Position numbers and translations under genes: made by a program. A DNA stretch of 64,000 nt from Paracoccus yibinensis (lineage in GTDB: Bacteria > Pseudomonadota > Alphaproteobacteria > Rhodobacterales > Rhodobacteraceae). The stretch's first letter is position 1; each line of letters starts with the position of its first letter. Shown piece after piece: positions 1 through 64,000 of the stretch. Below the pieces are notes generated by a model. The model ran no database searches. It saw only the letters and a program-made list of their open reading frames with translations, and had not been told where the DNA came from. The stretch is taken from positions 1-64,000 of the forward strand of contig NZ_JAVCWH010000001.1 of assembly GCF_030846195.1 (NCBI RefSeq), written 5' to 3'.

Positions 1-99
1 CGCAATCAGTTCGCCATAATGTTCGGCGAGCGCTTCGACGCTTGAGTATCTGAAACCGCATGGACCGGGCCAGATACACAAAGTTCAGGACACTCCCTA
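1..99 (+). mobile_element. 3' end of an IS256-family insertion sequence (partial)
   Basis: The first 14 codons (1-42, stop TGA 43-45) read RNQFAIMFGERFDA, which resembles the C-terminus of IS256/mutator-type transposases (pattern NQFAI-x-F-x-x-RF). About 25 bases later, 71-98 (GATACACAAAGTTCAGGACA and the following CTCCC) looks like the terminal inverted repeat that ends such elements, typically GGG...TGTCC...TTGTGTA read inward. The rest of the element lies left of the window, so whether it is intact cannot be judged. Confidence 0.6.
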
Positions 100-357
100 G
101 TCTTGGGGCGGAGCCGTTAGCTTGGCGAAGGCCATCGCCTTCGCCACGTGGCTCCATATCAACCAACGCCGCTGGGCCTCAAAGGCCCGGCCAGCGCCCG
201 CCCCGCCACCGGCGGGCGCTTCACGCCCACCGGGTCGGGCGCTGGCCTACCGGGGTCGCGTGATGGGAATGTTTCTGATGGCACCCGGTCACGCGGGCGG
301 GGAAACGCAATGCGTTTCCTTTTTCCGCCCGGTCGAAGGAAATCGCAGCATCTGCAC
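100..357. other. Gene-free flank of the insertion sequence
   Basis: No open frame here has a ribosome-binding site or a recognisable product. The stretch is GC-rich, with a purine/pyrimidine-biased GCGCCC-type repeat around 200-245, and holds a clear intrinsic terminator at 301-325. The terminator points forward although no forward gene precedes it now, so the gene it served may have been lost when the insertion sequence arrived. Confidence 0.5.
301..325 (+). terminator. Rho-independent terminator, orphan
   Basis: GGAAACGCA and TGCGTTTCC form a perfect stem around one central base, followed by TTTTT. The polarity is forward. It also lies downstream of the minus-strand gene's stop side, but there is no T-run for that strand. 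Confidence 0.7.
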
Positions 358-1173
358 TCAAGGCCGCCGCAGCTTTCGGAACGCCGCCGACGCCCCCCAC
401 CCCGCAAAGACCGCAACCCCCAGCGACATCAGCCCGTAAAGAAACGGCTGATCGAACGCCAACCGATATAGCCAGCGTTCCACCCCCACCTTGCGCACGT
501 TGATGGGCGCCACGAACACGTCGATCACCTGCCCGTTCCGCAGCAGAAAGATGCGGGTCTTGTAGGCGCCCTCGACGAGATTCGCAGGCAGGCTGACATC
601 GGCGCGGAACAGCGTCTGGTCGATCAGCGACACGCTGCCCTCGTCCAGGCGGTAAAGCCCCTCGTCCTCTCGGATGCGGATCAGGGCTTCGGTAAAGGGA
701 ACGGCGCTTTCGACCGCGACCTGGCCCGCAAAGGCCCGCATCGCAAGGGGAAGCGAAATGCGATAGCGGCTGTCCCATTCCGGCAGCAGGATGTCCTCAA
801 GCGCGGCGGAGGTGGCGACGGCATAGAAACCCGGCGCGGCGCCGATCCTGACGGATTCGGAATTGACCCAGATCCCCGCCTTGCGTTCCTTGCGCCAGAC
901 CGTGACGCCGCGCGAAGGGGCCTCGACCGTGACGATGACCTGCAACGGGGGGCCGGGTGGGATGGGACCTTCACGCTTGATTGCGCCATAGATCAGGATG
1001 TCTGACCCGTCGAAGCTGGCGGTGATCGCCACACTGTCGCTGGACAGGCCCGCCACAACCGTTTCCGTAGGCGGCAAGGACTGGTCCCGCGGCGGAGCAT
1101 CGGACACCGTCGATTGCGCGCCAGCCATGCCCGACAGCGCCAGCAGGACCAACCCGGCCCATGCCGCCCGCAT
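358..1173 (-). CDS. TIGR02186 family membrane protein
   Basis: This 271-residue protein has a signal peptide (residues 1-19, ending AGA-Q), a periplasmic domain of about 200 residues rich in beta strands, and one C-terminal membrane helix (about 245-263) followed by a short basic tail. The pattern matches the uncharacterised alphaproteobacterial TIGR02186 family, which regularly sits beside a TauE/SafE permease. Its ATG overlaps the TGA of the TauE gene (TGATG at 1171-1175), so the two are translationally coupled. The function is unknown. A helper role for the neighbouring anion exporter is inferred from this pairing only. Confidence 0.85.
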   Translation of the reverse strand: MRAAWAGLVLLALSGMAGAQSTVSDAPPRDQSLPPTETVVAGLSSDSVAITASFDGSDILIYGAIKREGPIPPGPPLQVIVTVEAPSRGVTVWRKERKAGIWVNSESVRIGAAPGFYAVATSAALEDILLPEWDSRYRISLPLAMRAFAGQVAVESAVPFTEALIRIREDEGLYRLDEGSVSLIDQTLFRADVSLPANLVEGAYKTRIFLLRNGQVIDVFVAPINVRKVGVERWLYRLAFDQPFLYGLMSLGVAVFAGWGASAAFRKLRRP

Positions 1174-2111
1174 CAGCCGATCCCCGGCTGGATGGCGTAA
1201 AGGTCATCGGGTGTCAGGAACAGATCCAGCGCCAGCTTGCCGCAAACCGCCAGCACCAGCAGCGCCAGCAGGATGCGCAGCTGTTCGGCCCGCAGGCGCG
1301 CACCCAGCGTGGTGCCGAACTGCGCGCCTACCACGCCGCCCAGGATCAGCAGCACTGCAAGCATGATGTCCACCGTGTTGTAGCTGACGGCGTGCATCAG
1401 CGTGGTGAAGGCGGTGACGAAGGTGATCTGGAACAGCGACGTGCCCACGACAACCTTCGTGGGCATCCCCAGCAGATAGATCATCGCGGGCACCATGATA
1501 AAGCCACCGCCGACACCCATGATCGCCGCCAGGACGCCTACCGCAACCCCTACCAGCAGCGGGGGAAAGACGCTGATATACAGCCCCGACGCCCGGAACT
1601 TGACCTTCACCGGCCAACGGTGGACCCAATTGTGCTGGTGCAGCCGCTTGCGGTGGCCGGGCTTGGACGATCGCCGCAGCGCGCGGACGCTTTCCTGCAG
1701 CATCATCGCGCCGATCAGGCCCAAGAAGACGACATAGCACAGTTGCACGACCAGGTCGACCTGACCCAGGTCCTGCAGCAGCGTGAAGACCCAGACGCCC
1801 ATCCATGACCCGATCAGACCTCCGGCCAGCAGCACGCCGCCCATCCTGAAGTCCACGCTCTTGCGCTTCACATGCGCAAGGACGCCGGACACGGACGAGG
1901 CGACGACCTGATTGGCGCCGGTGGCCACGGCGATGGCGGGCGGGATCCCGATGAAGAACAACAGCGGCGTGATCAGGAAGCCGCCGCCCACGCCGAACAG
2001 CCCGCTCATCACGCCGACAAGCCCGCCAAGGCCGATCAGCGTGAAGGCGTTCACGGACACCTCTGCGATGGGAAGGTAGATCTGCATGAACCCGCGCGCC
2101 GTTTGCGTCAT
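1173..2111 (-). CDS. Sulfite exporter TauE/SafE family permease
   Basis: A multi-spanning membrane protein of up to 312 residues with the two-fold repeat of the TauE/SafE family. Glycine-rich helices GLVGVMSGLFGVGGGF (N-terminal half) and AIMGVGGGF (C-terminal half) are the family signature. Members export sulfite, sulfoacetate or related organosulfur anions. The substrate here is not determined. Translation may start at ATG 2111 or at ATG 2087 (MQIYLPIAEV); the latter fits the usual family N-terminus. It is coupled to the downstream TIGR02186 gene. Confidence 0.9.
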   Translation of the reverse strand: MTQTARGFMQIYLPIAEVSVNAFTLIGLGGLVGVMSGLFGVGGGFLITPLLFFIGIPPAIAVATGANQVVASSVSGVLAHVKRKSVDFRMGGVLLAGGLIGSWMGVWVFTLLQDLGQVDLVVQLCYVVFLGLIGAMMLQESVRALRRSSKPGHRKRLHQHNWVHRWPVKVKFRASGLYISVFPPLLVGVAVGVLAAIMGVGGGFIMVPAMIYLLGMPTKVVVGTSLFQITFVTAFTTLMHAVSYNTVDIMLAVLLILGGVVGAQFGTTLGARLRAEQLRILLALLVLAVCGKLALDLFLTPDDLYAIQPGIG

Positions 2112-2239
2112 CGAAAAGGATGCAACGACCCGGCAATGCCGTCAAACCGCTTTCGGGCGCTTGAAGCGCAGGAACCGCGCGGCTAAGCAGGAACGAAGAC
2201 GTGAACTGGCGCTGTCCCGCGCCCCAGGACCGGCGGAAA

Positions 2240-3055
2240 ATGCGCATCTTGATCACGAACGACGACGGCATCAACGCACCGGGGCTTGAGGTTCTGGCCG
2301 AGATCGCGGCAACGCTTGCGGGTCCTTCGGGTCAGGTCTGGACGGTTGCCCCAGCGTTCGAACAATCGGGCGTCGCCCATTGCATCAGCTATTCCCACCC
2401 GACCATGGTGGCGAGATTGGACGAACGCCGCTACGCGACCGAGGGAAGCCCCGCCGACTGCGTTCTGGCCGCACTATGCGACATCATGGCGGACGCGCCG
2501 CCCGACCTGGTGCTGTCGGGCGTGAACCGGGGCAACAATTCGGGCGAGAACGCGATGTATTCCGGCACCATCGGCGGCGCCATGGAGGCCGCGCTGCAGG
2601 GCCTGCCCGCCATCGCCCTCTCGCAATACCTGGGACCGAAGACATCGGCCCTGGCCGATCCGTTCGAAGGCGCCCGCCAACATGGCGCGGCGGTGATCCG
2701 GCGGCTGCTGGATCATGGCGACTGGACCTCGGACGCGGATTTCCGGCTGTTCTACAACATCAACTTTCCGCCTGTTCCGGCGTCGGCGGTGCAAGGCACC
2801 CGCGTGGTGCCGCAGGGGCGCAGGCAGGGCACGAATTTCCGCGTCGTGCCCTATACCGCGCCCAATGGCCGCCGCTTCATGTGGGCGGCTGGCGGCGCGC
2901 AGAATGCCCCCGCACGGCCCGGCACCGATGTCGCGGTCAACATGGACGGCTTCATCTCGGTCACGCCCATGCGGGCGGATCTGACCTGCCACGTGTCGCT
3001 GCGCGAGATGGAAAACCTGTTCGACGAAGACAGCCCCAAGGCGGAGAGCCTATGA
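2240..3055 (+). CDS. surE: 5'-nucleotidase SurE
   Basis: SurE removes phosphate from nucleoside 5'-monophosphates in the cytoplasm and is linked to stationary-phase survival. The start at ATG 2240 gives [10 protein letters not shown], with metal-binding Asp8, Asp9, Ser43 (QSG) and Asn96 (SGVNRGNN), all conserved. The length of 271 residues is normal. An in-frame ATG at 2201 would add 13 residues not found in the family. Its stop overlaps the pcm start (ATGA, 3052-3055). The surE-pcm-nlpD order is a classical stress-survival arrangement. Confidence 0.95.
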
Positions 3056-3714
3056 GCGAAGGTCACGACGACGAAGACGACCCGGCCGAGCGCAAGATGC
3101 GCTTTCTGTTCCAGTTGCGGTCACGCGGCGTTACCGATCCGCGCGTGCTGGCAGCGATGGAGAAGATCGACCGGGGGCTGTTCGTTCGCGGCCAGTTCGC
3201 CGACCGCGCATACGAGGACACGCCTCTGCCCATCCCCTGCGGGCAGACGATCAGCCAGCCATCCGTTGTCGGGCTGATGACGCAGTCGCTGAACCCCGGC
3301 CCGCGCGACACCGTGCTGGAGATCGGGACGGGGTCCGGCTACCAGGCGGCGGTTCTGTCGGGGCTGTGCCGCCGCGTCTATACCGTGGACCGGCACCGCC
3401 GCCTCGTGCAGGAAGCCGAGGTGATCTTCCGCCAGCTGGGCCTGTCGAACATCACCGCGCAGGTGGCCGACGGATCGCGCGGCCTGCCGGATCAGGCGCC
3501 CTTTGATCGCATCCTTGTCACCGCCGCCGCCGAGGATCCGCCCGGCCCGCTGTTGGCACAGTTGAAGATCGGCGGTATCATGGTCGTGCCGGTGGGACAA
3601 TCCGATGCGGTCCAGACGCTGATCCGCGTCACCCGGACGGACACCGGCTATGACTATGGCGAATTGCGTCAGGTGCGATTTGTGCCGCTGGTCGAAGGGT
3701 TGGGACCGACATGA
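3052..3714 (+). CDS. pcm: Protein-L-isoaspartate O-methyltransferase
   Basis: This enzyme methylates isoaspartyl residues in damaged proteins with S-adenosylmethionine to start their repair. The 220-residue product has the PCMT signature [12 protein letters not shown] (about 57-68) and the SAM-binding loop [11 protein letters not shown] (about 89-99). The ATG is embedded in the surE stop (ATGA), so the genes are translationally coupled. A frame open upstream of 3052 overlaps surE and is not part of the protein. Confidence 0.95.
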
Positions 3715-3751
3715 CCCGGATCTGCGGCACGGCAGGTTGAGGACGACGGAA

Positions 3752-4885
3752 ATGAGCAGGACTTTTCGACAGGCCGCCAGCGTCGGGGCGGCTGCCTTTC
3801 TTTTGGCGTCATGCGGCGCGACGGGCTTCGATGCCGACCTGCGCGGCTGGATGCCCGGGGCGTTGAACACGGCCGATGCCGCCGCCGGCGCCGCGCCGCG
3901 TCCGCAACCCGATGACCGGGGAGTGATCACCTTCCCGACCTATCAGGTGGCGGTGGCGCGCAGCGGCGATACGATCGGGTCCGTCGCGGCTCGCCTGGGT
4001 GTCGATGCCGCGCGGCTGGCCCAGCACAATGCCCTGCCTGCGAATGCCCCCTTGGGCGCAGGGCAGGTTCTGGTCCTGCCCCAGCGCGTCGGCGCGGGCG
4101 GGGCGGCGCCGGGACCGGGCGGCAGGGCTGTCGTGTCCGATCCGTTTGCGCAAAAGCCGGCGCAAGGCACCTCCTCCCCGGCCGCGACCAGGCAGCCCGC
4201 GCCCGGTCCTGCCAATCCCGCGCAGCATATTGTCGTCGCAGGCGAGACGGCCTGGTCGATTGCCCGAAAATACGATGTCAGCGTTCAGGATCTGGCGGCC
4301 TGGAACGGCTTGCCCTCGTCCATGGGGCTGCGCGTCGGGCAGCGGCTGATCGTGCCCGTTGCCGGGCAGAAGGCCCCGGATCCGGCGATCGTCACGACCG
4401 CGCCCGGCAGCGGCAGCCCCACACCCCGCCCGCCTTCCGCCGAACGCCCGCTTCCCTCGGAAACCACCATACCTGCGGCTGAACCCGGCCCCGCCGCGCC
4501 CACGACCGACCTGGGTGCGACGCGGACCGCCGCATCCGCCGGGGGCCGGTTCCAGATGCCGGTGTCGGGGTCGATCATCCGTGTCTATGAGAAGGGCAGG
4601 AACGACGGCATCGACATCTCCGCCACCGCCGGAACGGCGGTCAAGGCGGCGGGCAGCGGCACGGTTGCCGCTGTGACCAAGGACACCACCGGCGCGCCCA
4701 TCGTGGTGGTTCGCCACGACGGCAACCTGATGACCGTCTATACGGGTCTCGACGGTCTTGACGTAGCCAAGGGCGACACCGTGTCAGCCGGCCAGTCCAT
4801 CGGCAAGGCAGGCGGGGGCGGGTTTGTCCATTTCGAAGTGCGCCAGGGCTTCGAAAGCGTCGATCCAGAAAAATACCTCAACTGA
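3752..4885 (+). CDS. nlpD: NlpD/EnvC-like lipoprotein with two LysM and a degenerate M23 domain
   Basis: A 377-residue lipoprotein with signal peptide and lipobox LASC (Cys21), two LysM peptidoglycan-binding modules (about 66-110 and 159-202), a Pro/Thr-rich linker, and a C-terminal LytM/M23 domain (267-375). The first zinc-ligand His is Asn284 (NDGID), the YAHL His is Gly332, and HLHFEV reads FVHFEV. The domain is therefore probably not a peptidase. By analogy with NlpD and EnvC it would activate an amidase during cell separation. ATG 3752 follows GAGGACGACGGA. It sits 37 bases after pcm. Confidence 0.85.
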   Translation: MSRTFRQAASVGAAAFLLASCGATGFDADLRGWMPGALNTADAAAGAAPRPQPDDRGVITFPTYQVAVARSGDTIGSVAARLGVDAARLAQHNALPANAPLGAGQVLVLPQRVGAGGAAPGPGGRAVVSDPFAQKPAQGTSSPAATRQPAPGPANPAQHIVVAGETAWSIARKYDVSVQDLAAWNGLPSSMGLRVGQRLIVPVAGQKAPDPAIVTTAPGSGSPTPRPPSAERPLPSETTIPAAEPGPAAPTTDLGATRTAASAGGRFQMPVSGSIIRVYEKGRNDGIDISATAGTAVKAAGSGTVAAVTKDTTGAPIVVVRHDGNLMTVYTGLDGLDVAKGDTVSAGQSIGKAGGGGFVHFEVRQGFESVDPEKYLN

Positions 4886-4950
4886 GGACATGGGAACGCG
4901 CGCCTGCCTGCCGCGTTGGCCTGGCATCGACAAGCCAATGGAGGAAAGGC

Positions 4951-5247
4951 ATGGACCATTCCCAACACCCCCGGCTTTTGCCGGATGAACTGACCGATGC
5001 GGTGCTGACGGGCGCATCCGTCTATGGTCCCGGAGACCAGACGATCGGCAGCGTGTCGCATGTGCATGGCTCTGGAAGCAATGCGCAGGTGGTGATCGAC
5101 GTGGGCGGGTTTCTGGGCATCGGATCGAAACCTGTCCTGGTCCCGGTATCGGACCTGGACGTCATGCGTGACGGCGATGGCGTGGTCCATGCCGTATCGC
5201 GGTGGAGCAAGGAGGATCTGAAAGCCCTGCCCGAACATCGCGACTAG
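4951..5247 (+). CDS. PRC-barrel domain protein
   Basis: A small 98-residue soluble protein. The segment from LTGASVYGPGDQTIGSV (about 19-35) through VVIDVGGFLGIG and KPVLVPVSDL to residue 85 follows the PRC-barrel pattern seen in photosynthetic reaction centre H subunits and RimM. Stand-alone PRC-barrel proteins in this group have no firm function, and membrane or stress association is often suggested. The start has GGAGGAAAGGC upstream. The gene stands alone, 65 bases after nlpD. Confidence 0.8.
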   Translation: MDHSQHPRLLPDELTDAVLTGASVYGPGDQTIGSVSHVHGSGSNAQVVIDVGGFLGIGSKPVLVPVSDLDVMRDGDGVVHAVSRWSKEDLKALPEHRD

Positions 5248-5517
5248 GCTGCCAATGGCGGCGTTCCCGCCGCCGCCTGGGGAGAGACACAGGTAAGGCC
5301 ACCATCGTGTTCAGCGCATATGGGGTTACGTCGCCTCGGACGGCGGAGGAAGCTGGCATTCGACGCAGCGCCCGCGTTCAGCCTTGGGCGGCAAGCCACC
5401 GGCGGTGGTCGATGGACAGATAGCCGACATCGGCCGACCCGGTTTCCAGGGGCAACAAGCGGCTCAAGTCACGCCAGACCCCGTCAGACGATCGGGGTTT
5501 AAGTTATGGAGAGTAGC

Positions 5518-7275
5518 TCACCCACGTCCGCCCCCCCTGCCGTTGCCGCCACCATTCCCGTTGCCACCGCCGTTCCCGTGTCCGCCACCATTCCCATGGC
5601 TACCGCCGTTTCCGCGGCCCCCATCGTTTCCTTGTCCGCCGCCATTCCCCTTGCCGCCACCGTTCCCGTGACCGCCGCCGCTTCCCTTGCCGCCTCCCTT
5701 GCCGTCGCCGTGGCCCCCTGCACTACCGCCGCCGTTTCCGCGGCCGCCGTTGCTGCCACTCCCGCCTTTATTGCCGCCTGCACTGCCGCCACCGTTTCCA
5801 ACGCCGCCGGCATTGTCGCCGCCCGGACTACTCCCCTTGTTGCCGCCACTGCCTCTGCCGTCATCAGCCCTATCCTCGGCGCCGTTGCCATCGGTGTTTC
5901 CAGTTCTCGCAACGGCATTGCTTTCTGCTCTGTTCCGGACGCCCGCCCGATTGCGGCTGTTCGAGGTGCGCAGCCATTCATTGTCTCCCCGGCCAAATAT
6001 GGACCGCCGACGGCCCTCTGCTGTTGCCGGGGGTGCCTCGGCGCCGCTTCTGTCCCTGTTGGCCCGGGCCGGGTCTGGATCGCCCCTGCGGGTAATGACC
6101 GGCTTTGGCTTCGGGGGCGCTCCTCGGCCGCCCAGCCATAGTTCCAGATACCCCTCCTCTGGGGATGGCGTGAAGCTGACGAAGTCCCGCGCCGCAGTGT
6201 CCAGCGAAGCTGCAAGTTCCTCGGCTGCCTTCCGATCCTGGGGATGAAAATATCGGACATGGGTTTCGCCGATTGTGAACGGTGTCGAAGCCTCCTCGGG
6301 CGACCATCCCGCCTCTGCAAGCCGCGCCATGGTTTCGGTTCGCCCTTCGGCCGCCATGCGCTCGGGGACGTAGACGGCCAGGCGCATGGTTGGCATTTCC
6401 AGCAAGACCGGCGGTCGCTGCGGAATGGCATCTGCCTCCGGCACCTCGGGACGGACAAGCTGCGGCCGTGACAGAAAGAGAGCTTGCTCTGCCTCTCCGA
6501 AGGCCGCGCCAGACGACTGCGCCGCAACCCCGTGGCTTGCCTCGAGGTCAGGCTGTTCGGAAGCGAAAGGAAGTGCGGAAATTTCTGGCGTGCTGGGCGC
6601 AGCCGTCGTTGCCGCCAAGGCAGCCATCTTCGGTCCAGGCGAGAACGAGGCAGACAGCGCGTCAAGGGGCGCAACAGTCCTTGCCTGCGGATCCGCCGAA
6701 GGACCAGTCCCGGAATCCAGGAACACCGCTGCCGAAGGTGCCGACATGACCGGCGTCACATAGGAAAGCGCTGCATCCAAGGGAACGCCAGCCGAGACAA
6801 CCGGCGGATCACCCAACTTCGGGAAATCACCCGCGTCGGGACGAGTTGCGCCAGGACTGACGAGGGAGGCACCTGCCAGACCACCAATCACCAGCCCAAA
6901 CAGCATCGGCTGCACTCTGCCGCCAAACGCAGGCTTGTCTTTCGCCTGACGCCATGCGGCAAAGGCCGTGGGCGGACCGAAAAGATGCGCTACGCGGTTT
7001 GCGGCTTTCGGCTGCCCGTCCTCGGCAGTGTTCATCAGCGCCGGCACGCTTGCAGGTGGCACCATGTCAGGCAAGTCAGCGCGCTCGCAAGGCTTGGGGC
7101 ATCCGCCGTGGACGGTCCGCTGCTGCTCTGCTGCACGCTGCTGCAAGACCTTTTCCCGCTTGGCGCGGGCAGCCGCTACCCGTTGTTTCCATTCTTCAGG
7201 ATCATAGGGAAGAAATCTGGCAGCCGGAGCATCAGCTACGGTCTGGTGCTGCGGTTCTGGCGAATGCTGAACCAT
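5518..7275 (-). CDS. Membrane-anchored protein with glycine-rich hexapeptide tail
   Basis: A 585-residue product not assigned to a named family. Order: a charged cytoplasmic N-terminus with a basic coiled stretch (30-52), one membrane helix (about 124-139, GLVIGGLAGASL), a long Ala/Pro/Ser-rich linker, and a compact domain (about 297-382, starting MRLAVYVPE) that resembles LytR C-terminal or SPOR-type wall-binding folds. An Arg-rich linker follows, then about 100 residues that are almost only Gly, Asn, His, Lys and Ser. The last 50 residues are tandem G-x-G-N-G-G units. It lies 170 bases downstream of a SleB-type hydrolase gene on the same strand, which suggests an envelope role. Confidence 0.6.
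   Translation of the reverse strand: MVQHSPEPQHQTVADAPAARFLPYDPEEWKQRVAAARAKREKVLQQRAAEQQRTVHGGCPKPCERADLPDMVPPASVPALMNTAEDGQPKAANRVAHLFGPPTAFAAWRQAKDKPAFGGRVQPMLFGLVIGGLAGASLVSPGATRPDAGDFPKLGDPPVVSAGVPLDAALSYVTPVMSAPSAAVFLDSGTGPSADPQARTVAPLDALSASFSPGPKMAALAATTAAPSTPEISALPFASEQPDLEASHGVAAQSSGAAFGEAEQALFLSRPQLVRPEVPEADAIPQRPPVLLEMPTMRLAVYVPERMAAEGRTETMARLAEAGWSPEEASTPFTIGETHVRYFHPQDRKAAEELAASLDTAARDFVSFTPSPEEGYLELWLGGRGAPPKPKPVITRRGDPDPARANRDRSGAEAPPATAEGRRRSIFGRGDNEWLRTSNSRNRAGVRNRAESNAVARTGNTDGNGAEDRADDGRGSGGNKGSSPGGDNAGGVGNGGGSAGGNKGGSGSNGGRGNGGGSAGGHGDGKGGGKGSGGGHGNGGGKGNGGGQGNDGGRGNGGSHGNGGGHGNGGGNGNGGGNGRGGGRG
5521..5870 (-). repeat. Glycine-rich coding repeats, 18-base units
   Basis: The DNA encoding the tail is a run of near-identical GGC-AAC-GGT-GGC type codons. 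About eight 18-base units (5521-5670) encode G-x-G-N-G-G, and more irregular glycine-rich blocks extend to about 5870. Such tracts are prone to slippage, so copy number may vary between strains. Confidence 0.8.
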
Positions 7276-7445
7276 GACTGTACCACCAAAATCCGCGCCA
7301 TTCTGACGCGCTCACGTGCAAAATACCATTTTCGGCCTCGATGCGCAAAGCTGCGAGGATATGGCAGGCGGTTATCCGCAGGGCAGCCTTGCGATCAGCG
7401 CGTGTCCACTGATGCCGACGCAGCCGCGCGGCACCGAAAGCAGCA

Positions 7446-8195
7446 TCACAGCGAAAGGGACGAACGGGGATCGACATAGAACACATGGTCGTCGATCAGC
7501 CGCACCCGGACCATGGCCGGAACCCAGCTTGGGGACACGGATGTGGCGTGATAATGGTCAGCGCCTTTCAATTCGGGCATCGGACCTTCAAGCAGTGCCT
7601 GGGCCGCGAACCGGACCGCCCTTTCCCAAGCTTCCCTGTCGTCTATGGGCGGATAGTCGTACTGCGACGTGAGGAAGCTGAATTGCGAGGGGACGATGTT
7701 CCCGCAGGCCGTGTTCCCCCATCGGTGCGGAATTGCGGCGCGTTGAACGATCACCGATGCGACAGCACGCTGCCCGAGATCCTCCTGGTCACGGGCCTCA
7801 TGGTAGATCGCCACAGCGATGCAGGACAGATCGCTTGCATTGCGCAGCGAGTCGGGCGGCAAGGGAATGGCGGCGCCTTGCAGGATCTGCCGCGCGGTGG
7901 CGGGACGCGGCTTCGGCCGACGAGTGTCGACCTTTGCCGGGCGAGGCGCGGGAGCACTGGCGACCTTGAGCGACAGGTCGGAGCGCACAGAGGGCGGAGA
8001 GAACCGTCCTGGCAGGGTTGCCAAAGGAAGCTGGAAAGGTCGCGGGGGCATCTGTTGAACCCCAGGCAATCCGATGGACGCTTCCGGCTTGCGGTAGGTC
8101 AAATCATCGCCGTCTTCGACCCGCGCAAGAACCATGGCACCGGCATACCATATACCGACGAGCGTGATGGCCGTGCCGAAAACCGTTCGGATCAT
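7446..8195 (-). CDS. SleB/CwlJ-type cell wall hydrolase
   Basis: A 249-residue protein (start at ATG 8195, MIRTVFG; ATG 8216 is an alternative) with an N-terminal signal anchor, a Pro-rich linker and a C-terminal hydrolase domain. That domain carries the signature AIYHEARDQ (Glu catalytic), GQRAVASVIVQR, CGNIVPSQFSF and GADHYHAT, as in Hydrolase_2/SleB enzymes. The family cleaves peptidoglycan glycan strands. Outside spore formers its members act in general wall turnover. It is likely periplasmic, and the glycine-rich envelope gene follows downstream. Confidence 0.85.
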   Translation of the reverse strand: MIRTVFGTAITLVGIWYAGAMVLARVEDGDDLTYRKPEASIGLPGVQQMPPRPFQLPLATLPGRFSPPSVRSDLSLKVASAPAPRPAKVDTRRPKPRPATARQILQGAAIPLPPDSLRNASDLSCIAVAIYHEARDQEDLGQRAVASVIVQRAAIPHRWGNTACGNIVPSQFSFLTSQYDYPPIDDREAWERAVRFAAQALLEGPMPELKGADHYHATSVSPSWVPAMVRVRLIDDHVFYVDPRSSLSL

Positions 8196-8410
8196 CGGGA
8201 AACCCTTTCGATCCATGGCAACGGCGCAGGCCGCGAAACCGTTCCGGCCGCTTGCGCCATTGCCTGCCCGATAATTGGTGCGCCCGGATCTGCCCCATCA
8301 AAACGGGGCGAGCATCAAGCCAGATGAAGTGCTGGCGCTAGTATGGCAGACGCAGGTTTCGTGCGGACAAGGAATGACGAATGGCTCTACAGCGTTCTTC
8401 GGTGCTTGGC

Positions 8411-9370
8411 TCAGCAATAACGCTCGACGAACGCCATCTGGTGATCACCATACCGGTCGCCGTGCGCAAATCCGGCCGGAAGGATGCTGTCAATCTCCGC
8501 AAGGTCCGACGTGCTCAGATCGGGGATTTTCCAGTCGCCAAGGTGCTCTGCCGTCCGCGTGCCCGGAATGGGTATGATGTGATCCCCCTGCCCCAGAACC
8601 CAGCCAAGCGCCGCACCGGGTACCGTCCACCCTCGCGCGGCGCAAAGGGCGCGAAACGGCGCAACGGCACATAGATTGGCCGAGAAGTTCGGTTCGAGGA
8701 ACCGGGGATTGGTGTCCCGGAAGTCGATGCCGACGCGGAAATCCCGCTTCAGGGGCTCTCGGCCGAACATCCCCCGCCCCAGCGGAGAAAATGCGACAAG
8801 GGCAACCCCCAGTTCCTTGCAGGTCTGGATCAGGCCAAGCTGGGGCATGCGCGTCCAGAGGGAGAATTCATTCTGGACAGCGGTCAGCGGATATTCGGCA
8901 TGAGCCCGGCGCACGGTCGAGGGCGCGACCTCGGACAGGCCATACCCGCTTATTTTCCCTTCCTCGACAAGCCTTGCCATCGTTCCCGCCAGATCTTCTA
9001 TGGGGATCTCGGGCTGGCGGCGGTGGATATAGTAAAGATCGACATGCTCGCGACGCAGTCGTCGAAGCGACTCCTCCAGACAGTTGCGGATATATGCCTC
9101 GTCGTTGCGCACGGCCCGAGGCGGCCCGTTGATGATGCCGCACTTGGTGGCAAGGTGCACATCCTGGCGCCCCCAGTTGCCGATGACCTCTTCCGACACG
9201 CCCATGCCGTAGATGTCGGCGGTGTCGAAATGGCTGATGCCCGCGTCCACCGCCGCGTCAAGGCACCTAAGGGATGTCGCTTCATCGGTGGCGCCGAACA
9301 TTCCTCCAAAGCTCATCGCGCCAAAGCCAATGGCACCGACTTTGCGGTTGCCAAGCCGCCTCTGTTCCAT
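8411..9370 (-). CDS. Aldo/keto reductase
   Basis: A 319-residue NADPH-dependent oxidoreductase with a TIM-barrel fold. The catalytic tetrad is visible: Asp49 and Tyr54 (HFDTADIY), Lys76 (ATKCG) and His116 (YYIHR). The C-terminal IPIPGTR motif that binds the NADPH phosphate is also present. It resembles the YajO/perakine-reductase-like branch. The physiological aldehyde or ketone cannot be told from sequence. It is a single gene with no operon partner. Confidence 0.9.
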   Translation of the reverse strand: MEQRRLGNRKVGAIGFGAMSFGGMFGATDEATSLRCLDAAVDAGISHFDTADIYGMGVSEEVIGNWGRQDVHLATKCGIINGPPRAVRNDEAYIRNCLEESLRRLRREHVDLYYIHRRQPEIPIEDLAGTMARLVEEGKISGYGLSEVAPSTVRRAHAEYPLTAVQNEFSLWTRMPQLGLIQTCKELGVALVAFSPLGRGMFGREPLKRDFRVGIDFRDTNPRFLEPNFSANLCAVAPFRALCAARGWTVPGAALGWVLGQGDHIIPIPGTRTAEHLGDWKIPDLSTSDLAEIDSILPAGFAHGDRYGDHQMAFVERYC

Positions 9371-9775
9371 GCGTGCCCCTCAATTGTATTCCGCGGTGCG
9401 GCAGGTAAGCGTGCAGGACTTCGCCAGTCAATAATTCAGTCGGCCTTGCTGTCGGTTAATGACACGCAGCCCTGCCCGCACGCACTGGTTTTCGGCCCGA
9501 CATTGTTCAGCGACTTGGATCACTGGCTCGCCTTCAGCTCGTGAAGGAGGCAGCGGGATCTCAACAGGCGCAATTCGGAGGAGGTGCCTGATAGTTGGCG
9601 GGCCAGCCAAGCTCAGCAGTTTGCATGTCGCGTTTTCGGCCCCGGCCGTGTTACTGACTGCATAGGGGTCTGGTTCTTCCCCATGGGCTAGCAGGCGCAC
9701 CTCGCTCCAGGCCTGATCCATCGCCGTTCGCGACCCCGTCTGTGGTTCGTGCTGCTACGACAGAGGAGACCTGCC
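9371..9775. other. Intergenic region without supported gene
   Basis: The region lies between divergent genes. An open frame on the minus strand (9428-9721, 97 codons) has no ribosome-binding site and no recognisable product. It presumably contains the promoters for the aldo/keto reductase and for the zinc-ribbon protein, but no convincing -35/-10 pair was found. Confidence 0.4.
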
Positions 9776-10843
9776 GTGAAGGATGATGCGATGCAGTTCC
9801 AGCGCACCATCGGCATCGACTATTCAGGGGCGAAGACGGCAGACTCCAGTCTCCCGGGGCTGCGGGTCTACCAGACCGAGAGCGGTGGCCCTGCGGCAGA
9901 GATCGGCCCGCCGCCAGGCCCACAGCACTACTGGACGCGCCGGACCCTCGCCGGGTGGCTGATCGAGCGCCTCGCCGAACCCATCTCCACCATCGTCGGC
10001 ATCGACCATGCCTTCTCATTCCCCGAGGCCTACTTCGAGGAACACGCCCTGCCCCGCGACTGGGACGTCTTTCTCGACGACTTCCACCGCCACTGGCCCA
10101 CGGACATGCCCGGCCTCTCCGTTGATTCCCTGAGGCATGGAGGGGACGCGGCTGCGGCACTGGCGGCCTGCCGCAAGGGTCAGACCCGCTGGCGCCGGAA
10201 GGCAGAGGAACTGGCCCGGGGAAAGTCGGTCTTTCATTTCGGCGTCACGGGTCAGGTCGCCAAATCGACCCATGCCGGCCTGCCTTTCCTGCGCCACATC
10301 CGCCGCGCCCTGCCGAAGCTGCACGTCTGGCCCTTCGACGGCTGGAAGATACCCACGAACAGTTCGGCGCTGGTCGAGGCTTATCCCCGTCTCTACAGCG
10401 CCGCCTATGCCACCGAGGGCCGGACGGCTGATCAGCATGATGCCTTTGCGACCGCATCCTGGCTGCGCGACGCAGATGTGGACGGGCGCCTGCCTCAGGC
10501 CTTGGCCCCAAAGCTGAGCAAGGTTACAGCTCGACTCGCCCGGCACGAGGGCTGGATCCTCGGGGTGATCTCAGACCAGCCGCCTGCCTCGAAATCAGCG
10601 GCGGGCAAGGTGACTGGACTGCCCCGCGCTCGCCCGGGCAAGGGAACAACGACACCAGGCTATCGCAATCCCAATGGCCAGGTGGTGATCGGTCCGACAG
10701 GGCGCGCTGGAACGGACCACAACCAGCAGGTTTATCGCCTCTGCTGCGGGCAATGCGGCGTGAATTACGGAGCGAACGGCTCGGACATCCACGCACGCAG
10801 ATGCCCGGCTTGCGGCGGAGGCAAACCGGGGCTGGTGATTTGA
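9776..10843 (+). CDS. Putative RNase H-like (DUF429-type) nuclease fused to a zinc ribbon
   Basis: A 355-residue protein of unknown function. GTG 9776 is preferred because GAGGAGA lies 6-7 bases upstream; ATG 9749 and ATG 9791 are alternatives. The N-terminus GIDYSGAKT, the middle GIDHAFSFP and a helix QHDAFATASWL give three acidic positions spaced as in RNase H-fold DUF429 proteins. The C-terminal 65 residues hold a conserved-looking block (NGQVVIGPTG, GTDHNQQVY) and a Cys4 zinc ribbon (CGQCG...CPACGGG). I recall similar tails in hypothetical proteins of mobile regions but cannot verify this here. It could be a nucleic-acid enzyme. Confidence 0.6.
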   Translation: MKDDAMQFQRTIGIDYSGAKTADSSLPGLRVYQTESGGPAAEIGPPPGPQHYWTRRTLAGWLIERLAEPISTIVGIDHAFSFPEAYFEEHALPRDWDVFLDDFHRHWPTDMPGLSVDSLRHGGDAAAALAACRKGQTRWRRKAEELARGKSVFHFGVTGQVAKSTHAGLPFLRHIRRALPKLHVWPFDGWKIPTNSSALVEAYPRLYSAAYATEGRTADQHDAFATASWLRDADVDGRLPQALAPKLSKVTARLARHEGWILGVISDQPPASKSAAGKVTGLPRARPGKGTTTPGYRNPNGQVVIGPTGRAGTDHNQQVYRLCCGQCGVNYGANGSDIHARRCPACGGGKPGLVI

Positions 10844-11156
10844 CGGACTGACTGTGGTTCGCCCGTCAGCCTCCATAAGACTTCACGAGCCCCAAACCGG
10901 TCCGTGGCCGCCGAGACCTGTGACGCGGAGATCGACTTCGGCGCCGACCCCGGAAGTCTGGCTACCCTTGTCTTTACCCAGAGCAGCGTAGGGTGCGGAT
11001 CTTCCGAGCGATCAGTTGCGCCCTCCAGGGATGAGGCAGTCTTTGTGCCTTGATGCGCGGCGGCCCTTGCCGACAAGGTTACGCGCCCTGTGCGAATGGC
11101 TAACCTTGCGCAAGCGCCGGCCTCAGTGGCAATCCAGGAGGCCCGGCGGCCGTCCG
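10844..11156. other. Intergenic region without supported gene
   Basis: Open frames exist on both strands but none has a ribosome-binding site or a recognisable product. No terminator or repeat stood out. Confidence 0.4.
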
Positions 11157-11285
11157 TCAGTGCCAGGTGACGACATAGGGGCCGAAACAGCAGCGGCGCG
11201 CGGTTACGTTTCCTCGTTCGTCGGCCACGGAAAAGACGCCGACGGTCCATTCGAAGGGGTTCGGGGCAAAGCTGATGACAGGCAT
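11157..11285 (-). CDS. Possible 42-residue small protein
   Basis: The frame starts at ATG 11285 with AGGAAC about 6 bases upstream and ends at TGA 11157-11159. It reads MPVISFAPNPFEWTVGVF, continues through a Cys-Cys pair near residue 32 and ends PYVVTWH. The composition (Trp, Phe, Pro) is unlike a random GC-rich frame. I do not recognise the family. Confidence 0.4.
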   Translation of the reverse strand: MPVISFAPNPFEWTVGVFSVADERGNVTARRCCFGPYVVTWH

Positions 11286-11409
11286 GGGATGTTCCTGGGT
11301 TCAGGTTTCACGAACCCAACAGCCCTGCCCCGCCCTCAGGTTCCGAAAATTGTCAAATGATGACTTGCATCGCCCTTGATGTTGCACATGCACCACGGCC
11401 CTGAACCAC

Positions 11410-12522
11410 TCACTGTCCTGATGGGGTGATCAGGTACTTTTCTCCTGTGGCCTTGCGGCCATAGGCCGCGACGGTTTCGGGTTGCAGCGCCTGTTCCAGC
11501 GTGACGCGGGCGGTGTAATGGCTGGCGAAGGTTGTCGTCATCTCGGCCAGGATCCGCTGGTGCATCCGCCCGATGACGGTCGGCTCAAGGCGCTGCAAGG
11601 CCCGGAACAGCAGCCAGCCCCCCACGTTCCAGCTGAAGCCGAAGCCGCGGCGCAGGACCGTTGGGCCGGTGTCCAGGGCGCCATAGATATAGCCCTGCTT
11701 CGGCACAGCAGAGCCATATCGGTCATAGCTTGTCATGTTGGCCTGCGCGACGGCCTCCATGGCGTTCAGGACGATGCTGGTCGTCTCGCCTCCGCCAATG
11801 GCGTCAAAGGACAGGGTGGCGCCGGTCGCGGCGATGGCCTGGGTCAGGTCGTCGCGAAAGCTGTCGCTGCTGCTGTCCACCACATGCTCGGCGCCCAGGT
11901 CGCGCAGCAGGGCCACTTGCCTAGGGCTGCGGACGATGTTCACCAGACCGATGCCGTCGGCCTTGCAGATCCGCACCAACATCTGTCCCAGATTGGAGGC
12001 GGCGGGCGCATGGACGATTGCGCTGTGTCCCTCGGCCCGCATGGTCTCGACAAAACCCAGGGCGGTCATCGGGTTGACAAACAGCGCCGCGCCTTCCTCG
12101 GGTCCGGCGCCGTCGGGAAGGACGAGGCAGTCAGCGGCGGCGATCAGGCGCAGCTTCGCATACATGGACCCTCCCAGCATGGCGACCCGTTTGCCCAGCA
12201 GGTGCTGCTGGTCCGGCCCCGCCGCGACAACGGTGCCTGCTCCTTCGTTACCGGGAACAAGCGGCTGGTCGATCCGGGCGCGCATGGCGGGCATGGCGGC
12301 AGGCGGAATGCGGGCGGTCAGGGCCTGGCCGTCCCAGGCCAGCGTCTCCATGTCGGCAGGGCCGAACATCAACCCCAAGTCCGAGGGATTGATCGGTGCG
12401 GCCTCGACGCGGACCAGAAGCTGGCCCGGGCCGGGATCGGGAAGCGTCAAGGGCTTCAGCTCCAGCCGCAGCGTGCCATCGGCTGTGACGGTCGTTCTCA
12501 GTTCCAGGCTGTCGCGGTCCAT
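11410..12522 (-). CDS. Zinc-independent MDR-family quinone oxidoreductase
   Basis: A 370-residue medium-chain dehydrogenase/reductase. The N-terminal GroES-like domain includes VEAAPINPSDLG and PGNEGAGTVVAAG, and the second half is a Rossmann nucleotide-binding domain. The zinc-ligand Cys/His set of alcohol dehydrogenases is missing, as in NADPH:quinone reductases and crotonyl-CoA-type relatives. The substrate is unknown. The start overlaps the end of a 57-codon open frame (TGATG). It is surrounded by decayed DNA and is probably an accessory gene. Confidence 0.85.
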   Translation of the reverse strand: MDRDSLELRTTVTADGTLRLELKPLTLPDPGPGQLLVRVEAAPINPSDLGLMFGPADMETLAWDGQALTARIPPAAMPAMRARIDQPLVPGNEGAGTVVAAGPDQQHLLGKRVAMLGGSMYAKLRLIAAADCLVLPDGAGPEEGAALFVNPMTALGFVETMRAEGHSAIVHAPAASNLGQMLVRICKADGIGLVNIVRSPRQVALLRDLGAEHVVDSSSDSFRDDLTQAIAATGATLSFDAIGGGETTSIVLNAMEAVAQANMTSYDRYGSAVPKQGYIYGALDTGPTVLRRGFGFSWNVGGWLLFRALQRLEPTVIGRMHQRILAEMTTTFASHYTARVTLEQALQPETVAAYGRKATGEKYLITPSGQ

Positions 12523-12689
12523 CAGTCCCTCCGTCTGCGGTTCCTGGGCATCTTTCCGCAGGCGCAGACCAGGTTCAACCGCGTTGTGGCGTGGTTCCTG
12601 TCCATAAGCTCAATCCGCCGCCTCGCCGGTCCCCCATGGAGCACCAACGACATGCCCGGGCGCAGATCCTCCGACGGGGGGTGGCCCTT

Positions 12690-13025
12690 GTCCATGACGA
12701 TGCGTGCCGCCCTGCGCTACGCGTTTGCTGAATTTGCCGTGGCGTTGGTGCCCGCCAGAAGGCTGCATTTCAGGTGCCGTCGCCGGAGAGAAGGATCCGA
12801 CCTGGCCTGGCAAGCCCTGGTGTTCCACCGCGTCCGGTTTCCGTGAGGTTGACGATTACCAGACCTCGCTGCCCCTATGGGACGCAAGCGCCCTGCGGGG
12901 GCCACAGACTCGCCGACCGACCTGCGCGCCGGCATGACCCAGACGGCCAGCGGCGGGGGGGCGGGTATACCGATTTTGTCCAGTTTGGCCCGGGACATAT
13001 CGACGGCGATGCAGTCCTGCACCGT
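12690..13025 (-). pseudogene. Relic of an IS110-type transposase N-terminus
   Basis: Three collinear fragments in different minus-strand frames match the order of motifs in IS110-family transposases. DCIAVDMSRAKLDK (13020-12979) fits the N-terminal [I/V]-x-x-D-x-[S]-K-x-x-LD. Then LVIVNLTETGR fits LVVxEPTGR, and PRQIQQTRSAGR fits NPxxARxFAxAxGxxAK. No frame is open throughout and the C-terminal half is absent. Nothing intact can be made. Confidence 0.4.
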
Positions 13026-13029
13026 ACTG

Positions 13030-13822
13030 GGTCACCGCCATGTCATCGGGCGGAATACCCCACCGGTTCGGCCCGCAGGCGGGGGATAAAATCCACACTG
13101 GCGCGGTCGCTCCCCCCCAAAGGCATCGGCAAGTCCCGCCCCACGCCGATTTCCCACCGAGGCCGCACCGGCGGGACTTGTCCACAAATTCTGTGGATCG
13201 TTTAGGGGATTACCAGAGGATGCAAGGCTGCGGAACGCCAGGCCGCGAACTGGCGGAAGGACCGCGCTTGCAAAGACGGTGGTCCGTGCCGACTGCAAAC
13301 GCCGATCGTGCAGTCGGGCCAGTGGGTCCAATGCGACCCGGGTGTGGCGGCGAAGGCCCGCGCCTTTTCCCTCGCGGCAAGCAATGCCTCCTGGAGGGCT
13401 TCGGAGAAACCTTCGGCGTCAGCCGCCCCGATGCCCGCTGCCGTGGTGCCGCCATAATCCGCCCGGCCAGCATTGCAGCCCGGCCGCATACCGCAGCTTA
13501 GGTGGCGCGCCAGGCAATCCGTTGGGGCACGCCCTGCCTGGTCATGTCGTCCGCCATAGCCGCGCTTGAACCAGACAGTGCGGCCATCAGGTCAATCCGG
13601 GATTTCTCTCTGTAGCCTCGTCCGAACTGCCGATGGCGGACAGGATCGTCGTGACGGCTTGCCGATCTTCGCCCGCGAGCCCTTGATCGTCCCTCCAGCG
13701 CCTCCGGGAGGCGCCAGATTCGGCGGCATTGGGCAGGGGGCCGGCAGCCGATCGCCAAGCGCCGATCCCGTCCGCCGACGATCCCTATGCGCATGATGCC
13801 TCTGTCCGTTGGCTTGCCCGCT
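13030..13822. other. Decayed region between transposase relic and tetR
   Basis: No complete gene is supported. A minus-strand stretch at about 13489-13350 reads as amphipathic, coding-like sequence (ADYGGTTAAGIGAADAEGF followed by an Ala/Glu-rich helix) and then loses that character. A minus-strand start reading MRIGIVGG occurs near 13797 but runs into arginine-rich nonsense. Both look like gene fragments. A 17-base dyad TCCACAAATTCTGTGGA lies at 13181-13197. Confidence 0.4.
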
Positions 13823-14458
13823 TCAACACCCCTGTCCCTGGCGAATCCCGGCGTTGAAGCGGGCGATTTCGCGCGGCTCGGGTTCCTGGCCCGTATAGAT
13901 CCTGACATACATGGGAATGCGGGCAAGACGGGTTTCGACGTCCTCCTTGACCTGCATCGAGATATAGCCGATCTGGACCAGATAGACGGTGCGGGCACGG
14001 ATATCGGCCTCGTCCGGAGGGTGGCCCCACCCGACCAGCATGGCGGTGATGGCCTGCAACCGAGCCTCGTCAGCGGCCTTGACACGGTCAGCCACGCCTT
14101 CGTCCTGCAAGGCCCAGCTTCGCACCGCGAACTCCAGCGGGGCATCGAAGGTGTTTGCCGCCAGAAAGCAGGTAAGCACATTCAGCATCGCCTCGGACAC
14201 GGTTTCGGCATAGCGGGTGGTCGCTTCGACCAGCGGCCTTGTGGTCCGCTGTTCCCAGCCGTCGATCAGGGCAGCCAGCAATGCTTCGCGGTCCTCGAAG
14301 AACCAATAGAAGCTGGTGCGCGACAGGTTCAGCCGCTTGGCGAGCGGCAGGATCTTCACGGCATCGACGCCGCCCTCGATCAATGCCTGATAGCCGGCCT
14401 CAAGCCAACCCTCGCGCGAGCCGCGCCACCCCTTTTCCGCTGCATTGTCGTGGTTCAT
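13823..14458 (-). CDS. TetR/AcrR family transcriptional regulator
   Basis: A 211-residue repressor-type protein starting at ATG 14458 (MNHDNAAEK); an upstream in-frame start at 14509 is less likely. The N-terminal helix-turn-helix is clear: AGYQALIEGGVDAVKILPLA then LNLSRTSFYWFFEDREALL (about 20-66). The C-terminal ligand domain is of the TetR_C type. The gene is divergent from the demethylase gene at 14604, with about 145 bases between, so it probably controls that gene. The inducer is unknown. Confidence 0.9.
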   Translation of the reverse strand: MNHDNAAEKGWRGSREGWLEAGYQALIEGGVDAVKILPLAKRLNLSRTSFYWFFEDREALLAALIDGWEQRTTRPLVEATTRYAETVSEAMLNVLTCFLAANTFDAPLEFAVRSWALQDEGVADRVKAADEARLQAITAMLVGWGHPPDEADIRARTVYLVQIGYISMQVKEDVETRLARIPMYVRIYTGQEPEPREIARFNAGIRQGQGC

Positions 14459-14603
14459 TGTCGATGGGTATGCGGTTGCCTCCTCCCGAACAAGCCAAAT
14501 GTTCAGCACAAGCCCTACAGGGTTCAGTCATGTTTATAAAATTGACATCTGTGAACATTTTGGGCATGATCCGATCTTGCACGTTGATCTTGCAGGCAGG
14601 CCC

Positions 14604-16640
14604 ATGGCGACCGACCCCCTACTCCAGCCCTTCCAGCTCAAGCACCTGACGCTTCGCAACCGCATCATGATCACCAGCCATGAACCGGCCTATCCCGAGG
14701 ACGGGATGCCCAAGGGACGCTACCGTGCCTATCATGTCGAGCGGGCAAAGGCTGGCGTGGCGCTGACGATGACGGCGGGATCGGCCTCGGTGTCGCGGGA
14801 CAGCCCGCCGGTCTTCAACAACATTCTTGCCTGGAAAGACGAAGTGGTCGGCTGGATGCGGCAGCTTGCCGATGAATGCCACGACCATGGCTGCGCTGTG
14901 ATGATCCAGTTGACGCATCTGGGCCGGCGCACCCGCTGGGACAAGGCCGACTGGCTGCCGGTGGTGTCGCCCGGCCATCAGCGCGAGGCCGCGCACCGGT
15001 CCTTTCCGAAGAAACTGGAAGACTGGGACATTGCCCGCATCACCGGCGACTATGTCGATGCTGCCGAACGGATGAAGGCCGCGGGCCTCGACGGGATCGA
15101 ACTGCAAGCCTATGGCCATCTGATGGACCAGTTCTGGTCGCCGCTGACCAACGAACTGGATGGCCCTTATGGCGGCGATCTGGATCATCGGCTGCGTTTT
15201 ACCTTCGACGTTCTGCGCGGCATCCGCGAACGCTGCGGGCCGGATTTCATCGTCGGCGTGCGCTATACCGGCGACGAATGCCTGCCTGGCGGCCTGGACG
15301 CGGGCGACGGCATCGCCATATCGCGAAAGCTGAAGGACAGCGGTCTGGTCGATTTCCTGAACGTGGTGCGCGGCCACATCGATACCGATGCAGGGTTGAC
15401 CGACGTGATTCCCGTCCAGGGGATGCGCAACGCCCCGCATCTGGAATTTGCGGGACAGATCCGCAAGGCGACGGATTTTCCCACGTTCCATGCCGCCAAG
15501 ATCCCCGATGTGCCGACCGCGCGCCATGCCATCGCCTCGGGGCTGGTGGATATGATCGGAATGACCCGCGCCCATATCGCCGATCCGCATCTGGTCCGAA
15601 AGATCGTCGAGGGCCGCGAGGATGACATCCGCCCATGCGTCGGGGCGAACTATTGCCTGGACCGCATCTATCAGGGTGGCCTGGCCTTCTGCCTGCACAA
15701 TGCGGCCACAGGCCGAGAGGAGACGATGCCCCACACCATCCCGCCTGCCGGCACGAAGAAGCGCGTCACGGTGGTGGGCGCCGGTCCCGCCGGCATGGAG
15801 GCCGCCCGCGTCGCCGCCGAACGCGGCCATGCCGTGACCGTCTTCGAGGCCGCCGACAGGCCGGGCGGCCAGATCCGCCTGACCGCGCTGCAGGAACGCC
15901 GGCGCGAGATGATCTCGATCATCGCCTGGCGCCAGGCCATGTGCGAGCGTCAGGGCGTGTCCTTCCGCTTCAACACCTTCGCCGAAGCAGACGACATTCT
16001 GGGCACCGACCCGGACGAAGTGATTATCGCCACCGGCGGGCTGCCCCATACCGAGGTTCTGGCCCAGGGCAACGACCTGGTCGTGTCGGCCTGGGACATC
16101 CTGTCGGGCGATGTGAAGCCGGCCCAGAACGTCCTGATCTTCGACGATGCGGGCGACCACGCCGCGCTGCAGGCTGCCGATCTGATCGCCGCGACCGGTG
16201 CGCGTGTCGAGATCGTCACCCCCGACCGCGCTTTCTCCCCCGAGGTGATGGCAATGAACCTGGTTCCCTACATGCGCAGCCTGCAAGCCCGCGACACCAC
16301 CTTCACCGTCACTTGGCGGCTGATATCGGTCGAGCGGGAAGGCAACCAGTTGCGCGCTGCCCTGGGCAGCGACTATGGCGACATGACCCGGAATCGCATC
16401 GTCGATCAGGTGGTCGTCAACCATGGCACCCGCCCGCTGGACGATCTGTATTTCGACCTTAAGCCGCTGTCGTCGAATGGTGGAGAGGTCGATTACGAGG
16501 CCCTGACCACCGGCGCGCGTCAGGATGTCCGCACAAACCCCAAGGGCAGTTTCCGCCTGTTCCGCATCGGTGATGCCGTCGCCTCGCGCAACACCCATGC
16601 CGCGATCTATGATGCCCTGCGGCTGGTGAAGGATTTGTAG
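14604..16640 (+). CDS. NADH:flavin oxidoreductase, trimethylamine/dimethylglycine dehydrogenase-like
   Basis: A 678-residue enzyme (ATG 14604, MATDPLLQPF). Residues 1-370 form an Old-Yellow-Enzyme FMN barrel. An iron-sulfur region (PCVGANYC then C about 12 residues on) follows, then a nucleotide-binding part with VTVVGAGPAGMEAA and GGQIRL. This is the layout of trimethylamine dehydrogenase and of the DgcA/StcD N-demethylases acting on dimethylglycine, stachydrine or proline betaines. The second of the four classical cluster cysteines is Ala here. It probably demethylates a methylated amine or betaine in the cytosol. It is convergent with the cyclase gene and divergent from tetR. Confidence 0.85.
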   Translation: MATDPLLQPFQLKHLTLRNRIMITSHEPAYPEDGMPKGRYRAYHVERAKAGVALTMTAGSASVSRDSPPVFNNILAWKDEVVGWMRQLADECHDHGCAVMIQLTHLGRRTRWDKADWLPVVSPGHQREAAHRSFPKKLEDWDIARITGDYVDAAERMKAAGLDGIELQAYGHLMDQFWSPLTNELDGPYGGDLDHRLRFTFDVLRGIRERCGPDFIVGVRYTGDECLPGGLDAGDGIAISRKLKDSGLVDFLNVVRGHIDTDAGLTDVIPVQGMRNAPHLEFAGQIRKATDFPTFHAAKIPDVPTARHAIASGLVDMIGMTRAHIADPHLVRKIVEGREDDIRPCVGANYCLDRIYQGGLAFCLHNAATGREETMPHTIPPAGTKKRVTVVGAGPAGMEAARVAAERGHAVTVFEAADRPGGQIRLTALQERRREMISIIAWRQAMCERQGVSFRFNTFAEADDILGTDPDEVIIATGGLPHTEVLAQGNDLVVSAWDILSGDVKPAQNVLIFDDAGDHAALQAADLIAATGARVEIVTPDRAFSPEVMAMNLVPYMRSLQARDTTFTVTWRLISVEREGNQLRAALGSDYGDMTRNRIVDQVVVNHGTRPLDDLYFDLKPLSSNGGEVDYEALTTGARQDVRTNPKGSFRLFRIGDAVASRNTHAAIYDALRLVKDL

Positions 16641-16669
16641 GGTCATCAGACGCGCCCGACGCGTCACCA

Positions 16670-18487
16670 TCAAGGTCTGGGGCCGTACTCCAAAGCGTAA
16701 ATTCGCGTGACTTTGCTGCGCCCTCGCACGTTGACACTGCCCAGCAGGCGCAGACCCGCGTGCTGACCAAGCGCCTCTGCGGTCGCCTCGCCCGCAATCA
16801 GGGGAACGCCCATATCCTTTGTCAGGCCTTCCAGCCGCGCCGCCAGGTTCACCGCGTCGCCAATGGCGGAATAGTCGAAGCGCGCCCCTGAACCCATGTT
16901 GCCCACGATGCAGGTTCCCGTGTTGATGCCGATCCCGATGGACAGCGGCGCGACGCCGTCGCGCGCGAACTCCTTGTTCAATGCGGCAACCGCGGCGATC
17001 ATGCGGCGACCGGCGGCCACTGCCCGGGCTGCATGGTCGGGCACGTCCAGAGGCGCGTTCCAGAAGGCCATCAGGCAGTCGCCGATATACTTGTCGATCG
17101 TGCCGTTCTCGGCCAGGACGGCCTGGGACAAGGGTTCCATCAGCCGGTGAAGGATCGTCGTCAGCTGTTCGGGCTGTCCCTGCAACTGCTCGGCCAGGGT
17201 GGTAAAGCCGCGGATGTCGCAGAAAAGGACCGTGATCTCTCGGCTTTCGCCACCAAGCCGCAAGGCGCCAGGATCGGCTGCCAGGCGTTCGACAAGGGCG
17301 GGGGCGAGGTAATGGGCAAAGGCGCGCGTCAGCCCGGCACGAAGGCGCCGTTCGGCCGCAAAGTCGCGCAAGGTCTGTCCCGCCGCCGTTACGGCAAAAG
17401 CCGCCATCGGTGCCAGGGGCGGCAACCACAGACGTCCCAACCGCAATGTCAGCCAGCAGGCCACCGGCAGAACCGCCAGGCCCAGGATCAACAACGGGAT
17501 CTGCCACTTTCGCGCACCCGACCACAGCACGGCCATCGCCAGGATTGCCGCCGCGAAGATCGCGCAGACGCGCGGCACTACGCCTGACGCACGGATCCAG
17601 TCCCCCGCGACAAGGTTCGCGACCAAGGTGGCATGGATTTCTGCCCCGGCTACCAAGGCCCCGGATCTGACGGTGGCAGGGGTCGTGAAGGCGTCGCCGC
17701 CGCCCTCGTCCGCTGTCGGGGCAGCCTGAAGGCTGAAGCCCACGATCACATCGCGTCCGGTGAAGATACCGGGGGGAAGGAAGGTTCCAGGATCAAGAGC
17801 CTGATAATAAGAGACCGTGGGCATGCTGCGTGCCGGCCCATAGAACTGCATCAACGCCCCCGGCGGCGTGTCCGGCACAGTCACCCCGCGCCCTGCCAGC
17901 AAGGCGCGGGCAAACGTATCTGGTTGATGAGGCACGCGGCGCGCCGTCCCGTCACGGTCGAGCGGAATGGTTGATACGCCCGCAACCGCGCCCGCCTCAA
18001 GCAGCGCCGGAAGGGGATCGGTCCGCAGAAGCTGCGTCGCCTGCGGCGTGTCGAGAATGCGTTCGTCGGCCGCCAGGATCGTGTCCGGCCCCACCGAAGC
18101 GGCCAGGGCGGCATCGGCCCCAGGCTCTGACGGATCGGCAAAGATCAGATCCAGGGCGATGACCCGTGCCCCCGCGTCGCGTAGCGCCGTCACCAACCGC
18201 GCATGGATGTCGCGGGACCAAGGCCATTGCTGTCCTATCTCCGAAAACGACGGCTCGTCTATGGCGACGATCAGCGGGGCGTCGGCGGGCCTTGGCGGTG
18301 GCGCGATCATCGACAGGTGATCGAAGGCCCGCGCCTCCAGAAGCTGCCAGGCGGGCAGTTGCGACAAGACACCCGCTGCCGTTGCCGCCGCCAGTGCCAG
18401 GACCGCCAGACTTGCGCGGCGCTTGTGTCTGGCGTCAGGCCCGCCGCCGCGCAGGTCTTTCCACCATGGACGAGAGGGGGCTGCCAT
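16670..18487 (-). CDS. CHASE2-domain class III adenylate cyclase
   Basis: A 605-residue membrane enzyme. It has an N-terminal helix (25-44), an extracytoplasmic CHASE2 sensor (about 50-300, with VIALDLIFADPSEPG), three membrane helices (about 306-322, 329-347, 352-371) and a cytoplasmic cyclase domain (about 412-602). Catalytic residues are present: metal-binding Asp424 (FCDIRGF) and Asp470 (YIGD), substrate Lys466, Ser540 at the Asp/Thr position, and transition-state Asn547 and Arg551 (AVNLAAR). It should make cAMP, although pyrimidine specificity is not excluded. It starts 10 bases after the FecR-TPR gene and is surely co-transcribed with it. Confidence 0.92.
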   Translation of the reverse strand: MAAPSRPWWKDLRGGGPDARHKRRASLAVLALAAATAAGVLSQLPAWQLLEARAFDHLSMIAPPPRPADAPLIVAIDEPSFSEIGQQWPWSRDIHARLVTALRDAGARVIALDLIFADPSEPGADAALAASVGPDTILAADERILDTPQATQLLRTDPLPALLEAGAVAGVSTIPLDRDGTARRVPHQPDTFARALLAGRGVTVPDTPPGALMQFYGPARSMPTVSYYQALDPGTFLPPGIFTGRDVIVGFSLQAAPTADEGGGDAFTTPATVRSGALVAGAEIHATLVANLVAGDWIRASGVVPRVCAIFAAAILAMAVLWSGARKWQIPLLILGLAVLPVACWLTLRLGRLWLPPLAPMAAFAVTAAGQTLRDFAAERRLRAGLTRAFAHYLAPALVERLAADPGALRLGGESREITVLFCDIRGFTTLAEQLQGQPEQLTTILHRLMEPLSQAVLAENGTIDKYIGDCLMAFWNAPLDVPDHAARAVAAGRRMIAAVAALNKEFARDGVAPLSIGIGINTGTCIVGNMGSGARFDYSAIGDAVNLAARLEGLTKDMGVPLIAGEATAEALGQHAGLRLLGSVNVRGRSKVTRIYALEYGPRP

Positions 18488-18497
18488 GACGTCCCTG

Positions 18498-21400
18498 TCA
18501 GAACCTGATGCTGAGAGAGGCTTCTATGGTCCGGCCCGCGCCCTTGATGCCCGGCGCAACCTCGAACGGCTCGTCCAGCAGATTCCACACGTTCAGTTCT
18601 GCCAGGAACCGTTGGTCAGGGGATTCCCAGACCGCTTCAAGATCGGTGGTCCATGCGCCCTCCACGCGTCCGCCCGTTTCGTCACCGATCCGGGGACCGA
18701 CCCAGTTGGCCGAAAGGCTGGCCCGGATATTCGCCGGATGGACCCAGGTCAGGCCCAGCCGCGCGGCTTCTTCAGGGACGAAGGGCAGGCTTTCGCCAAA
18801 CGTCGCGCTTGCCGGATCGCGGTTCCTGCTAGCATTCCGCACCACGGTCGCGAACAGACCCAGTCCCTGGGGCAGTTTATAGTTCACCGTGGCCGAGATT
18901 CGGTCCAGCCGCCCGTCCACCACGTCGATCCAGTCAAGGCCGGTGGGAATGGGCACGGAAATGTCGGTGAACTCCTGCCGCTGCACATCGACCGAGGTAA
19001 ACAGGCTGTCGCTCCATTCCGCGTCCCATCGGACAACGGCGGTCTTGGAAATGCCGTCAGGGTCCAAGGGCATACGGCTGGGCTGCAATGCCACGACACC
19101 GACCGGCGCCAGGGTGGTGTCCCCGGTGCCGGTCGTCTCGGCGATCCATGCCGCGCGCAGCCAGTGCCGTTCCGCCGGACGCCACGAGACGCCGATACGG
19201 GGGTCCAGCCTGGAAAGCGAGACGTCGCCACCGAAGCGCAAGGCGACGGCGCCGGCTTCGACGGCAAGGCCCGGTCTGACCTCGTGGTTGACGTTGACCC
19301 AGGCGCGGGCCACGTCGAAGGCGAGGCTTCGCTCCTCGCTTGTGACGATGGGCACCGGGCCAAAGATCGTGGTGTCTTTTTGCGCACGCGATGCCTTGAC
19401 GCGGCCGACCTCGACCCCGGTGCGCAGCACCCATGGACCGCGACCATAGCGCCAGCCCAGGGCCGCCATGCGCGTGCTTTGCGAGGTGTCCGCGTCAAGG
19501 TTGCGGAGGCCAAGAATCCCCCCGGTGGCTGCAGAAGCCAGAAGGCCGGTTTCCCTGGTCTGCTGGACAGCCCGTGTCCCGAAGATCGCCGCTTCGACCA
19601 CGTTGTGCCAGCCGAAACTGTGGCTCCAGCCAAGGCCCGCGCGATCCAGCCGCGTCTCGCGTTGGCGGTCGAAAAGAATGGTGTCGAAGGGCAGCAACGG
19701 TTCGTCCAGAATGAGCAAGCCATTGCCGACCTGGGATCTGACGCGGCCAGTCTGCCCATAGAACACGATGTCGTCATCGGGTGTGACGCTGGCGGTCGCA
19801 TAGGCAAGACCCGAGGTCACCCGATCGTCGAGGTCGAATTCGGCCAGGGGGATCTGCGATCCGGGCTCGCGCCAGCTGCGGCTGTCCGCCAGCCCTTCCC
19901 GTTCCAGCAGAAGATAACCGCTGACCGGGACGGGACGATGGCCGAAGCCTTGCAGTTCAAGACTGCGCATTGCTCGGCTATCCGCGTCGGTCGCGATCGT
20001 CCCGAAGCCCAGCGTCGCCTCGACAAAGGGGCGGCGCAGCACGTCATTGCCGCGTTCACGCCCTGTGAGAATACCGGGGGACAGCAGCAGCCCCTGGAAA
20101 AGACCGGAAAAACTTGCGGCGTCGGGTATGGGATCAACGACATTGTCGCCATAGCCCAGGCTGGACGCGACGGGCGATGCACTGCCCGCCACGGCCTGGT
20201 CGATCAGGCTTGCGCCGTCGAAGGGATCGAACACCGCCTCGCCATAGGATCGGCCCCAGGCATCCAGGCCCTGCAACCGGAAGGCCTGGTTCAGCAGCGA
20301 CCCCTCGGTCCGGTTGGCCTCGGCCCCCGCGAAATCGCCGCCGCGTGCACGGGCGCGACGCATGGCCGACTGCGCGGCGGCAATGGCGCGGTCGGCCTCG
20401 TATTCATCGATTGCAAGCGAGGCGGCGGCTTGTGCCGTGACAGGGTCGTTCGGGTCAAGGCGATCCGCATTGTCCAGCGCCTGCTGCGCCAGTTCGCGCT
20501 CTCCGGCGGCAATATAGGCGGCCGCCAGCAACAGCAGGCCCTGGGAATAGGCCGGGTTGGCGGTCGATCCCGCAAGCAGGTCGTCCTGGGCTGCGGCGAC
20601 ATCCCCCCGCTGAAGGTTCCAGCGGCCGCGCGCAAACAGCGCCACATCGAACGCCGGATCCAGGGCGAAAGCCTGGTCGATCAGCGGCTTGGCCTCGTCC
20701 GGTCGGTCCTGGTCCAGGTAAAGGAAGGCAAGATTGACATAGGCCACGGGATCCATCGGCTGCAGGGCAATGGCGCGCCGCAGCGCCGCCTCGGCCTCGC
20801 GGTTCGCGCCCAGCGTGGACTGCACCGTTCCGATCTGGTTCCACAAGGACGAGACGCCCGGGGCCTCGGCAACCGCGCGGTTCAGCACCGACAGGGCATC
20901 GGCATGGCGGCCTTCGAAGTCCGAAAGAAAGACCGCCTGCGCTTTCAATGCGCTTGGGTCGTCAGGGTCGATGGCAAGCGCCCGTGCGATGGCGGCCCGC
21001 GCCTGGCTGCGGTCATCGACCAGCATCGCAAGCTGCGCCCGGGCAGCGGGCAGGATCGCGTGGTCAGGAAAGCGCGTCTCGGCCGCCGCCAGTTCCCGCA
21101 GGGCGGCGGGAATGTCCAGCAAGACCGCCTGCGCGTAGGCGTGGGCAAGCGCACCCGACGGTGTCCCGGATCCGGGCGGAGGAGATTCCGCGCGGGTGGG
21201 ATCGGCAAGGGCGCGGGCGAAATAGCCCGCATGATCGGCCACGGCCCTGCGGTCCGCATCCAGACGCGGCCCTGCCGCCGCAAGCAGACGCTGGGCATCT
21301 CCATAGCGTCGCTGATCCGCGGCGATAAGACCCTCGACCAGATCCAGCCGCGCGACCAGGTCAGGTTGCGTGACCCGCGCCCGTGCTTCTGCCACCCTTG

Positions 21401-22169
21401 TCCGCGCCACCTCCGTGCCTTCCAGCGCGAAGGCCACCTCGGCCGCGGTCACAAGGTCGGCCGGGCTGCGCGCATCCGCGGGCAAGTTTTCAAGCCGAGC
21501 GCGCTCGGCCCTCAGGGTGGCGCTGGGAAAGTGCGACGGGGCCAGCGACGAAAAGGCCGAGCGGAGGGACAGATAGGTCAGCATCTGTTCTCGGTCGGAA
21601 GGGTCGGTGATGATGATCTTGGTCGGCGCCTCGCCTATCCGGGCGGCGGCGGCTTCCCCCTGCCGGACAGTGACCGAGCCTTGTGGATTGCTGAGCCTGA
21701 CGATCCCCTCCAGCACGGTCAGCGATGTCCGGTCGCCTTCCACTGTCAGGGAAAAATCGGTTCCCCGGACCGCTGCCGCTGCCGCCGGGGTTTCCACCAT
21801 CAGCCCCTGCCCGCCGCGCGCGGCCCTGCCCCACAATGTGCCGCGCTGCAGTTCAAACACGCTGTCCGACGACGCACCCACCTTTTTGACGACAATCGTG
21901 GTGTTGCGCGCCAGACGCATCTGCGTCCGGTCCGCGAACATCACCGCAAGATTGCCCATGGCATTGGTCCTCAGCACATCTCCGGCCAGCAGGTCCTGCG
22001 CCAGTTCCACTGCCGTCCAGCCTGACAGGTCAATGAACTGGACCTCTTCGCCCGACCTTCGGGCTATGACGGACCCCGCCGGGGCGGCGTTGCGCGTCAG
22101 CGGTTCTGCAAAGGCCGGGCTGACCAGCAGACAGACCACGGCCAGGCGCACGGGCAGTCGGAGACACAT
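18498..22169 (-). CDS. FecR-TPR-outer membrane beta-barrel fusion protein
   Basis: A 1223-residue envelope protein. It has a signal peptide (1-21), a FecR domain (about 55-175, with VETPAAAAAVRGTDFSLTV), an array of TPR repeats (about 205-590, for example VAYVNLAFLYLDQDRPDEA) and a C-terminal region of about 600 residues rich in amphipathic strands ending in Phe, as in TonB-dependent-receptor-like barrels. No plug domain or TonB box is apparent. FecR domains normally sense or bind in the periplasm. Here the domain is joined to a barrel and encoded directly upstream of the CHASE2 cyclase, so an envelope signal relay is plausible. Confidence 0.85.
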   Translation of the reverse strand: MCLRLPVRLAVVCLLVSPAFAEPLTRNAAPAGSVIARRSGEEVQFIDLSGWTAVELAQDLLAGDVLRTNAMGNLAVMFADRTQMRLARNTTIVVKKVGASSDSVFELQRGTLWGRAARGGQGLMVETPAAAAAVRGTDFSLTVEGDRTSLTVLEGIVRLSNPQGSVTVRQGEAAAARIGEAPTKIIITDPSDREQMLTYLSLRSAFSSLAPSHFPSATLRAERARLENLPADARSPADLVTAAEVAFALEGTEVARTRVAEARARVTQPDLVARLDLVEGLIAADQRRYGDAQRLLAAAGPRLDADRRAVADHAGYFARALADPTRAESPPPGSGTPSGALAHAYAQAVLLDIPAALRELAAAETRFPDHAILPAARAQLAMLVDDRSQARAAIARALAIDPDDPSALKAQAVFLSDFEGRHADALSVLNRAVAEAPGVSSLWNQIGTVQSTLGANREAEAALRRAIALQPMDPVAYVNLAFLYLDQDRPDEAKPLIDQAFALDPAFDVALFARGRWNLQRGDVAAAQDDLLAGSTANPAYSQGLLLLAAAYIAAGERELAQQALDNADRLDPNDPVTAQAAASLAIDEYEADRAIAAAQSAMRRARARGGDFAGAEANRTEGSLLNQAFRLQGLDAWGRSYGEAVFDPFDGASLIDQAVAGSASPVASSLGYGDNVVDPIPDAASFSGLFQGLLLSPGILTGRERGNDVLRRPFVEATLGFGTIATDADSRAMRSLELQGFGHRPVPVSGYLLLEREGLADSRSWREPGSQIPLAEFDLDDRVTSGLAYATASVTPDDDIVFYGQTGRVRSQVGNGLLILDEPLLPFDTILFDRQRETRLDRAGLGWSHSFGWHNVVEAAIFGTRAVQQTRETGLLASAATGGILGLRNLDADTSQSTRMAALGWRYGRGPWVLRTGVEVGRVKASRAQKDTTIFGPVPIVTSEERSLAFDVARAWVNVNHEVRPGLAVEAGAVALRFGGDVSLSRLDPRIGVSWRPAERHWLRAAWIAETTGTGDTTLAPVGVVALQPSRMPLDPDGISKTAVVRWDAEWSDSLFTSVDVQRQEFTDISVPIPTGLDWIDVVDGRLDRISATVNYKLPQGLGLFATVVRNASRNRDPASATFGESLPFVPEEAARLGLTWVHPANIRASLSANWVGPRIGDETGGRVEGAWTTDLEAVWESPDQRFLAELNVWNLLDEPFEVAPGIKGAGRTIEASLSIRF

Positions 22170-22232
22170 GAACAGAAAACCCGAAAAACGGCCTCACGGT
22201 TCTGTTATCGGACGACCCGGGCAGTGGGTCAA

Positions 22233-22270
22233 GCTGTCCGTCTGACAGTCGGATTAAGTTGTCGGACAGC
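22233..22270. promoter_or_regulatory. Inverted repeat in the divergent fecR/pycTM-like spacer
   Basis: GCTGTCCG (22233-22240) and CGGACAGC (22263-22270) are perfect inverted copies. A second short dyad, CTGTC-CGTCT-GACAG, overlaps the left arm. The site is midway between the two divergent starts and could coordinate both. No protein can be assigned to it. Confidence 0.4.
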
Positions 22271-22324
22271 CCACCCGCATGATAAGCATCACCCAGAGTT
22301 GTTGCATTTTCAGCAGGTCTTGCG

Positions 22325-22891
22325 GTGAAATCCGAACCCATGCCCGACGCTCCGGGACCGGACGCACCTGGCGTCGAAAATCTGCCCGAGGCCCATTCTG
22401 GAAACGACCCTTATTGGGAGCATCTCAAGAAGGTCAACGACGTCTTCTATGATCAGATAAAGACCGCAGATCAGAAGGCTGCCTATCTGTTCACCTTCAT
22501 GGTGGCCTTCCTGCTGGCTTCGGCCGAAGGTCGGGACATCTTTTCAATCGCTGCCTATCAGAACGCCATGATCCTTGAAGCGGCTATCAGGGCGGCCATG
22601 GCGGTGGCGGTTCTGTTTACACTGTTTTCGGCGCTGGGCGTGGTGCTGCCACGCAGGCTTGCAAAGGGAACGTCCCTGTTCTGGGGCGCCTGGCCCGAGC
22701 AGGGCTACCGCGTGCTGTCCGCGCGCGAAAAAGGCGACACGACATTCCTGTTCGACGAATACGCCCGCAATGTTGAAAACCTTGCCACCCTTGCAAGACG
22801 CAAATTCCGCCTGGTGGGCATTGCCTTTCGTGGCCTGATGGTCTGGCTGGCTTGCTATGTCCTGCTGCTGGCCGTGGGTCCGGCAAGCTGA
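22325..22891 (+). CDS. Pycsar effector-like (PycTM/DUF5706-type) membrane protein
   Basis: A 188-residue protein with a hydrophilic N-terminus, the segment QIKTADQKA (44-52), two membrane helices (about 52-67 and 86-108), a cytosolic region with a long helix (about 140-165) and a third helix (166-186). The I-x-x-A-D-x-K-A motif entering TM1 and this topology match PycTM effectors, which disrupt membranes when they bind cyclic pyrimidine nucleotides. The start is GTG 22325, with weak AGCAGG upstream; ATG 22340 is possible. It is divergent from the FecR/cyclase operon, with 155 bases between. Confidence 0.65.
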   Translation: MKSEPMPDAPGPDAPGVENLPEAHSGNDPYWEHLKKVNDVFYDQIKTADQKAAYLFTFMVAFLLASAEGRDIFSIAAYQNAMILEAAIRAAMAVAVLFTLFSALGVVLPRRLAKGTSLFWGAWPEQGYRVLSAREKGDTTFLFDEYARNVENLATLARRKFRLVGIAFRGLMVWLACYVLLLAVGPAS

Positions 22892-23089
22892 GGGCTGATG
22901 CAGACCCGGGATGGGCCGGAAGTGAACAATCCGCATCCGCCAGAGGGTACTGTCAGCGGCATCATCAAGACAGACCAGTCCAAGAGGGTGGTCCTGCCCG
23001 AACCGCTCCGGCACCTCGCATCGAGGTCCAGAAGACCCGTGCATCAGGCAATACAGCGGTGCACTTCGTTCGGGAACTCCTGTCCCAGC
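22892..23089. other. Non-coding stretch upstream of the OmpA relic
   Basis: There is no intact gene. Fragments such as VSGIIKTDQ and RIEVQKT, in different plus-strand frames, may be further pieces of the OmpA-type gene, but they are too short to claim. Confidence 0.35.
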
Positions 23090-23265
23090 TGAACATGAAA
23101 GGAAGCACTGCCGGTTGCCGCCCGAGAACCTGGTGGTCCAAGGCTATGGCGAGCGGTATCCGCAGGTCCGCCAGGAAGGTGACATCCGCGAGAACCGACG
23201 CGGACGTCCGCCGGATCACGGACCTGCTGCAAACCGCAGACGCCGTGACGACCTTGCCCAACTGA
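23090..23265 (+). pseudogene. Remnant of an OmpA-family C-terminal domain
   Basis: The plus strand reads LPPENLVVQGYGERYPQVRQ then EGDIRENRR in one frame and VRRITDLLQTAD in another. Together they make the typical end of an OmpA-like peptidoglycan-binding domain, with its Arg-rich RENRR-V-x-x-RR block, split by a frameshift. The upstream part of the domain is not recognisable in any frame, so this is a truncated relic. Confidence 0.7.
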
Positions 23266-23360
23266 CGCCGTCAGTTCTTGGGACGCGTTCCCGGCCGTCG
23301 GAAAAGGCGCCAATGCGGCGGACAATGTCGGCGCAGCGTCACACGGATCTGACGCCCGCG

Positions 23361-23978
23361 TCAGCCGTTTCTGACAAGCCGCATCAAGGTCATCATGCCC
23401 AGCGGTGGCAGAGTGCGTTCCTCTGCCAAGGTCAGGTTCGCCTCGCCGAGCACCCGGGATCGGTCGAAGTCGGAATGCCAGCCCAGCAGGTCCGCAAGTG
23501 GTGCGGCAACCCGTTCGGCCATGGCCAGGGCACCCCTTTTCCGGGCGAAGTGGTTGACGATGACCACGCTTCCCCCGGGTCGCACCACCCGGGCCATTTC
23601 GGACATGACCTTTTCGGGATCCGGCACCACCGAGATCACATGCATGGCCGCAACGTGATCGAAGCTTTCGTCTGGAAACGCCAGTTCGCGAGCGTCCATC
23701 CGGTGAAGTGCCGCCACATTCGCAAGGCCGTCGGCGGCCACTTTCGCACGCGCCTTTTCCAGCATCTCGGCGCTGTAATCGACGCCCGTCACCCTGACCT
23801 GCGGGCCATAGTGGCGCAAGGCAAGGCCGGTGCCCACGCCGACCTCCAGGACCGAACCACCCAGTTCGCTCAGCAGCGCGGTGGCCCGGCGGCGTCCGAC
23901 ATCCGTCACCGCCCCAAAGGTCCGGTCATAGATCGGTGCCCAGCGGGCATAGGATCTTTCAACGGCCTGCAACTCCAT
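23361..23978 (-). CDS. pmtA: Phosphatidylethanolamine N-methyltransferase
   Basis: A 205-residue SAM-dependent methyltransferase of the Rhodobacter PmtA type. It shows the N-terminal YARWAPIYDRTFG, motif I VLEVGVGTGLAL (about 44-55), VTGVDYSAEML, and ARVVRPGGSVVIVNH near 125-140. It would methylate phosphatidylethanolamine stepwise to phosphatidylcholine at the inner membrane. The stop-to-start arrangement with pssA (ends meet at 23978/23979), and psd upstream of that, supports this assignment over a generic ubiE-like methyltransferase. Confidence 0.85.
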   Translation of the reverse strand: MELQAVERSYARWAPIYDRTFGAVTDVGRRRATALLSELGGSVLEVGVGTGLALRHYGPQVRVTGVDYSAEMLEKARAKVAADGLANVAALHRMDARELAFPDESFDHVAAMHVISVVPDPEKVMSEMARVVRPGGSVVIVNHFARKRGALAMAERVAAPLADLLGWHSDFDRSRVLGEANLTLAEERTLPPLGMMTLMRLVRNG

Positions 23979-24731
23979 TCATGCGTCCTCTCGTGTATGA
24001 CGCCGCCGAAGCCGGATCCATCCGGCCAAGAGCAGCAGCAGATAGGCAAGGTCCAACACCACCAGCGTCAACCAGGGATAGGTGAGCAGTGCCGCCCCCA
24101 GGGCCACCGTCCCCAGCAAGAGAAGGCGTGCCTGGTCAGGCCGAACCCGGACGGGCCGGATGGCGGGCGTGGGCAGGCGGCTGACCATCAGGGCAGCGAC
24201 GGCAACGATCCAGAGAGCGGAAGCAGGACCGGGAAGGACCGCGCCGGGAATGAGATTGGCGAGGAAGATCGGCAGCAGGGCCAGCATCGCCCCTGCGGGC
24301 GACGGAACCCCCGTGAAGGACGTCTTGGGCATCGAAGACGCAAGCGCATCCCGGCTGCTGATGTTGAACCGCGCCAGCCGCAAAGCGCAGGCCGTCGCAT
24401 AGACCAGGGCGGCAATCCACCCCAATCCTCCGGCACCCCCATAGGCCCAGAGGTGAAGCACCAGAACCGGCGCCACACCGAAATTGACGAAATCGCAAAG
24501 CGAGTCGAGTTCTGCCCCCATGGCGCTTTCGCTTCTCAGACGGCGCGCCAGCCGTCCGTCAAGGCCGTCAAGAACCGCCGCAACAAGGATCAAGGCAGCA
24601 GCCCGGTCGAACTCTCCAAGGCTGGCAAGGCGGATCGCCGTCAGCCCCGCGCAAAGCGCCGCAAGCGTAAGGATGTTCGGTAACAGTTGCACCACGGACA
24701 ATCGGGACGGGCGATCCGGGTGCCGGGTCAT
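23979..24731 (-). CDS. pssA: CDP-diacylglycerol-serine O-phosphatidyltransferase
   Basis: Makes phosphatidylserine from CDP-diacylglycerol and serine. The 250-residue integral membrane protein has the CDP-alcohol phosphotransferase motif DGLDGRLARR...G...D...D (about residues 53-79), followed by several membrane helices and a basic C-terminus. It lies between psd and pmtA and is separated from psd by only 2 bases, which indicates one phospholipid operon. Confidence 0.93.
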   Translation of the reverse strand: MTRHPDRPSRLSVVQLLPNILTLAALCAGLTAIRLASLGEFDRAAALILVAAVLDGLDGRLARRLRSESAMGAELDSLCDFVNFGVAPVLVLHLWAYGGAGGLGWIAALVYATACALRLARFNISSRDALASSMPKTSFTGVPSPAGAMLALLPIFLANLIPGAVLPGPASALWIVAVAALMVSRLPTPAIRPVRVRPDQARLLLLGTVALGAALLTYPWLTLVVLDLAYLLLLLAGWIRLRRRHTREDA

Positions 24732-24733
24732 GG

Positions 24734-25426
24734 TCAGTCCATCCGGGCGGGACGCGCGGACCCGACATGGCCAAGTTCGGCAATCACAGTCTCGCCCGCG
24801 ACCATGGTCTGGCCGATGGCGACCAGCGGGACCACGCCCGGGGGCAGATAGACATCAAGCCGCGAGCCAAAGCGGATCAGCCCGAAGCGTTCACCTGTCC
24901 TCAGCTGCTGGTCTTTCCTGGTCCAGCAAAGGATCCGCCGAGCCACGAGACCGGCGATCTGCACGACCGCCAACTGCCGGCCGTCTGCCAGTGCCAGGCA
25001 AAGCCCGTTGCGCTCGTTCAGGTCGCTGGCCTTGTCGAGCGAGGCATTGAAGAACCGGCCGGGCCGGTAGGCCACGGCCAGCACGCGCCCCGCTATGGGC
25101 GCCCGGTTCACGTGGCAATTGAACACCGACATGAAGACGCTGACCCGTGTCAGGGCAACGGGTTCCATCCCCAGTTCGGCAGGAGGCACCGCTTCCTCGA
25201 TCAGCGAGACGACACCGTCCGCAGGGCTGACAATCAGGCCCTCGGCCTGCGGAACGGCACGTCGCGGATCGCGAAAGAAGTAATAGCACCAGACCGTCAG
25301 CCCCAGGCCGATCCAGCCCAGCGGCTCCCAAAGGAAGAAAAGCCCCAGGGCGAAGAGGCCAAAGACCGGCAGGAACCGGAAGCCTTCCGGGTGCATCGGC
25401 TTGAGGAAAGTGCCCCACATGGTCAT
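24734..25426 (-). CDS. psd: Phosphatidylserine decarboxylase proenzyme
   Basis: Decarboxylates phosphatidylserine to phosphatidylethanolamine. The 230-residue short-type proenzyme has two N-terminal membrane helices (about 15-50), [13 protein letters not shown], and the processing site [13 protein letters not shown]. Cleavage at Gly-Ser would create the pyruvoyl group. It is the first gene of the psd-pssA-pmtA operon and the ATG has clear upstream spacing. Confidence 0.93.
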
Positions 25427-25755
25427 GCGTCGGTTGTCCTGCGGCCATTGACGGTTCGGGGCGCATAGCAGCCCGACCGGATGGGGTCAAACGAAGACGA
25501 CGCTTTCTTGCCGGTTTGCGACATCGTTGACGGGACGGATGCCGCCTTCCCTGAACAAGAGGCGTTTTCTGAAACGCGCCCTTCGATGCCTGACAAAGAC
25601 CTTGGTCGGCTCGGAGGCGACATAGATGCAACCCGCCGGCAGCCAACGCCGAATTGGGGATGGCGCGTTCAGATTCGGGCGGTTACGGAACTTTTCTGTC
25701 ATCTGACGCTTTCTCGAACAGTAGCGCAACAAGGCGCCCGGAAAAGGATGTTCTG
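25427..25755. other. Intergenic region without supported gene
   Basis: It lies between the divergent psd and lipoprotein genes and must hold both promoters. Open frames here lack ribosome-binding sites and family signatures. No clear repeat was seen. Confidence 0.4.
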
Positions 25756-25923
25756 ATGCGAGTTTTGACGGCAAGTCTGTGCGGCAGCATGCTTTTTGTT
25801 CTTGCGGCCTGTGGCAATACCGCAACCGAAAGAGCCGCGACTGGTGGTCTTGGGGGTGCGGTCATTGCCGGCCCTGCCGGCGCGGTCGTGGGCGGAACCG
25901 TCGGGGCGGCCACCGCCAATTGA
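25756..25923 (+). CDS. Small glycine-rich lipoprotein
   Basis: A 55-residue product starting at ATG 25756 after AAAAGGA. The signal peptide ends in the lipobox VLAAC, giving a mature lipoprotein of about 36 residues dominated by a Gly/Ala segment (GGLGGAVIAGPAGAVVGGTV) like glycine-zipper or entericidin-type envelope peptides. Its role is unknown. A strong terminator follows 18 bases later, so it is a monocistronic unit. Confidence 0.75.
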   Translation: MRVLTASLCGSMLFVLAACGNTATERAATGGLGGAVIAGPAGAVVGGTVGAATAN

Positions 25924-25940
25924 TTGCCCCCTGCACCTGA

Positions 25941-25968
25941 AACGGCCGCGTCCGACGCGGCCGTTTTC
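25941..25968 (+). terminator. Rho-independent terminator after the lipoprotein gene
   Basis: Eleven-base perfect stem AACGGCCGCGT / ACGCGGCCGTT with loop CCG, followed by TTCT. Confidence 0.85.
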
Positions 25969-26033
25969 TGTTAGCCTTGCGGGGCCTTTCTGCTTCCCCT
26001 ACATCTGGGAAACAAAGGCAGAAGGACAGCCCC

Positions 26034-26276
26034 ATGGCCATGGAAGCCCATGACATCGAAGCCCTGATACGGGCGGCATTTCCCAACGCGCAAATCACGA
26101 TCACCGATCTTGCAGGCGACGGAAACCATTACGCGGCCGAGGTGATCGACGAAAGCTTCCGGGGCCAGAACCGCGTCCAGCAACAGCGCGCCGTTTATGC
26201 CGCCCTTCAGGACAAGATGGCGGGGAAATCCGGTGCCCTGCATGCCTTGGCATTGACCACCAAAGCGCCTGACTGA
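26034..26276 (+). CDS. bolA: BolA family protein
   Basis: An 80-residue BolA/IbaG-type protein (ATG 26034 after GAAGGACAG). The conserved part [18 protein letters not shown] has a His that can ligate a shared [2Fe-2S] cluster with a monothiol glutaredoxin. The downstream gene is exactly such a glutaredoxin, so the pair probably works in iron-sulfur trafficking and iron regulation in the cytosol. Confidence 0.9.
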
Positions 26277-26319
26277 GGCCCTGCCCCTTGGCCAGACCAT
26301 CAGAAACAGGATAAAAGAT

Positions 26320-26682
26320 ATGACGCAAGTAGCTGATAAAATTCAAGGTCTCGTGGACAATGCCGATGTGGTCTTGTTCATGAAGGGCACCAAGGAAATG
26401 CCCCAGTGCGGGTTCTCCAGCCGTGTGGCGGGGGTCCTGAACTACATGGGCGTCGATTACCGCGACGTGAATGTGCTGGCGGACGATGACATCCGGCAAG
26501 GCATCAAGGACTTTTCGGACTGGCCGACGATACCGCAGCTTTATGTCAAAGGCGAATTCGTTGGCGGCTGCGACATCGTGACCGAGATGACCTTGTCAGG
26601 CGAACTGGATCAGCTCTTCGACCAGAAGGGTGTGGCTTACGACAAGGCCGCGGCGGACAAGATACGCGAAGCAAATGCCTGA
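26320..26682 (+). CDS. grxD: Monothiol glutaredoxin (Grx4 type)
   Basis: A 120-residue glutaredoxin with the active site CGFS ([13 protein letters not shown], about residues 23-35), the cis-Pro region [16 protein letters not shown] and the GGCDI glutathione site. CGFS proteins carry [2Fe-2S] clusters with glutathione and BolA partners. It lies 43 bases behind bolA in the same operon, which ends at the terminator at 26702-26728. Confidence 0.95.
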
Positions 26683-26701
26683 CGGCCGTAAAGGGCAATA
26701 A

Positions 26702-26728
26702 AAAGGGCCGCCGGAGGCGGCCCTTTCT
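26702..26728 (+). terminator. Bidirectional Rho-independent terminator
   Basis: Eleven-base perfect stem AAAGGGCCGCC / GGCGGCCCTTT with loop GGA. T-rich on the plus strand and A-rich before the stem, so it can end both grxD and the converging minus-strand gene. Confidence 0.88.
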
Positions 26729-27381
26729 CATAGGATGTCATCTTCGTAATCGTCGTCATCCTGCTGTTCCCGCAACTTGGCGGCAAGCGTGATGCCGATC
26801 GCAAAGGCCCCGATCAGCTTTGCCATGCTGGCGGCATTGCTGCTGTTCGCGCGTGACAAGGTATCCCTTGCGTCCTCGACCTTGTGGCGCACGGTCTGGA
26901 TGTTGTTCGAGGTGAAACCAACCGCCTGGGCCGCGTTCCTGGCCACTCCGAAGACGCGGCGCTCGGTGTCGTCCGCCAGCTTGTTGGCGCGATAGCTGGC
27001 CTCATCCATGAGGGAACTGACCTTGTTACCCGCCTTGTCCAGCATCCGGTCGGCTTCTGCGCGTGCCCGTTCGACAGCTGCGTCTGCAGCCAAGGTGACG
27101 CGTGCCTCGACCTCTTTGCGCAAGTCCTCCTTGGTGGGCATTTCGTGCTTGGTCCGTTTGGACAGGACGAACAGCACGATGCCGATCAGGATGAACAGCC
27201 CGGCCACGCCAAGGGACGCCAGGGCCGGACCCCAGTCCAGATCATGCGCAAGGAACGACCAGAGGGCAGCGATCAGAAAACCTGCGGCAATGGCCAAGAC
27301 AATCCCGGCCACCGCCTTCATCGCAGACCGACGCGCCGTGTCCTTGAGAGCCAACTGTAGACGCTGCGCATAGTCGAACAT
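26728..27381 (-). CDS. Phage holin superfamily III (Holin-X) membrane protein
   Basis: A 217-residue protein with two adjacent membrane helices (about 21-45 and 52-72), a long charged helical region (about 80-170, probably coiled coil), a weak third helix near 188-205 and an acidic DDDDYEDD tail. The helix pair fits the Actinobacterial-type phage holin family (PF07332), which is common in chromosomes with no phage nearby. Next to a DUF883 protein it is more likely an envelope-stress protein than a lysis factor. Confidence 0.7.
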   Translation of the reverse strand: MFDYAQRLQLALKDTARRSAMKAVAGIVLAIAAGFLIAALWSFLAHDLDWGPALASLGVAGLFILIGIVLFVLSKRTKHEMPTKEDLRKEVEARVTLAADAAVERARAEADRMLDKAGNKVSSLMDEASYRANKLADDTERRVFGVARNAAQAVGFTSNNIQTVRHKVEDARDTLSRANSSNAASMAKLIGAFAIGITLAAKLREQQDDDDYEDDIL

Positions 27382-27392
27382 GGGAAACGTCC

Positions 27393-27827
27393 TCAGCGAC
27401 GGGCCAGAATCAGGCCGACCAGAAAGCCGATGCCGGCGGCGATGCCCAGAGCCTGCGCGGGATTGCGCCGCACCATTTCGGACACTTCGTCGTAACGCTC
27501 TTCGGCATAATGGGCGACTTCGGACGCTCTCTGCTGGCCGGTCTGATACAGGCGCTCAGCCTCGGCCTTGGCGCGGCCTGCATATTCTCCGCCGACTTCA
27601 CGGGCGCGTTCAACATAGTCCTGCGCCGTTTCACGGGCGGTCTGGGCCATGTCCGCGCCGCGGTCCTTCAGGCTGCCAGCGGCCGAGTTCTGCGACATCT
27701 TGTCGGCAGTATCGCGGACATCGTCGCCGATCTTCTTGGCGCCTTCGTTCAGATCCTTTTTCGCCTGCTGCCCGGCAGCCGTGGCGTCTTTCTTCATGTC
27801 ATTTGCGGTGGGATTGTATTCAGCCAT
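27393..27827 (-). CDS. DUF883/ElaB-YqjD-type membrane-anchored helical protein
   Basis: A 144-residue, mostly helical hydrophilic protein rich in Ala, Glu and Lys, ending in a single C-terminal helix (about 126-141, GIAAGIGFLVGLIL) followed by ARR. This is the ElaB/YqjD/DUF883 layout. In E. coli such proteins attach ribosomes or act in stationary-phase stress at the inner membrane. It is 11 bases upstream of the holin-like gene in one operon. Confidence 0.8.
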   Translation of the reverse strand: MAEYNPTANDMKKDATAAGQQAKKDLNEGAKKIGDDVRDTADKMSQNSAAGSLKDRGADMAQTARETAQDYVERAREVGGEYAGRAKAEAERLYQTGQQRASEVAHYAEERYDEVSEMVRRNPAQALGIAAGIGFLVGLILARR

Positions 27828-27933
27828 GTCAATGTCCTCCGGTGTGTTGTCACCATCGGGACCTAAACACGCACGACATCGCCATTGTTCCGAGAACCGA
27901 AAGAATTCCTGAAAGGCAAGGGCTTGGAAGGAT

Positions 27934-28009
27934 GGTACCGCCTCCCCGGCTCGAACGGGGGACCTCTAGATCCACAATCTAGCGCTCTAACCAGCTGAGC
28001 TAAGGCGGC
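27934..28009 (-). tRNA. tRNA-His (GTG)
   Basis: Complete cloverleaf with anticodon loop TTGTGGA (GTG) and stem CTAGA/TCTAG, T-arm CCCCG/CGGGG, and encoded CCA. The acceptor stem begins G1 paired with U72, the discriminator is A73, and the base before G1 is U, not G. The universal extra G-1 is therefore not encoded. This is the documented alphaproteobacterial form of tRNA-His. Confidence 0.95.
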
Positions 28010-28109
28010 ACGGATGCGTTCTCTAACGCCGCTTTGCCCCCGTTGCAAGCCCGTCTTGCCGTGAAATCGCACGCGGGATACAGAAAGCCATCACAGAAGG
28101 ACAATGGTC

Positions 28110-28328
28110 ATGGGCATCAACAGCCAAAGCGACATCGCAGCCAATCTTCAGATCGGCCCGACCGATCAGGGCATGGTGCGCATCTATGTCGAGGCGGAGG
28201 GGATCGACCTGCCCCTGGACTTCGATCCCGAGGAAGCGACCGAGATTGCCGAGGAACTGCTGGCCGCCGCCGAAGCCGCGCGCGACATGGGGAAAGGCGG
28301 CGGAAAGCCTAGGAAGCCCCGGCGCTGA
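28110..28328 (+). CDS. DUF6324 family small protein
   Basis: A 72-residue acidic protein (start ATG 28110, MGINSQSDI; AGAAGGA lies at suitable spacing, whereas ATG 28104 would be too close). The core MVRIYVEAEGIDLPLDFDPE matches the alphaproteobacterial DUF6324 family, which has no known function. Its 3' end overlaps the converging mmcB gene by 20 bases. Confidence 0.8.
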   Translation: MGINSQSDIAANLQIGPTDQGMVRIYVEAEGIDLPLDFDPEEATEIAEELLAAAEAARDMGKGGGKPRKPRR

Positions 28329-28773
28329 ACGCGTCGGGATCCGTCAGCCCTTGCAGGCGCAGGGCCGAAGCGCGGGCAAAATCGCGCATGATCCTGCTGC
28401 GGCGTGCCCCCGCCAGACGGGTTTCGGGTGCCATGCGCTGAATTTCAGCCCCATAGGCGTCGGCGCAGATCAGGCCGGTATCGGGCGGCAACAGTTCGGA
28501 CGGGAAATCGCAATCGACGGCCCAGAAATAGCGGTCACACCATTCGAGATATCCCTGCCACTTGCGGTCGCCCATGAAATCGGCGCGGCAGCTTTTGCAT
28601 TCGATGATCCAGAATTCGCCCTTCGGACCCATGCTGATGACATCGACCCGCAGCCCACGGATGGGCGTGAATTCCGTCAGCACTGCATGATCCAAGCTGC
28701 GCAGCAGCCGCCCGACGCCGCGCGCAAGACGTTGTCCAGGCATCGGGGGAAGGCTGGGGTCCATCTGTGTCAT
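28309..28773 (-). CDS. mmcB: MmcB family DNA repair protein
   Basis: A 154-residue protein (ATG 28773, MTQMDPSL) with the restriction-endonuclease-like core of MmcB: RVDVISMGPKGEFWIIECKS (Asp and Glu-x-Lys as putative metal site) and WQGYLEWCDRYFWAV. In Caulobacter, MmcB is needed for survival of DNA-damage and works with the ImuB/DnaE2 mutasome group. The nuclease role is inferred. It is convergent with and overlaps DUF6324. Confidence 0.88.
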   Translation of the reverse strand: MTQMDPSLPPMPGQRLARGVGRLLRSLDHAVLTEFTPIRGLRVDVISMGPKGEFWIIECKSCRADFMGDRKWQGYLEWCDRYFWAVDCDFPSELLPPDTGLICADAYGAEIQRMAPETRLAGARRSRIMRDFARASALRLQGLTDPDAFSAGAS

Positions 28774-28896
28774 GCGGGGCGTTATAGAACGAAGAGGAAA
28801 CATTCTTCAACCCGCTTGAACTGCCCCTGCCCTGCGCCTATCTCTCGGGATGGCGGGTTTCTGCTCCTCTCGCGTGCGGCCATTTTTCCACTGGCC

Positions 28897-29052
28897 TATA
28901 ACTTTTCCGAGGGTGCTGGCTCTGTCGTGACCCTGGTCACGTTACCCGGCGCCCACCTGGTAATCCAGGCTTTCGGGAAATCTCGTGCTGCCGCGGTTGC
29001 TGCGGTTCCCGCCACCGACTGAAACCGCCCTGCCCTGCAGCGGCGGTTTTTC
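28897..29052 (+). ncRNA. Candidate structured small RNA
   Basis: Between mmcB and the outer membrane gene, a TATAAC box (28897-28902) is followed by nested complementary segments. GGGTGC (28911-28916) pairs with GCGCCC (28949-28954). CGTGACC/GGTCACG (28926-28941) forms an inner hairpin. CCTGG-TAAT-CCAGG (28956-28969) forms another. A strong terminator ends at 29052. No -35 box was found and no known family matched by eye. Confidence 0.35.
29022..29052 (+). terminator. Rho-independent terminator, forward
   Basis: AAACCGCC / GGCGGTTT stem enclosing CTGC-CCT-GCAG, followed by TTTTT-type tail (TTTTTCC). It points forward although no recognised forward gene lies directly before it. It may end the candidate small RNA. 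Confidence 0.75.
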
Positions 29053-29060
29053 CATGCAAG

Positions 29061-29085
29061 AAGGGCGACCTTGCCGGCCGCCCTT
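29061..29085 (-). terminator. Probable terminator of the DUF481 gene
   Basis: AAGGGCG / CGCCCTT inverted repeat with a GC-rich loop, 24 bases beyond the stop of the minus-strand gene. The trailing T-run is weak. Confidence 0.5.
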
Positions 29086-29108
29086 CGTTCGCTGATCTGT
29101 CGCTTGAA

Positions 29109-30080
29109 TTAGAAGCCGTAGACGACCGAAACGCCCAGGGTGTTGTCGGTGCGGATGTCACGGTCTTCTTCGTATTCGGTGGTGTAGCTGACACGGGTCG
29201 CCAACTGCTCCGACATCTGGAAGTTCACGCCGAACTGGTTGGTGATCACGTCGGGCGAATCTTCCGAGGACAGGAAGTCGGTGTCGTTGGTGATGAACAC
29301 CATGTCGTTGAAGCGGTGATACAGGCGCGACGACACGATGTAGCCGAGACCGCTGTCCGAGGACTCCGTGACCTCTTCGCGAACGTAGACACCATCACCG
29401 TCTTCATCGACCAGATCGAAGCCAGCCTTTTGCGCACCCGACTGGGTGTAGCGATAACCGATACCGGCCTGGACACGCCAAGCGGTCTGATCGGTGTTGA
29501 TCACGCGATAGCCGGGGCCGACGCCGATGAAGCCGTCGCGGGCCAGTTGGTCAAGATCTTCGGCAACGTCAGCATCGTTTGCAGGGTTGGCGGGATCATA
29601 TTCATCACCGTTGGCCAAGCCGTCGATGCTGAAGCGTCCCAGCACGAAGGCATAGAAGCGGTCGTTGAAGTAGTACGCGCCATCATAGATGACCGAGACG
29701 TCTTCCCTATCCTTTTCGCCCTCGTCATCCTCGCCGAACTCGAGCAGCATCCCGATCGACTGCTGCCAGGGACCAGCATTGTTCGACACACGGCCAGCCA
29801 GCGAGAAGTCCTGGCCTTCGGTATTGCCGCTATCACCCGCATAGGTCAGCGCGACCGAGCCGAACAGCCCTTCGCGGCGATCCGGGTTGCTAAAGCGGGC
29901 ATCGTCGTTGTCACGGTCAAAGTCGTCCTGAACGGCGTCTTCAACGTCGATGATGCGATCGTTGATCGACGAAATGCCGGTGGCGTCGGCGCCAGCCGCG
30001 ATCTCGGTCTGGGCGAAAGCCGGGGCGGAAAGGGCAGCCATCAGCGCGGCGGAGCCGGTCAGCAGCGTAATTTTTTTCAT
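29109..30080 (-). CDS. DUF481 family outer membrane protein
   Basis: A 323-residue protein with a signal peptide (1-23, ending AFA-Q), an acidic, Asp-rich region (about 45-70) and a series of amphipathic strands ending in Tyr-Gly-Phe, as expected for a beta barrel inserted by the BAM complex. The strand pattern (LFGSVALTYAGDSGNTEG) matches DUF481/YdiY proteins. The function is unknown. ATG is preceded by GAGGATGAG. A single gene flanked by its own terminator. Confidence 0.8.
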   Translation of the reverse strand: MKKITLLTGSAALMAALSAPAFAQTEIAAGADATGISSINDRIIDVEDAVQDDFDRDNDDARFSNPDRREGLFGSVALTYAGDSGNTEGQDFSLAGRVSNNAGPWQQSIGMLLEFGEDDEGEKDREDVSVIYDGAYYFNDRFYAFVLGRFSIDGLANGDEYDPANPANDADVAEDLDQLARDGFIGVGPGYRVINTDQTAWRVQAGIGYRYTQSGAQKAGFDLVDEDGDGVYVREEVTESSDSGLGYIVSSRLYHRFNDMVFITNDTDFLSSEDSPDVITNQFGVNFQMSEQLATRVSYTTEYEEDRDIRTDNTLGVSVVYGF

Positions 30081-30490
30081 CTCATCCTCACGAGCTGAGT
30101 TTGGTTGTTCTGAACGCCGGTCGGACGCCAGAGCATCTCTGCGAAGAATGAAGTAATGCCACCCGCCCTTGGTTCACAGACCCTCGAGAATCATGGTTGC
30201 TTCCCGAAAACGTGAGCAACAGCAGGACAGGGAAAGATAGGCAGGATCATGCTGAAATATGCAGGTGATGGCTTTTGCGGGAACCAAATCGTCATTTCGT
30301 GAAACAATTGGAGCTTGGGAATAAAACTCGGCCATTCGTCTAAAATGGTTAATTCCTGATCAACATGTCGGCTGCAATAAAGGCGTGATTGCCCATCTGG
30401 CAGGCAATCTGGCAGGAAGGGATACCGATCCGATCTGTTGCATAATCGACACGACAATTCGCATTTTCGTGTCAGCCTGGACGCTCTCCG
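30081..30490. other. AT-richer intergenic region without supported gene
   Basis: It holds the upstream region of the DUF481 gene and the 3' flank of the small membrane-protein gene. A minus-strand open frame (30191-30457) has no ribosome-binding site and an unlikely composition, so it is not called. No terminator or repeat was recognised. Confidence 0.4.
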
Positions 30491-30802
30491 CTATTTGCGG
30501 TTGGTCCGAATGGCCGATTTCTGCAAGACAGGCACCAGGCTTGGACGTGCGATCCAGGCGCGTTTGCCTGGGGATGGCGGCGTTTCGGCCTGTCCCATGA
30601 CGGCAATGGCAAACTGAACGCCTGCGAAGACGATGGCGTTGAAGAACACCAGCATGAACAGGGCCAGCCAGCCAGCTTCGCTCTTGAGGATCAGATGGCG
30701 CAAATGGGCCACATCCAGGGCCAGCAGCGCGGCAACGAAGCAACAGGCCAGTGCAGCGCCGATCAGGACACTGCGGATATAGACGCGAACCATCGTCGGC
30801 AT
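30491..30802 (-). CDS. Small hypothetical membrane protein
   Basis: A 103-residue protein starting at ATG 30802 (MPTMVRVY) with two membrane helices (about 8-27 and 40-68) and a basic cytoplasmic tail. I do not recognise a named family. It follows nusB on the same strand with about 70 bases between, so it may be part of that transcription unit. Confidence 0.6.
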   Translation of the reverse strand: MPTMVRVYIRSVLIGAALACCFVAALLALDVAHLRHLILKSEAGWLALFMLVFFNAIVFAGVQFAIAVMGQAETPPSPGKRAWIARPSLVPVLQKSAIRTNRK

Positions 30803-30873
30803 GGCGGACCCCACAAGGCATGAAGCCCGACATATAGGCTATCCGGGGCGAAATTGCAGGAAAAAGTGCTGCG

Positions 30874-31362
30874 TCAGAAAGCCTCGGGCCGCAGCTCGCG
30901 GGCGACGTGATCCAGGACGGCATTGACGAACTTCGGTTCTTTTCCATCGGGGAAAAAGGCTTCGGCCAACCGCACATATTCGGTGATGACGACCTTGGGC
31001 GGGGTTTGCGGCGTCACAAGCTCGGCCCCTGCCGCGCGGAACAGCGCACGCAGAACCGGATCGATCCGGTCGATGGGCCATTTCGCGACCAGACCCCGGT
31101 CCGTCGCCTGGTCGATCCGCGACTGCCAGTTCACCGCCGAATCCACGATGCGGGCAAACAAACCTTCATCCGCAGGCAGGTATCGGCCGTCCTCATCCTC
31201 GGCGCCAAGGCGATGGATCTCGAATTCCCGCATCACGCGGTCGGCGGACTGACCGGCCGCTTCCATCTGATAAAGGGCTTGAACCGCATAGAAACGCGCG
31301 CCGCTGCTTTTCTCCCGGCGGTCGGCGCGCTTGTCGGTCGGCTTGTCGTCGTTCGGGTTCAT
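30874..31362 (-). CDS. nusB: Transcription antitermination factor NusB
   Basis: NusB binds boxA RNA with NusE and supports rRNA antitermination. The 162-residue product begins at ATG 31362 (MNPNDDKP). It shows the helical NusB fold with ARFYAVQALYQME (about 24-36), a conserved arginine in the RIDPVLRALFRAAGAEL region, and the C-terminal FVNAVLDHVARELR. It is downstream of riboflavin synthase, a common alphaproteobacterial link (rib genes with nusB), although ribH is not present here. Confidence 0.93.
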   Translation of the reverse strand: MNPNDDKPTDKRADRREKSSGARFYAVQALYQMEAAGQSADRVMREFEIHRLGAEDEDGRYLPADEGLFARIVDSAVNWQSRIDQATDRGLVAKWPIDRIDPVLRALFRAAGAELVTPQTPPKVVITEYVRLAEAFFPDGKEPKFVNAVLDHVARELRPEAF

Positions 31363-31415
31363 GGGATCAGGCCTTGCACAAAGACCGGCTGCAATGGAAC
31401 GAAAGCCACCCCGCG

Positions 31416-32033
31416 TCAAGCCCCGGACGGCAAGGGCGCGCCCATGGCCTCGGCCAGGCGGGCGACATAACGGGCCAGGGTGTCGATCTCGAGGTTGACG
31501 GCGTCGCCCTGGGTGACGGCGCCCCAGGTCGTCACCTGCCGGGTGTGGGGGATCAGGTTGACGCCGAAGCGGCTGCCCTCGACCTCGTTCACCGTCAGCG
31601 ACGTGCCGTTCAGCGCGACCGAACCCTTGGGGGCGATGTATCGGGCCAGGGCGGCAGGGGCTTCGAAGGTCAGTCGCAGGCTGTCACCCTCGTCCTGCAT
31701 ACCCACTACACGGGCCACGCCATCGACATGACCGCTGACGATATGGCCGCCCAGTTCGTCGCCCACCCGCAGCGCGCGTTCAAGGTTGAGACGCTTTCCG
31801 ACCTGCCAGCCGTCCGCGCCGATATTCGTCTTGGACAGCGTCTCGGCCGAGATATCGACGGCGAACCACCCCGAACCCTTGTCCACCACCGTTAGGCAAA
31901 CACCGTCGCAGGCGATCGAGGCGCCCATGTCAACGGTTGCCATGTCATAGCCGCAGTCGATCCGGGCGCGCATGTCGCCGCGCATCTCGACTGTTGCGAC
32001 CGTGCCGATATCGGTGATGATGCCTGTGAACAC
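31416..32033 (-). CDS. ribE: Riboflavin synthase alpha chain
   Basis: Dismutates 6,7-dimethyl-8-ribityllumazine to riboflavin. The 205-residue protein consists of two lumazine-binding repeats, each with the G-C/S-xxLTV type signature: ACDGVCLTVVD in the first (about 44-54) and ALNGTSLTVNE in the second (about 141-151). It begins at GTG 32033 (VFTGIITDIG, preceded by AGAGG at 7 bases). Members almost always start MFTGII, so upstream codons are not used. Confidence 0.93.
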   Translation of the reverse strand: MFTGIITDIGTVATVEMRGDMRARIDCGYDMATVDMGASIACDGVCLTVVDKGSGWFAVDISAETLSKTNIGADGWQVGKRLNLERALRVGDELGGHIVSGHVDGVARVVGMQDEGDSLRLTFEAPAALARYIAPKGSVALNGTSLTVNEVEGSRFGVNLIPHTRQVTTWGAVTQGDAVNLEIDTLARYVARLAEAMGAPLPSGA

Positions 32034-32139
32034 GCGAAAACCTCTTTCCTTCGGCAAAGACCTAGGCGATAGCCTATGGCAGCGCAAGCATCGCACGTTC
32101 CGCCGTCTGCCCCTGCCGCGCTGTTGTCAGGATGGCATC

Positions 32140-33468
32140 GTGCTTCAGGATCGTCACAAGTCGTCGCAAACATCTGCCGCGCCCGAACCCCTGCCACGCG
32201 TCTTTCTGCTGCTGCAGGGTCCGCACGGACCCTTCTTCGACCGGCTGTGCCGCCTGCTGCGGACGGCGGGGGCGCAGGTCTGGCGCTGCGCCTTCAACGC
32301 GGGGGACGAATTCTTCTGGTCCGACCCTGCGCATCTGTTGCGCCACACGGGCAGCAGCGCCGACTGGCCTGCGCATCTTGACCGGATCATCGCCGAAAAG
32401 GGGGTGACGGATATCGTCCTTTATGGCGACGTGCGTCCCGTCCATGCCGCCGCGCGCAAGGCGGCGCAGGCCGGAAACCTGCGGCTGCACGTCTTCGAGG
32501 AAGGCTATCTGCGTCCCTACTGGATCAGCTATGAGCGCGGCGGCTCGAATGGCCATTCGGCGTTGCTGAACATCTCGCTGTCGGAAATGCGGGCGACCCT
32601 GCGCGGCACTGCGGCCGAGGTCCGCCGCCCGCCCGCCCATTGGGGCGACATGCGCCAGCACAAGGCCTATGGCGCCCTGTATCATTTCCTCGTGCTGGTG
32701 GCCAACCGCCGTTATCGCCAGTTTGCCAGCCATCGCTCGCTTCCCATCTTTGACGAGTTCCGGCTGAACCTGGCCCGGCTGATCCTGACGCCGGTCCATT
32801 CCCTGATGCGCGCGATCCAGTGGCGGCGCTTCCGTCTGTCGGGCGACCCCTATCTGCTGGTGCCGATGCAGCTGGAACATGATTCGAACATGCTGGGGCA
32901 TTCCCCGTTCGCCGGAAACCGGGATTTCATCGAACAGGTCGTGGCGGAATTCGCGAGGTCGGCCCCCGGCCATCACCACCTGCTGTTCAAGGCGCATCCG
33001 CTGGAGGACGGGCGCGCCAGAAACCGCCGGTCGATCCGGCAATCCGCTGCACGGCACGGAGTGTCAGACAGGGTGCACTACTTCCGCGGTGGCAAGCTGG
33101 CCGACATGATGGCCCATGCCCGCGCGATCATCACCGTCAATTCGACCGCAGCCCAGCAGGCGCTGTGGCGCGGTCTGCCCGTCAAGGCCCTGGGCCGAGC
33201 GGTCTATTGCAAGCCGGGGCTGGTTTCGGATCAGTCCCTGTCCGATTTCCTGGCTCATCCCCAGCAGCCGGATACCGCGTCCTATCGCATCTTCCGCGAT
33301 TACCTGCTGCAAACCAGTCAGGTGCCGGGGGGATTCTATTCCCGCCGTTCGCGCGCCCATGCGCTGCGGCTGGTCGCCGATCTGATCCTTGCGCCCGAGG
33401 ATCCCTATCAGGCCCTGGCCTTGGGTCGCTTCCAGCGCCGCCAGCAGATCGGCGAAGTTCTGGACTAG
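32140..33468 (+). CDS. kpsS: KpsS-like capsular polysaccharide glycosyltransferase
   Basis: A 442-residue protein of the Capsule_synth family. The GTG start at 32140 has AGGA 7 bases upstream. It shows LLLQGPHGPFFDRL, VFEEGYLRPYWIS and KAHPLEDGRARN, the Kdo-transferase-type motifs of KpsS/LipB. By homology it adds beta-Kdo residues to lyso-phosphatidylglycerol as the lipid anchor of group 2 type capsules, at the cytoplasmic face. It is followed by an OPX lipoprotein and a KpsC homologue. Confidence 0.8.
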   Translation: MLQDRHKSSQTSAAPEPLPRVFLLLQGPHGPFFDRLCRLLRTAGAQVWRCAFNAGDEFFWSDPAHLLRHTGSSADWPAHLDRIIAEKGVTDIVLYGDVRPVHAAARKAAQAGNLRLHVFEEGYLRPYWISYERGGSNGHSALLNISLSEMRATLRGTAAEVRRPPAHWGDMRQHKAYGALYHFLVLVANRRYRQFASHRSLPIFDEFRLNLARLILTPVHSLMRAIQWRRFRLSGDPYLLVPMQLEHDSNMLGHSPFAGNRDFIEQVVAEFARSAPGHHHLLFKAHPLEDGRARNRRSIRQSAARHGVSDRVHYFRGGKLADMMAHARAIITVNSTAAQQALWRGLPVKALGRAVYCKPGLVSDQSLSDFLAHPQQPDTASYRIFRDYLLQTSQVPGGFYSRRSRAHALRLVADLILAPEDPYQALALGRFQRRQQIGEVLD

Positions 33469-33569
33469 GGTTCAGGAAGGTGTGGCGTCCGCGCCGCGCA
33501 CGGTTTAGATTGCCTGCACAACCGGACGGCAAGTCCGGGCCAAGGAACAGGAGTTTTCGAGAGGTGACA

Positions 33570-34709
33570 GTGAAGCTTTCTCCTGCCCGTCCAGGGGCGG
33601 GCGTGGCCATGCGCATGGTCCTGATCGTCGCCATGACGTTGCTTGCGGCATGCAGCCTGCCGCGTTCCGGTCCCAGCAAGAACGAGATCTATTCGGGCGC
33701 CGTCGAAAGGGGCGGCAACACGCATGTGATCTATGTGAACGATCATGTCGCCCGCGCCACGAACTTCGTCCCTTCGTATGGTTTTTCCAACAGCTTCCTG
33801 CGCGCCGGGCAGGTCGGCGCGGACGAGATCCGGGCAGGCGACGTGCTGGGCCTTGCCATCTGGGAAAACGTGGATGACGGGCTGCTGACATCGCTTGGGA
33901 CCAGTTCGACCGCGTTGCAGGAAATCCAGGTGGACAGCGGGGGGTATATCTTCGTGCCCTATGCGGGCCGGGTGCAGGCGGCGGGCAACACGCCCGACCA
34001 GTTGCGCCAGATCATCACCGAACGGCTGGCGACGCAGACCCCCGATCCGCAGGTGACGGTGGCGCGCGTGGCGGGCGATGGCGCCACGGTGTCGGTCATG
34101 GGCAAGGTAACGGCCCAGGGCGTCTATCCGATCGAGCGTCCCACCCGGACGCTGTCGGCCATGCTGGCCCGCGCGGGCGGCGTCTCGATCGAACCCGAAA
34201 TCGCCGTCATCACCGTCAAGCGCGGCAACGACACTGGCAAGGTCTGGCTGACGGATCTGTATTCGAACGCCAGCAACGACATCGCGTTGCGCCCCGGCGA
34301 TGTCATCCTGGTCGAGGAAGACCAGCGCAGCTTCACCGCTCTGGGCGCGCTTGGCGGCCAGACCCGCGTTCCCCTGGGGAACGAGATGATCAACGCGGTC
34401 GAGGCCGTGGCCATGGTCGGCGGCCTCAATTCGAACCTGGCTGATCCGACCGGTGTCTTCATCCTGCGGGACGAACCGGAATCGGTCGCGTCCCGCGTGC
34501 TGGGCAAGACCGTCTCTGGATCGCAGCGCATCGCCTATGTCCTGGACCTGACGCGGCCCAATGGGCTGTTCCTGGCGCGCGACTTCCTGATCCGGGACGG
34601 GGACACGGTCTATGTGACCGAGGCGCCTTATGTTCAGTGGCAGAAGCGGCTGGCCGCGCTGATCGGGCCGATCAATTCCGCGAATTCGATCCAGAACCTG
34701 ACCCAGTGA
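33570..34709 (+). CDS. Polysaccharide export (OPX/Wza-type) lipoprotein
   Basis: A 379-residue outer membrane export protein. The start is GTG 33570 (GAGAGG 5 bases upstream); ATG 33609 gives a shorter signal peptide. A lipobox LLAAC near residue 28 is followed by the Poly_export domain (RAGDVLGLAIWEN...GGYIFVPYAGRVQAAG) and SLBB-type segments (VSVMGKVTAQGVYPIERPT, LGALGGQTRVPLG). It would form the outer membrane channel for capsule export. It is encoded between the KpsS-like and KpsC-like genes. Confidence 0.88.
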   Translation: MKLSPARPGAGVAMRMVLIVAMTLLAACSLPRSGPSKNEIYSGAVERGGNTHVIYVNDHVARATNFVPSYGFSNSFLRAGQVGADEIRAGDVLGLAIWENVDDGLLTSLGTSSTALQEIQVDSGGYIFVPYAGRVQAAGNTPDQLRQIITERLATQTPDPQVTVARVAGDGATVSVMGKVTAQGVYPIERPTRTLSAMLARAGGVSIEPEIAVITVKRGNDTGKVWLTDLYSNASNDIALRPGDVILVEEDQRSFTALGALGGQTRVPLGNEMINAVEAVAMVGGLNSNLADPTGVFILRDEPESVASRVLGKTVSGSQRIAYVLDLTRPNGLFLARDFLIRDGDTVYVTEAPYVQWQKRLAALIGPINSANSIQNLTQ

Positions 34710-34716
34710 CCCGCGG

Positions 34717-36708
34717 ATGATTGATGATCTGGAAGCCGCCGGGGGAAAGACCCGGCGGCTTTTCGCGTTCAATGCCGGCTTCTGGCGTGGTGCGCGTCTG
34801 CGGCGCATCCTGGCGCTTGCAGGGTGGGACCTGCGACTGGGCCTGCCGGGACGGGGCGACAGGGTGGCGATCTGGGGCGCCAGTCCGACAGCCTGGCGCG
34901 GCCGCGCCGTCGCAGGCCGCACCGGCGCAGGCTTGGTCACGGTCGAGGATGCGTTCCTTCGATCCGTCCTGCCGGGCCGCGCGCGGAGCCATGTCGCCCG
35001 GCGCGGACCGATCGGGTTGCTGATCGACCCGATGGGTCTGCATTTCGACCCTGCCCGACCTTCGTTGATCGAAAGCCTGATTGTCCAGGGTCGGACCGCA
35101 GGGCTGGAACCGCGCGCCTGCGAGGCGATCGCCCGACTGCGGTCGGCGGATCTGTCGAAATACAACGCCCATCGTCCCGAACTGTCCGCGCCAGATCCCG
35201 GCTATGTCCTGGTTATCGACCAGACGTCCGGCGATGCGTCCCTGATGGGCGTCGGGCGGGACCGGTTCCTGGCCATGCTGGACGCAGCGCGGCGCGAACA
35301 CCCCGGCCGCCCTGTCGTGGTGCGCAGCCATCCCGAAACGATCCACGGCCTGCGCCTCGGCCATCTGGTCCGCGCCGACCTGCGGCCGGGCGAGATGCTG
35401 TGCGACCAGGAAATCTCGCCCTGGCGGCTGCTGGAAAATGCCCATGCCGTCTATGCCGTCAGCTCGCAACTGGGGTACGAGGCGGTCCTGGCCGGCCACA
35501 AGCCACGCCTGTTCGGCCAGCCTTTCTATGCCGGCTGGGGCCTGACGCAGGACGAATATCCCCTGTCCCCCGGACGGCGCAGCCCGTCCACGGTCGAAAC
35601 CCTTTTCGCCGCCAGCCACCTTCTGGCCCCGGTCTGGTATGACCCCTGCCGCGACCGGCTGTGCGATTTCGAAACCGCCTTGGACCAGATCGAAGCCGAG
35701 GCGCGGGCCTTTCGCCAGGACCGGGACGGGCATCTGGCCTATGGGATGCGGTTGTGGAAACGACCCGCCATTGCGCGTGGGTTCGGGGACGGGGCGGGCG
35801 TGCGCTTTGCTGCCAAGCCATCGGGTGACGTCACGCTGGCATGGGCGGGCAAGGCCGCCCCGGTGCCGGGGGCGATCCGGGTCGAGGATGGATTCCTGCG
35901 ATCCCGCGGATTGGGCGCGGCATTGACGCCGCCCTTGTCGCTCGTGGCCGACGACCTGGGCATTTACTATGATCCGGCCCGCGAAAGCCGGCTGGAACGG
36001 TTGATCGCCTCGGGTCCTCCCGCAGGCGGAAACGCCCGCGCCGGGCGCCTGATCGCGGCGATCCGCGCGACGGGCCTGTCGAAATACAACCTTTCGGGCG
36101 GCTATCACCCCGCCCCGACCGAACGCAGGCGCATCCTTGTGCCGGGCCAGGTCGAAGACGACGCATCCATTCGCCTGGGTGCAGGGAAGGAACGCACGAA
36201 CCTGGATCTGCTGGCCCGTGTGCGCCAGGAAAACCCGGATGCGCATCTGATCTTCAAGCCCCATCCCGATGTCGAAGCCGGCCTGCGCCCAGGCGCCGTG
36301 GTGGCGATGCCCCTTGCCGACGAGGTGGCTGTCGCCGCCGATCCCATCGCCCTGCTGCCTCATGTGGACGAGGTCTGGACCATCACTTCGACCCTGGGGT
36401 TCGAGGCGCTGCTGCGTGGTGTTCCCGTGACAACCCTGGGCGCCCCCTTCTATCCAGGCTGGGGGCTGACGCACGACCTTGGCCCGATCCCTGCGCGCCG
36501 CGTCGCGCGGCCCGATCTGGCGGCCTTGGTCCATGCCTGCCTGATTGCCTATCCCCGCTATCGCGACCCCGTGACGGGCCTGCCCTGCCCGGTCGAGGTT
36601 GCCGTGGACCGTCTGCGCGCGGGCATCAGCCCACGCCCGCCTGCGCTGCGCCTTCTGGCCAAGCTGCAAGGGGCATTTGCCGGACAGGCCTGGATCTGGC
36701 GGCGCTGA
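34717..36708 (+). CDS. kpsC: KpsC-like capsule polysaccharide biosynthesis protein
   Basis: A 663-residue protein made of two homologous halves. Each half has VEDxFLRS, a D-x-x-G-x-[H/Y]-[F/Y]-DPAR motif (GLHFDPARP and GIYYDPARES), LSKYN, and a P-x-Y-x-G-W-G-L-T motif (QPFYAGWGLT and APFYPGWGLT). This is the duplicated layout of KpsC, whose two Kdo-transferase modules build the poly-beta-Kdo linker. It starts 8 bases after the OPX gene. The KpsM/T/E transporter genes are not in the window. Confidence 0.88.
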   Translation: MIDDLEAAGGKTRRLFAFNAGFWRGARLRRILALAGWDLRLGLPGRGDRVAIWGASPTAWRGRAVAGRTGAGLVTVEDAFLRSVLPGRARSHVARRGPIGLLIDPMGLHFDPARPSLIESLIVQGRTAGLEPRACEAIARLRSADLSKYNAHRPELSAPDPGYVLVIDQTSGDASLMGVGRDRFLAMLDAARREHPGRPVVVRSHPETIHGLRLGHLVRADLRPGEMLCDQEISPWRLLENAHAVYAVSSQLGYEAVLAGHKPRLFGQPFYAGWGLTQDEYPLSPGRRSPSTVETLFAASHLLAPVWYDPCRDRLCDFETALDQIEAEARAFRQDRDGHLAYGMRLWKRPAIARGFGDGAGVRFAAKPSGDVTLAWAGKAAPVPGAIRVEDGFLRSRGLGAALTPPLSLVADDLGIYYDPARESRLERLIASGPPAGGNARAGRLIAAIRATGLSKYNLSGGYHPAPTERRRILVPGQVEDDASIRLGAGKERTNLDLLARVRQENPDAHLIFKPHPDVEAGLRPGAVVAMPLADEVAVAADPIALLPHVDEVWTITSTLGFEALLRGVPVTTLGAPFYPGWGLTHDLGPIPARRVARPDLAALVHACLIAYPRYRDPVTGLPCPVEVAVDRLRAGISPRPPALRLLAKLQGAFAGQAWIWRR

Positions 36709-36910
36709 GCAAAAAAGGGAAATTGTCGTCCCTTCCCTGCATCTTTCCGAATATGACCGGCCTCGTCCGGCTGGCGCAGGACAGGGATTTTTCCCCTGCC
36801 TGCTGATGTGGAACGCCGTCCTCCGGCATCGCCCCTGAACGCCGGGGTCCGTTCCTTGGCAAGCCCGCAGCCTGTTGTTAACTCATGCCGGCAAACAGGA
36901 AAGTCGGCCC

Positions 36911-38008
36911 ATGACCCTTGCCATTTCGCATCTTGCCCGGCGCTTCGGCGCGACCCAGGTTCTGCGCGGCATCGACCTGCAGGTGCGGCAGGGGGAACTG
37001 ATCGCGTTGCTGGGTCCATCAGGGTCGGGCAAGACGACGCTGCTGCGCATCATTGCGGGACTGGACTGGCCCGATGCAGGGGCGCTGTCCTTCGACGGCA
37101 GCGACTGGCTGGCGAAATCCGCCGCCGAACGCCGCATCGGCTTTGTCTTCCAGCATTATGCGCTGTTTCCGCACATGACGGTGCGCGACAATATCGCCTT
37201 TGGCCTGTCGGTCCTGCCCCGCGCCGATCGCCCTGGCAAGGCGCAGATCGCCGCCACCGTGGACCGGCTGCTGGCCTTTCTGCAGATCGGCGGATTGGCC
37301 GACCGCTATCCGGCGGAACTGTCAGGCGGACAGCGCCAACGCGTCGCCTTGGGCCGGGCCATGGCGATCGAGCCACGCGTCCTGTTGCTGGACGAACCTT
37401 TCGGCGCGCTTGACGCCCAGGTCCGCCGCGACCTGCGCCGCTGGCTGCGCGGCGTCCACGACAGCACGGGCACGACCACCGTCTTCGTCACCCACGACCA
37501 GGAGGAAGCGTTCGAGCTGGCCGACCGCGTGGTCGTGATGAACGGCGGCGTCATCGAGCAGATCGGCAAGCCGGATGAAATCTATGACCACCCCGCCACG
37601 CCCTTCGTGGCCCGCTTCCTGGGCCTGACCGTTGAACTGCCCGTGACGATGCGCGCGGGCCGCGCACATGCGGCGGGCCTGGATCTGACCGTCCTGCCCC
37701 GTCGCGCCATTCCCGACGGCCCCGCCACGCTGTTCCTTCGGCCTGCCGACATCCTGCCCGTCCCCGATCCCGAAGCGCCCTTCCGCGTGACCGAGATGGC
37801 GACGACCGGCGCCCTTCTGCGGATCGTGGCCGAGGACGACACAGGCTGCCGGATCGAATCCGAGGTGCCGCGCCGTGACGGCCGCGACCTGCGCCAGGGT
37901 CAGCCCGTCGGGTTGCGTGCCGTTGCGGGCCAGATCTTTCCCGGCAGCGGACAACAGCCCGCCCAGCCCATCCACACCCCGAAGACCCTCAAGGAGGCCC
38001 GCCCGTGA
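36911..38008 (+). CDS. cysA: Sulfate/thiosulfate ABC transporter ATP-binding protein
   Basis: A 365-residue ATPase. Walker A GPSGSGKTT (about 38-46), signature LSGGQRQR, Walker B VLLLDEPFGALD and the H-loop THDQEEAFEL are complete. A C-terminal regulatory domain follows (about 245-360). Together with sbp, cysT and cysW it energises sulfate uptake. The start is ATG 36911; an upstream in-frame ATG at 36875 lacks support. Its TGA overlaps the sbp GTG. Confidence 0.92.
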   Translation: MTLAISHLARRFGATQVLRGIDLQVRQGELIALLGPSGSGKTTLLRIIAGLDWPDAGALSFDGSDWLAKSAAERRIGFVFQHYALFPHMTVRDNIAFGLSVLPRADRPGKAQIAATVDRLLAFLQIGGLADRYPAELSGGQRQRVALGRAMAIEPRVLLLDEPFGALDAQVRRDLRRWLRGVHDSTGTTTVFVTHDQEEAFELADRVVVMNGGVIEQIGKPDEIYDHPATPFVARFLGLTVELPVTMRAGRAHAAGLDLTVLPRRAIPDGPATLFLRPADILPVPDPEAPFRVTEMATTGALLRIVAEDDTGCRIESEVPRRDGRDLRQGQPVGLRAVAGQIFPGSGQQPAQPIHTPKTLKEARP

Positions 38009-39000
38009 AGACCCGCCTGACCACCGCCCTTGCCCTTGTGCTGGGTCTCGCCAGCCCTGTTGCCGCGCAGGACGCGATCCTGAACGTGTCCTATGACATC
38101 GCACGCGAGTTGTTTGCCGAATTGAACCCGGTCTTCGCCGAGAAGTGGCAGGCCGAAACCGGTCGCAGCGTATCCATCGACCAGTCGCATGGCGGATCGT
38201 CGAAACAGGCCCGTGCCATCCTGGAAGGCCTGCCCGCCGATGTCGTGACCTTCAACCAGGTGACCGACATCGACGTTCTGGCCGAAGGCGGCATGGTCGA
38301 TGAAAACTGGCGCGAGGCATTTCCGAACCAGGCTTCGCCCTACTACTCGTTGCCCGCCTTCCTGGTGCGCGAAGGCAACCCGAAGAACATCGACGACTGG
38401 GACGACCTGGCGGCCGAAGGCGTCCAGGTGATCTTCCCCAACCCCAAGACCAGCGGCAACGCGCGCTATACCTATCTGGCGGCCTATGCCTATGGGCTTG
38501 AGAAGAACAACGGCGACCACGCCGCAGCGCAGGAGTTCGTTCGGAAGATCTTTGCCAATGTGCCGGTTTTCGACCAGGGCGGACGCGCCGCGACCACGAC
38601 CTTTGCCGAACGCGGCCTGGGCGACGTCCTGATCACCTTCGAGGCCGAAACCGGCGGCATCGCCCGCCAATATGCCGATGCGAAACTGGAACGCGTCACG
38701 CCCTCTCTGTCGGTGCTGGCAGAATTCCCGGTCGCGGTCGTGACCGAGAACGCCGAGGACAAGGGAACGGCCGACGTGTCGAAGGCGTATCTGGACTTCC
38801 TCTATTCCCCCGAGGCCCAGCGGATCCTGGCAAAGAACTTCAATCGCGTTCATGACGAGGCGATCACCGCCGAATTCGCCGCGAACTTTCCCGACGTGAA
38901 GCTGGTCACGGTCGAGGAGGTCTTCGGCGGCTGGGACAAGGTCCAGGAAGAACACTTCGCCGAAGGCGGGATCCTCGATTCAGTCTTTGTGAACCAATGA
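38005..39000 (+). CDS. sbp: Sulfate ABC transporter substrate-binding protein
   Basis: A 331-residue periplasmic protein starting at GTG 38005, within the cysA stop (GTGA) and 9 bases after AAGGAGG. The signal peptide is 1-22 (VAAQ-D). Family motifs include NVSYDIARELF, SIDQSHGGSSKQAR, and NPKTSGNARYTYLAA, which bind the sulfate oxygens. Sbp and CysP (thiosulfate) cannot be separated by eye. Its stop overlaps the cysT start. Confidence 0.92.
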   Translation: MKTRLTTALALVLGLASPVAAQDAILNVSYDIARELFAELNPVFAEKWQAETGRSVSIDQSHGGSSKQARAILEGLPADVVTFNQVTDIDVLAEGGMVDENWREAFPNQASPYYSLPAFLVREGNPKNIDDWDDLAAEGVQVIFPNPKTSGNARYTYLAAYAYGLEKNNGDHAAAQEFVRKIFANVPVFDQGGRAATTTFAERGLGDVLITFEAETGGIARQYADAKLERVTPSLSVLAEFPVAVVTENAEDKGTADVSKAYLDFLYSPEAQRILAKNFNRVHDEAITAEFAANFPDVKLVTVEEVFGGWDKVQEEHFAEGGILDSVFVNQ

Positions 39001-39854
39001 GCGTTGCGGCGGTCATAGAGGCCCCGACGAGACGGCAGAAGCGGGTGCTTCCGGGCTTTGGCCTGACCATGGGCCTGACGCTGACCTATGTCGGCATCAT
39101 CGTCCTGCTGCCCGTGATTGCCCTGGTGCTGAAGGGGGCCGAGATCGGTCCCCTTCGCTTCTGGGAGATCGTGACCGCCCCCCGCACACTGGCCGCGCTG
39201 CGGCTAACCATCACCGCCGCCGCGCTGGCGACGGCTTTCAATGCGCTCTACGGCCTGCTGATGGCCTGGGTGCTGGTGCGGTATCGCTTTCCGGGCCGGC
39301 GGCTGCTGGACGCGATGATGGATATTCCCTTTGCCCTTCCGACAGCTGTGGCCGGCCTCGCGCTGACCGCCCTGTTTTCCGAGAACGGCTGGTATGGCGC
39401 CATCCTGGCACCTGCCGGGATTTCGGTCGTCTACACGATCTGGGGCGTGGCGATCGCGATGGCCTTCACCTCGATCCCATTCGTTGTGCGCACCGTCCAG
39501 CCGATCCTAGAGGATCTGGACGCCAGCCAGGAGGAGGCGGCCCGAACGCTGGGGGCGACGCCCTTCCAGATCTTTTCGCGCGTAATCTTTCCGGCCATCC
39601 TGCCCGCCTATCTGATCGGCACGACGATTGCCTTTGCCCGGTCGCTGGGTGAATTCGGCGCCGTGATCTTCATCGCGGGCAACCTGCCCATGAAGACCGA
39701 GGTCGCCTCGCTTCTGGCCGTGATCCGGCTCGAGGAATATGACTACAACGGAGCGGCGGCCATTGCCCTGACCCTGGTCGCCATCGCACTGGTGCTGCTG
39801 GCCTTGTCGAACTGGCTTCAGGCCCAACTGACGCGGCGGAGGGTTCCGGCATGA
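38997..39854 (+). CDS. cysT: Sulfate ABC transporter permease CysT
   Basis: A 285-residue inner membrane permease with six predicted helices and the EAA loop (EEAARTLGATPFQIFSRVIFP) that docks on CysA. It is coupled by ATGA junctions to sbp upstream and cysW downstream. The N-terminus (up to about 20) is cytoplasmic and basic. Confidence 0.92.
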   Translation: MSVAAVIEAPTRRQKRVLPGFGLTMGLTLTYVGIIVLLPVIALVLKGAEIGPLRFWEIVTAPRTLAALRLTITAAALATAFNALYGLLMAWVLVRYRFPGRRLLDAMMDIPFALPTAVAGLALTALFSENGWYGAILAPAGISVVYTIWGVAIAMAFTSIPFVVRTVQPILEDLDASQEEAARTLGATPFQIFSRVIFPAILPAYLIGTTIAFARSLGEFGAVIFIAGNLPMKTEVASLLAVIRLEEYDYNGAAAIALTLVAIALVLLALSNWLQAQLTRRRVPA

Positions 39855-40684
39855 CGCCCGCAGCCGCCCCCGCAGCCCTGGCCCCGCGCCAGGATCTGCG
39901 CACCGCCAACCTGCTGATCGGCCTGGCCGTCGCACTGACACTGTTCATTGTGGTGGTGCCGCTGGCCTATATCTTCTGGCGCGCGCTGTCCGAAGGGTTT
40001 GCGGTCTTTGCCCAGAATATCATGGCCCCCGACACGCTGCACGCGATCTGGCTGACTACGGTCGTGGCCGTGATCACGCTGCCCATCAACCTTGTCATCG
40101 GCATCAGCGCTGCCTGGCTGATCGCGCGCTTCACCTTTCCGGGCCGCAAGCTGCTGCTGACGATCATCGAACTGCCGTTTTCGATTTCGCCCATCATCGC
40201 CGGGGTGTGCTATCTGCTTCTTTACGGTCGCCAAGGCCTGCTTGGTCCAGCCCTTGCGGCAGGCGACATCAAGATCCTGTTCGCGCTGCCGGGTATCGTT
40301 CTGGTGACGCTGTTCGTCACCAGCCCCTTCGTCGCGCGCGAAGTCCTGCCGCTGATGCAGGCGCAGGGTTCGGAACAGGAACAGGCGGCGCTGACCCTGG
40401 GCGCATCCGGCTGGCAGGTCTTCCGGCGCGTGACGCTGCCCAATATCCGCTGGGCGCTGCTGTACGGGGCTGTGCTGGCCACGGCGCGGGCGGTCGGGGA
40501 ATTCGGCGCGGTGTCGGTGGTGTCGGGGGCGATCCGGGGGCAGACGAACACCCTGCCCTTGCAGATCGAATTGCTGTTCAACGACCTGAACATCGTCGGC
40601 GCCTTTGCAGCGGCATCCACCCTGACGCTGATCGCGCTTGTGGTTCTGGTCCTGAAGACCGTCATCGAGGGCCGGACCCGCTGA
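39851..40684 (+). CDS. cysW: Sulfate ABC transporter permease CysW
   Basis: A 277-residue second permease subunit with six helices and the EAA loop EQAALTLGASGWQVFRRVTLP. CysT and CysW form the heterodimeric channel for sulfate. It is the last gene of the operon. Its stop is one base from the converging dctD stop, with no terminator hairpin between the two genes. Confidence 0.92.
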   Translation: MTPAAAPAALAPRQDLRTANLLIGLAVALTLFIVVVPLAYIFWRALSEGFAVFAQNIMAPDTLHAIWLTTVVAVITLPINLVIGISAAWLIARFTFPGRKLLLTIIELPFSISPIIAGVCYLLLYGRQGLLGPALAAGDIKILFALPGIVLVTLFVTSPFVAREVLPLMQAQGSEQEQAALTLGASGWQVFRRVTLPNIRWALLYGAVLATARAVGEFGAVSVVSGAIRGQTNTLPLQIELLFNDLNIVGAFAAASTLTLIALVVLVLKTVIEGRTR

Positions 40685-42004
40685 TCAGCGGCGGAAATCG
40701 GTGGGCCTGATCCCGTGGCGGGCCAGCTTGTCATAGAAGGTCTTGCGCGGCAATTGCAGCCGCCCCATCGCCGCCGTGGCATTGCCGCCTGAAAGACGCA
40801 GGGCATCGCGGATCAACTCTCTCTCATAGGCGGCGACCAGCTCCGAAAGACCCGGCGGATCGCCCCCGTCCTCCGCGTCGAAGGGGGTCACGCCGATGGC
40901 TTGGCTTTCGGCAAAACCGCGCAGTTCCGGCAGATTGCCGGGCCAGCCATGCCCCGACAGCCGCGCCTTGACCGCCCCGGTCATTTCGGGTGCAGGCCGA
41001 TCCAGCCGCGCGCAGGCCGCCAGAAGGAAATGCCGGTAAAGCGCCGGGATATCCTCGCGGCGCTCCGCCAAGGGCGGGACCGGCAGGACGGTGCCCGAGA
41101 GGCGATAGAACAGGCGCGCATCGAACGGCCCTTCCGCCAGGCGCGCCGGGTCGGCCGTGGTCGAGGCCAGAAGCTGCACATCCATTGCACGAGGGGCCGC
41201 GGCGCCTGCGGGCCAAAACTCGCCCGCTTCAAGGATCGCGGCCAGCCGCGCCTGCATTGGGGGCGTCAAGGCATCCACGCGGTCCAGAAACAGCACGCCG
41301 CGCTGCGCCCGTTCCAGTTGCCCGGCCTGCCGGGTGCCGCGCGGTCCCGGGGCATCGCTGCCCAAAAGGTCGGCATCAAACCTGGCCTCGTCCACCGCAT
41401 CACAGGCCAGATGGACAAAGGCGCGGGCGCGGCGCGGGCCCTGGCGGTGGATCGCGCGGGCGACCGTCAGCTTGCCCACACCCTGCGGGCCGGTCAGAAG
41501 CACGCTGCCCTCGGCGACGGCCACGCGGTCCAGGGCGGCGCGCAGATGGACCATCACCTCGCTGCCGCCCGCAAGTTCGGGAAAGCCGTCCGAGGCGTCA
41601 TGGCTTGCCTGTCGCAACTGGCGGTTTTCAAGGATCAGGGCGCGGGCCGACACCGCCCGGTTCACCGCAGCCAGCAACACATCGCGCGACACGGGCTTGG
41701 TCAGGAAATCATAGGCTCCGGCCTTCAGCGCCGCCACCGCCATGGGCACGTCGCCATGCCCGGTCAGAAGGATCACCGGCAGGTCGGCGTCGATCGCGTG
41801 CAGGCGCTGAAACAGTTGCAGCCCGTCCATGCCGGGCATCCGCACATCGGACAGCACCACGCCCGGATAATCACGCGTCACCCCCTTCAGCGCATCCTCG
41901 GCAAGGCCGAAATCCTCGACCTGCAAACCCGCCATCTGCAAGGTCTGAACCTGTGCCGCGCGCAGGTCTTCGTCGTCATCCACCAGGCGCACCAGTCCGG
42001 TCAT
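40685..42004 (-). CDS. dctD: DctD-like response regulator with degenerate AAA+ domain
   Basis: A 439-residue regulator of C4-dicarboxylate transport. The receiver domain is intact (Asp10/Asp11, phospho-acceptor Asp53, Thr81, Lys103). The central domain is altered: Walker A reads GPQGVGK, the loop that normally holds GAFTGA (about 214-225) reads GSDAPGPRGTRQ, and Walker B reads LFLDRVDAL, with Arg in place of the catalytic Glu. A Fis-type HTH closes the protein (about 400-435). It cannot be a normal sigma-54 activator. It is coupled to dctB by an ATGA overlap. Confidence 0.88.
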   Translation of the reverse strand: MTGLVRLVDDDEDLRAAQVQTLQMAGLQVEDFGLAEDALKGVTRDYPGVVLSDVRMPGMDGLQLFQRLHAIDADLPVILLTGHGDVPMAVAALKAGAYDFLTKPVSRDVLLAAVNRAVSARALILENRQLRQASHDASDGFPELAGGSEVMVHLRAALDRVAVAEGSVLLTGPQGVGKLTVARAIHRQGPRRARAFVHLACDAVDEARFDADLLGSDAPGPRGTRQAGQLERAQRGVLFLDRVDALTPPMQARLAAILEAGEFWPAGAAAPRAMDVQLLASTTADPARLAEGPFDARLFYRLSGTVLPVPPLAERREDIPALYRHFLLAACARLDRPAPEMTGAVKARLSGHGWPGNLPELRGFAESQAIGVTPFDAEDGGDPPGLSELVAAYERELIRDALRLSGGNATAAMGRLQLPRKTFYDKLARHGIRPTDFRR

Positions 42005-43680
42005 GCCGCTTTCCTCAGGGTCAGGCGGAAGGTCGCGCCCTGGCCCGGCACCGGCGCGTCGGCGATCAGATCACCGCCCAGGTCGCGCGCGATGTCGCGG
42101 GAAATCACCAGCCCCAGCCCCAGCCCCTGGGCCTTGCTGGTGGCAAAGGGGGCGAAAAGCTGCGCGCTCATCTGTGGCGAAAGGCCGGGGCCGTTGTCCG
42201 AAACCGTCAGCGTGACATGATCCCTTTCCTCCTCGACCCCGATGCTGATCCAGGGGTCGGAACAGCCTTCCTGCGCCTCGAAGGCGTTCGCCAGCAGGTT
42301 GACAAGGATCTGTTCCACCCGCACCCGCTCGCCCAGGACAGCCAGCCTTTCGGGAATGGCGGGAAGCCGCACCGGCGTGTCGCCCGCCTTGCGGCGGCTT
42401 GTGGTCAGCATCAGCGAGGCGTCGATCGCCGAGCGCAGGGGAACGGCGCCTACTTCTCCGGTGGCCTTGCGGGCAAAGCCGCGAAGCTGGTCGGTAATCT
42501 GGCCGATCCGGTCCGTCATGCGCGCAATGCGGGCAAGGTTGTCGCCCGCCGGGCCGTCCGGCAGCATCGCCTGCCCGTTTTCGGCCAGCAGGCGGATCGT
42601 GGCCAGGGGCTGGTTGATCTCGTGCGCGACGCCTGCGGTGATCTGCCCCATCGTCGCCAGCTTGTTGGCCTGCACCAGATCTGCCTGCATCTGCGACAAG
42701 CGTTGCTGGGCCAACTGGCGTTCGCGCATCTCCTCGGACAGGTCGCGGGTGCGTTCGGCCACGGCACGTTCCAGTTCCGCGCGATGGTTGCGGTCGGCGC
42801 GGGCCTTGCGGACAGCGCGAAGGCGGGCGCGGCGGGCCTGGTTCGCAAACCCCATCAGCAGCAGGGTTGCCAGCCCTGCGGCGCCCGCGGCATAGGCAGC
42901 CGTCTGGCGGGCCTCTCGGGTCGGCACATGCATTGCCAGCGTCCATCCCGTTCCCCGCACCGGAAGGGTGATCGCCAGGCTGTCGGGCACGGCGGGAGGC
43001 GTGGCGGCGAACCGAAGACGCGCATCGGTGGTGATGATGACGCGGCCGTCGGCCTCGGTCACATGGGTGGCGTTTGGGCTGCGCGCCCAGGCCGCCTCCA
43101 ACCTGTCGAATTCCATCTTGACAACCACGACCCCAAGAAGCGTCGCGCCGTCCCGCACGTCATGGGACAGATACAAGCCCGGCTGGCCGCTGACGGTGCC
43201 AAGGGCAAATTCCATGGCCGTGCCCTGGATCAGCGCCTGCTGGAAGTAGCTGCGGAAGCTGTAGTCATGGCCCAGGAAGCTGTCCGGCCTGTTCCAGTTC
43301 GACGCGGCGATGGTGCGCCCGGTGTCTTCCATCAGATACAGGACCGAACTCTGCGTCTCCTCCCGCAAACGCTCCAGTTTGGCGGACACCGCGTCGCTTT
43401 CGTCGAACTCGCGGCGAAGCGCGGCCTTGACCATCGCGTCGTCCGCCAGGATCGCCACCACGGCCCGCTGCCTGTCCAGAATGCTTTCCAGCGTGAGCGC
43501 ACGGGACTGCGCAGCGGCAAGCCCTTCGGCGCGCAGATCCTCCAAGGCCCCGGCCCGGATCGCCCAGAAGGTCGCGGCGGGAACCAGCACCAGAAAGGCC
43601 ACAGCCAGCAGGACCGCCAACCATCCCGCGGCACGCGGCAAGGCCGGCGAATCGCTGGCAATGGACGATCTATGCTGCAT
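42001..43680 (-). CDS. dctB: C4-dicarboxylate sensor histidine kinase DctB
   Basis: A 559-residue kinase starting at ATG 43680. It has two membrane helices (about 18-43 and 285-305) around a periplasmic double-PAS sensor, with ligand-site-like SNWNRPDSFLGHDYSFR and FALGTVSGQPGLYLS. A long coiled coil, H-box GVAHEINQPL (His phosphorylated), N-box NLLANAFEA and G-boxes DNGPGL and GLGLGL follow. It reads succinate, fumarate or malate and phosphorylates DctD. Confidence 0.92.
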   Translation of the reverse strand: MQHRSSIASDSPALPRAAGWLAVLLAVAFLVLVPAATFWAIRAGALEDLRAEGLAAAQSRALTLESILDRQRAVVAILADDAMVKAALRREFDESDAVSAKLERLREETQSSVLYLMEDTGRTIAASNWNRPDSFLGHDYSFRSYFQQALIQGTAMEFALGTVSGQPGLYLSHDVRDGATLLGVVVVKMEFDRLEAAWARSPNATHVTEADGRVIITTDARLRFAATPPAVPDSLAITLPVRGTGWTLAMHVPTREARQTAAYAAGAAGLATLLLMGFANQARRARLRAVRKARADRNHRAELERAVAERTRDLSEEMRERQLAQQRLSQMQADLVQANKLATMGQITAGVAHEINQPLATIRLLAENGQAMLPDGPAGDNLARIARMTDRIGQITDQLRGFARKATGEVGAVPLRSAIDASLMLTTSRRKAGDTPVRLPAIPERLAVLGERVRVEQILVNLLANAFEAQEGCSDPWISIGVEEERDHVTLTVSDNGPGLSPQMSAQLFAPFATSKAQGLGLGLVISRDIARDLGGDLIADAPVPGQGATFRLTLRKAA

Positions 43681-43739
43681 ATTCCGCACGCCTTCCTGCC
43701 CGGCATGGTGTTTCGGTTCCCACACTAGCAGCTTGGGTT

Positions 43740-43757
43740 TGTGCGGAAAACCACACA
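43740..43757. promoter_or_regulatory. Probable DctD operator upstream of dctA
   Basis: TGTGCGGAAAACCACACA is an imperfect 18-base dyad (7 of 9 pairs). It resembles, from memory, the GTGCGGAAATCCGCAC-type DctD sites of rhizobia. It lies about 85 bases upstream of the proposed dctA -35 box. Confidence 0.45.
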
Positions 43758-43823
43758 TATTTTCCGGGTTCTTTCACAAAAACAGTCATGTTTTCAGCGC
43801 ATTGCAGCCATGCGGCAAGTTTC

Positions 43824-43851
43824 TTGGGCCGACCTGCCCACGTTTTAGAAT
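43824..43851 (+). promoter_or_regulatory. Proposed sigma-70-type promoter of dctA
   Basis: TTGGGC (43824-43829), 16 bases, TAGAAT (43846-43851). Searching the spacer by eye found no TGGCAC-N5-TTGC sigma-54 element. The dctA start is 44 bases downstream. Confidence 0.45.
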
Positions 43852-43894
43852 GGGCATCATCCAATAGACATCCAAGGCAGGAGGAGGCCTTTCC

Positions 43895-45265
43895 ATGCAG
43901 CTGGACACTTCCGCGCATCCCGTGGCCCACGAAAAGCGGCCGTTCTATCGTCATCTCTATTTCCAGGTCATCATCGCCATCGTGGCTGGCGCGCTGCTGG
44001 GTCATTTCTATCCCGAAACCGGCGAGGCGCTGAAGCCGCTTGGCGACGCCTTCATCAAGCTGGTCAAGATGATCATCGCGCCGGTGATCTTCCTGACCAT
44101 CGTGACCGGGCTTGCGGGGATGGGATCGCTGCGCGGCGTGGGTTCGGTCGTGGGCAAGGCCTTCGCCTATTTCCTGACCTTCTCGACGCTTGCCCTGATC
44201 GTGGGGCTGATCGTGGCCAACCTCATCCAGCCGGGTTCGGGGATGAACATCGACCCGGCCAGCCTCGATTCAGGGGCGGTGGCGACCTATACCGAAAAGG
44301 CGCATGAAACGTCCCTGACCGGTTTCGTCATGGACATCATCCCGACGACGCTGGTGTCGGCCTTTGTCGAAGGCAACATCCTGCAGGTGCTGTTCGTCGC
44401 CATCCTGTTCGGCATCGGCCTGATCCTGGTCGGCGACAAGGGCAAGCCCGTGCTGAACATCCTGGAATCGGCCAGCTTCGCGATCTTCCGCGTGGTGGAC
44501 ATCCTGATGAAGGCCGCGCCCATCGGCGCCTTCGGGGCCTTCGCCTTCACCATCGGCAAATACGGTATCGCGTCGATCATGAACCTGGCGATGCTGGTGG
44601 GCACGTTCTACCTGACCTCGGCCATGTTCGTGATCGTGATCCTGGGTGCCGTCTGCCTGGCGAACGGCTTTTCGATCTTCAAGCTGATCTCGTATCTCAA
44701 GGCGGAAATCCTGCTGGTGCTGGGCACCTCGTCGTCGGAATCCGCGCTGCCTTCGCTGATGGAGAAGATGGAGAAGGCAGGCTGCTCGCGTCCTGTGGTG
44801 GGACTGGTCGTGCCGACCGGCTACAGCTTCAACCTGGACGGCACCAACATCTACATGACGCTGGCCGCGCTGTTCATCGCACAGGCCACCAACACCGACC
44901 TGACGCTGCAACAGCAGGTGCTGCTGCTGCTGGTCGCGATGCTGTCGTCCAAGGGCGCGGCGGGCGTCACCGGCGCGGGCTTCATCACCCTGGCCGCCAC
45001 GTTGTCGGTCGTGCCGACCGTTCCGGTCGCCGGCATGGCGCTGATCCTGGGCGTGGACCGCTTCATGTCGGAATGCCGGTCGATCACCAACTTCATCGGC
45101 AACGCCGTCGCCACCGTCGTCGTCAGCCGCTGGCAAGGTGCGCTTGACCGCGAGAAGTTCGACGCCGTGATGGGCGGGCGCGAACCCGACGGCCTGGCCG
45201 CCCCCGTCACCGGGCTGGCCCTGCATCCCGCCGGGCTGCAGTTGGGCGAACGCAGCGCCGACTGA
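43895..45265 (+). CDS. dctA: C4-dicarboxylate:cation symporter DctA
   Basis: A 456-residue inner membrane carrier importing succinate, fumarate and malate with cations. The start follows a very strong AGGAGGAGG. The glutamate/dicarboxylate (DAACS) signatures are present: the serine-rich loop [16 protein letters not shown] (about 278-293), the motif [11 protein letters not shown], and [10 protein letters not shown]. Helices 1-8 and two re-entrant loops fit the family. It is divergent from dctB/dctD and followed by a strong terminator. Confidence 0.95.
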
Positions 45266-45283
45266 ACCTTCCCACGAAAACGC

Positions 45284-45313
45284 AAGGCACCGCAGCGATG
45301 CGGTGCCTTTTTT
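45284..45313 (+). terminator. Rho-independent terminator between dctA and the hydroxyacid dehydrogenase gene
   Basis: Eleven-base stem AAGGCACCGCA / TGCGGTGCCTT with loop GCGA, followed by TTTT. It can end both converging transcripts. Confidence 0.85.
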
Positions 45314-45315
45314 CG

Positions 45316-46281
45316 TCAGACCAGAACGTCGATATCGCGCGGCGGGATGCCCCGCTGGACCGCCAGCAGGTTTTCCATCATCCGCGTGATAGAGGGCGCG
45401 AAGCCCGCCGCGTCAAGCGCGCCAAGGTGCGGCGTCAGCACCACGCGTTCCAGCCCCAGCAACGGATTGTCGGGCGTGATCGGCTCGACCGAGAACACGT
45501 CGATCCCCGCCCCGCGCAGCCGGTCCTGGCGGATCGCGTCGGCCAGATCGGCTTCGACCAGGACACCCCCGCGCGCGGCATTGACCAGGATCGCGTCGGG
45601 TTTCATCAACGCCAGGCGACGGGCGTCGATCAGGTTGCGGGTGCTGTCGTTCAGGTCGCAGTTCAGCGTGACCACATCAGACGCCGCCAGCAATTCGTCC
45701 AGCGGCGCGAAGCGGGCATTCAGGTCCGCCTCCTCGGGTTTTGGCAGGGGGGTGCGCTTGGCATAAAGGATCGGGCAGCCGAAGCCGCCCAGCAGACGGG
45801 CGAGGGCCTTGCCGATGTATCCCATGCCGACGATGCCGACTGTTCGTCCCGACAGCGTGGCCGAGGTCGGAGCAACCTGCCCCTTGGGCCAGCCGCCGGC
45901 GGCGATGCCCACATGGCCGCGCACAATGTTGCGGTTCACGGCAAGGATCAGGCCCAAGGTCGTCTCGGCCACCGCGACGGCGTTCGATCCGGTCGTGCGC
46001 AGCACGCGCACGCCATGCCGCCGCGCCGCGTCCAGGTCGATGCCGTCATAGCCCACGCCCCATTTGTGGACTGCCCGCAGCCCTGGCGTGGCAAACATCC
46101 TGTCCGTCACCGGCATGTCGCCGGTAATTGCGAAGCTGGCGCCCTGCAGCGCGGCAAGCTGATCCTTCGGATCGCGCGAATCTGCGGCGGTCAGCACCCA
46201 GCCCTGCGGCAGGAAGGGCCGGATACGGTCCAGACGTTCAGGCGCGGCAGGGTCAAGAAGGACGATCCGTGTCGCGGTCAT
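45316..46281 (-). CDS. D-2-hydroxyacid dehydrogenase
   Basis: A 321-residue NAD(P)-dependent enzyme. The start is ATG 46281, embedded in the stop of the upstream GGT-like gene (ATGA), rather than a longer frame reaching 46509. The nucleotide-binding VGIVGMGYIGKALA (about 154-167) and catalytic Arg (NAARGG), Glu (DVFSVEP) and His (TPHLGA) are conserved. It reduces or oxidises a 2-keto/2-hydroxy acid. It is the last gene of the Liv-type import operon, so it may process the imported compound's breakdown product. Confidence 0.9.
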   Translation of the reverse strand: MTATRIVLLDPAAPERLDRIRPFLPQGWVLTAADSRDPKDQLAALQGASFAITGDMPVTDRMFATPGLRAVHKWGVGYDGIDLDAARRHGVRVLRTTGSNAVAVAETTLGLILAVNRNIVRGHVGIAAGGWPKGQVAPTSATLSGRTVGIVGMGYIGKALARLLGGFGCPILYAKRTPLPKPEEADLNARFAPLDELLAASDVVTLNCDLNDSTRNLIDARRLALMKPDAILVNAARGGVLVEADLADAIRQDRLRGAGIDVFSVEPITPDNPLLGLERVVLTPHLGALDAAGFAPSITRMMENLLAVQRGIPPRDIDVLV

Positions 46282-47876
46282 ATCACGAACCGGATGCCGG
46301 GCCGGGCCAGGCCGCCCCCCTGCGCCATCACCGTGCCGTCCGCGCGCCAGCAGGCCGCGCCGGTCATGGTGCCGTCGGGCGAGACCGCGATGGCGTTCAT
46401 GCCGCCGCCGATGGTCTTCACCGGCCGCACCTCGTGGCCGCGCGCGCGCATGGCGCCGGCCTGCGCGGCGTAGGCCGGTTCCAGTTCCAGGTGATGCCCC
46501 TCGGTCCACAGGCGCGGGGCCTCGACGGCTTGCTGCAGGGTCATGCGGTGGTCGATCAGGTTGACGATGGCCTGCATGGCCGATGGAAAGATCCGCACGC
46601 TCCCCGGCAGGCCAAGCGCATAAAGCGGCCGGCCGTCCCGCAGCACCATCATCGGCGCCATGGAGGTGGGCACCCTCTTGCCCGGCGCGACCGACAGCGC
46701 GCGCCCCGGCCGGGGGTCATAGTTCAGCATGTAGTTGTTGGGGATGATCCCCGTCCCCGGCACCATGAAGCGCGCGCCCCACAGCCCGTTGATCGTATGG
46801 GTGGCGCTGACGATGTTCCCGTCCGCATCGGCCACCGTCACATGCGTGGTATCGCGGCTTTCAAGGGCCATCCGCCGCCGGGCATAGTCCTTGGACGTGA
46901 ACCGGTCCACCGGCACATCGACGAAAACCGGGTCGCCCGAGGCCGCGCGCCGGTCCTCGAAGGCCAGCGCAATCGCCCGCGCCATCAGGTCCATTGCCTC
47001 GGGACTGCCGAAACCCATGGCGCGCAGGTCGAAAGGTTCCAGCATGTTCAGCATCTGGACGACATGCACGCCCGAGGATGCGGGCGGCGGCGGCCCGGCG
47101 ATGGTGTGGCCGCGATAGGTGCCGAAGATCGCCTGACGTTCGACGGCATGCGCGGTTTCCAGATCAGCCAGCGTCACATGGCCCCCGTCCGCCAACCGGT
47201 CCACCAGGGCGCGGCCCAGATCGCCGCCATGCAGCGCCGTGTCGCCCTGCGCCTGGATCAGGCGCAGGCTTTCGGCGTAATCGCCCATGACCAGCCGTGC
47301 GCCCGGCGCCAGCGGCGCGCCATCCGGCAGGAACAGCCGCGCCATTTCGGGATCGGCGCGCAGGTCGTCCTCATGCTCCCGGATTGCGCCGTGCAGATAG
47401 GGGCTGACAGGAAACCCCCGCGCCGCCACGCGGATGGCGGGGTCCACCACATCGGCCCAGGGCAGCCGTCCATGGCGGCGCTGCATCAGGAACCAGCCGC
47501 GCAGGTTGCCGGGCACGGCGACGGCTGACGGGCCGACCATGTTCCGCCGCCCTTCGGTCTCCATATAGGCGTCGGGCAGGTCCGAGACCGGCATGAACAT
47601 ATCCGCCCGCGCGCCCTGCCCGGCGACCGACAGCGCGTCGATCACCACATGCCGGCCGTCCGCCAGCCGCAGGTGGGCGATGCCCCCGCCTGCGATGCCG
47701 ACCATCATCGGTTCCACGACCGTCAGCGTCAGCAGCGCGGCCACGGCGGCATCCACGGCGTTCCCGCCAATGGCCAGCATCTCGGACCCCGCCATGGTGC
47801 CCAGCGGCGCATTCGCGACCACCACCCCTCGCGATCCACTGGCGGGGCTTTTCTCGCAGGTAAAGGGAAGGGTCAT
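46278..47876 (-). CDS. Gamma-glutamyltransferase-like Ntn hydrolase
   Basis: A 532-residue proenzyme (ATG 47876, MTLPFTCEKS). It has the GGT fold and autocleavage site DTTHVTVADADG; Thr343 would become the N-terminal nucleophile. The N-terminal block GVVVANAPLGTMAGSEMLA and PPPPASSGVHV are typical. The arginine that grips the gamma-glutamyl carboxylate in classical GGT (ALDFRE) is replaced: the same position reads IDALSV. There is no clear signal peptide. It is therefore more like an amidase of the oxamate/cephalosporin-acylase branch acting on an imported amide, but this is inferred. Confidence 0.82.
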   Translation of the reverse strand: MTLPFTCEKSPASGSRGVVVANAPLGTMAGSEMLAIGGNAVDAAVAALLTLTVVEPMMVGIAGGGIAHLRLADGRHVVIDALSVAGQGARADMFMPVSDLPDAYMETEGRRNMVGPSAVAVPGNLRGWFLMQRRHGRLPWADVVDPAIRVAARGFPVSPYLHGAIREHEDDLRADPEMARLFLPDGAPLAPGARLVMGDYAESLRLIQAQGDTALHGGDLGRALVDRLADGGHVTLADLETAHAVERQAIFGTYRGHTIAGPPPPASSGVHVVQMLNMLEPFDLRAMGFGSPEAMDLMARAIALAFEDRRAASGDPVFVDVPVDRFTSKDYARRRMALESRDTTHVTVADADGNIVSATHTINGLWGARFMVPGTGIIPNNYMLNYDPRPGRALSVAPGKRVPTSMAPMMVLRDGRPLYALGLPGSVRIFPSAMQAIVNLIDHRMTLQQAVEAPRLWTEGHHLELEPAYAAQAGAMRARGHEVRPVKTIGGGMNAIAVSPDGTMTGAACWRADGTVMAQGGGLARPGIRFVI

Positions 47877-47925
47877 GCCGGGGTTCCGCTGTTCGCGGCC
47901 AGCTTGGCCGCTGGGGACGGCGGGA

Positions 47926-49524
47926 TCAAGCCCGTGCATCCTCCAGCATCATCCGGGCGGCTTTTTCGGCGATCATCATCACGGGCGCATTGGTGTTGCC
48001 GCTGGTAATCGTCGGCATGATCGACGCATCGGCGACCCGCAGCCGCCCAAGCGCGCGCATCCGCAGGCGCGGATCGACGACAGCGCCATCATCCGTGCCC
48101 ATCCGGCAGGTGCCGACCGGGTGGAAGATCGTCGTACCGACCGCCCCGGCCGCTTTGACCAGATCGTCGTCAGTCTGGAAGGCAATGCCCGGCACATGCT
48201 CGCTGGGGTCATAGCGGGTGAATGCAGGCTGCGCCGCGATCTTGCGGGCCAGCCGGATCGCGCGCACCGCCACATCCCGGTCGCCCGGCGTTGACAGGTA
48301 ATTCGGGCGGATCGCCGGATGGGCGCGGAAGTCGGGACCGGTGACATGGACCGAACCCCGGCTTTCGGGGCGCAGGTTGCACACGCTGGCCGTCATGGCC
48401 GGGAACGGGTGGACCGGATCGCCGAACTTGTCCAGGCTCACGGGTTGGACATGAAATTCCAGATCCGCCGTGGCCTTGTCCGGCCCAGACTTTGCAAAGA
48501 TCCCCAACTGACTGGGTGCCATCGACATCGGCCCCGACCGCTTCAGCAGATATTCCAGCCCGATCGAGGCCTTGCCCAGCCACCTGGACGCCTTTTCGTT
48601 CAGCGTCGGCACGCCCTTGACCTTATAGACCAAGCGCAATTGCAGATGATCCTGAAGGTTCTCGCCCAGGGACGGCACCTCGACCTGCGGCGTGATACCT
48701 GCGGCTTGCAACACATCGCCGCGCCCGATACCGGATTGTTCCAGGATCTGCACCGATCCGATGGCCCCTGCCGACAGCACAGTTTCGCGCGCGGCCCGAA
48801 CTTCCCGCCGCTGGCCGCCGTGGTGGAAGACGACGCCCTTGACCTCGCCTTCCTCGATCACCAGCCGCTCGACCTCGGCCCCGGTCAGCACGCGCAGGTT
48901 CTGACGTCCCAGGACCGGGCGCAGGAAAGCCTTGGCCGCGCTCCACCGCCAACCGGCGCGTTGGGTCACGTCGAAATAGCCGCCGCCTTCGTTGTCACCC
49001 CTATTGAAATCGGTGGTGCGCGGGATGCCCGCCTGCTCGGCCGCCTCCATGAAGGCATCCAGAACGGCCCAACGGACCCGGGCGGTTTCCACCCGCAATT
49101 CGCCGCCCGCGCCATGGGCGTCATCGGCGCCGCGATAGAAATCTTCCTGGTCGCGGAACAGGGGCAGGATGTCGTCCCATCCCCAGCCGGTGCAGCCAAG
49201 CTGGCGCCAGTGATCATAATCCGCCGCCTGCCCGCGCATGTAGATCATGCCGTTGATCGACGAGCACCCCCCCAGCACCCGGCCGCGCGGATAAAGCAGT
49301 TCCCGCCCACCCAAGCCTTCCTCGGCCTGGGTGCGGAATCCCCAGTCGGTGCGCGGATTGCCGATGCAATACAGGTATCCAACAGGGATGTGGATCCAGT
49401 GATAGTTGTCGCGGCCCCCTGCCTCCAACAACAGGACGCGGGTCTTCGGGTCGGCGGACAGGCGGTTCGCCAGCACGCAACCGGCGCTGCCCGCGCCGAT
49501 GACGATATAGTCGTAGCTTTCCAT
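47926..49524 (-). CDS. GMC family FAD-dependent oxidoreductase (choline dehydrogenase-like)
   Basis: A 532-residue flavoenzyme. The ADP-binding VIGAGSAGCVLANRLS (about 8-23), GMC signature RGRVLGGCSSINGMIYMRG (about 79-97) and second signature GAIGSVQILEQSGIG (about 253-267) are present. The C-terminal HPVGTCRMG and TSGNTNAP provide the catalytic His and Asn/His region. It oxidises an alcohol to an aldehyde or acid. It overlaps the livM-type stop (TGATG), so it is a part of the transport operon. Confidence 0.92.
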   Translation of the reverse strand: MESYDYIVIGAGSAGCVLANRLSADPKTRVLLLEAGGRDNYHWIHIPVGYLYCIGNPRTDWGFRTQAEEGLGGRELLYPRGRVLGGCSSINGMIYMRGQAADYDHWRQLGCTGWGWDDILPLFRDQEDFYRGADDAHGAGGELRVETARVRWAVLDAFMEAAEQAGIPRTTDFNRGDNEGGGYFDVTQRAGWRWSAAKAFLRPVLGRQNLRVLTGAEVERLVIEEGEVKGVVFHHGGQRREVRAARETVLSAGAIGSVQILEQSGIGRGDVLQAAGITPQVEVPSLGENLQDHLQLRLVYKVKGVPTLNEKASRWLGKASIGLEYLLKRSGPMSMAPSQLGIFAKSGPDKATADLEFHVQPVSLDKFGDPVHPFPAMTASVCNLRPESRGSVHVTGPDFRAHPAIRPNYLSTPGDRDVAVRAIRLARKIAAQPAFTRYDPSEHVPGIAFQTDDDLVKAAGAVGTTIFHPVGTCRMGTDDGAVVDPRLRMRALGRLRVADASIMPTITSGNTNAPVMMIAEKAARMMLEDARA

Positions 49525-50531
49525 CAGCTTTCCGATCTGAACCCCAGCCTGCGGCCCAGCCTGCTGGCGAAGAATTCCCCCACCAGACCGCGCCGGAAGA
49601 CCAGCACGCAGACCATGAAGACAACGCCCGTGATGATCGTCACCGGAAAGTCAGAGGTGGCGAGGTAGTTCTGCAACGTCACCACCAGCCCCGCGCCGAC
49701 GACCGGCCCGGCCAGCGTGCCGATGCCGCCCAGCAGGGTCATCAGGATCACCTCGCCCGACATCTGCCAGGACACGTCGGTCAGCGTGGCGAACTGGAAG
49801 ATCAGCGCCTTGACGCCGCCCGCCAGCCCTGCAAGCGCGGCCGACATCACGAAGGCCCCCAGCTTGTAGCGGCTGACCGAATAGCCCAGCGAGATCGCGC
49901 GCTGTTCGTTTTCGCGGATCGACTTGAGGATCATCCCGAAGGGCGAATTCACGAAGCGCCAGATGATCAGCATCCCCAGGATGAACACGGCCAGAACGAA
50001 GTAATACATGGTCATCGGCTGGCTCAGGTCGAAGATGCCGAACAGGGTGCCGCGCGGCACCGACTGGATGCCGTCCTCGCCATGGGTGAAGCCCGCCTGC
50101 AGGCAGAAGAAGAAGAACATCTGCGACAGGGCCAGGGTGATCATGGCGAAATAGATGCCCTGGCGGCGGATGGCGATGGCGCCCATCACCAGCCCCAGGG
50201 CAGCCGCGCCCAAGACGCCCAGCAGGATGCCCGCTTCCGGGGGCCAACCCCAGACCTTCACGGCATGGGCGGTGAAATAGGCGGCACCGCCGAAGAAGGT
50301 GGCATGGCCGAAGGACAGAAGCCCCGTATATCCCAGCAGCAGGTTGAAGGCCGCCGCGAACAGCCCGAAGGCCAGCAGCTTCATCAGGAAGATAGGATAC
50401 AGGAACTGCGGCGCCAGCAGCAGCCCGGCCAGGATGACCGCCAGCAGTGCAAGCTGGATCGCGCCGGCCTTGGGGTGGATGGCAACATGTTCGGTAGCGA
50501 TGGGTTCGGATTTGCCGGCCATGTCAGGCAT
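49524..50531 (-). CDS. livM: Branched-chain amino acid-type ABC transporter permease LivM
   Basis: A 335-residue permease with about ten helices and the LivM pattern LLGYTGLLSFGHATFFGGAAY and GEVILMTLLGGIGTLAGPVVGA. ATG 50531 or 50522 can serve as start; the first overlaps the livH stop. With LivH it forms the channel of a high-affinity importer. The real substrate may be an amide or alcohol rather than a branched-chain amino acid. Confidence 0.9.
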   Translation of the reverse strand: MPDMAGKSEPIATEHVAIHPKAGAIQLALLAVILAGLLLAPQFLYPIFLMKLLAFGLFAAAFNLLLGYTGLLSFGHATFFGGAAYFTAHAVKVWGWPPEAGILLGVLGAAALGLVMGAIAIRRQGIYFAMITLALSQMFFFFCLQAGFTHGEDGIQSVPRGTLFGIFDLSQPMTMYYFVLAVFILGMLIIWRFVNSPFGMILKSIRENEQRAISLGYSVSRYKLGAFVMSAALAGLAGGVKALIFQFATLTDVSWQMSGEVILMTLLGGIGTLAGPVVGAGLVVTLQNYLATSDFPVTIITGVVFMVCVLVFRRGLVGEFFASRLGRRLGFRSES

Positions 50532-51411
50532 CCTTTCCGAAAAGGCCCGCGGGCCGCAGGATCAAGACGATCGCCATGATGACGAAGATCACGATGTTGG
50601 ACGCCTCGGGGTAGAAGACCTTGGTCAGCCCCTCGACCACGCCCAGCATGTAGCCGGTGACGATGGCCCCCAGGATTGACCCCATGCCGCCCACGACGAC
50701 AACCGCAAAGACGATGATGATCAGGTTCGACCCCATCAGCGGGCTGACCTGATAGACAGGCGCCGCCAGCACGCCCGCGAAGGCCGCAAGCCCCGCGCCA
50801 AGGGCATAGGTCAGCGTCAGCAGCAAGGGCACGTTCACGCCGAAGCTTTGCACCAGCGTCGGGTTTTCGGTCGCCGCGCGCAGATATGCGCCCAGCTTCG
50901 TCTTCTCGATCATGAACCAGACCGCAAGGCAGACGATCAGCGAGGCGATCACGACCCAGCCGCGATAGATCGGCAGGAACATGAAGCCCAGGTTCACAGC
51001 CCCCGTCAGCGCGGCAGGTGCCGCATAGGGCATTCCCGACGCGCCATAGAAGTAACGGAACGTCCCTTCGATCGCCAAGGCGAGGCCGAAGGTGAACAGC
51101 AGGCCATACAGGTGATCCAGCTGGTACAGCCGCGACAGCATGGTGCGTTCGATGATCGCCCCGAACAGGCCCACGATCAGCGGCGCCAGGATCAGCGCAA
51201 GCCAATAGTTGACCCCGCCCACGGTCAGCAGCAGCAGGGCCGCGAAGGCGCCCATCATGTACTGCGCGCCATGCGCGAAGTTGATCACGCGCAGCAGGCC
51301 GAAGATCACGGCCAGGCCCAGGCTCAGCAGCGCATAGAAGCTGCCGTTGATCAGCCCGACCAGAAGCTGGCCCATCAGCGCGGCAACGGGAATGCCGAAG
51401 ATCATGGTCAT
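50524..51411 (-). CDS. livH: Branched-chain amino acid-type ABC transporter permease LivH
   Basis: A 295-residue permease beginning at ATG 51411 (MTMIFGIP); a longer frame to 51480 runs into livF. Motifs NGSFYALLSLGLAVIFGLLR and NFAHGAQYMMGA, and late GGMGSILGAIVTGYMLG, are typical of LivH. It is separated from livF by one base. Confidence 0.9.
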   Translation of the reverse strand: MTMIFGIPVAALMGQLLVGLINGSFYALLSLGLAVIFGLLRVINFAHGAQYMMGAFAALLLLTVGGVNYWLALILAPLIVGLFGAIIERTMLSRLYQLDHLYGLLFTFGLALAIEGTFRYFYGASGMPYAAPAALTGAVNLGFMFLPIYRGWVVIASLIVCLAVWFMIEKTKLGAYLRAATENPTLVQSFGVNVPLLLTLTYALGAGLAAFAGVLAAPVYQVSPLMGSNLIIIVFAVVVVGGMGSILGAIVTGYMLGVVEGLTKVFYPEASNIVIFVIMAIVLILRPAGLFGKDA

Positions 51412-51412
51412 G

Positions 51413-52117
51413 TCACACCCCCAGTTCCCGATGCAGCATGTCCATCTGGTTCGACAGGTCGGATACCGGGAATTCGGCAATCATGGTGCCATGGTCCATC
51501 AGATAGAAGCGGTCTGCGACCTTGGCGGCAAAGCGGAAGTTCTGTTCCACCAGCACCACGGTCATGCCGCGTTGTTTCAGTTGGCGCAGCACGTCGCCGA
51601 TGGCGTTGATGATGACCGGGGCCAGCCCTTCGGTGGGTTCATCCAGCAAAAGGCAGCGTGCCCCCGTGCGCAAGATCCGCGCCATGGCCAGCATCTGCTG
51701 TTCGCCCCCGGAAAGCTTGGTTCCGGGGCTGTTGCGGCGTTCCTGAAGGTTCGGGAACAGGTCATAGATCTCGGCCACCGACATGCCGCCATCGGCGACC
51801 TTCGGCGGCAGCATCAGGTTTTCCTCGACCGACAGCGTCGCGAAGATGCCGCGTTCCTCGGGGACGAAGCCCAAGCCTGCGCGGGCGGTCCTGTGCAGCG
51901 GCACGGACATCATGTCCTGGCCCGCGAAGGTGATCCGGCCCGTGCGCTTGCGCAGGATGCCCATGATCGTGCGCAGGGTCGTGGTCTTTCCCATGCCGTT
52001 GCGGCCCAGGATACAGATCATCTCGCCTTCGTTGACGTGCAGGTCCACGCCATGCAGCACATGACTTTCACCATACCAGGCCTGAAGCCCGGCGGTTTCC
52101 AGAAGCGGAGCCGTCAT
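51413..52117 (-). CDS. livF: ABC transporter ATP-binding protein LivF
   Basis: A 234-residue ATPase with Walker A GRNGMGKTT, the signature LSGGEQQMLA, Walker B CLLLDEPTEGLAP and the H-loop VEQN. It is the shorter of the two Liv ATPases. The ATG lies inside the livG stop region (ATGA overlap). Confidence 0.9.
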   Translation of the reverse strand: MTAPLLETAGLQAWYGESHVLHGVDLHVNEGEMICILGRNGMGKTTTLRTIMGILRKRTGRITFAGQDMMSVPLHRTARAGLGFVPEERGIFATLSVEENLMLPPKVADGGMSVAEIYDLFPNLQERRNSPGTKLSGGEQQMLAMARILRTGARCLLLDEPTEGLAPVIINAIGDVLRQLKQRGMTVVLVEQNFRFAAKVADRFYLMDHGTMIAEFPVSDLSNQMDMLHRELGV

Positions 52118-52893
52118 TCTTCGGTTCCCATATAGGCGGTGCGCACGCGCGGATCGGCCGATACGGTGGCGTAATCGCCCGTCGCGATGATCTCGCCCCG
52201 CTGCAGCACGGTGACGTGGTGGCAGATGTCGGCGACCACATTGAGATTGTGTTCGACCATCAGCACGGCGCGGGTCTGCGCGACATCGCGGATGATTTCG
52301 GCCACCATGCGCACGTCTTCCTGGCCCATGCCCGCCATGGGTTCGTCCAGCAGCAGCACCTGGGGATCCAGGGCGAGGGTCGTCGCGATCTCCAGCACGC
52401 GCTTGCGGCCATAGGACAGGTCGGCGGCGCGGTGGTCGCGGTATGGTGTCAGGCCCAGGTTGTCGATCAACTGGTCCGCGCGCCCGTTCAGCCGGTCAAG
52501 GGCAGACAGCGGTTTCCAGAACTGCACGGCCAGACCCGCCGGGCGCTGCAGCGCGACCTTGACGTTCTCGCGCACGGTCAGGTGCGGAAACACGGCCGAA
52601 ATCTGAAAGGACCGGACCAGACCCATGCGCGCGACCTTGTCGGGCCTGGTCTGGGTGATGTCCTGGCCCCGAAGCGTGATCTTTCCTCGCGTGGGTTGCA
52701 GGAACTTGGTCAGCAGGTTGAAGACCGTGGTCTTGCCCGCGCCGTTCGGGCCGATCAGCGCGTGGATGCGCGCGTGTTCGACATCCAGATCGACATTGTT
52801 GACGGCGGTGAAGCCCGCAAAATCCTTGCCAAGACCGCGGGCGGTAAGCACCACCCGCGGTTCGGATTGCGTCATGACAGGCGCAATGCTCAT
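52114..52893 (-). CDS. livG: ABC transporter ATP-binding protein LivG
   Basis: A 259-residue ATPase with Walker A GPNGAGKTT, a LivG-type insertion (GLVRSFQISAVFPHLTV), signature LSYGRKRVLEIA, Walker B VLLLDEPMAGMG and EHN. It pairs with LivF. It follows the substrate-binding protein gene by 9 bases. Confidence 0.9.
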   Translation of the reverse strand: MSIAPVMTQSEPRVVLTARGLGKDFAGFTAVNNVDLDVEHARIHALIGPNGAGKTTVFNLLTKFLQPTRGKITLRGQDITQTRPDKVARMGLVRSFQISAVFPHLTVRENVKVALQRPAGLAVQFWKPLSALDRLNGRADQLIDNLGLTPYRDHRAADLSYGRKRVLEIATTLALDPQVLLLDEPMAGMGQEDVRMVAEIIRDVAQTRAVLMVEHNLNVVADICHHVTVLQRGEIIATGDYATVSADPRVRTAYMGTEE

Positions 52894-52902
52894 CGATATG
52901 CC

Positions 52903-54105
52903 TTACTGCGTGACCAGCGGGCAGCCGCTTTCAGCCGGATCCAGAAAGGCCTCGTCGCCCGGAATGGTCGCCAGGACGTTATAGTAGTCCCATTCCTCGG
53001 TGATGTCGGCCGGGGCCTTCACCTCCATCAGGTAGACATCCTTGATCAGGCGGCCATTGGCGCCGACCTTGCCGTCCTGGGCGAAGACGTCGTTGACCGG
53101 CAGTTCATGCAGCTTGGCCGCGACGGCTTCGGTTTCGTCCGTGCCGGCAGCCTCGATGGCCTTGAGATAGGACAGGACCGTCGAATAGGTGCCGGCGTGG
53201 ATCATGTTCGGCATCGACCCGGTGCGTTCGAAGAAGCGGCGGCCGAACTCTTCGGATTCGGCATTGCGCTTCCAGTAGAAGCTTTCGGTCAGGTTCAGGC
53301 CCTGCGCGGCCTCGGCCCCCAGGCCGTGGACATCGGCCAGCGTGAACAGCAGCGCGGCCAGCTTCTGCCCGCCCTGGGTGATGCCGAATTCGGCGGCCTG
53401 CTTGATGGCGTTCTGCGTATCGGCCCCGGCATTGGCCAGGCCGATGACCTTGGCGCCCGAAGCCTGCGCTTGCAGCAGGAAGGACGAGAAATCGGTTGTG
53501 GCCAGCGGGTGGCGCACCGACCCGGCGATCGTGCCGCCCTTTTCGGTGACAAAGCTGCTGGTCTGTTCTTCCAGCGAATAGCCGAAGGCGTAATCCGCGG
53601 TCAGGAAGAACCAGCTGTCGCCGCCCTCCTGCACCAAGGCGCCGCCGGTGCCAACGGCCAGGGCATGCGTGTCATAGGCCCAGTGGAAGCCGTAAGGGGA
53701 ACACTGCGCGCCGGTCAGTTCCGTCGTCGCGGCGCCGGTGGTCATGGTGACCTTTTTCTTCTCGTTCGACAGCGCCTGCACCGCCAACGCCACCGAGGAC
53801 GTGGTCAGTTCCATGATGCTGTCCACCTGTTCGGTGTCATACCACTGGCGCGCGATGTTCGAGGCGATGTCGGCCTTGTTCTGGTGGTCGGCGGTCACGA
53901 CCTCGATCGGGGCGTCCAGGACGGTGCCGCCGAAATCCTCGACCGCCATCAGCGCGGCTTCATAGGAATTCTTGCCGCCGAAATCGGAATAGACGCCCGA
54001 CTGGTCGTTCAGGATACCGATCTTGACCTTGCCGTCCGAAATCTCGGCCATGGCGGGTGCGGCAATCACGCCGACAGACGCGGCAGACAACAGTAGTTTA
54101 CGCAT
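52903..54105 (-). CDS. Liv-type periplasmic substrate-binding protein
   Basis: A 400-residue binding protein with signal peptide 1-21 (AMA-E) and the Peripla_BP_6 fold (VKIGILNDQSGVYSDFGG, GAATTELTG, FLTADYAFGYSLEEQ). The start has AGGGAGG 7 bases upstream. It is the first gene of the seven-gene operon. Relatives with this pattern bind short-chain amides, urea or aromatic acids as well as amino acids, so the ligand is open. Confidence 0.9.
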   Translation of the reverse strand: MRKLLLSAASVGVIAAPAMAEISDGKVKIGILNDQSGVYSDFGGKNSYEAALMAVEDFGGTVLDAPIEVVTADHQNKADIASNIARQWYDTEQVDSIMELTTSSVALAVQALSNEKKKVTMTTGAATTELTGAQCSPYGFHWAYDTHALAVGTGGALVQEGGDSWFFLTADYAFGYSLEEQTSSFVTEKGGTIAGSVRHPLATTDFSSFLLQAQASGAKVIGLANAGADTQNAIKQAAEFGITQGGQKLAALLFTLADVHGLGAEAAQGLNLTESFYWKRNAESEEFGRRFFERTGSMPNMIHAGTYSTVLSYLKAIEAAGTDETEAVAAKLHELPVNDVFAQDGKVGANGRLIKDVYLMEVKAPADITEEWDYYNVLATIPGDEAFLDPAESGCPLVTQ

Positions 54106-54217
54106 ACAACCTCCCTAAGGCATGATCCTTCGGCGCCGCGGCGGAAACCGCGAGCCGGGAAAATGACCTGTTCATGTTGACGAAAGCCTCTCCACCAGCC
54201 CTCGCTCGGCCAAAGGA

Positions 54218-54231
54218 TGACTTCAAAGTCA
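54218..54231. promoter_or_regulatory. Palindrome in the livK/lysR spacer
   Basis: TGACTTCAAAGTCA is a perfect palindromic arm pair (TGACTT/AAGTCA) just upstream of the TTGACA box of the lysR promoter and within reach of the divergent operon promoter. Confidence 0.4.
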
Positions 54232-54233
54232 CT

Positions 54234-54261
54234 TTGACACAAGCGTTCAATGCCGTCTAAT
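54234..54261 (+). promoter_or_regulatory. Promoter of the lysR gene
   Basis: TTGACA (54234-54239), 16 bases, TCTAAT (54256-54261). Both boxes are near consensus. The expected start point (about 54268) falls in the GTTCAG...CTGAAC dyad. Confidence 0.6.
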
Positions 54262-54264
54262 TTC

Positions 54265-54290
54265 GTTCAGGTTCTGAACAAATTTGAACA
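54265..54290. promoter_or_regulatory. Probable LysR autoregulatory operator
   Basis: GTTCAG-GTT-CTGAAC (54265-54279) is a perfect dyad. A further TTGAACA half site (54284-54290) lies 10 bases on and GTTCAA (54245-54250) lies 20 bases upstream, so copies sit on one face of the helix. The dyad covers the predicted start point, which suggests autorepression. Confidence 0.5.
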
Positions 54291-55187
54291 ATGATGCTAA
54301 GCTGGGATGACCTGCAATTCTTTCTGGCCGTGGCGCGCGAAGGCCAGTTGTCGCGGGCGGCGCGGGTGCTGGGCACGTCGCATGTCACCGTGTCGCGCCG
54401 GATCGACCGGCTGGAACAGGCGCTGAACACGCGGCTGTTCGAACGCAACCCGCGCGGATACGAACCGACCCCCGCGGGCCGCCGGCTGGTGGAAACCGCC
54501 GAACGCATGGAAGAGGCGGCCGACCAGATCCCTGTTGAACAGGGCACCGCCTCGCGTCAGGCGGGGCCGCTTCGGCTGGCAGTCCCGGAAGGTTTCGCCA
54601 GCCTCTTTTCCCAGCATCTGTGGCCCGATTTCATCACGCAGTTCCCGCTGATCTCTCTGGAACTGATCACCATGCCGCAGATCCTGTCGCTGTCCCGGCG
54701 CGAGGCGGACATGTCCGTCACCCTGGATCCGATTTCCAGCGGGCCTTACCGGTCCGAGCGGATGGCGAACTATACCCTGCATCTCTACGCGACCGACACC
54801 TATCTGGCCGGTCATCCCCCGATTGCCCGGCGCGACGACCTGCGGGCCCACCGCATCATCGGCTATATCGAGGAGATGATCTTCGCCCCCGGCCTGGACT
54901 ACCTGAACGAGGTCTTGCCAGGAATCCGTGCCTCGATCAAAAGTTCAAGCGTGTTCAATCAGCTGGCGGCGGCGCGCAACCATCTGGGGATTGCCGTTCT
55001 GCCCCATTACATCGCGTCGAAATATCCCGAACTGCGGATCATCCTGCCGGACGAGGTGACGCTGGCCCGCAGTTACTGGCTGACCTGCCACCGCGACGTG
55101 CGCGCCATGCGCCGGGAACGCGCGGTCATCGCGTTCCTGACCGACAGCCTGCGGGCGCGGGGATCGGACCTGGTGCGCCCCATCTAG
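54291..55187 (+). CDS. LysR family transcriptional regulator
   Basis: A 298-residue regulator. The N-terminal winged HTH is LQFFLAVAREGQLSRAARVL and HVTVSRRIDRLEQ (about 8-45), followed by a linker helix and the two-lobed effector domain. No Shine-Dalgarno precedes ATG 54291 (the second codon is also ATG), and the transcript leader is short. It is divergent from the Liv-type operon and most probably regulates it. The effector is unknown. Confidence 0.92.
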   Translation: MMLSWDDLQFFLAVAREGQLSRAARVLGTSHVTVSRRIDRLEQALNTRLFERNPRGYEPTPAGRRLVETAERMEEAADQIPVEQGTASRQAGPLRLAVPEGFASLFSQHLWPDFITQFPLISLELITMPQILSLSRREADMSVTLDPISSGPYRSERMANYTLHLYATDTYLAGHPPIARRDDLRAHRIIGYIEEMIFAPGLDYLNEVLPGIRASIKSSSVFNQLAAARNHLGIAVLPHYIASKYPELRIILPDEVTLARSYWLTCHRDVRAMRRERAVIAFLTDSLRARGSDLVRPI

Positions 55188-55261
55188 GCGCAGGTGATTT
55201 TTCTTGCCGCAATGCAACTTGGGGAACAGTCTGGCCATTACGAGAGGTAAAGGAGGTGGAC

Positions 55262-56728
55262 ATGGCCGAGGCACATCGACCCGAGGCGGGCACGCCACAC
55301 CAACCCGAACTTCACCGCGTCATGGGACCCAAGCTGCTGCTTCTGTTCATCGTCGGCGACATCCTGGGAACCGGCGTCTATGCCCTGACCGGAACCGTCG
55401 CGGCCGAGGTGGGCGGCGCCGCCTGGGCGCCGTTTCTGATCGCCTTCCTGGTCGCCACGATCACGGCGCTTTCCTATCTGGAACTGGTGACGCGCTATCC
55501 TCAGGCGGCGGGGGCCGCGCTTTATGCCCATCGCGCCTTCGGGGTCCATTTCCTGACGTTCCTTGTGGCCTTTACGGTGATGTGCTCGGGGATCACCTCG
55601 GCCTCGACCGCGTCGAACGCCTTTGCCGGGTTCCTGAACGACGGCTTCGGGCTGGGGTTCGAACGGGGCGGCGCCGGGATCCTGCTGATCGCGCTTGGCT
55701 TCATGGCCCTGGTCGCGGTCATCAACCTGCGCGGAGTGGGCGAGAGCGTCAAGGCCAACGTGGTCCTGACCTGCGTCGAATTGACCGGGCTTCTGATGAT
55801 CATCTTCGTGGGCTTCTATGCCATGTCCCAGGGCCGCGCCGACTTTTCCGAAGTGATGGTCTTCCGTTCGTCCGAGGAAAAGGGCGCCTTCCTGTCCCTG
55901 ACCGCCGCGACCGCCCTGGCCTTCTTCGCCATGGTGGGCTTCGAGGATTCGGTCAACATGGCCGAGGAGGTGAAGGATCCCGTCCGTATCTTCCCGCGCA
56001 TCATGCTGACGGGTCTGGCCATCACCGGGGTCATCTATGTGCTGGTGTCGATCTGTGCGGTGGCACTGGTTCCGGTGGGCGACCTGTCCGACCCGGACAA
56101 GGGATCGGCCCTGACGCAGGTGGTGCGCGCGGGCGCGCCCAATCTGCCCTTCGACACGATCTTTCCCTTTATCGGCATGTTCGCTGTCGCCAATTCGGCG
56201 CTGATCAACATGCTGATGGCCAGCCGGCTTCTCTACGGCCTGGCGCGGCAAGGGGTCCTGCCCCACGGTCTGGGTCTGATCCATCACACGCGCCGCACGC
56301 CCTGGGTGGCGATCCTGTTCACGACGGCGCTTGCCTTCGGGCTGATCTATTTCGTGGTCACGCGATCGAACCTTCCGGCAGTCAGCTTGCTGGGGGGCAC
56401 CACGTCGCTGCTGTTGCTCTGCGTGTTCACGGTGGTCAACATATCGCTGATCGTGCTGCGCAGGCATCCCGGCGGACAGGACCATTTCCGCGCACCCCGG
56501 ATCGCCCCCTGGATCGGCGCGGCGACCTGCGCCTTCCTGGCCGGTCCCTGGGCGCGCAGTGCGGCGCAGATGGATCAATACCGCATCGCAGGATGGCTGC
56601 TGGGCATCGGCATCCTGCTGTGGGCGGCAACCTGGATCTGGAACAGGGCGCGGCACAAGCCCCATCCGGGCAGCATGGGCGACATCGACCAGATGCGGGA
56701 ACACCACGGGGATTCACCAAGGAACTGA
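55262..56728 (+). CDS. APC family amino acid permease
   Basis: A 488-residue, twelve-helix transporter with the APC signature GDILGTGVYALTG (about 32-44) in helix 1 and GFEDSVNMAEEVKDP (about 222-236) in helix 6. The strong AAAGGAGGTGG precedes ATG 55262. It may take up an amino acid or polyamine. It follows the lysR gene by 74 bases in the same direction but has its own ribosome-binding site. A tRNA gene follows on the other strand. Confidence 0.88.
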   Translation: MAEAHRPEAGTPHQPELHRVMGPKLLLLFIVGDILGTGVYALTGTVAAEVGGAAWAPFLIAFLVATITALSYLELVTRYPQAAGAALYAHRAFGVHFLTFLVAFTVMCSGITSASTASNAFAGFLNDGFGLGFERGGAGILLIALGFMALVAVINLRGVGESVKANVVLTCVELTGLLMIIFVGFYAMSQGRADFSEVMVFRSSEEKGAFLSLTAATALAFFAMVGFEDSVNMAEEVKDPVRIFPRIMLTGLAITGVIYVLVSICAVALVPVGDLSDPDKGSALTQVVRAGAPNLPFDTIFPFIGMFAVANSALINMLMASRLLYGLARQGVLPHGLGLIHHTRRTPWVAILFTTALAFGLIYFVVTRSNLPAVSLLGGTTSLLLLCVFTVVNISLIVLRRHPGGQDHFRAPRIAPWIGAATCAFLAGPWARSAAQMDQYRIAGWLLGIGILLWAATWIWNRARHKPHPGSMGDIDQMREHHGDSPRN

Positions 56729-56750
56729 TTTCCGCGCACCTGGGCGAAAT

Positions 56751-56827
56751 TGGCGATCCCGGAAGGAATCGAACCCTCAACCTGCCGATTAGAAGTCGGC
56801 TGCTCTATCCAGTTGAGCTACGGGACC
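56751..56827 (-). tRNA. tRNA-Arg (TCT)
   Basis: Complete cloverleaf with anticodon stem GCCGA/TCGGC, loop CTTCTAA (anticodon TCT, reading AGA/AGG), and T-loop GTTCGATTC. The CCA end is encoded. A G2-U71 wobble is present in the acceptor stem. Confidence 0.95.
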
Positions 56828-56868
56828 GTCAGGCCGATCTTTTGCGGGATCGCGCGCCGATGCGCAAG

Positions 56869-57204
56869 TCACCCCTGCGCCTTGCAGTCCTGGAAAAGCA
56901 CCGCGTCCTGTCCGTCCGCGCCATACGAGATCAGCGCGCTGTCGCCCTTGGACCACAGCTGATAGGCATCCGCGCCATCCCCGCTGCGAAAGCGCGCGCC
57001 CGAGGCGGAAACGGCCTGCCGCATCCCCACCAGCTTGCCGTCGATCTGCGCCACGGCATAGCCGTCGCTGCCCTCGGGGCTTACGAAGACCACAGCAACC
57101 TCGACCCCGCGTTCGCAAAGATAGGTTATGGGGATCAGGTCATCGGCTTGAGCAAGCGCCATCGTGCCAAGGCAGGCGACGGCGGGGGTCAGGATGCGGA
57201 TCAT
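56869..57204 (-). CDS. MliC-like secreted lysozyme inhibitor
   Basis: A 111-residue periplasmic protein with signal peptide 1-20 and two cysteines (Cys30 and Cys108) in position for a disulfide. Segments YLCERGVEVAVVFV, MRQAVSASGARFRSGDG and YQLWSKGDSALI match the MliC fold (SxSGA-R/K-Y and WxKG). Members protect peptidoglycan by blocking C-type lysozyme. No lipobox is present. The start lies inside the end of the GNAT gene. Confidence 0.75.
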   Translation of the reverse strand: MIRILTPAVACLGTMALAQADDLIPITYLCERGVEVAVVFVSPEGSDGYAVAQIDGKLVGMRQAVSASGARFRSGDGADAYQLWSKGDSALISYGADGQDAVLFQDCKAQG

Positions 57205-57676
57205 CGGTTCCTCTCAAGGCCAGGGTCATGAAGACGCTGTTCGGATCGGGGCGATAGCTGCCAAAGGGCGGGCATTCGGCGAAGCCGCCCCGCGCATACA
57301 GCCCCCGCGCGGCGGCGAAGCCGGGCTGCGACCCGGTTTCCAGCGACAGCCGCGTCAGGCCGCGCTGGCGCGCGTGGCCGATCAGGCGGTCCAGCATCAG
57401 GCGCGACAGGCCGGACCCCCGCGCCTCGGCCAGGACATGCATGGACTTGATCTCGCCATGCGCCCCGTCCAGCCTCTTCAGCGCGGCCATGCCCATGGGC
57501 ACGCCGTCCCGCCGCAGCACGAAGAAATCGATGTCGGGGGACACCAGAGTCTCGCGCGGCATCATGTGGATCGATTCAGGCGGAGTTTCGGCGTGCATGT
57601 CGGCCGTGTGGCGCTGAAACAGCAGCGCCAGGTCGTCCGACAGTGGGGATTCGGGAGCAAATGACAGGGTTCCGGT
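57140..57676 (-). CDS. GNAT family N-acetyltransferase
   Basis: A 178-residue enzyme. GTG 57676 is preferred because AGAGG lies 5 bases upstream; ATG 57703 is the alternative. The acetyl-CoA motif A, MHVLAEARGSGLSRLMLDR (about 82-100), and a C-terminal YARGGFAECPPFG loop are clear. The substrate amine is unknown. Its last 21 codons overlap the following MliC-like gene, so the two are probably co-expressed. Confidence 0.85.
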   Translation of the reverse strand, partial: TGTLSFAPESPLSDDLALLFQRHTADMHAETPPESIHMMPRETLVSPDIDFFVLRRDGVPMGMAALKRLDGAHGEIKSMHVLAEARGSGLSRLMLDRLIGHARQRGLTRLSLETGSQPGFAAARGLYARGGFAECPPFGSYRPDPNSVFMTLALRGTDDPHPDPRRRLPWHDGACSSR

Positions 57677-57737
57677 CACGGCAGCCTCTTGCGGGTGGTG
57701 CATGACTAACCCGGATGCAGGGACCCGGCAACCGCAT

Positions 57738-57765
57738 GAAAAAGGGCGGCCGTCGCGGGCCGCCC
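57738..57765 (-). terminator. Rho-independent terminator of carD
   Basis: Stem GGGCGGCC/GGCCGCCC with loop GTCGCG. On the minus strand it is followed by TTTTTC, directly after the carD stop. Confidence 0.8.
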
Positions 57766-57782
57766 CTGGCAAGGGATAACGA

Positions 57783-58292
57783 TCAGGCCGCGCGGGACAG
57801 CAGCACTTCCTCGACGCTTTTCTGGGCCGCACCTTCGTCCAGGCCCTTCACGGCCGCGACCTCACGGGTCAGGCGATCCAGGGCCGCTTCGTAAAGCTGG
57901 CGTTCGGAATAGGACTGTTCGCGCTGATCGTCATTGCGGTGCAGGTCGCGCACCACCTCGGCGATGGACATCAGATCGCCCGAGTTGATCTTCTGGTCAT
58001 ATTCCTGCGCGCGGCGCGACCACATGGCGCGCTTCACGCGGGCCTTGCCCTTCAGGGTTTCCAAGGCACGGTCGATCAGGTCGGGCGTCGACAGGCTCCG
58101 CATGCCGATCTCGGACGCGCGGGCGGTCGGTACGCGCAGGGTCATCTTGTCCTTTTCGAAGGAAATGACGAACATCTCCAACCGCAGCCCTGCGACTTCC
58201 TGCTCTTCGATCGACACGATCCGGCCGACACCATGGGCCGGATAGACGACGAAATCATCAGGGCGAAATTCGTTCTTCTTGGTCTTGGACAT
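57783..58292 (-). CDS. carD: CarD family transcriptional regulator
   Basis: A 169-residue RNA polymerase-binding protein starting at ATG 58292 after AGAGGAAG. The N-terminal Tudor-like RNAP interaction domain (DFVVYPAHGVGRIVSIEEQEVAG, cut here at 20) occupies about 11-70, and the helical DNA-binding part is at 85-165. CarD stabilises open promoter complexes at rRNA and housekeeping promoters in Rhodobacter. It carries its own terminator. A 346-base upstream region holds two dyads. Confidence 0.93.
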   Translation of the reverse strand: MSKTKKNEFRPDDFVVYPAHGVGRIVSIEEQEVAGLRLEMFVISFEKDKMTLRVPTARASEIGMRSLSTPDLIDRALETLKGKARVKRAMWSRRAQEYDQKINSGDLMSIAEVVRDLHRNDDQREQSYSERQLYEAALDRLTREVAAVKGLDEGAAQKSVEEVLLSRAA

Positions 58293-58537
58293 CTGGCTTC
58301 CTCTAGGTAGTGCCTTCCGGAAGAAGGACACAAAAGAACCGAAAGCAGAAAAACTGCCTCCGGCTTGTTCGTTGTCGTCAGGCTGTTTCCGCCCGGCAGA
58401 GGCAGGGAAACGATAAGTGTGGGGCGCACATCCTTTGGGCCTCTGACTCCCATCAGACGCGAATATGACCGAAGGATAACACAAAATGGACGCCGAAAAA
58501 AGCGTCACGATCAGAAGGCAGAGTAGCGGAACAGGAA

Positions 58538-58553
58538 TGATTTCTGTAAATCA
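58538..58553. promoter_or_regulatory. Dyad TGATTT-N4-AAATCA
   Basis: Perfect six-base arms with spacer CTGT. It is not an FNR/FnrL box (TTGAT-N4-ATCAA). Possible operator or attenuation hairpin in the carD leader. Confidence 0.35.
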
Positions 58554-58590
58554 GTCAGGTACTTGCCCAAATCCTCTATTACCGGGGCAA

Positions 58591-58612
58591 TGACACGTTC
58601 CGAATCGTGTCA
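58591..58612. promoter_or_regulatory. Dyad TGACACG-N8-CGTGTCA
   Basis: Perfect seven-base arms separated by TTCCGAAT, 28 bases beyond the fdxA stop. No T-run follows on either strand, so it fits a regulator site better than a terminator. Confidence 0.4.
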
Positions 58613-58639
58613 TAATTGACGCAGCGTCGCCGGGACCGT

Positions 58640-58978
58640 TCAATCGCCTTCGCCCGGTGCTTCGGAAAAGTATTTTTCCAGCTTGCCCGGCATACCGTCC
58701 ATTTCTGACGCGGTTGGCAGGGGGTCTTTCTTCTGGGTTATGACCGGCCAGATTTCCGAATACTTCCGGTTGAACTCGACCCAGGACTCCATTGCCGGTT
58801 CGGTGTCGGGCCGGATCGCATCGGCCGGGCATTCGGGTTCGCAGACGCCGCAGTCGATGCATTCGTCGGGATGAATTACCAGGGTGTTCTCGCCTTCATA
58901 GAAGCAGTCCACCGGGCAAACCTCGACGCAATCGGTGTATTTGCACATGATGCAATTATCGGTCACGACATAGGTCAT
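58640..58978 (-). CDS. fdxA: Seven-iron ferredoxin FdxA
   Basis: A 112-residue electron carrier (ATG 58978, [10 protein letters not shown]). The first cluster ligands follow C-x7-C-x3-CP ([14 protein letters not shown]) and the second C-x2-C-x2-C-x3-CP ([12 protein letters not shown]). This is the [3Fe-4S][4Fe-4S] type. The C-terminal 45 residues are the usual FdxA extension. An essential housekeeping ferredoxin in this group. GGAG precedes the start. Confidence 0.95.
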
Positions 58979-59126
58979 CGCAGGCTCCATCTCCGTCAGG
59001 GCGCTAGTTACGCCCCGGCGGCTGATCATTCAAGGCCGCGCTTTCGGAAAAGACCGGCGTTTCCCGAACCGGGCCAGGGGGAAAACATCGTTCCCCAGGG
59101 AACCGGCACGGCCGAACGGTGGGTCG

Positions 59127-59405
59127 TCAGGCTTCTGCGTCCAGATCGTGATAGAGGGCCTGTGCTTCGGTTGCCGGGCCGCGCCGCTGGCCAAGCCCGG
59201 TGATTTCCATGGCGCGGACATGCCCGAATGCCGACACCACGACACGGTCGCCGGGCCGGACCAGCTTGCCGGGCTTGTTGCAGGGCTGGTCGTTCACCCG
59301 CACGCCGCCCGCCTCGATCCGCTCGACGGCAATCGCGCGGGACTTGAAGACCCGCGCGAAAAACAGCCATTTGTCCAGACGAATACCGTCCGGTCCGTCG
59401 GTCAC
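59127..59405 (-). CDS. S4 domain RNA-binding protein (HslR-like)
   Basis: A 92-residue protein made mainly of an S4 domain (IRLDKWLFFARVFKSRA through GVRVNDQPC, about 8-45) with a short basic and then acidic tail. HslR relatives rescue stalled 50S subunits with attached peptidyl-tRNA after heat shock. The start overlaps the helicase stop (ATGA), so it is coupled to the RNA helicase. Confidence 0.88.
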   Translation of the reverse strand: MTDGPDGIRLDKWLFFARVFKSRAIAVERIEAGGVRVNDQPCNKPGKLVRPGDRVVVSAFGHVRAMEITGLGQRRGPATEAQALYHDLDAEA

Positions 59406-62347
59406 TTCTTGTCCTTCAGGGCCGCAAGGATCGCGAAGGGGCTGTCGGGATCTGCCTTCTTCTCGGGGCGCGAGGAGAAGGTCGCAGGCTTGTTGTGCTG
59501 CGGCTTTCCGCCCTTCTTGAAGTTGTCCTTGCCGCGCGGCTTGCCGCCTTCGCCATGGTTGCGGTCCTCGCGGCGCTCGCGGTTCGGACGGCCGCCTTCG
59601 GGCCGGTCTTGGCGGTCGCCATGGGCCTGGCGTTCGCCACGATCCTGCCGGTCGGCGCGGGGTTCGCGCGGCGTGTCCTGCGCGCCGTCACGCCGGGGGC
59701 CACCGCGACGGCCCTGCCCTTCGCCCTGCGGACGACGGTTCGGACGCGGCTTCGGCGCCCAGCGGAAGGTATAGAAGACCTCCATCTCGGGCGTGGCTTC
59801 CTCGACCGGCTCACCCGCAGCCTCGGCCTCAAGGCGGCGCTTCTCGGCCTGCTCGGCCTCCCAGCGGGCGCGGGTTTCGGCGGCAAGCACGCTTTCTTCC
59901 TCGGTCATGGGCGCGTCGGACCCCTCGCCCTCGGGCGCGGGGGCCGCGACGACCGGCGCCTCGGCAGCCTTGACCTTGGCCCGCTCGCCCTTTTCGGCGG
60001 CATAGCCCAGGCCTTCCATCAGGCGCGAGAACTGCTCCAGCGTCATGCCCGTGATCGACAGCATGTCGGGATTGGCCTCGAAGCCGCCGCGCGTGTCCTG
60101 GGTGCGCAGCAGGTCGGCCAGCCGTTCCAGCATGTCGATGCGGATCGCGCGTTCACCCGCCGGACGATACCCCGACAGCGTGTAATGCTGTTCCGGGACA
60201 TCGGCGATATGCGGGATCGTGACCAAGCCGGGGGGCGGGCTTTCGGGGAAGGTGTCCAGGCCCTCGGCCAGAGACCACAGCACCAGCCGCAGCCGGGTCG
60301 GCGCGGGTTTCAGCAGCGCGGGCATGAAGATCGTGAACTGGCCGAAGCGGACGCCGTGCTTGCGCAGCGCGCCGCGCGCGTCCTGGTCCAGGTCCTTGAC
60401 CTCGTTCGCGACGCCGTCGCGGGGCAGGATGCCAAGCGCCTCGACCAACCGGAAGGCGAAGCCGCGGGCAAGGCCGGTCAGGGACTCGTCCTTTTGGAGG
60501 GTCAGCAGGGGTTCGAACAGCGCGACCACCTTGCGGTCGATGAAATGCTGCAACCGGCGCTTCACCTTCTCGGCGATCTCGGGGCCGGCTTCCTCGTCCA
60601 CGAAGACCTCGACGCCAGGATGCAGCGCGTCCGATCCGCGCACCAGCTTGCCGACGGCAGAGGCACCCCACATCAGCCCGCCTTGCTCGGTATAGTCCAG
60701 TTCGGTGTCCGGCGCGTTGTAGAAGCGGTCGGCGCGCAGGTGGAACTCGGGGCGCAGCGCCTCGTAGCTGGCGCGGTTCAGCATCCGTGCCTCGTCGGCC
60801 GATCCGGTCTGGTCGGGGCGGAAGCGGAAACCCTCCAGGCGGCCGGCGAATTCGCCCTCGACCGTCACTTCGCCCTTGTCGTTCACTTCGGCCACAAGGC
60901 TCTCCTTCTGCTTGAGCCGGCGCAGCAGCACCGAGGTGCGCCGGTCCACAAATCGTTGGGTCAGCGCCGCGTGCAACGCGTCTGACAATCGGTCTTCTAC
61001 CGCGCGCGTCTCGCCGCGCCAATGGCTTTCGTCCTGAACCCAGCCAGATCTCTGCGCGACATAGGTCCAGGTGCGGATATAGGCCAGCCGCTTCGAGATG
61101 GCGTCGATGTCGCCCTGCGCCCGGTCGATCCGCTTGATGGCATTGCCCAGCCAGTCGGACGGTATCGCCCCATCCTGAAGGAACCCGAAGATTCGCGCCA
61201 GCAGGCTGGTATGTTCGGCAGGTGAAATCCCCCGGAAATCAGGCACGCGGCAGACATCCCATAACAGCCGCACATCCTGCCCGCCCTGCACCCGGTCGCG
61301 GATTTCGGGGATGTCGCGCAGGGTTTTCAGCGCCTGCACGTCGTCGGCGTCCCGCCCCTTGCCCAGCAGCGCATGGCCGGACGGCGCCTCAAGGCTTTCG
61401 ATCAGCCGGTCCATGGTGCCGAATTGCAGGTCGGAATTGCGCCAGGTCAGCCGCTGGATGGGCGCAAAGCGGTGATTCTCGATGGCGTCGATCAGGCCTT
61501 CGTCCAGGATCTCGGCCTCTCCGGTCACGCCAAAGGTGCCGGACTCGGTATGGCGACCAGCGCGGCCCGCGATCTGGCCCATCTCGTGCGGGAACAGGGG
61601 GCGGAGGCGGCGGCCGTCGAACTTGTGCGTGGCGGAAAAGGCCACATGCCGGATGTCGAGGTTCAGGCCCATGCCGATGGCGTCGGTGGCGACCAGATAA
61701 TCGACCTCGCCCGCCTGATACATGGCGACCTGGGCGTTGCGCGTGCGGGGAGACAGCGCACCCATCACGACGGCGCAACCGCCCTTCTGGCGGCGGATCA
61801 GCTCGGCCATGGCATAGACATCATCGACGCTGAAGCCCACGATGGCGGACCGCGCGGGCATCCGCGACAGCTTCTTCGATCCCGACCAGGACAGCGTGGA
61901 CAGCCGGTCGCGGCGCTGGAACTGGACGCCGGGGATCAGGGACGCAATCGCGGGGCGCATCGTGTCGCTGCCCAGGAACAGCGTCTCGTGCAGGCCGCGC
62001 ATCTTCAGCAGGCGGTCGGTAAAGACATGGCCGCGTTCGGGATCGGCGCAAAGCTGGATTTCGTCGATGGCCACGAAATCGGCGGCGATGTCGGGCATCG
62101 CCTCGGTCGTCGCCACCCAATACTGCACCCGGTCGGGGACGATACGCTCCTCGCCCGTGACAAGCGCCACGACCGAAGGCCCGCGCGCCTTGACGATGCG
62201 GTCATAAACTTCGCGCGCCAGAAGGCGCAGCGGCAGGCCGATGACACCGGTGCGATGCGCCAGCATCCGCTCGATGGCGTAATGCGTTTTCCCGGTGTTT
62301 GTCGGGCCAAGGATGGCCGTCACCCGGCCGCGTTCATGAATTGTCAT
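59402..62347 (-). CDS. Suv3-like superfamily 2 RNA helicase with basic tail
   Basis: A 981-residue helicase. Motif I GPTNTGKTH (about 14-22) and motif II DEIQ (about 96-99) are visible, as are GRAGRH for motif VI and a long C-terminal part. This resembles SUPV3L1/Suv3 helicases of mitochondria and alphaproteobacteria. From about residue 865 the sequence becomes a disordered tail rich in Arg, Gly, Asp, Pro and Gln (RRPQGEGQGRRGG and similar), suited to RNA or partner binding. It is coupled to the S4 gene and 3 bases after the TPR gene. Confidence 0.88.
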   Translation of the reverse strand: MTIHERGRVTAILGPTNTGKTHYAIERMLAHRTGVIGLPLRLLAREVYDRIVKARGPSVVALVTGEERIVPDRVQYWVATTEAMPDIAADFVAIDEIQLCADPERGHVFTDRLLKMRGLHETLFLGSDTMRPAIASLIPGVQFQRRDRLSTLSWSGSKKLSRMPARSAIVGFSVDDVYAMAELIRRQKGGCAVVMGALSPRTRNAQVAMYQAGEVDYLVATDAIGMGLNLDIRHVAFSATHKFDGRRLRPLFPHEMGQIAGRAGRHTESGTFGVTGEAEILDEGLIDAIENHRFAPIQRLTWRNSDLQFGTMDRLIESLEAPSGHALLGKGRDADDVQALKTLRDIPEIRDRVQGGQDVRLLWDVCRVPDFRGISPAEHTSLLARIFGFLQDGAIPSDWLGNAIKRIDRAQGDIDAISKRLAYIRTWTYVAQRSGWVQDESHWRGETRAVEDRLSDALHAALTQRFVDRRTSVLLRRLKQKESLVAEVNDKGEVTVEGEFAGRLEGFRFRPDQTGSADEARMLNRASYEALRPEFHLRADRFYNAPDTELDYTEQGGLMWGASAVGKLVRGSDALHPGVEVFVDEEAGPEIAEKVKRRLQHFIDRKVVALFEPLLTLQKDESLTGLARGFAFRLVEALGILPRDGVANEVKDLDQDARGALRKHGVRFGQFTIFMPALLKPAPTRLRLVLWSLAEGLDTFPESPPPGLVTIPHIADVPEQHYTLSGYRPAGERAIRIDMLERLADLLRTQDTRGGFEANPDMLSITGMTLEQFSRLMEGLGYAAEKGERAKVKAAEAPVVAAPAPEGEGSDAPMTEEESVLAAETRARWEAEQAEKRRLEAEAAGEPVEEATPEMEVFYTFRWAPKPRPNRRPQGEGQGRRGGPRRDGAQDTPREPRADRQDRGERQAHGDRQDRPEGGRPNRERREDRNHGEGGKPRGKDNFKKGGKPQHNKPATFSSRPEKKADPDSPFAILAALKDKK

Positions 62348-62350
62348 GGG

Positions 62351-62941
62351 CTAGATATCGGTGCCCTGTTGCTGACGTTCCAGACGGGCCACGCCATCTA
62401 TCGCTTCTTGCTGGTGGGGATGGATGGCCAGGCTTTCGCGATAGGCGGCAAGCGCACGGTCGGCATCGCCCATTTCCTCCAGCATGACGCCCATCTGGGT
62501 CAGAGCCGGGAAATGGCGCGGCTCAAGCTGCAGCGCCCGAGCCAGGTCCTGCAACGCCGGACCGAACTGGCCCAGCGTCGCGTAGGCGGCGGCACGGGTG
62601 TAAAAGCCCGTGGCGAAGTCGGGCGCGTGATCGGTCAGCGCCGTCAGGTGGCCCACGGCGGCGGGGGCGTCGCCTTCGTCCAGGGCATCCTCGCCCCGTT
62701 GCAGCAACAGATCCATCGTGGCGGATCCCGACTTGGACCATTCGCGCAGGATGTCCGATTCGGCGATGCGCCAGCTTTCGCCTTGCGGATTGGCCAGGCG
62801 GAGGAAAAGATCGTCCATGTCGGGCCGGTCTTGGGCGCCTGCGGCGGCTGCAACCAGGAATGTTGCGGAAATGAGGAAAACCGTAACTATTCGGTGGCGG
62901 ATTGCCGCGACGACATTATGGAAAATGTGGCGATCCAGGCG
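62351..62941 (-). CDS. Exported tetratricopeptide repeat protein
   Basis: A 196-residue protein from ATG 62941 (MRLDRHIF) with an N-terminal signal (to about residue 37, AAGA-Q) and three TPR units (about 75-180, for example GFYTRAAAYATLGQFGPALQ). Such small periplasmic TPR proteins are scaffolds with no catalytic role. It is the first gene of a TPR-helicase-S4 cluster. The link between an exported TPR protein and an RNA helicase is unexplained and may be positional only. Confidence 0.8.
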   Translation of the reverse strand, partial: RLDRHIFHNVVAAIRHRIVTVFLISATFLVAAAAGAQDRPDMDDLFLRLANPQGESWRIAESDILREWSKSGSATMDLLLQRGEDALDEGDAPAAVGHLTALTDHAPDFATGFYTRAAAYATLGQFGPALQDLARALQLEPRHFPALTQMGVMLEEMGDADRALAAYRESLAIHPHQQEAIDGVARLERQQQGTDI

Positions 62942-63006
62942 CATATCGTGGATCTTAACCAGCCCGCCTGCCGGGCGCCAGCCCACCTGAAACGAAAGAG
63001 CTGAAA

Positions 63007-63291
63007 ATGAGCAATGTTGTGAACGCCGCCGTCGAGAAACTGAACGAGAAGATCGGCAGCTTCGGATCCACCGCCAAGTTCGTGATCGAGGATGAGGGCG
63101 CCATCATGATCGACGAAAACGGCGTTCGGGCGGGCGACGAAGAAGCCGAGGTGACCCTGTTCGCCAGCCGCGACACCTTCGAAGGCATCCTGAACGGCAG
63201 CGTGAACCCCGCCACCGCCTTCATGACGGGCAAGCTGAAGATCGACGGCTCGATGGGCGTCGCCATGCAGCTTGGCCAGGCCCTGTCCTGA
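63007..63291 (+). CDS. SCP2 sterol-binding domain protein
   Basis: A 94-residue protein matching the SCP2 fold (FVIEDEGAIMIDENG and ATAFMTGKLKIDGSMGVAMQL). Bacterial stand-alone SCP2 proteins are proposed to bind hydrophobic ligands such as fatty acyl chains. A hydrolase gene follows 5 bases after its stop, so they form an operon, perhaps for lipid handling. It is divergent from the TPR gene with 65 bases between. Confidence 0.88.
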   Translation: MSNVVNAAVEKLNEKIGSFGSTAKFVIEDEGAIMIDENGVRAGDEEAEVTLFASRDTFEGILNGSVNPATAFMTGKLKIDGSMGVAMQLGQALS

Positions 63292-63296
63292 TCGCG

Positions 63297-64000
63297 ATGC
63301 GCGGCAGGGCCGCACCCTTCAGGCAACTGCCAGGCGATCCCTTTGGCCCCGCGCAGGCCTTCTGGATGCAGGCCGATGACGGTGTGACGCTGAGGCTTGC
63401 CCATTGGACGGCGGTGTCGGACAGCCGGGGCAGCATCCTGCTGTTTCCCGGCCGCACCGAATATGTCGAGAAATATGCAGGCGTTGCTGCCGCACTGACC
63501 GATGCAGGATATGACGTGCTGGCGATCGACTGGCGCGGCCAGGGGTTGTCGGACCGCCTTTCGGCCGATGCGCGGCTGGGCCATGTGGGCCAGTTCGGCG
63601 ATTATCAGCGCGATGTGGTGGAGATGGTGGTTGCCGCGACTGAACGTGGCCTTCCCAGACCCTGGCACCTTCTGGCGCATTCGATGGGCGGCTGCATCGG
63701 CCTGGCAGCCCTGCATCAGGGTCTTCCGGTCGCATCGGCCGCGTTTTCGGCGCCCATGTGGGGAATAAATCTTCGCCAGATGCCGCATGGTCTGGCCGTG
63801 GGCATGGCTTACCTGGCAGGACGGCTGGGGCGTGGCGGACGTCCCGCACCGGGCAGCGGGGCCTTGGAAACCTATGTCCTGCAAGAAAGCTTCAACGCCA
63901 ACCTGTTGACCACGGATGCCGACGAATGGTGCCGGATGGTGCGCCAGGCGGCGGCTTGGCCGGACCTGACATTGGGCGGGGCCAGCTTCGACTGGGTGGG
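63297..64000 (+). CDS. Alpha/beta hydrolase, lysophospholipase-like (truncated by window end)
   Basis: ATG 63297 begins 5 bases after the SCP2 stop, and 234 codons are visible before the window ends. The product shows FPGRTEYVEKYAG (oxyanion region), AIDWRGQGLSDR, and the nucleophile elbow AHSMGG. This is the monoacylglycerol lipase/PldB pattern. It probably hydrolyses an acyl ester of a lysophospholipid or glyceride. The C-terminal catalytic His lies beyond the window. Confidence 0.85.
   Translation, partial: MRGRAAPFRQLPGDPFGPAQAFWMQADDGVTLRLAHWTAVSDSRGSILLFPGRTEYVEKYAGVAAALTDAGYDVLAIDWRGQGLSDRLSADARLGHVGQFGDYQRDVVEMVVAATERGLPRPWHLLAHSMGGCIGLAALHQGLPVASAAFSAPMWGINLRQMPHGLAVGMAYLAGRLGRGGRPAPGSGALETYVLQESFNANLLTTDADEWCRMVRQAAAWPDLTLGGASFDWV

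Follow-up and report, generated by a model that had tools for sequence, protein, structure and literature searches.

The window analysed here is a stretch of 64,000 nucleotides of Paracoccus yibinensis DNA (contig NZ_JAVCWH010000001.1, positions 1 to 64,000 of the forward strand), which carries a divergent dctA / dctBD cassette composed of the following genes:

40685..42004, minus strand: dctD-like response regulator gene, 439 aa
42001..43680, minus strand: dctB-like sensor kinase gene with HisKA and HATPase_c domains; presumed start ATG at 43680, the longest ORF reaching 43758
43895..45265, plus strand: dctA, C4-dicarboxylate transporter (NCBIfam DctA 678 bits, cut-off 513)

The window protein is a true DctD of this cassette type. 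The dctA gene is divergent from dctBD in the window, in the genus loci, and in rhizobia, and dctD, dctB, and dctA are adjacent in 40 of the 41 genus loci, the remaining locus being cut by a contig end. The part of the dctB ORF lying upstream of 43680 overlaps the operators described below and is alignable in few orthologues. The best plasmid-record matches belong to Paracoccus, with 78% identity to P. marcusii. On its other side dctD is directly adjoined by a sulfate-type ABC transporter gene set (window 36875-40684).

DctD is a textbook sigma-54 activator. According to the domain search the window protein consists of a REC domain (residues ~5-118, detected as PF00072), an AAA+ domain (PF00158, ~143-368), and a Fis-type HTH (393-429), in which the following functional elements are read:

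41846..41848, minus strand: Asp53 phospho-acceptor codon, intact (12/12 in the window clade, 29/29 in the other genus orthologues)
41471..41491, minus strand: Walker A GPQGVGK, residues 172-178, Lys178 kept
41327..41362, minus strand: GSDAPGPRGTRQ, residues 215-226, occupying the position of the GAFTGA loop (L1)
41273..41299, minus strand: Walker B GVLFLDRVD, with Arg242 at the position of the catalytic Glu
41099..41125, minus strand: FDARLFYRL with the arginine fingers; Asp295 stands where the first Arg belongs, and the second, Arg301, is kept
40922..40945, minus strand: sensor II WPGNLPEL, with Pro359 at the position of the Arg

The replaced GAFTGA loop, the Walker A motif, and the Walker B sequence LDRVD had been pointed out in the sequence-only reading, and all of them are found exactly as claimed in ORF 40685-42004, while the losses of arginine finger 1 (D295) and of the sensor II Arg (P359) are additional. 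The ATPase site is incomplete: the Walker A Lys, the Walker B Asp, and finger 2 are kept, and the Glu, finger 1, and the sensor II Arg are replaced. Due to these three replacements ATP hydrolysis by the AAA+ domain has very probably been lost in the window clade, while nucleotide binding may persist in the window protein, where the Walker A Lys is present. The AlphaFold2 model retains the AAA+ fold (mean pLDDT 88.6), with unsure relative placement of the domains because of the pTM of 0.56, and compares with PspF entries at TMt ~0.84 and rmsd ~2.4.

In a search of 125 genomes of the genus 41 DctD orthologues were identified (window counted), the set being bounded by a clear E-value gap between 8e-140 and the next value of 1e-91. 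They comprise 11 sequences at 82-100% identity (window counted), one partial sequence (G301), and 29 at 56-66%; the window clade, designated W, thus includes 12 sequences with the window and the partial one, and the other 29 genus orthologues are designated P. Residues Asp53, Thr81, and Lys103 are intact in all 41 (12/12 in W). In W the Walker B Glu is replaced by Arg and finger 1 by Asp in 12/12, sensor II reads Pro in 11/11 readable sequences, and the Walker A Lys has changed to Arg in 4/12. In P the Walker A Lys is kept in 29/29, the Walker B Glu in 16/29, finger 1 in 23/29, and the sensor II Arg in 26/29. The AAA+ domain has therefore changed in a graded manner inside one genus, as the Walker B Glu, kept in 16/29 of P and lost in 12/12 of W, makes plain. 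The GAFTGA-like motif, in contrast, was found by the motif test in none of these sequences (0/12 W and 0/29 P) and in 0/8 sequences of set S, versus 15/16 of set T. A motor change outside the window clade is seen in the Thioclava cassette dctD (L262), where Walker B reads LNG for LDE.

The altered AAA domain is maintained by purifying selection, as indicated by low dN/dS values of 0.07, 0.22, 0.13, 0.17, 0.12, and 0.20 in six W pairs, one sequence appearing in two of them, and the HTH values are 0.03-0.13 in the five W pairs where dN/dS is defined. Outside W six genus pairs gave AAA-domain values of 0.14-0.18, two others (L140/L146 and L147/L154) gave 0.54 and 0.50, and the pair L135/L136 was too close to be informative. 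Chance, decay, or sequencing error as the origin of the motor losses is rejected on the dN/dS values together with the 12-member clade.

The sigma-54 gene itself was sought with two rpoN profiles, each of which was positive in 4 of 14 control genomes. Neither PF04552 (0 matches) nor PF04963 (0 matches) was detected in the window genome, a 4,326,931-base assembly rated 100% complete. Among the 11 W genomes tested G230 alone has rpoN, and the other 10, two of which are single-contig, are without PF04963. The PF04552 cut-off was exceeded in 18 of the 125 genus genomes and in none of the other 107, and in a family sample 63 of 199 genomes were over the rpoN cut-off. Further, PF00158, which also matches all 14 control genomes, gave 10 matches in the window genome (best of the ten 2.1e-46), and six of these activator-like proteins were read: DctD, the PgtA-like protein, the L003 regulator, NtrX, NtrC, and the AcoR-like protein, named partly by resemblance, the five other than DctD being encoded at loci L002, L003, L004, L005, and L008. 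GAFTGA is absent in all six.

The upstream regions of dctA were compared in 40 genus loci, window included, one contig-end-cut locus being dropped from the 41; owing to their relatedness these loci do not amount to 40 independent cases. The following elements were located in the window:

43709..43726, plus strand: UAS1, upstream DctD operator TGTTTCGGTTCCCACACT, left half-site degenerate in the window clade
43740..43757, plus strand: UAS2, DctD operator TGTGCGGAAAACCACACA, 16/18 to the R. meliloti DctD consensus
43797..43814, plus strand: third conserved inverted repeat GCGCATTGCAGCCATGCG at about -52, past the DctD operators and before the -35
43824..43829, plus strand: -35-like TTGGGC, weak, assigned by pattern conservation
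43846..43851, plus strand: -10-like TAGAAT, placing the UAS2 centre at -109.5 from the predicted start near 43858

The DctD operator consensus of R. meliloti used here, TGTGCGgaaatCCGCACA, is taken from an excerpt of PMC11077940. An operator of at least 13/18 is present in 40/40 genus loci versus a mean of 0.5 in shuffles. The search pattern is matched exactly at UAS2 and nowhere else in the genome, and the genome-wide search for a wider DctD operator regulon yielded one other weak match only, with 2 mismatches. UAS1 lies 31 bp upstream of UAS2 and begins about 28 bp from the presumed dctB start, and 20 other genus loci have, among the sites listed, one of at least 12/18 at its position. The left half of UAS1 reads TGTTTC in the window clade and in some genus loci and TGTGYGG in many genus loci. 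The third inverted repeat has its exact copy solely here in the genome, and three other sites resemble it with 1-2 mismatches, including a near-copy with 1 mismatch at G000:C22:205193.

Downstream of these sites the pattern TTG-N3-N15..18-TANN[ACT]T occurs in 28/40 genus loci, nearly always with a spacing of 16 or 17, versus a mean of 1.0 in shuffles. A consensus promoter scan of the dctA upstream region called none, the TTG-TANNAT element being below its thresholds; the putative promoter is thus weak by sequence, and the -35/-10 assignment rests on conservation and spacing. The pattern is absent in 12/40 genus loci, including L126, L132, L134, and L149 of the window clade, and outside the genus one of six S loci shows it, while Thioclava, Sphingomonas parapaucimobilis, and Novosphingobium do not. 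In 27 of the 28 pattern-bearing loci the UAS2 centre is at -108.5 or -109.5 from the start, which is a predicted one; the exception, L139 (-140.5), arises because its UAS1 scored higher. The position of the element relative to the dctA start codon varies more, from -65 to -73.

No core-bearing -24/-12 element with a score of at least 9/12 was found in the 40 genus dctA upstream regions (0/40, best 8), base-composition shuffles giving 2.0/40, and a hidden -24/-12 upstream of dctA is thereby rejected for these loci. Five rhizobial loci chosen from the plasmid matches (S. meliloti 1021, Ensifer adhaerens, Phyllobacterium zundukense, Rhizobium sp., and Shinella sp.) were taken as a control, and all five share the gene order and combine a GAFTGA-bearing DctD whose motor is intact with a -24/-12 scoring 11-12. 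Each also has the operator, with its centre between -107.5 and -110.5 relative to a sigma-54 start deduced from the -12 element. Beyond the 40 genus loci ten GAFTGA-less cassette loci were scored (L012, L013, L016, L018, L020, L038, L262, L263, L264, and P. denitrificans L269), of which L263 is close to L013 and L269 has a DctD identical to that of G224, a member of the 40; the best -24/-12 was at most 8 in nine of them and 9 in L264. In a comparison of 164 loci, which differ in length and many of which are related, a -24/-12 of at least 11 anywhere in the locus was found in 15/43 GAFTGA-positive versus 4/121 GAFTGA-negative loci, and one of at least 10 in 42/43 versus 51/121.

The sequence-only reading had proposed that this DctD controls dctA through sigma-70 RNA polymerase. 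Control of dctA without sigma-54 is strongly supported by the negative rpoN searches, by the -24/-12 found in 0/40 genus loci versus 5/5 rhizobia, and by the fixed-distance TTG-TANNAT element in 28/40. Since the loop and motor residues are lost and sigma-54 was not found in the genome, the ordinary polymerase is very probably used; we infer that the factor involved is sigma-70 itself and that the effect of DctD on dctA is activation, not repression. The whole model, to which we assign a probability of roughly three in four, is that of a phosphorylation-controlled DctD activating housekeeping RNA polymerase with an AAA+ domain that no longer hydrolyses ATP. In this model Asp53 of DctD would be phosphorylated by DctB, the machinery for which is conserved, and the phosphorylated protein would bind the two operators arranged in tandem before dctA (about -110 and -141), whose sites are likewise conserved. 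It would contact the housekeeping polymerase at the -35/-10 of a sigma-70-type promoter, in replacement of sigma-54 at -24/-12. An ATP-driven remodelling step would be missing at the dctA promoter and would be dispensable because the housekeeping polymerase opens DNA unaided, and the AAA+ domain may act as a folded scaffold for either oligomerisation or nucleotide sensing.

An alternative function of the altered protein, which appears unlikely, is that of a repressor of dctBD and perhaps dctA, whose block would be relieved by DctB signalling with no need for polymerase activation. The position of UAS1 near the presumed dctB start is compatible with this, as binding there could block dctB, and Caulobacter NtrC without GAFTGA represses some promoters, as stated in an excerpt of PMC10274813. 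For dctA, however, the operators do not cover the predicted start but precede it by about 110 and 141 bp, and the rhizobial enhancer register is kept within 1-2 bp, a precision that repression of dctA would not require.

The origin of the loop loss was followed in two quick trees with no bootstrap. In the one built without the loop and motor columns the GAFTGA-less cassette DctDs of Sphingomonadales, Asticcacaulis, Thioclava, and Paracoccus form a group of 44 rows (SH-aLRT 94), which together with the rhizobial DctDs, that of Bosea (L050), and the PgtA-like L002 makes a group of 51 rows (SH-aLRT 97). In the first tree, built with all columns, Asticcacaulis was also the nearest kin of the genus DctD. 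All eight Asticcacaulis/Sphingomonadales-type genomes with a GAFTGA-less DctD that were tested have rpoN (8/8), so the loop loss did not need the loss of rpoN. An alignment of DctD proteins had been proposed earlier as a way of dating this event, and it suggests, with the trees, that the loop was lost before Paracoccus arose, in a lineage whose tested members outside the family still carry rpoN. Most simply, the loop loss would have preceded the rpoN loss, the sigma-54 loop and the -24/-12 having been lost once in the ancestor of the Sphingomonadales/Asticcacaulis/Thioclava/Paracoccus lineage, and the motor residues of the window clade would have been lost later, within Paracoccus.

In a second Rhodobacteraceae DctD branch (L205-L248), which occurs with and without rpoN, the loop reads GAFPGA, GAFAGA, or otherwise and the ATPase site is mostly intact; no dctA was found in the flanks examined. 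By a regular-expression test the FTGA-type motif is present in 3/44 of its members, all from rpoN-positive genomes (3/24 versus 0/20). The descent of the window DctD from this branch was considered and is borne out by neither tree.

With these data the proposal that the loop loss is a mere by-product of rpoN loss can be weighed, and we regard it as quite improbable. It is favoured by the window genome and most of the genus (107/125) being without rpoN and by the family reading, in which the best PF00158 stretch was taken from 20 rpoN-positive and 20 rpoN-negative genomes, the latter from the top of the list. There FTGA is read in 20/20 rpoN-positive genomes versus 0/19 readable rpoN-negative ones, whose loops have Pro in 14 cases, Ala in 3, Asn in 1, and another loop in 1; the twentieth (G146) is stop-broken and reads GAFVGA. 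The rpoN-positive origin of all three FTGA-keeping DctDs of the second branch points in the same direction. Against it, in addition to the 8/8 genomes mentioned, 21 of the 24 second-branch DctDs from rpoN-positive genomes are without the motif, and 13 of the 41 DctD-bearing genus genomes have rpoN over the cut-off, yet GAFTGA occurs in 0/41 of the DctDs. As the DctD loop is usually lost with or without rpoN, tight coupling to present rpoN status is argued against, and rpoN loss as the cause of loop loss is rejected on the 8/8 genomes and on the second branch, 21/24 loop-less despite rpoN. In the genus, where rpoN is patchy, a GAFTGA-bearing activator was seen beside rpoN in one of ten rpoN surroundings (L250 of G270, in the set L249-L258).

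That dctA depends on a different alternative sigma factor, such as an ECF factor or RpoH, seems very doubtful. The -35 is conserved only as TTG and the consensus scan calls no promoter, which would leave room for such a factor; however, the TANNAT -10-like element and the spacing of 16-17 bp resemble those of the housekeeping factor. The relatives without GAFTGA that appear in excerpts of PMC3162934 and PMC10274813 use sigma-70, which also speaks for the housekeeping factor at dctA.

It is most improbable that DctD is a decaying remnant without a regulatory role next to a constitutive dctA promoter since, despite several lost catalytic residues and an orthologue with an in-frame TAA stop (G280, L105), the AAA dN/dS of 0.07-0.22 and HTH dN/dS of 0.03-0.13 in the window clade, the operators in 40/40 loci, and the adjacency of the three genes in 40/41 oppose this.

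Among known systems, a close counterpart of the window cassette is the rhizobial one (Sinorhizobium meliloti and R. leguminosarum), which shares the dctA / dctBD order, the operator, the operator-to-start distance, and the 51-row group, but possesses GAFTGA, an intact ATPase site, and the -24/-12, of which the window version keeps only the Walker A Lys. Among other regulators NtrC of Rhodobacter capsulatus binds tandem sites more than 100 bp upstream. According to the excerpt of PMC10274813 this GAFTGA-less protein works with sigma-70 polymerase and needs ATP binding, not hydrolysis; it is a different regulator, however, and the window clade has lost motor residues, some members also the Walker A Lys. 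In the same excerpt (PMC10274813) Vibrio cholerae VpsR is described as GAFTGA-less and sigma-70 dependent with no need for either ATP or phosphorylation, and the PDB matches include 7v2b; VpsR binds c-di-GMP (as the PDB entry title states), whereas the window DctD keeps the phospho-receiver residues. Caulobacter NtrC, an alphaproteobacterial case of L1 deletion with sigma-70 promoters, still depends on its Walker A and Walker B residues to grow on ammonium (PMC10274813, excerpt), whereas the window clade lost the Walker B Glu. HupR of R. capsulatus and TyrR and DhaR of E. coli are listed in an excerpt of PMC3162934 as homologues from the activator family whose GAFTGA was lost and whose function depends on sigma-70, but they serve other regulons than the window DctD. 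Francke et al. (PMC3162934) had already observed that Pro is favoured at position 4 in ~110 deviant homologues, and concluded that the homologue of Jannaschia, which is without sigma-54, would work with sigma-70.

The use of sigma-70 by GAFTGA-less activators is therefore already known from R. capsulatus NtrC, HupR, and VpsR. As far as the literature searched shows, the new points are the DctD case itself, the joint disappearance of loop and promoter while the operators stayed in register, and the graded motor loss in one genus; in titles and abstract beginnings among the matches listed, a coverage mostly outside subscription journals, no Paracoccus DctD or GAFTGA-less DctD was described. These features may together represent an in-place switch of sigma factor, in which the operators and the distance of about -110 would have been kept, the loop and the -24/-12 would have vanished together in sigma-54-bearing hosts, and the Paracoccus motor would have been disabled later, giving a distant-site activator without ATP hydrolysis; the odds of this scenario seem to us about even.

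The same cassette thus exists in a sigma-54 version in rhizobia and, stripped of the sigma-54 parts, in Sphingomonadales, Asticcacaulis, Thioclava, and Paracoccus, with the operators shared and the geometry shared in Paracoccus. The two cassette versions and the graded AAA+ series make it testable how an enhancer-bound AAA+ protein talks to the housekeeping polymerase and whether ATP is needed. In the plasmid records such DctDs carry the label 'sigma-54 dependent transcriptional regulator', which is misleading.
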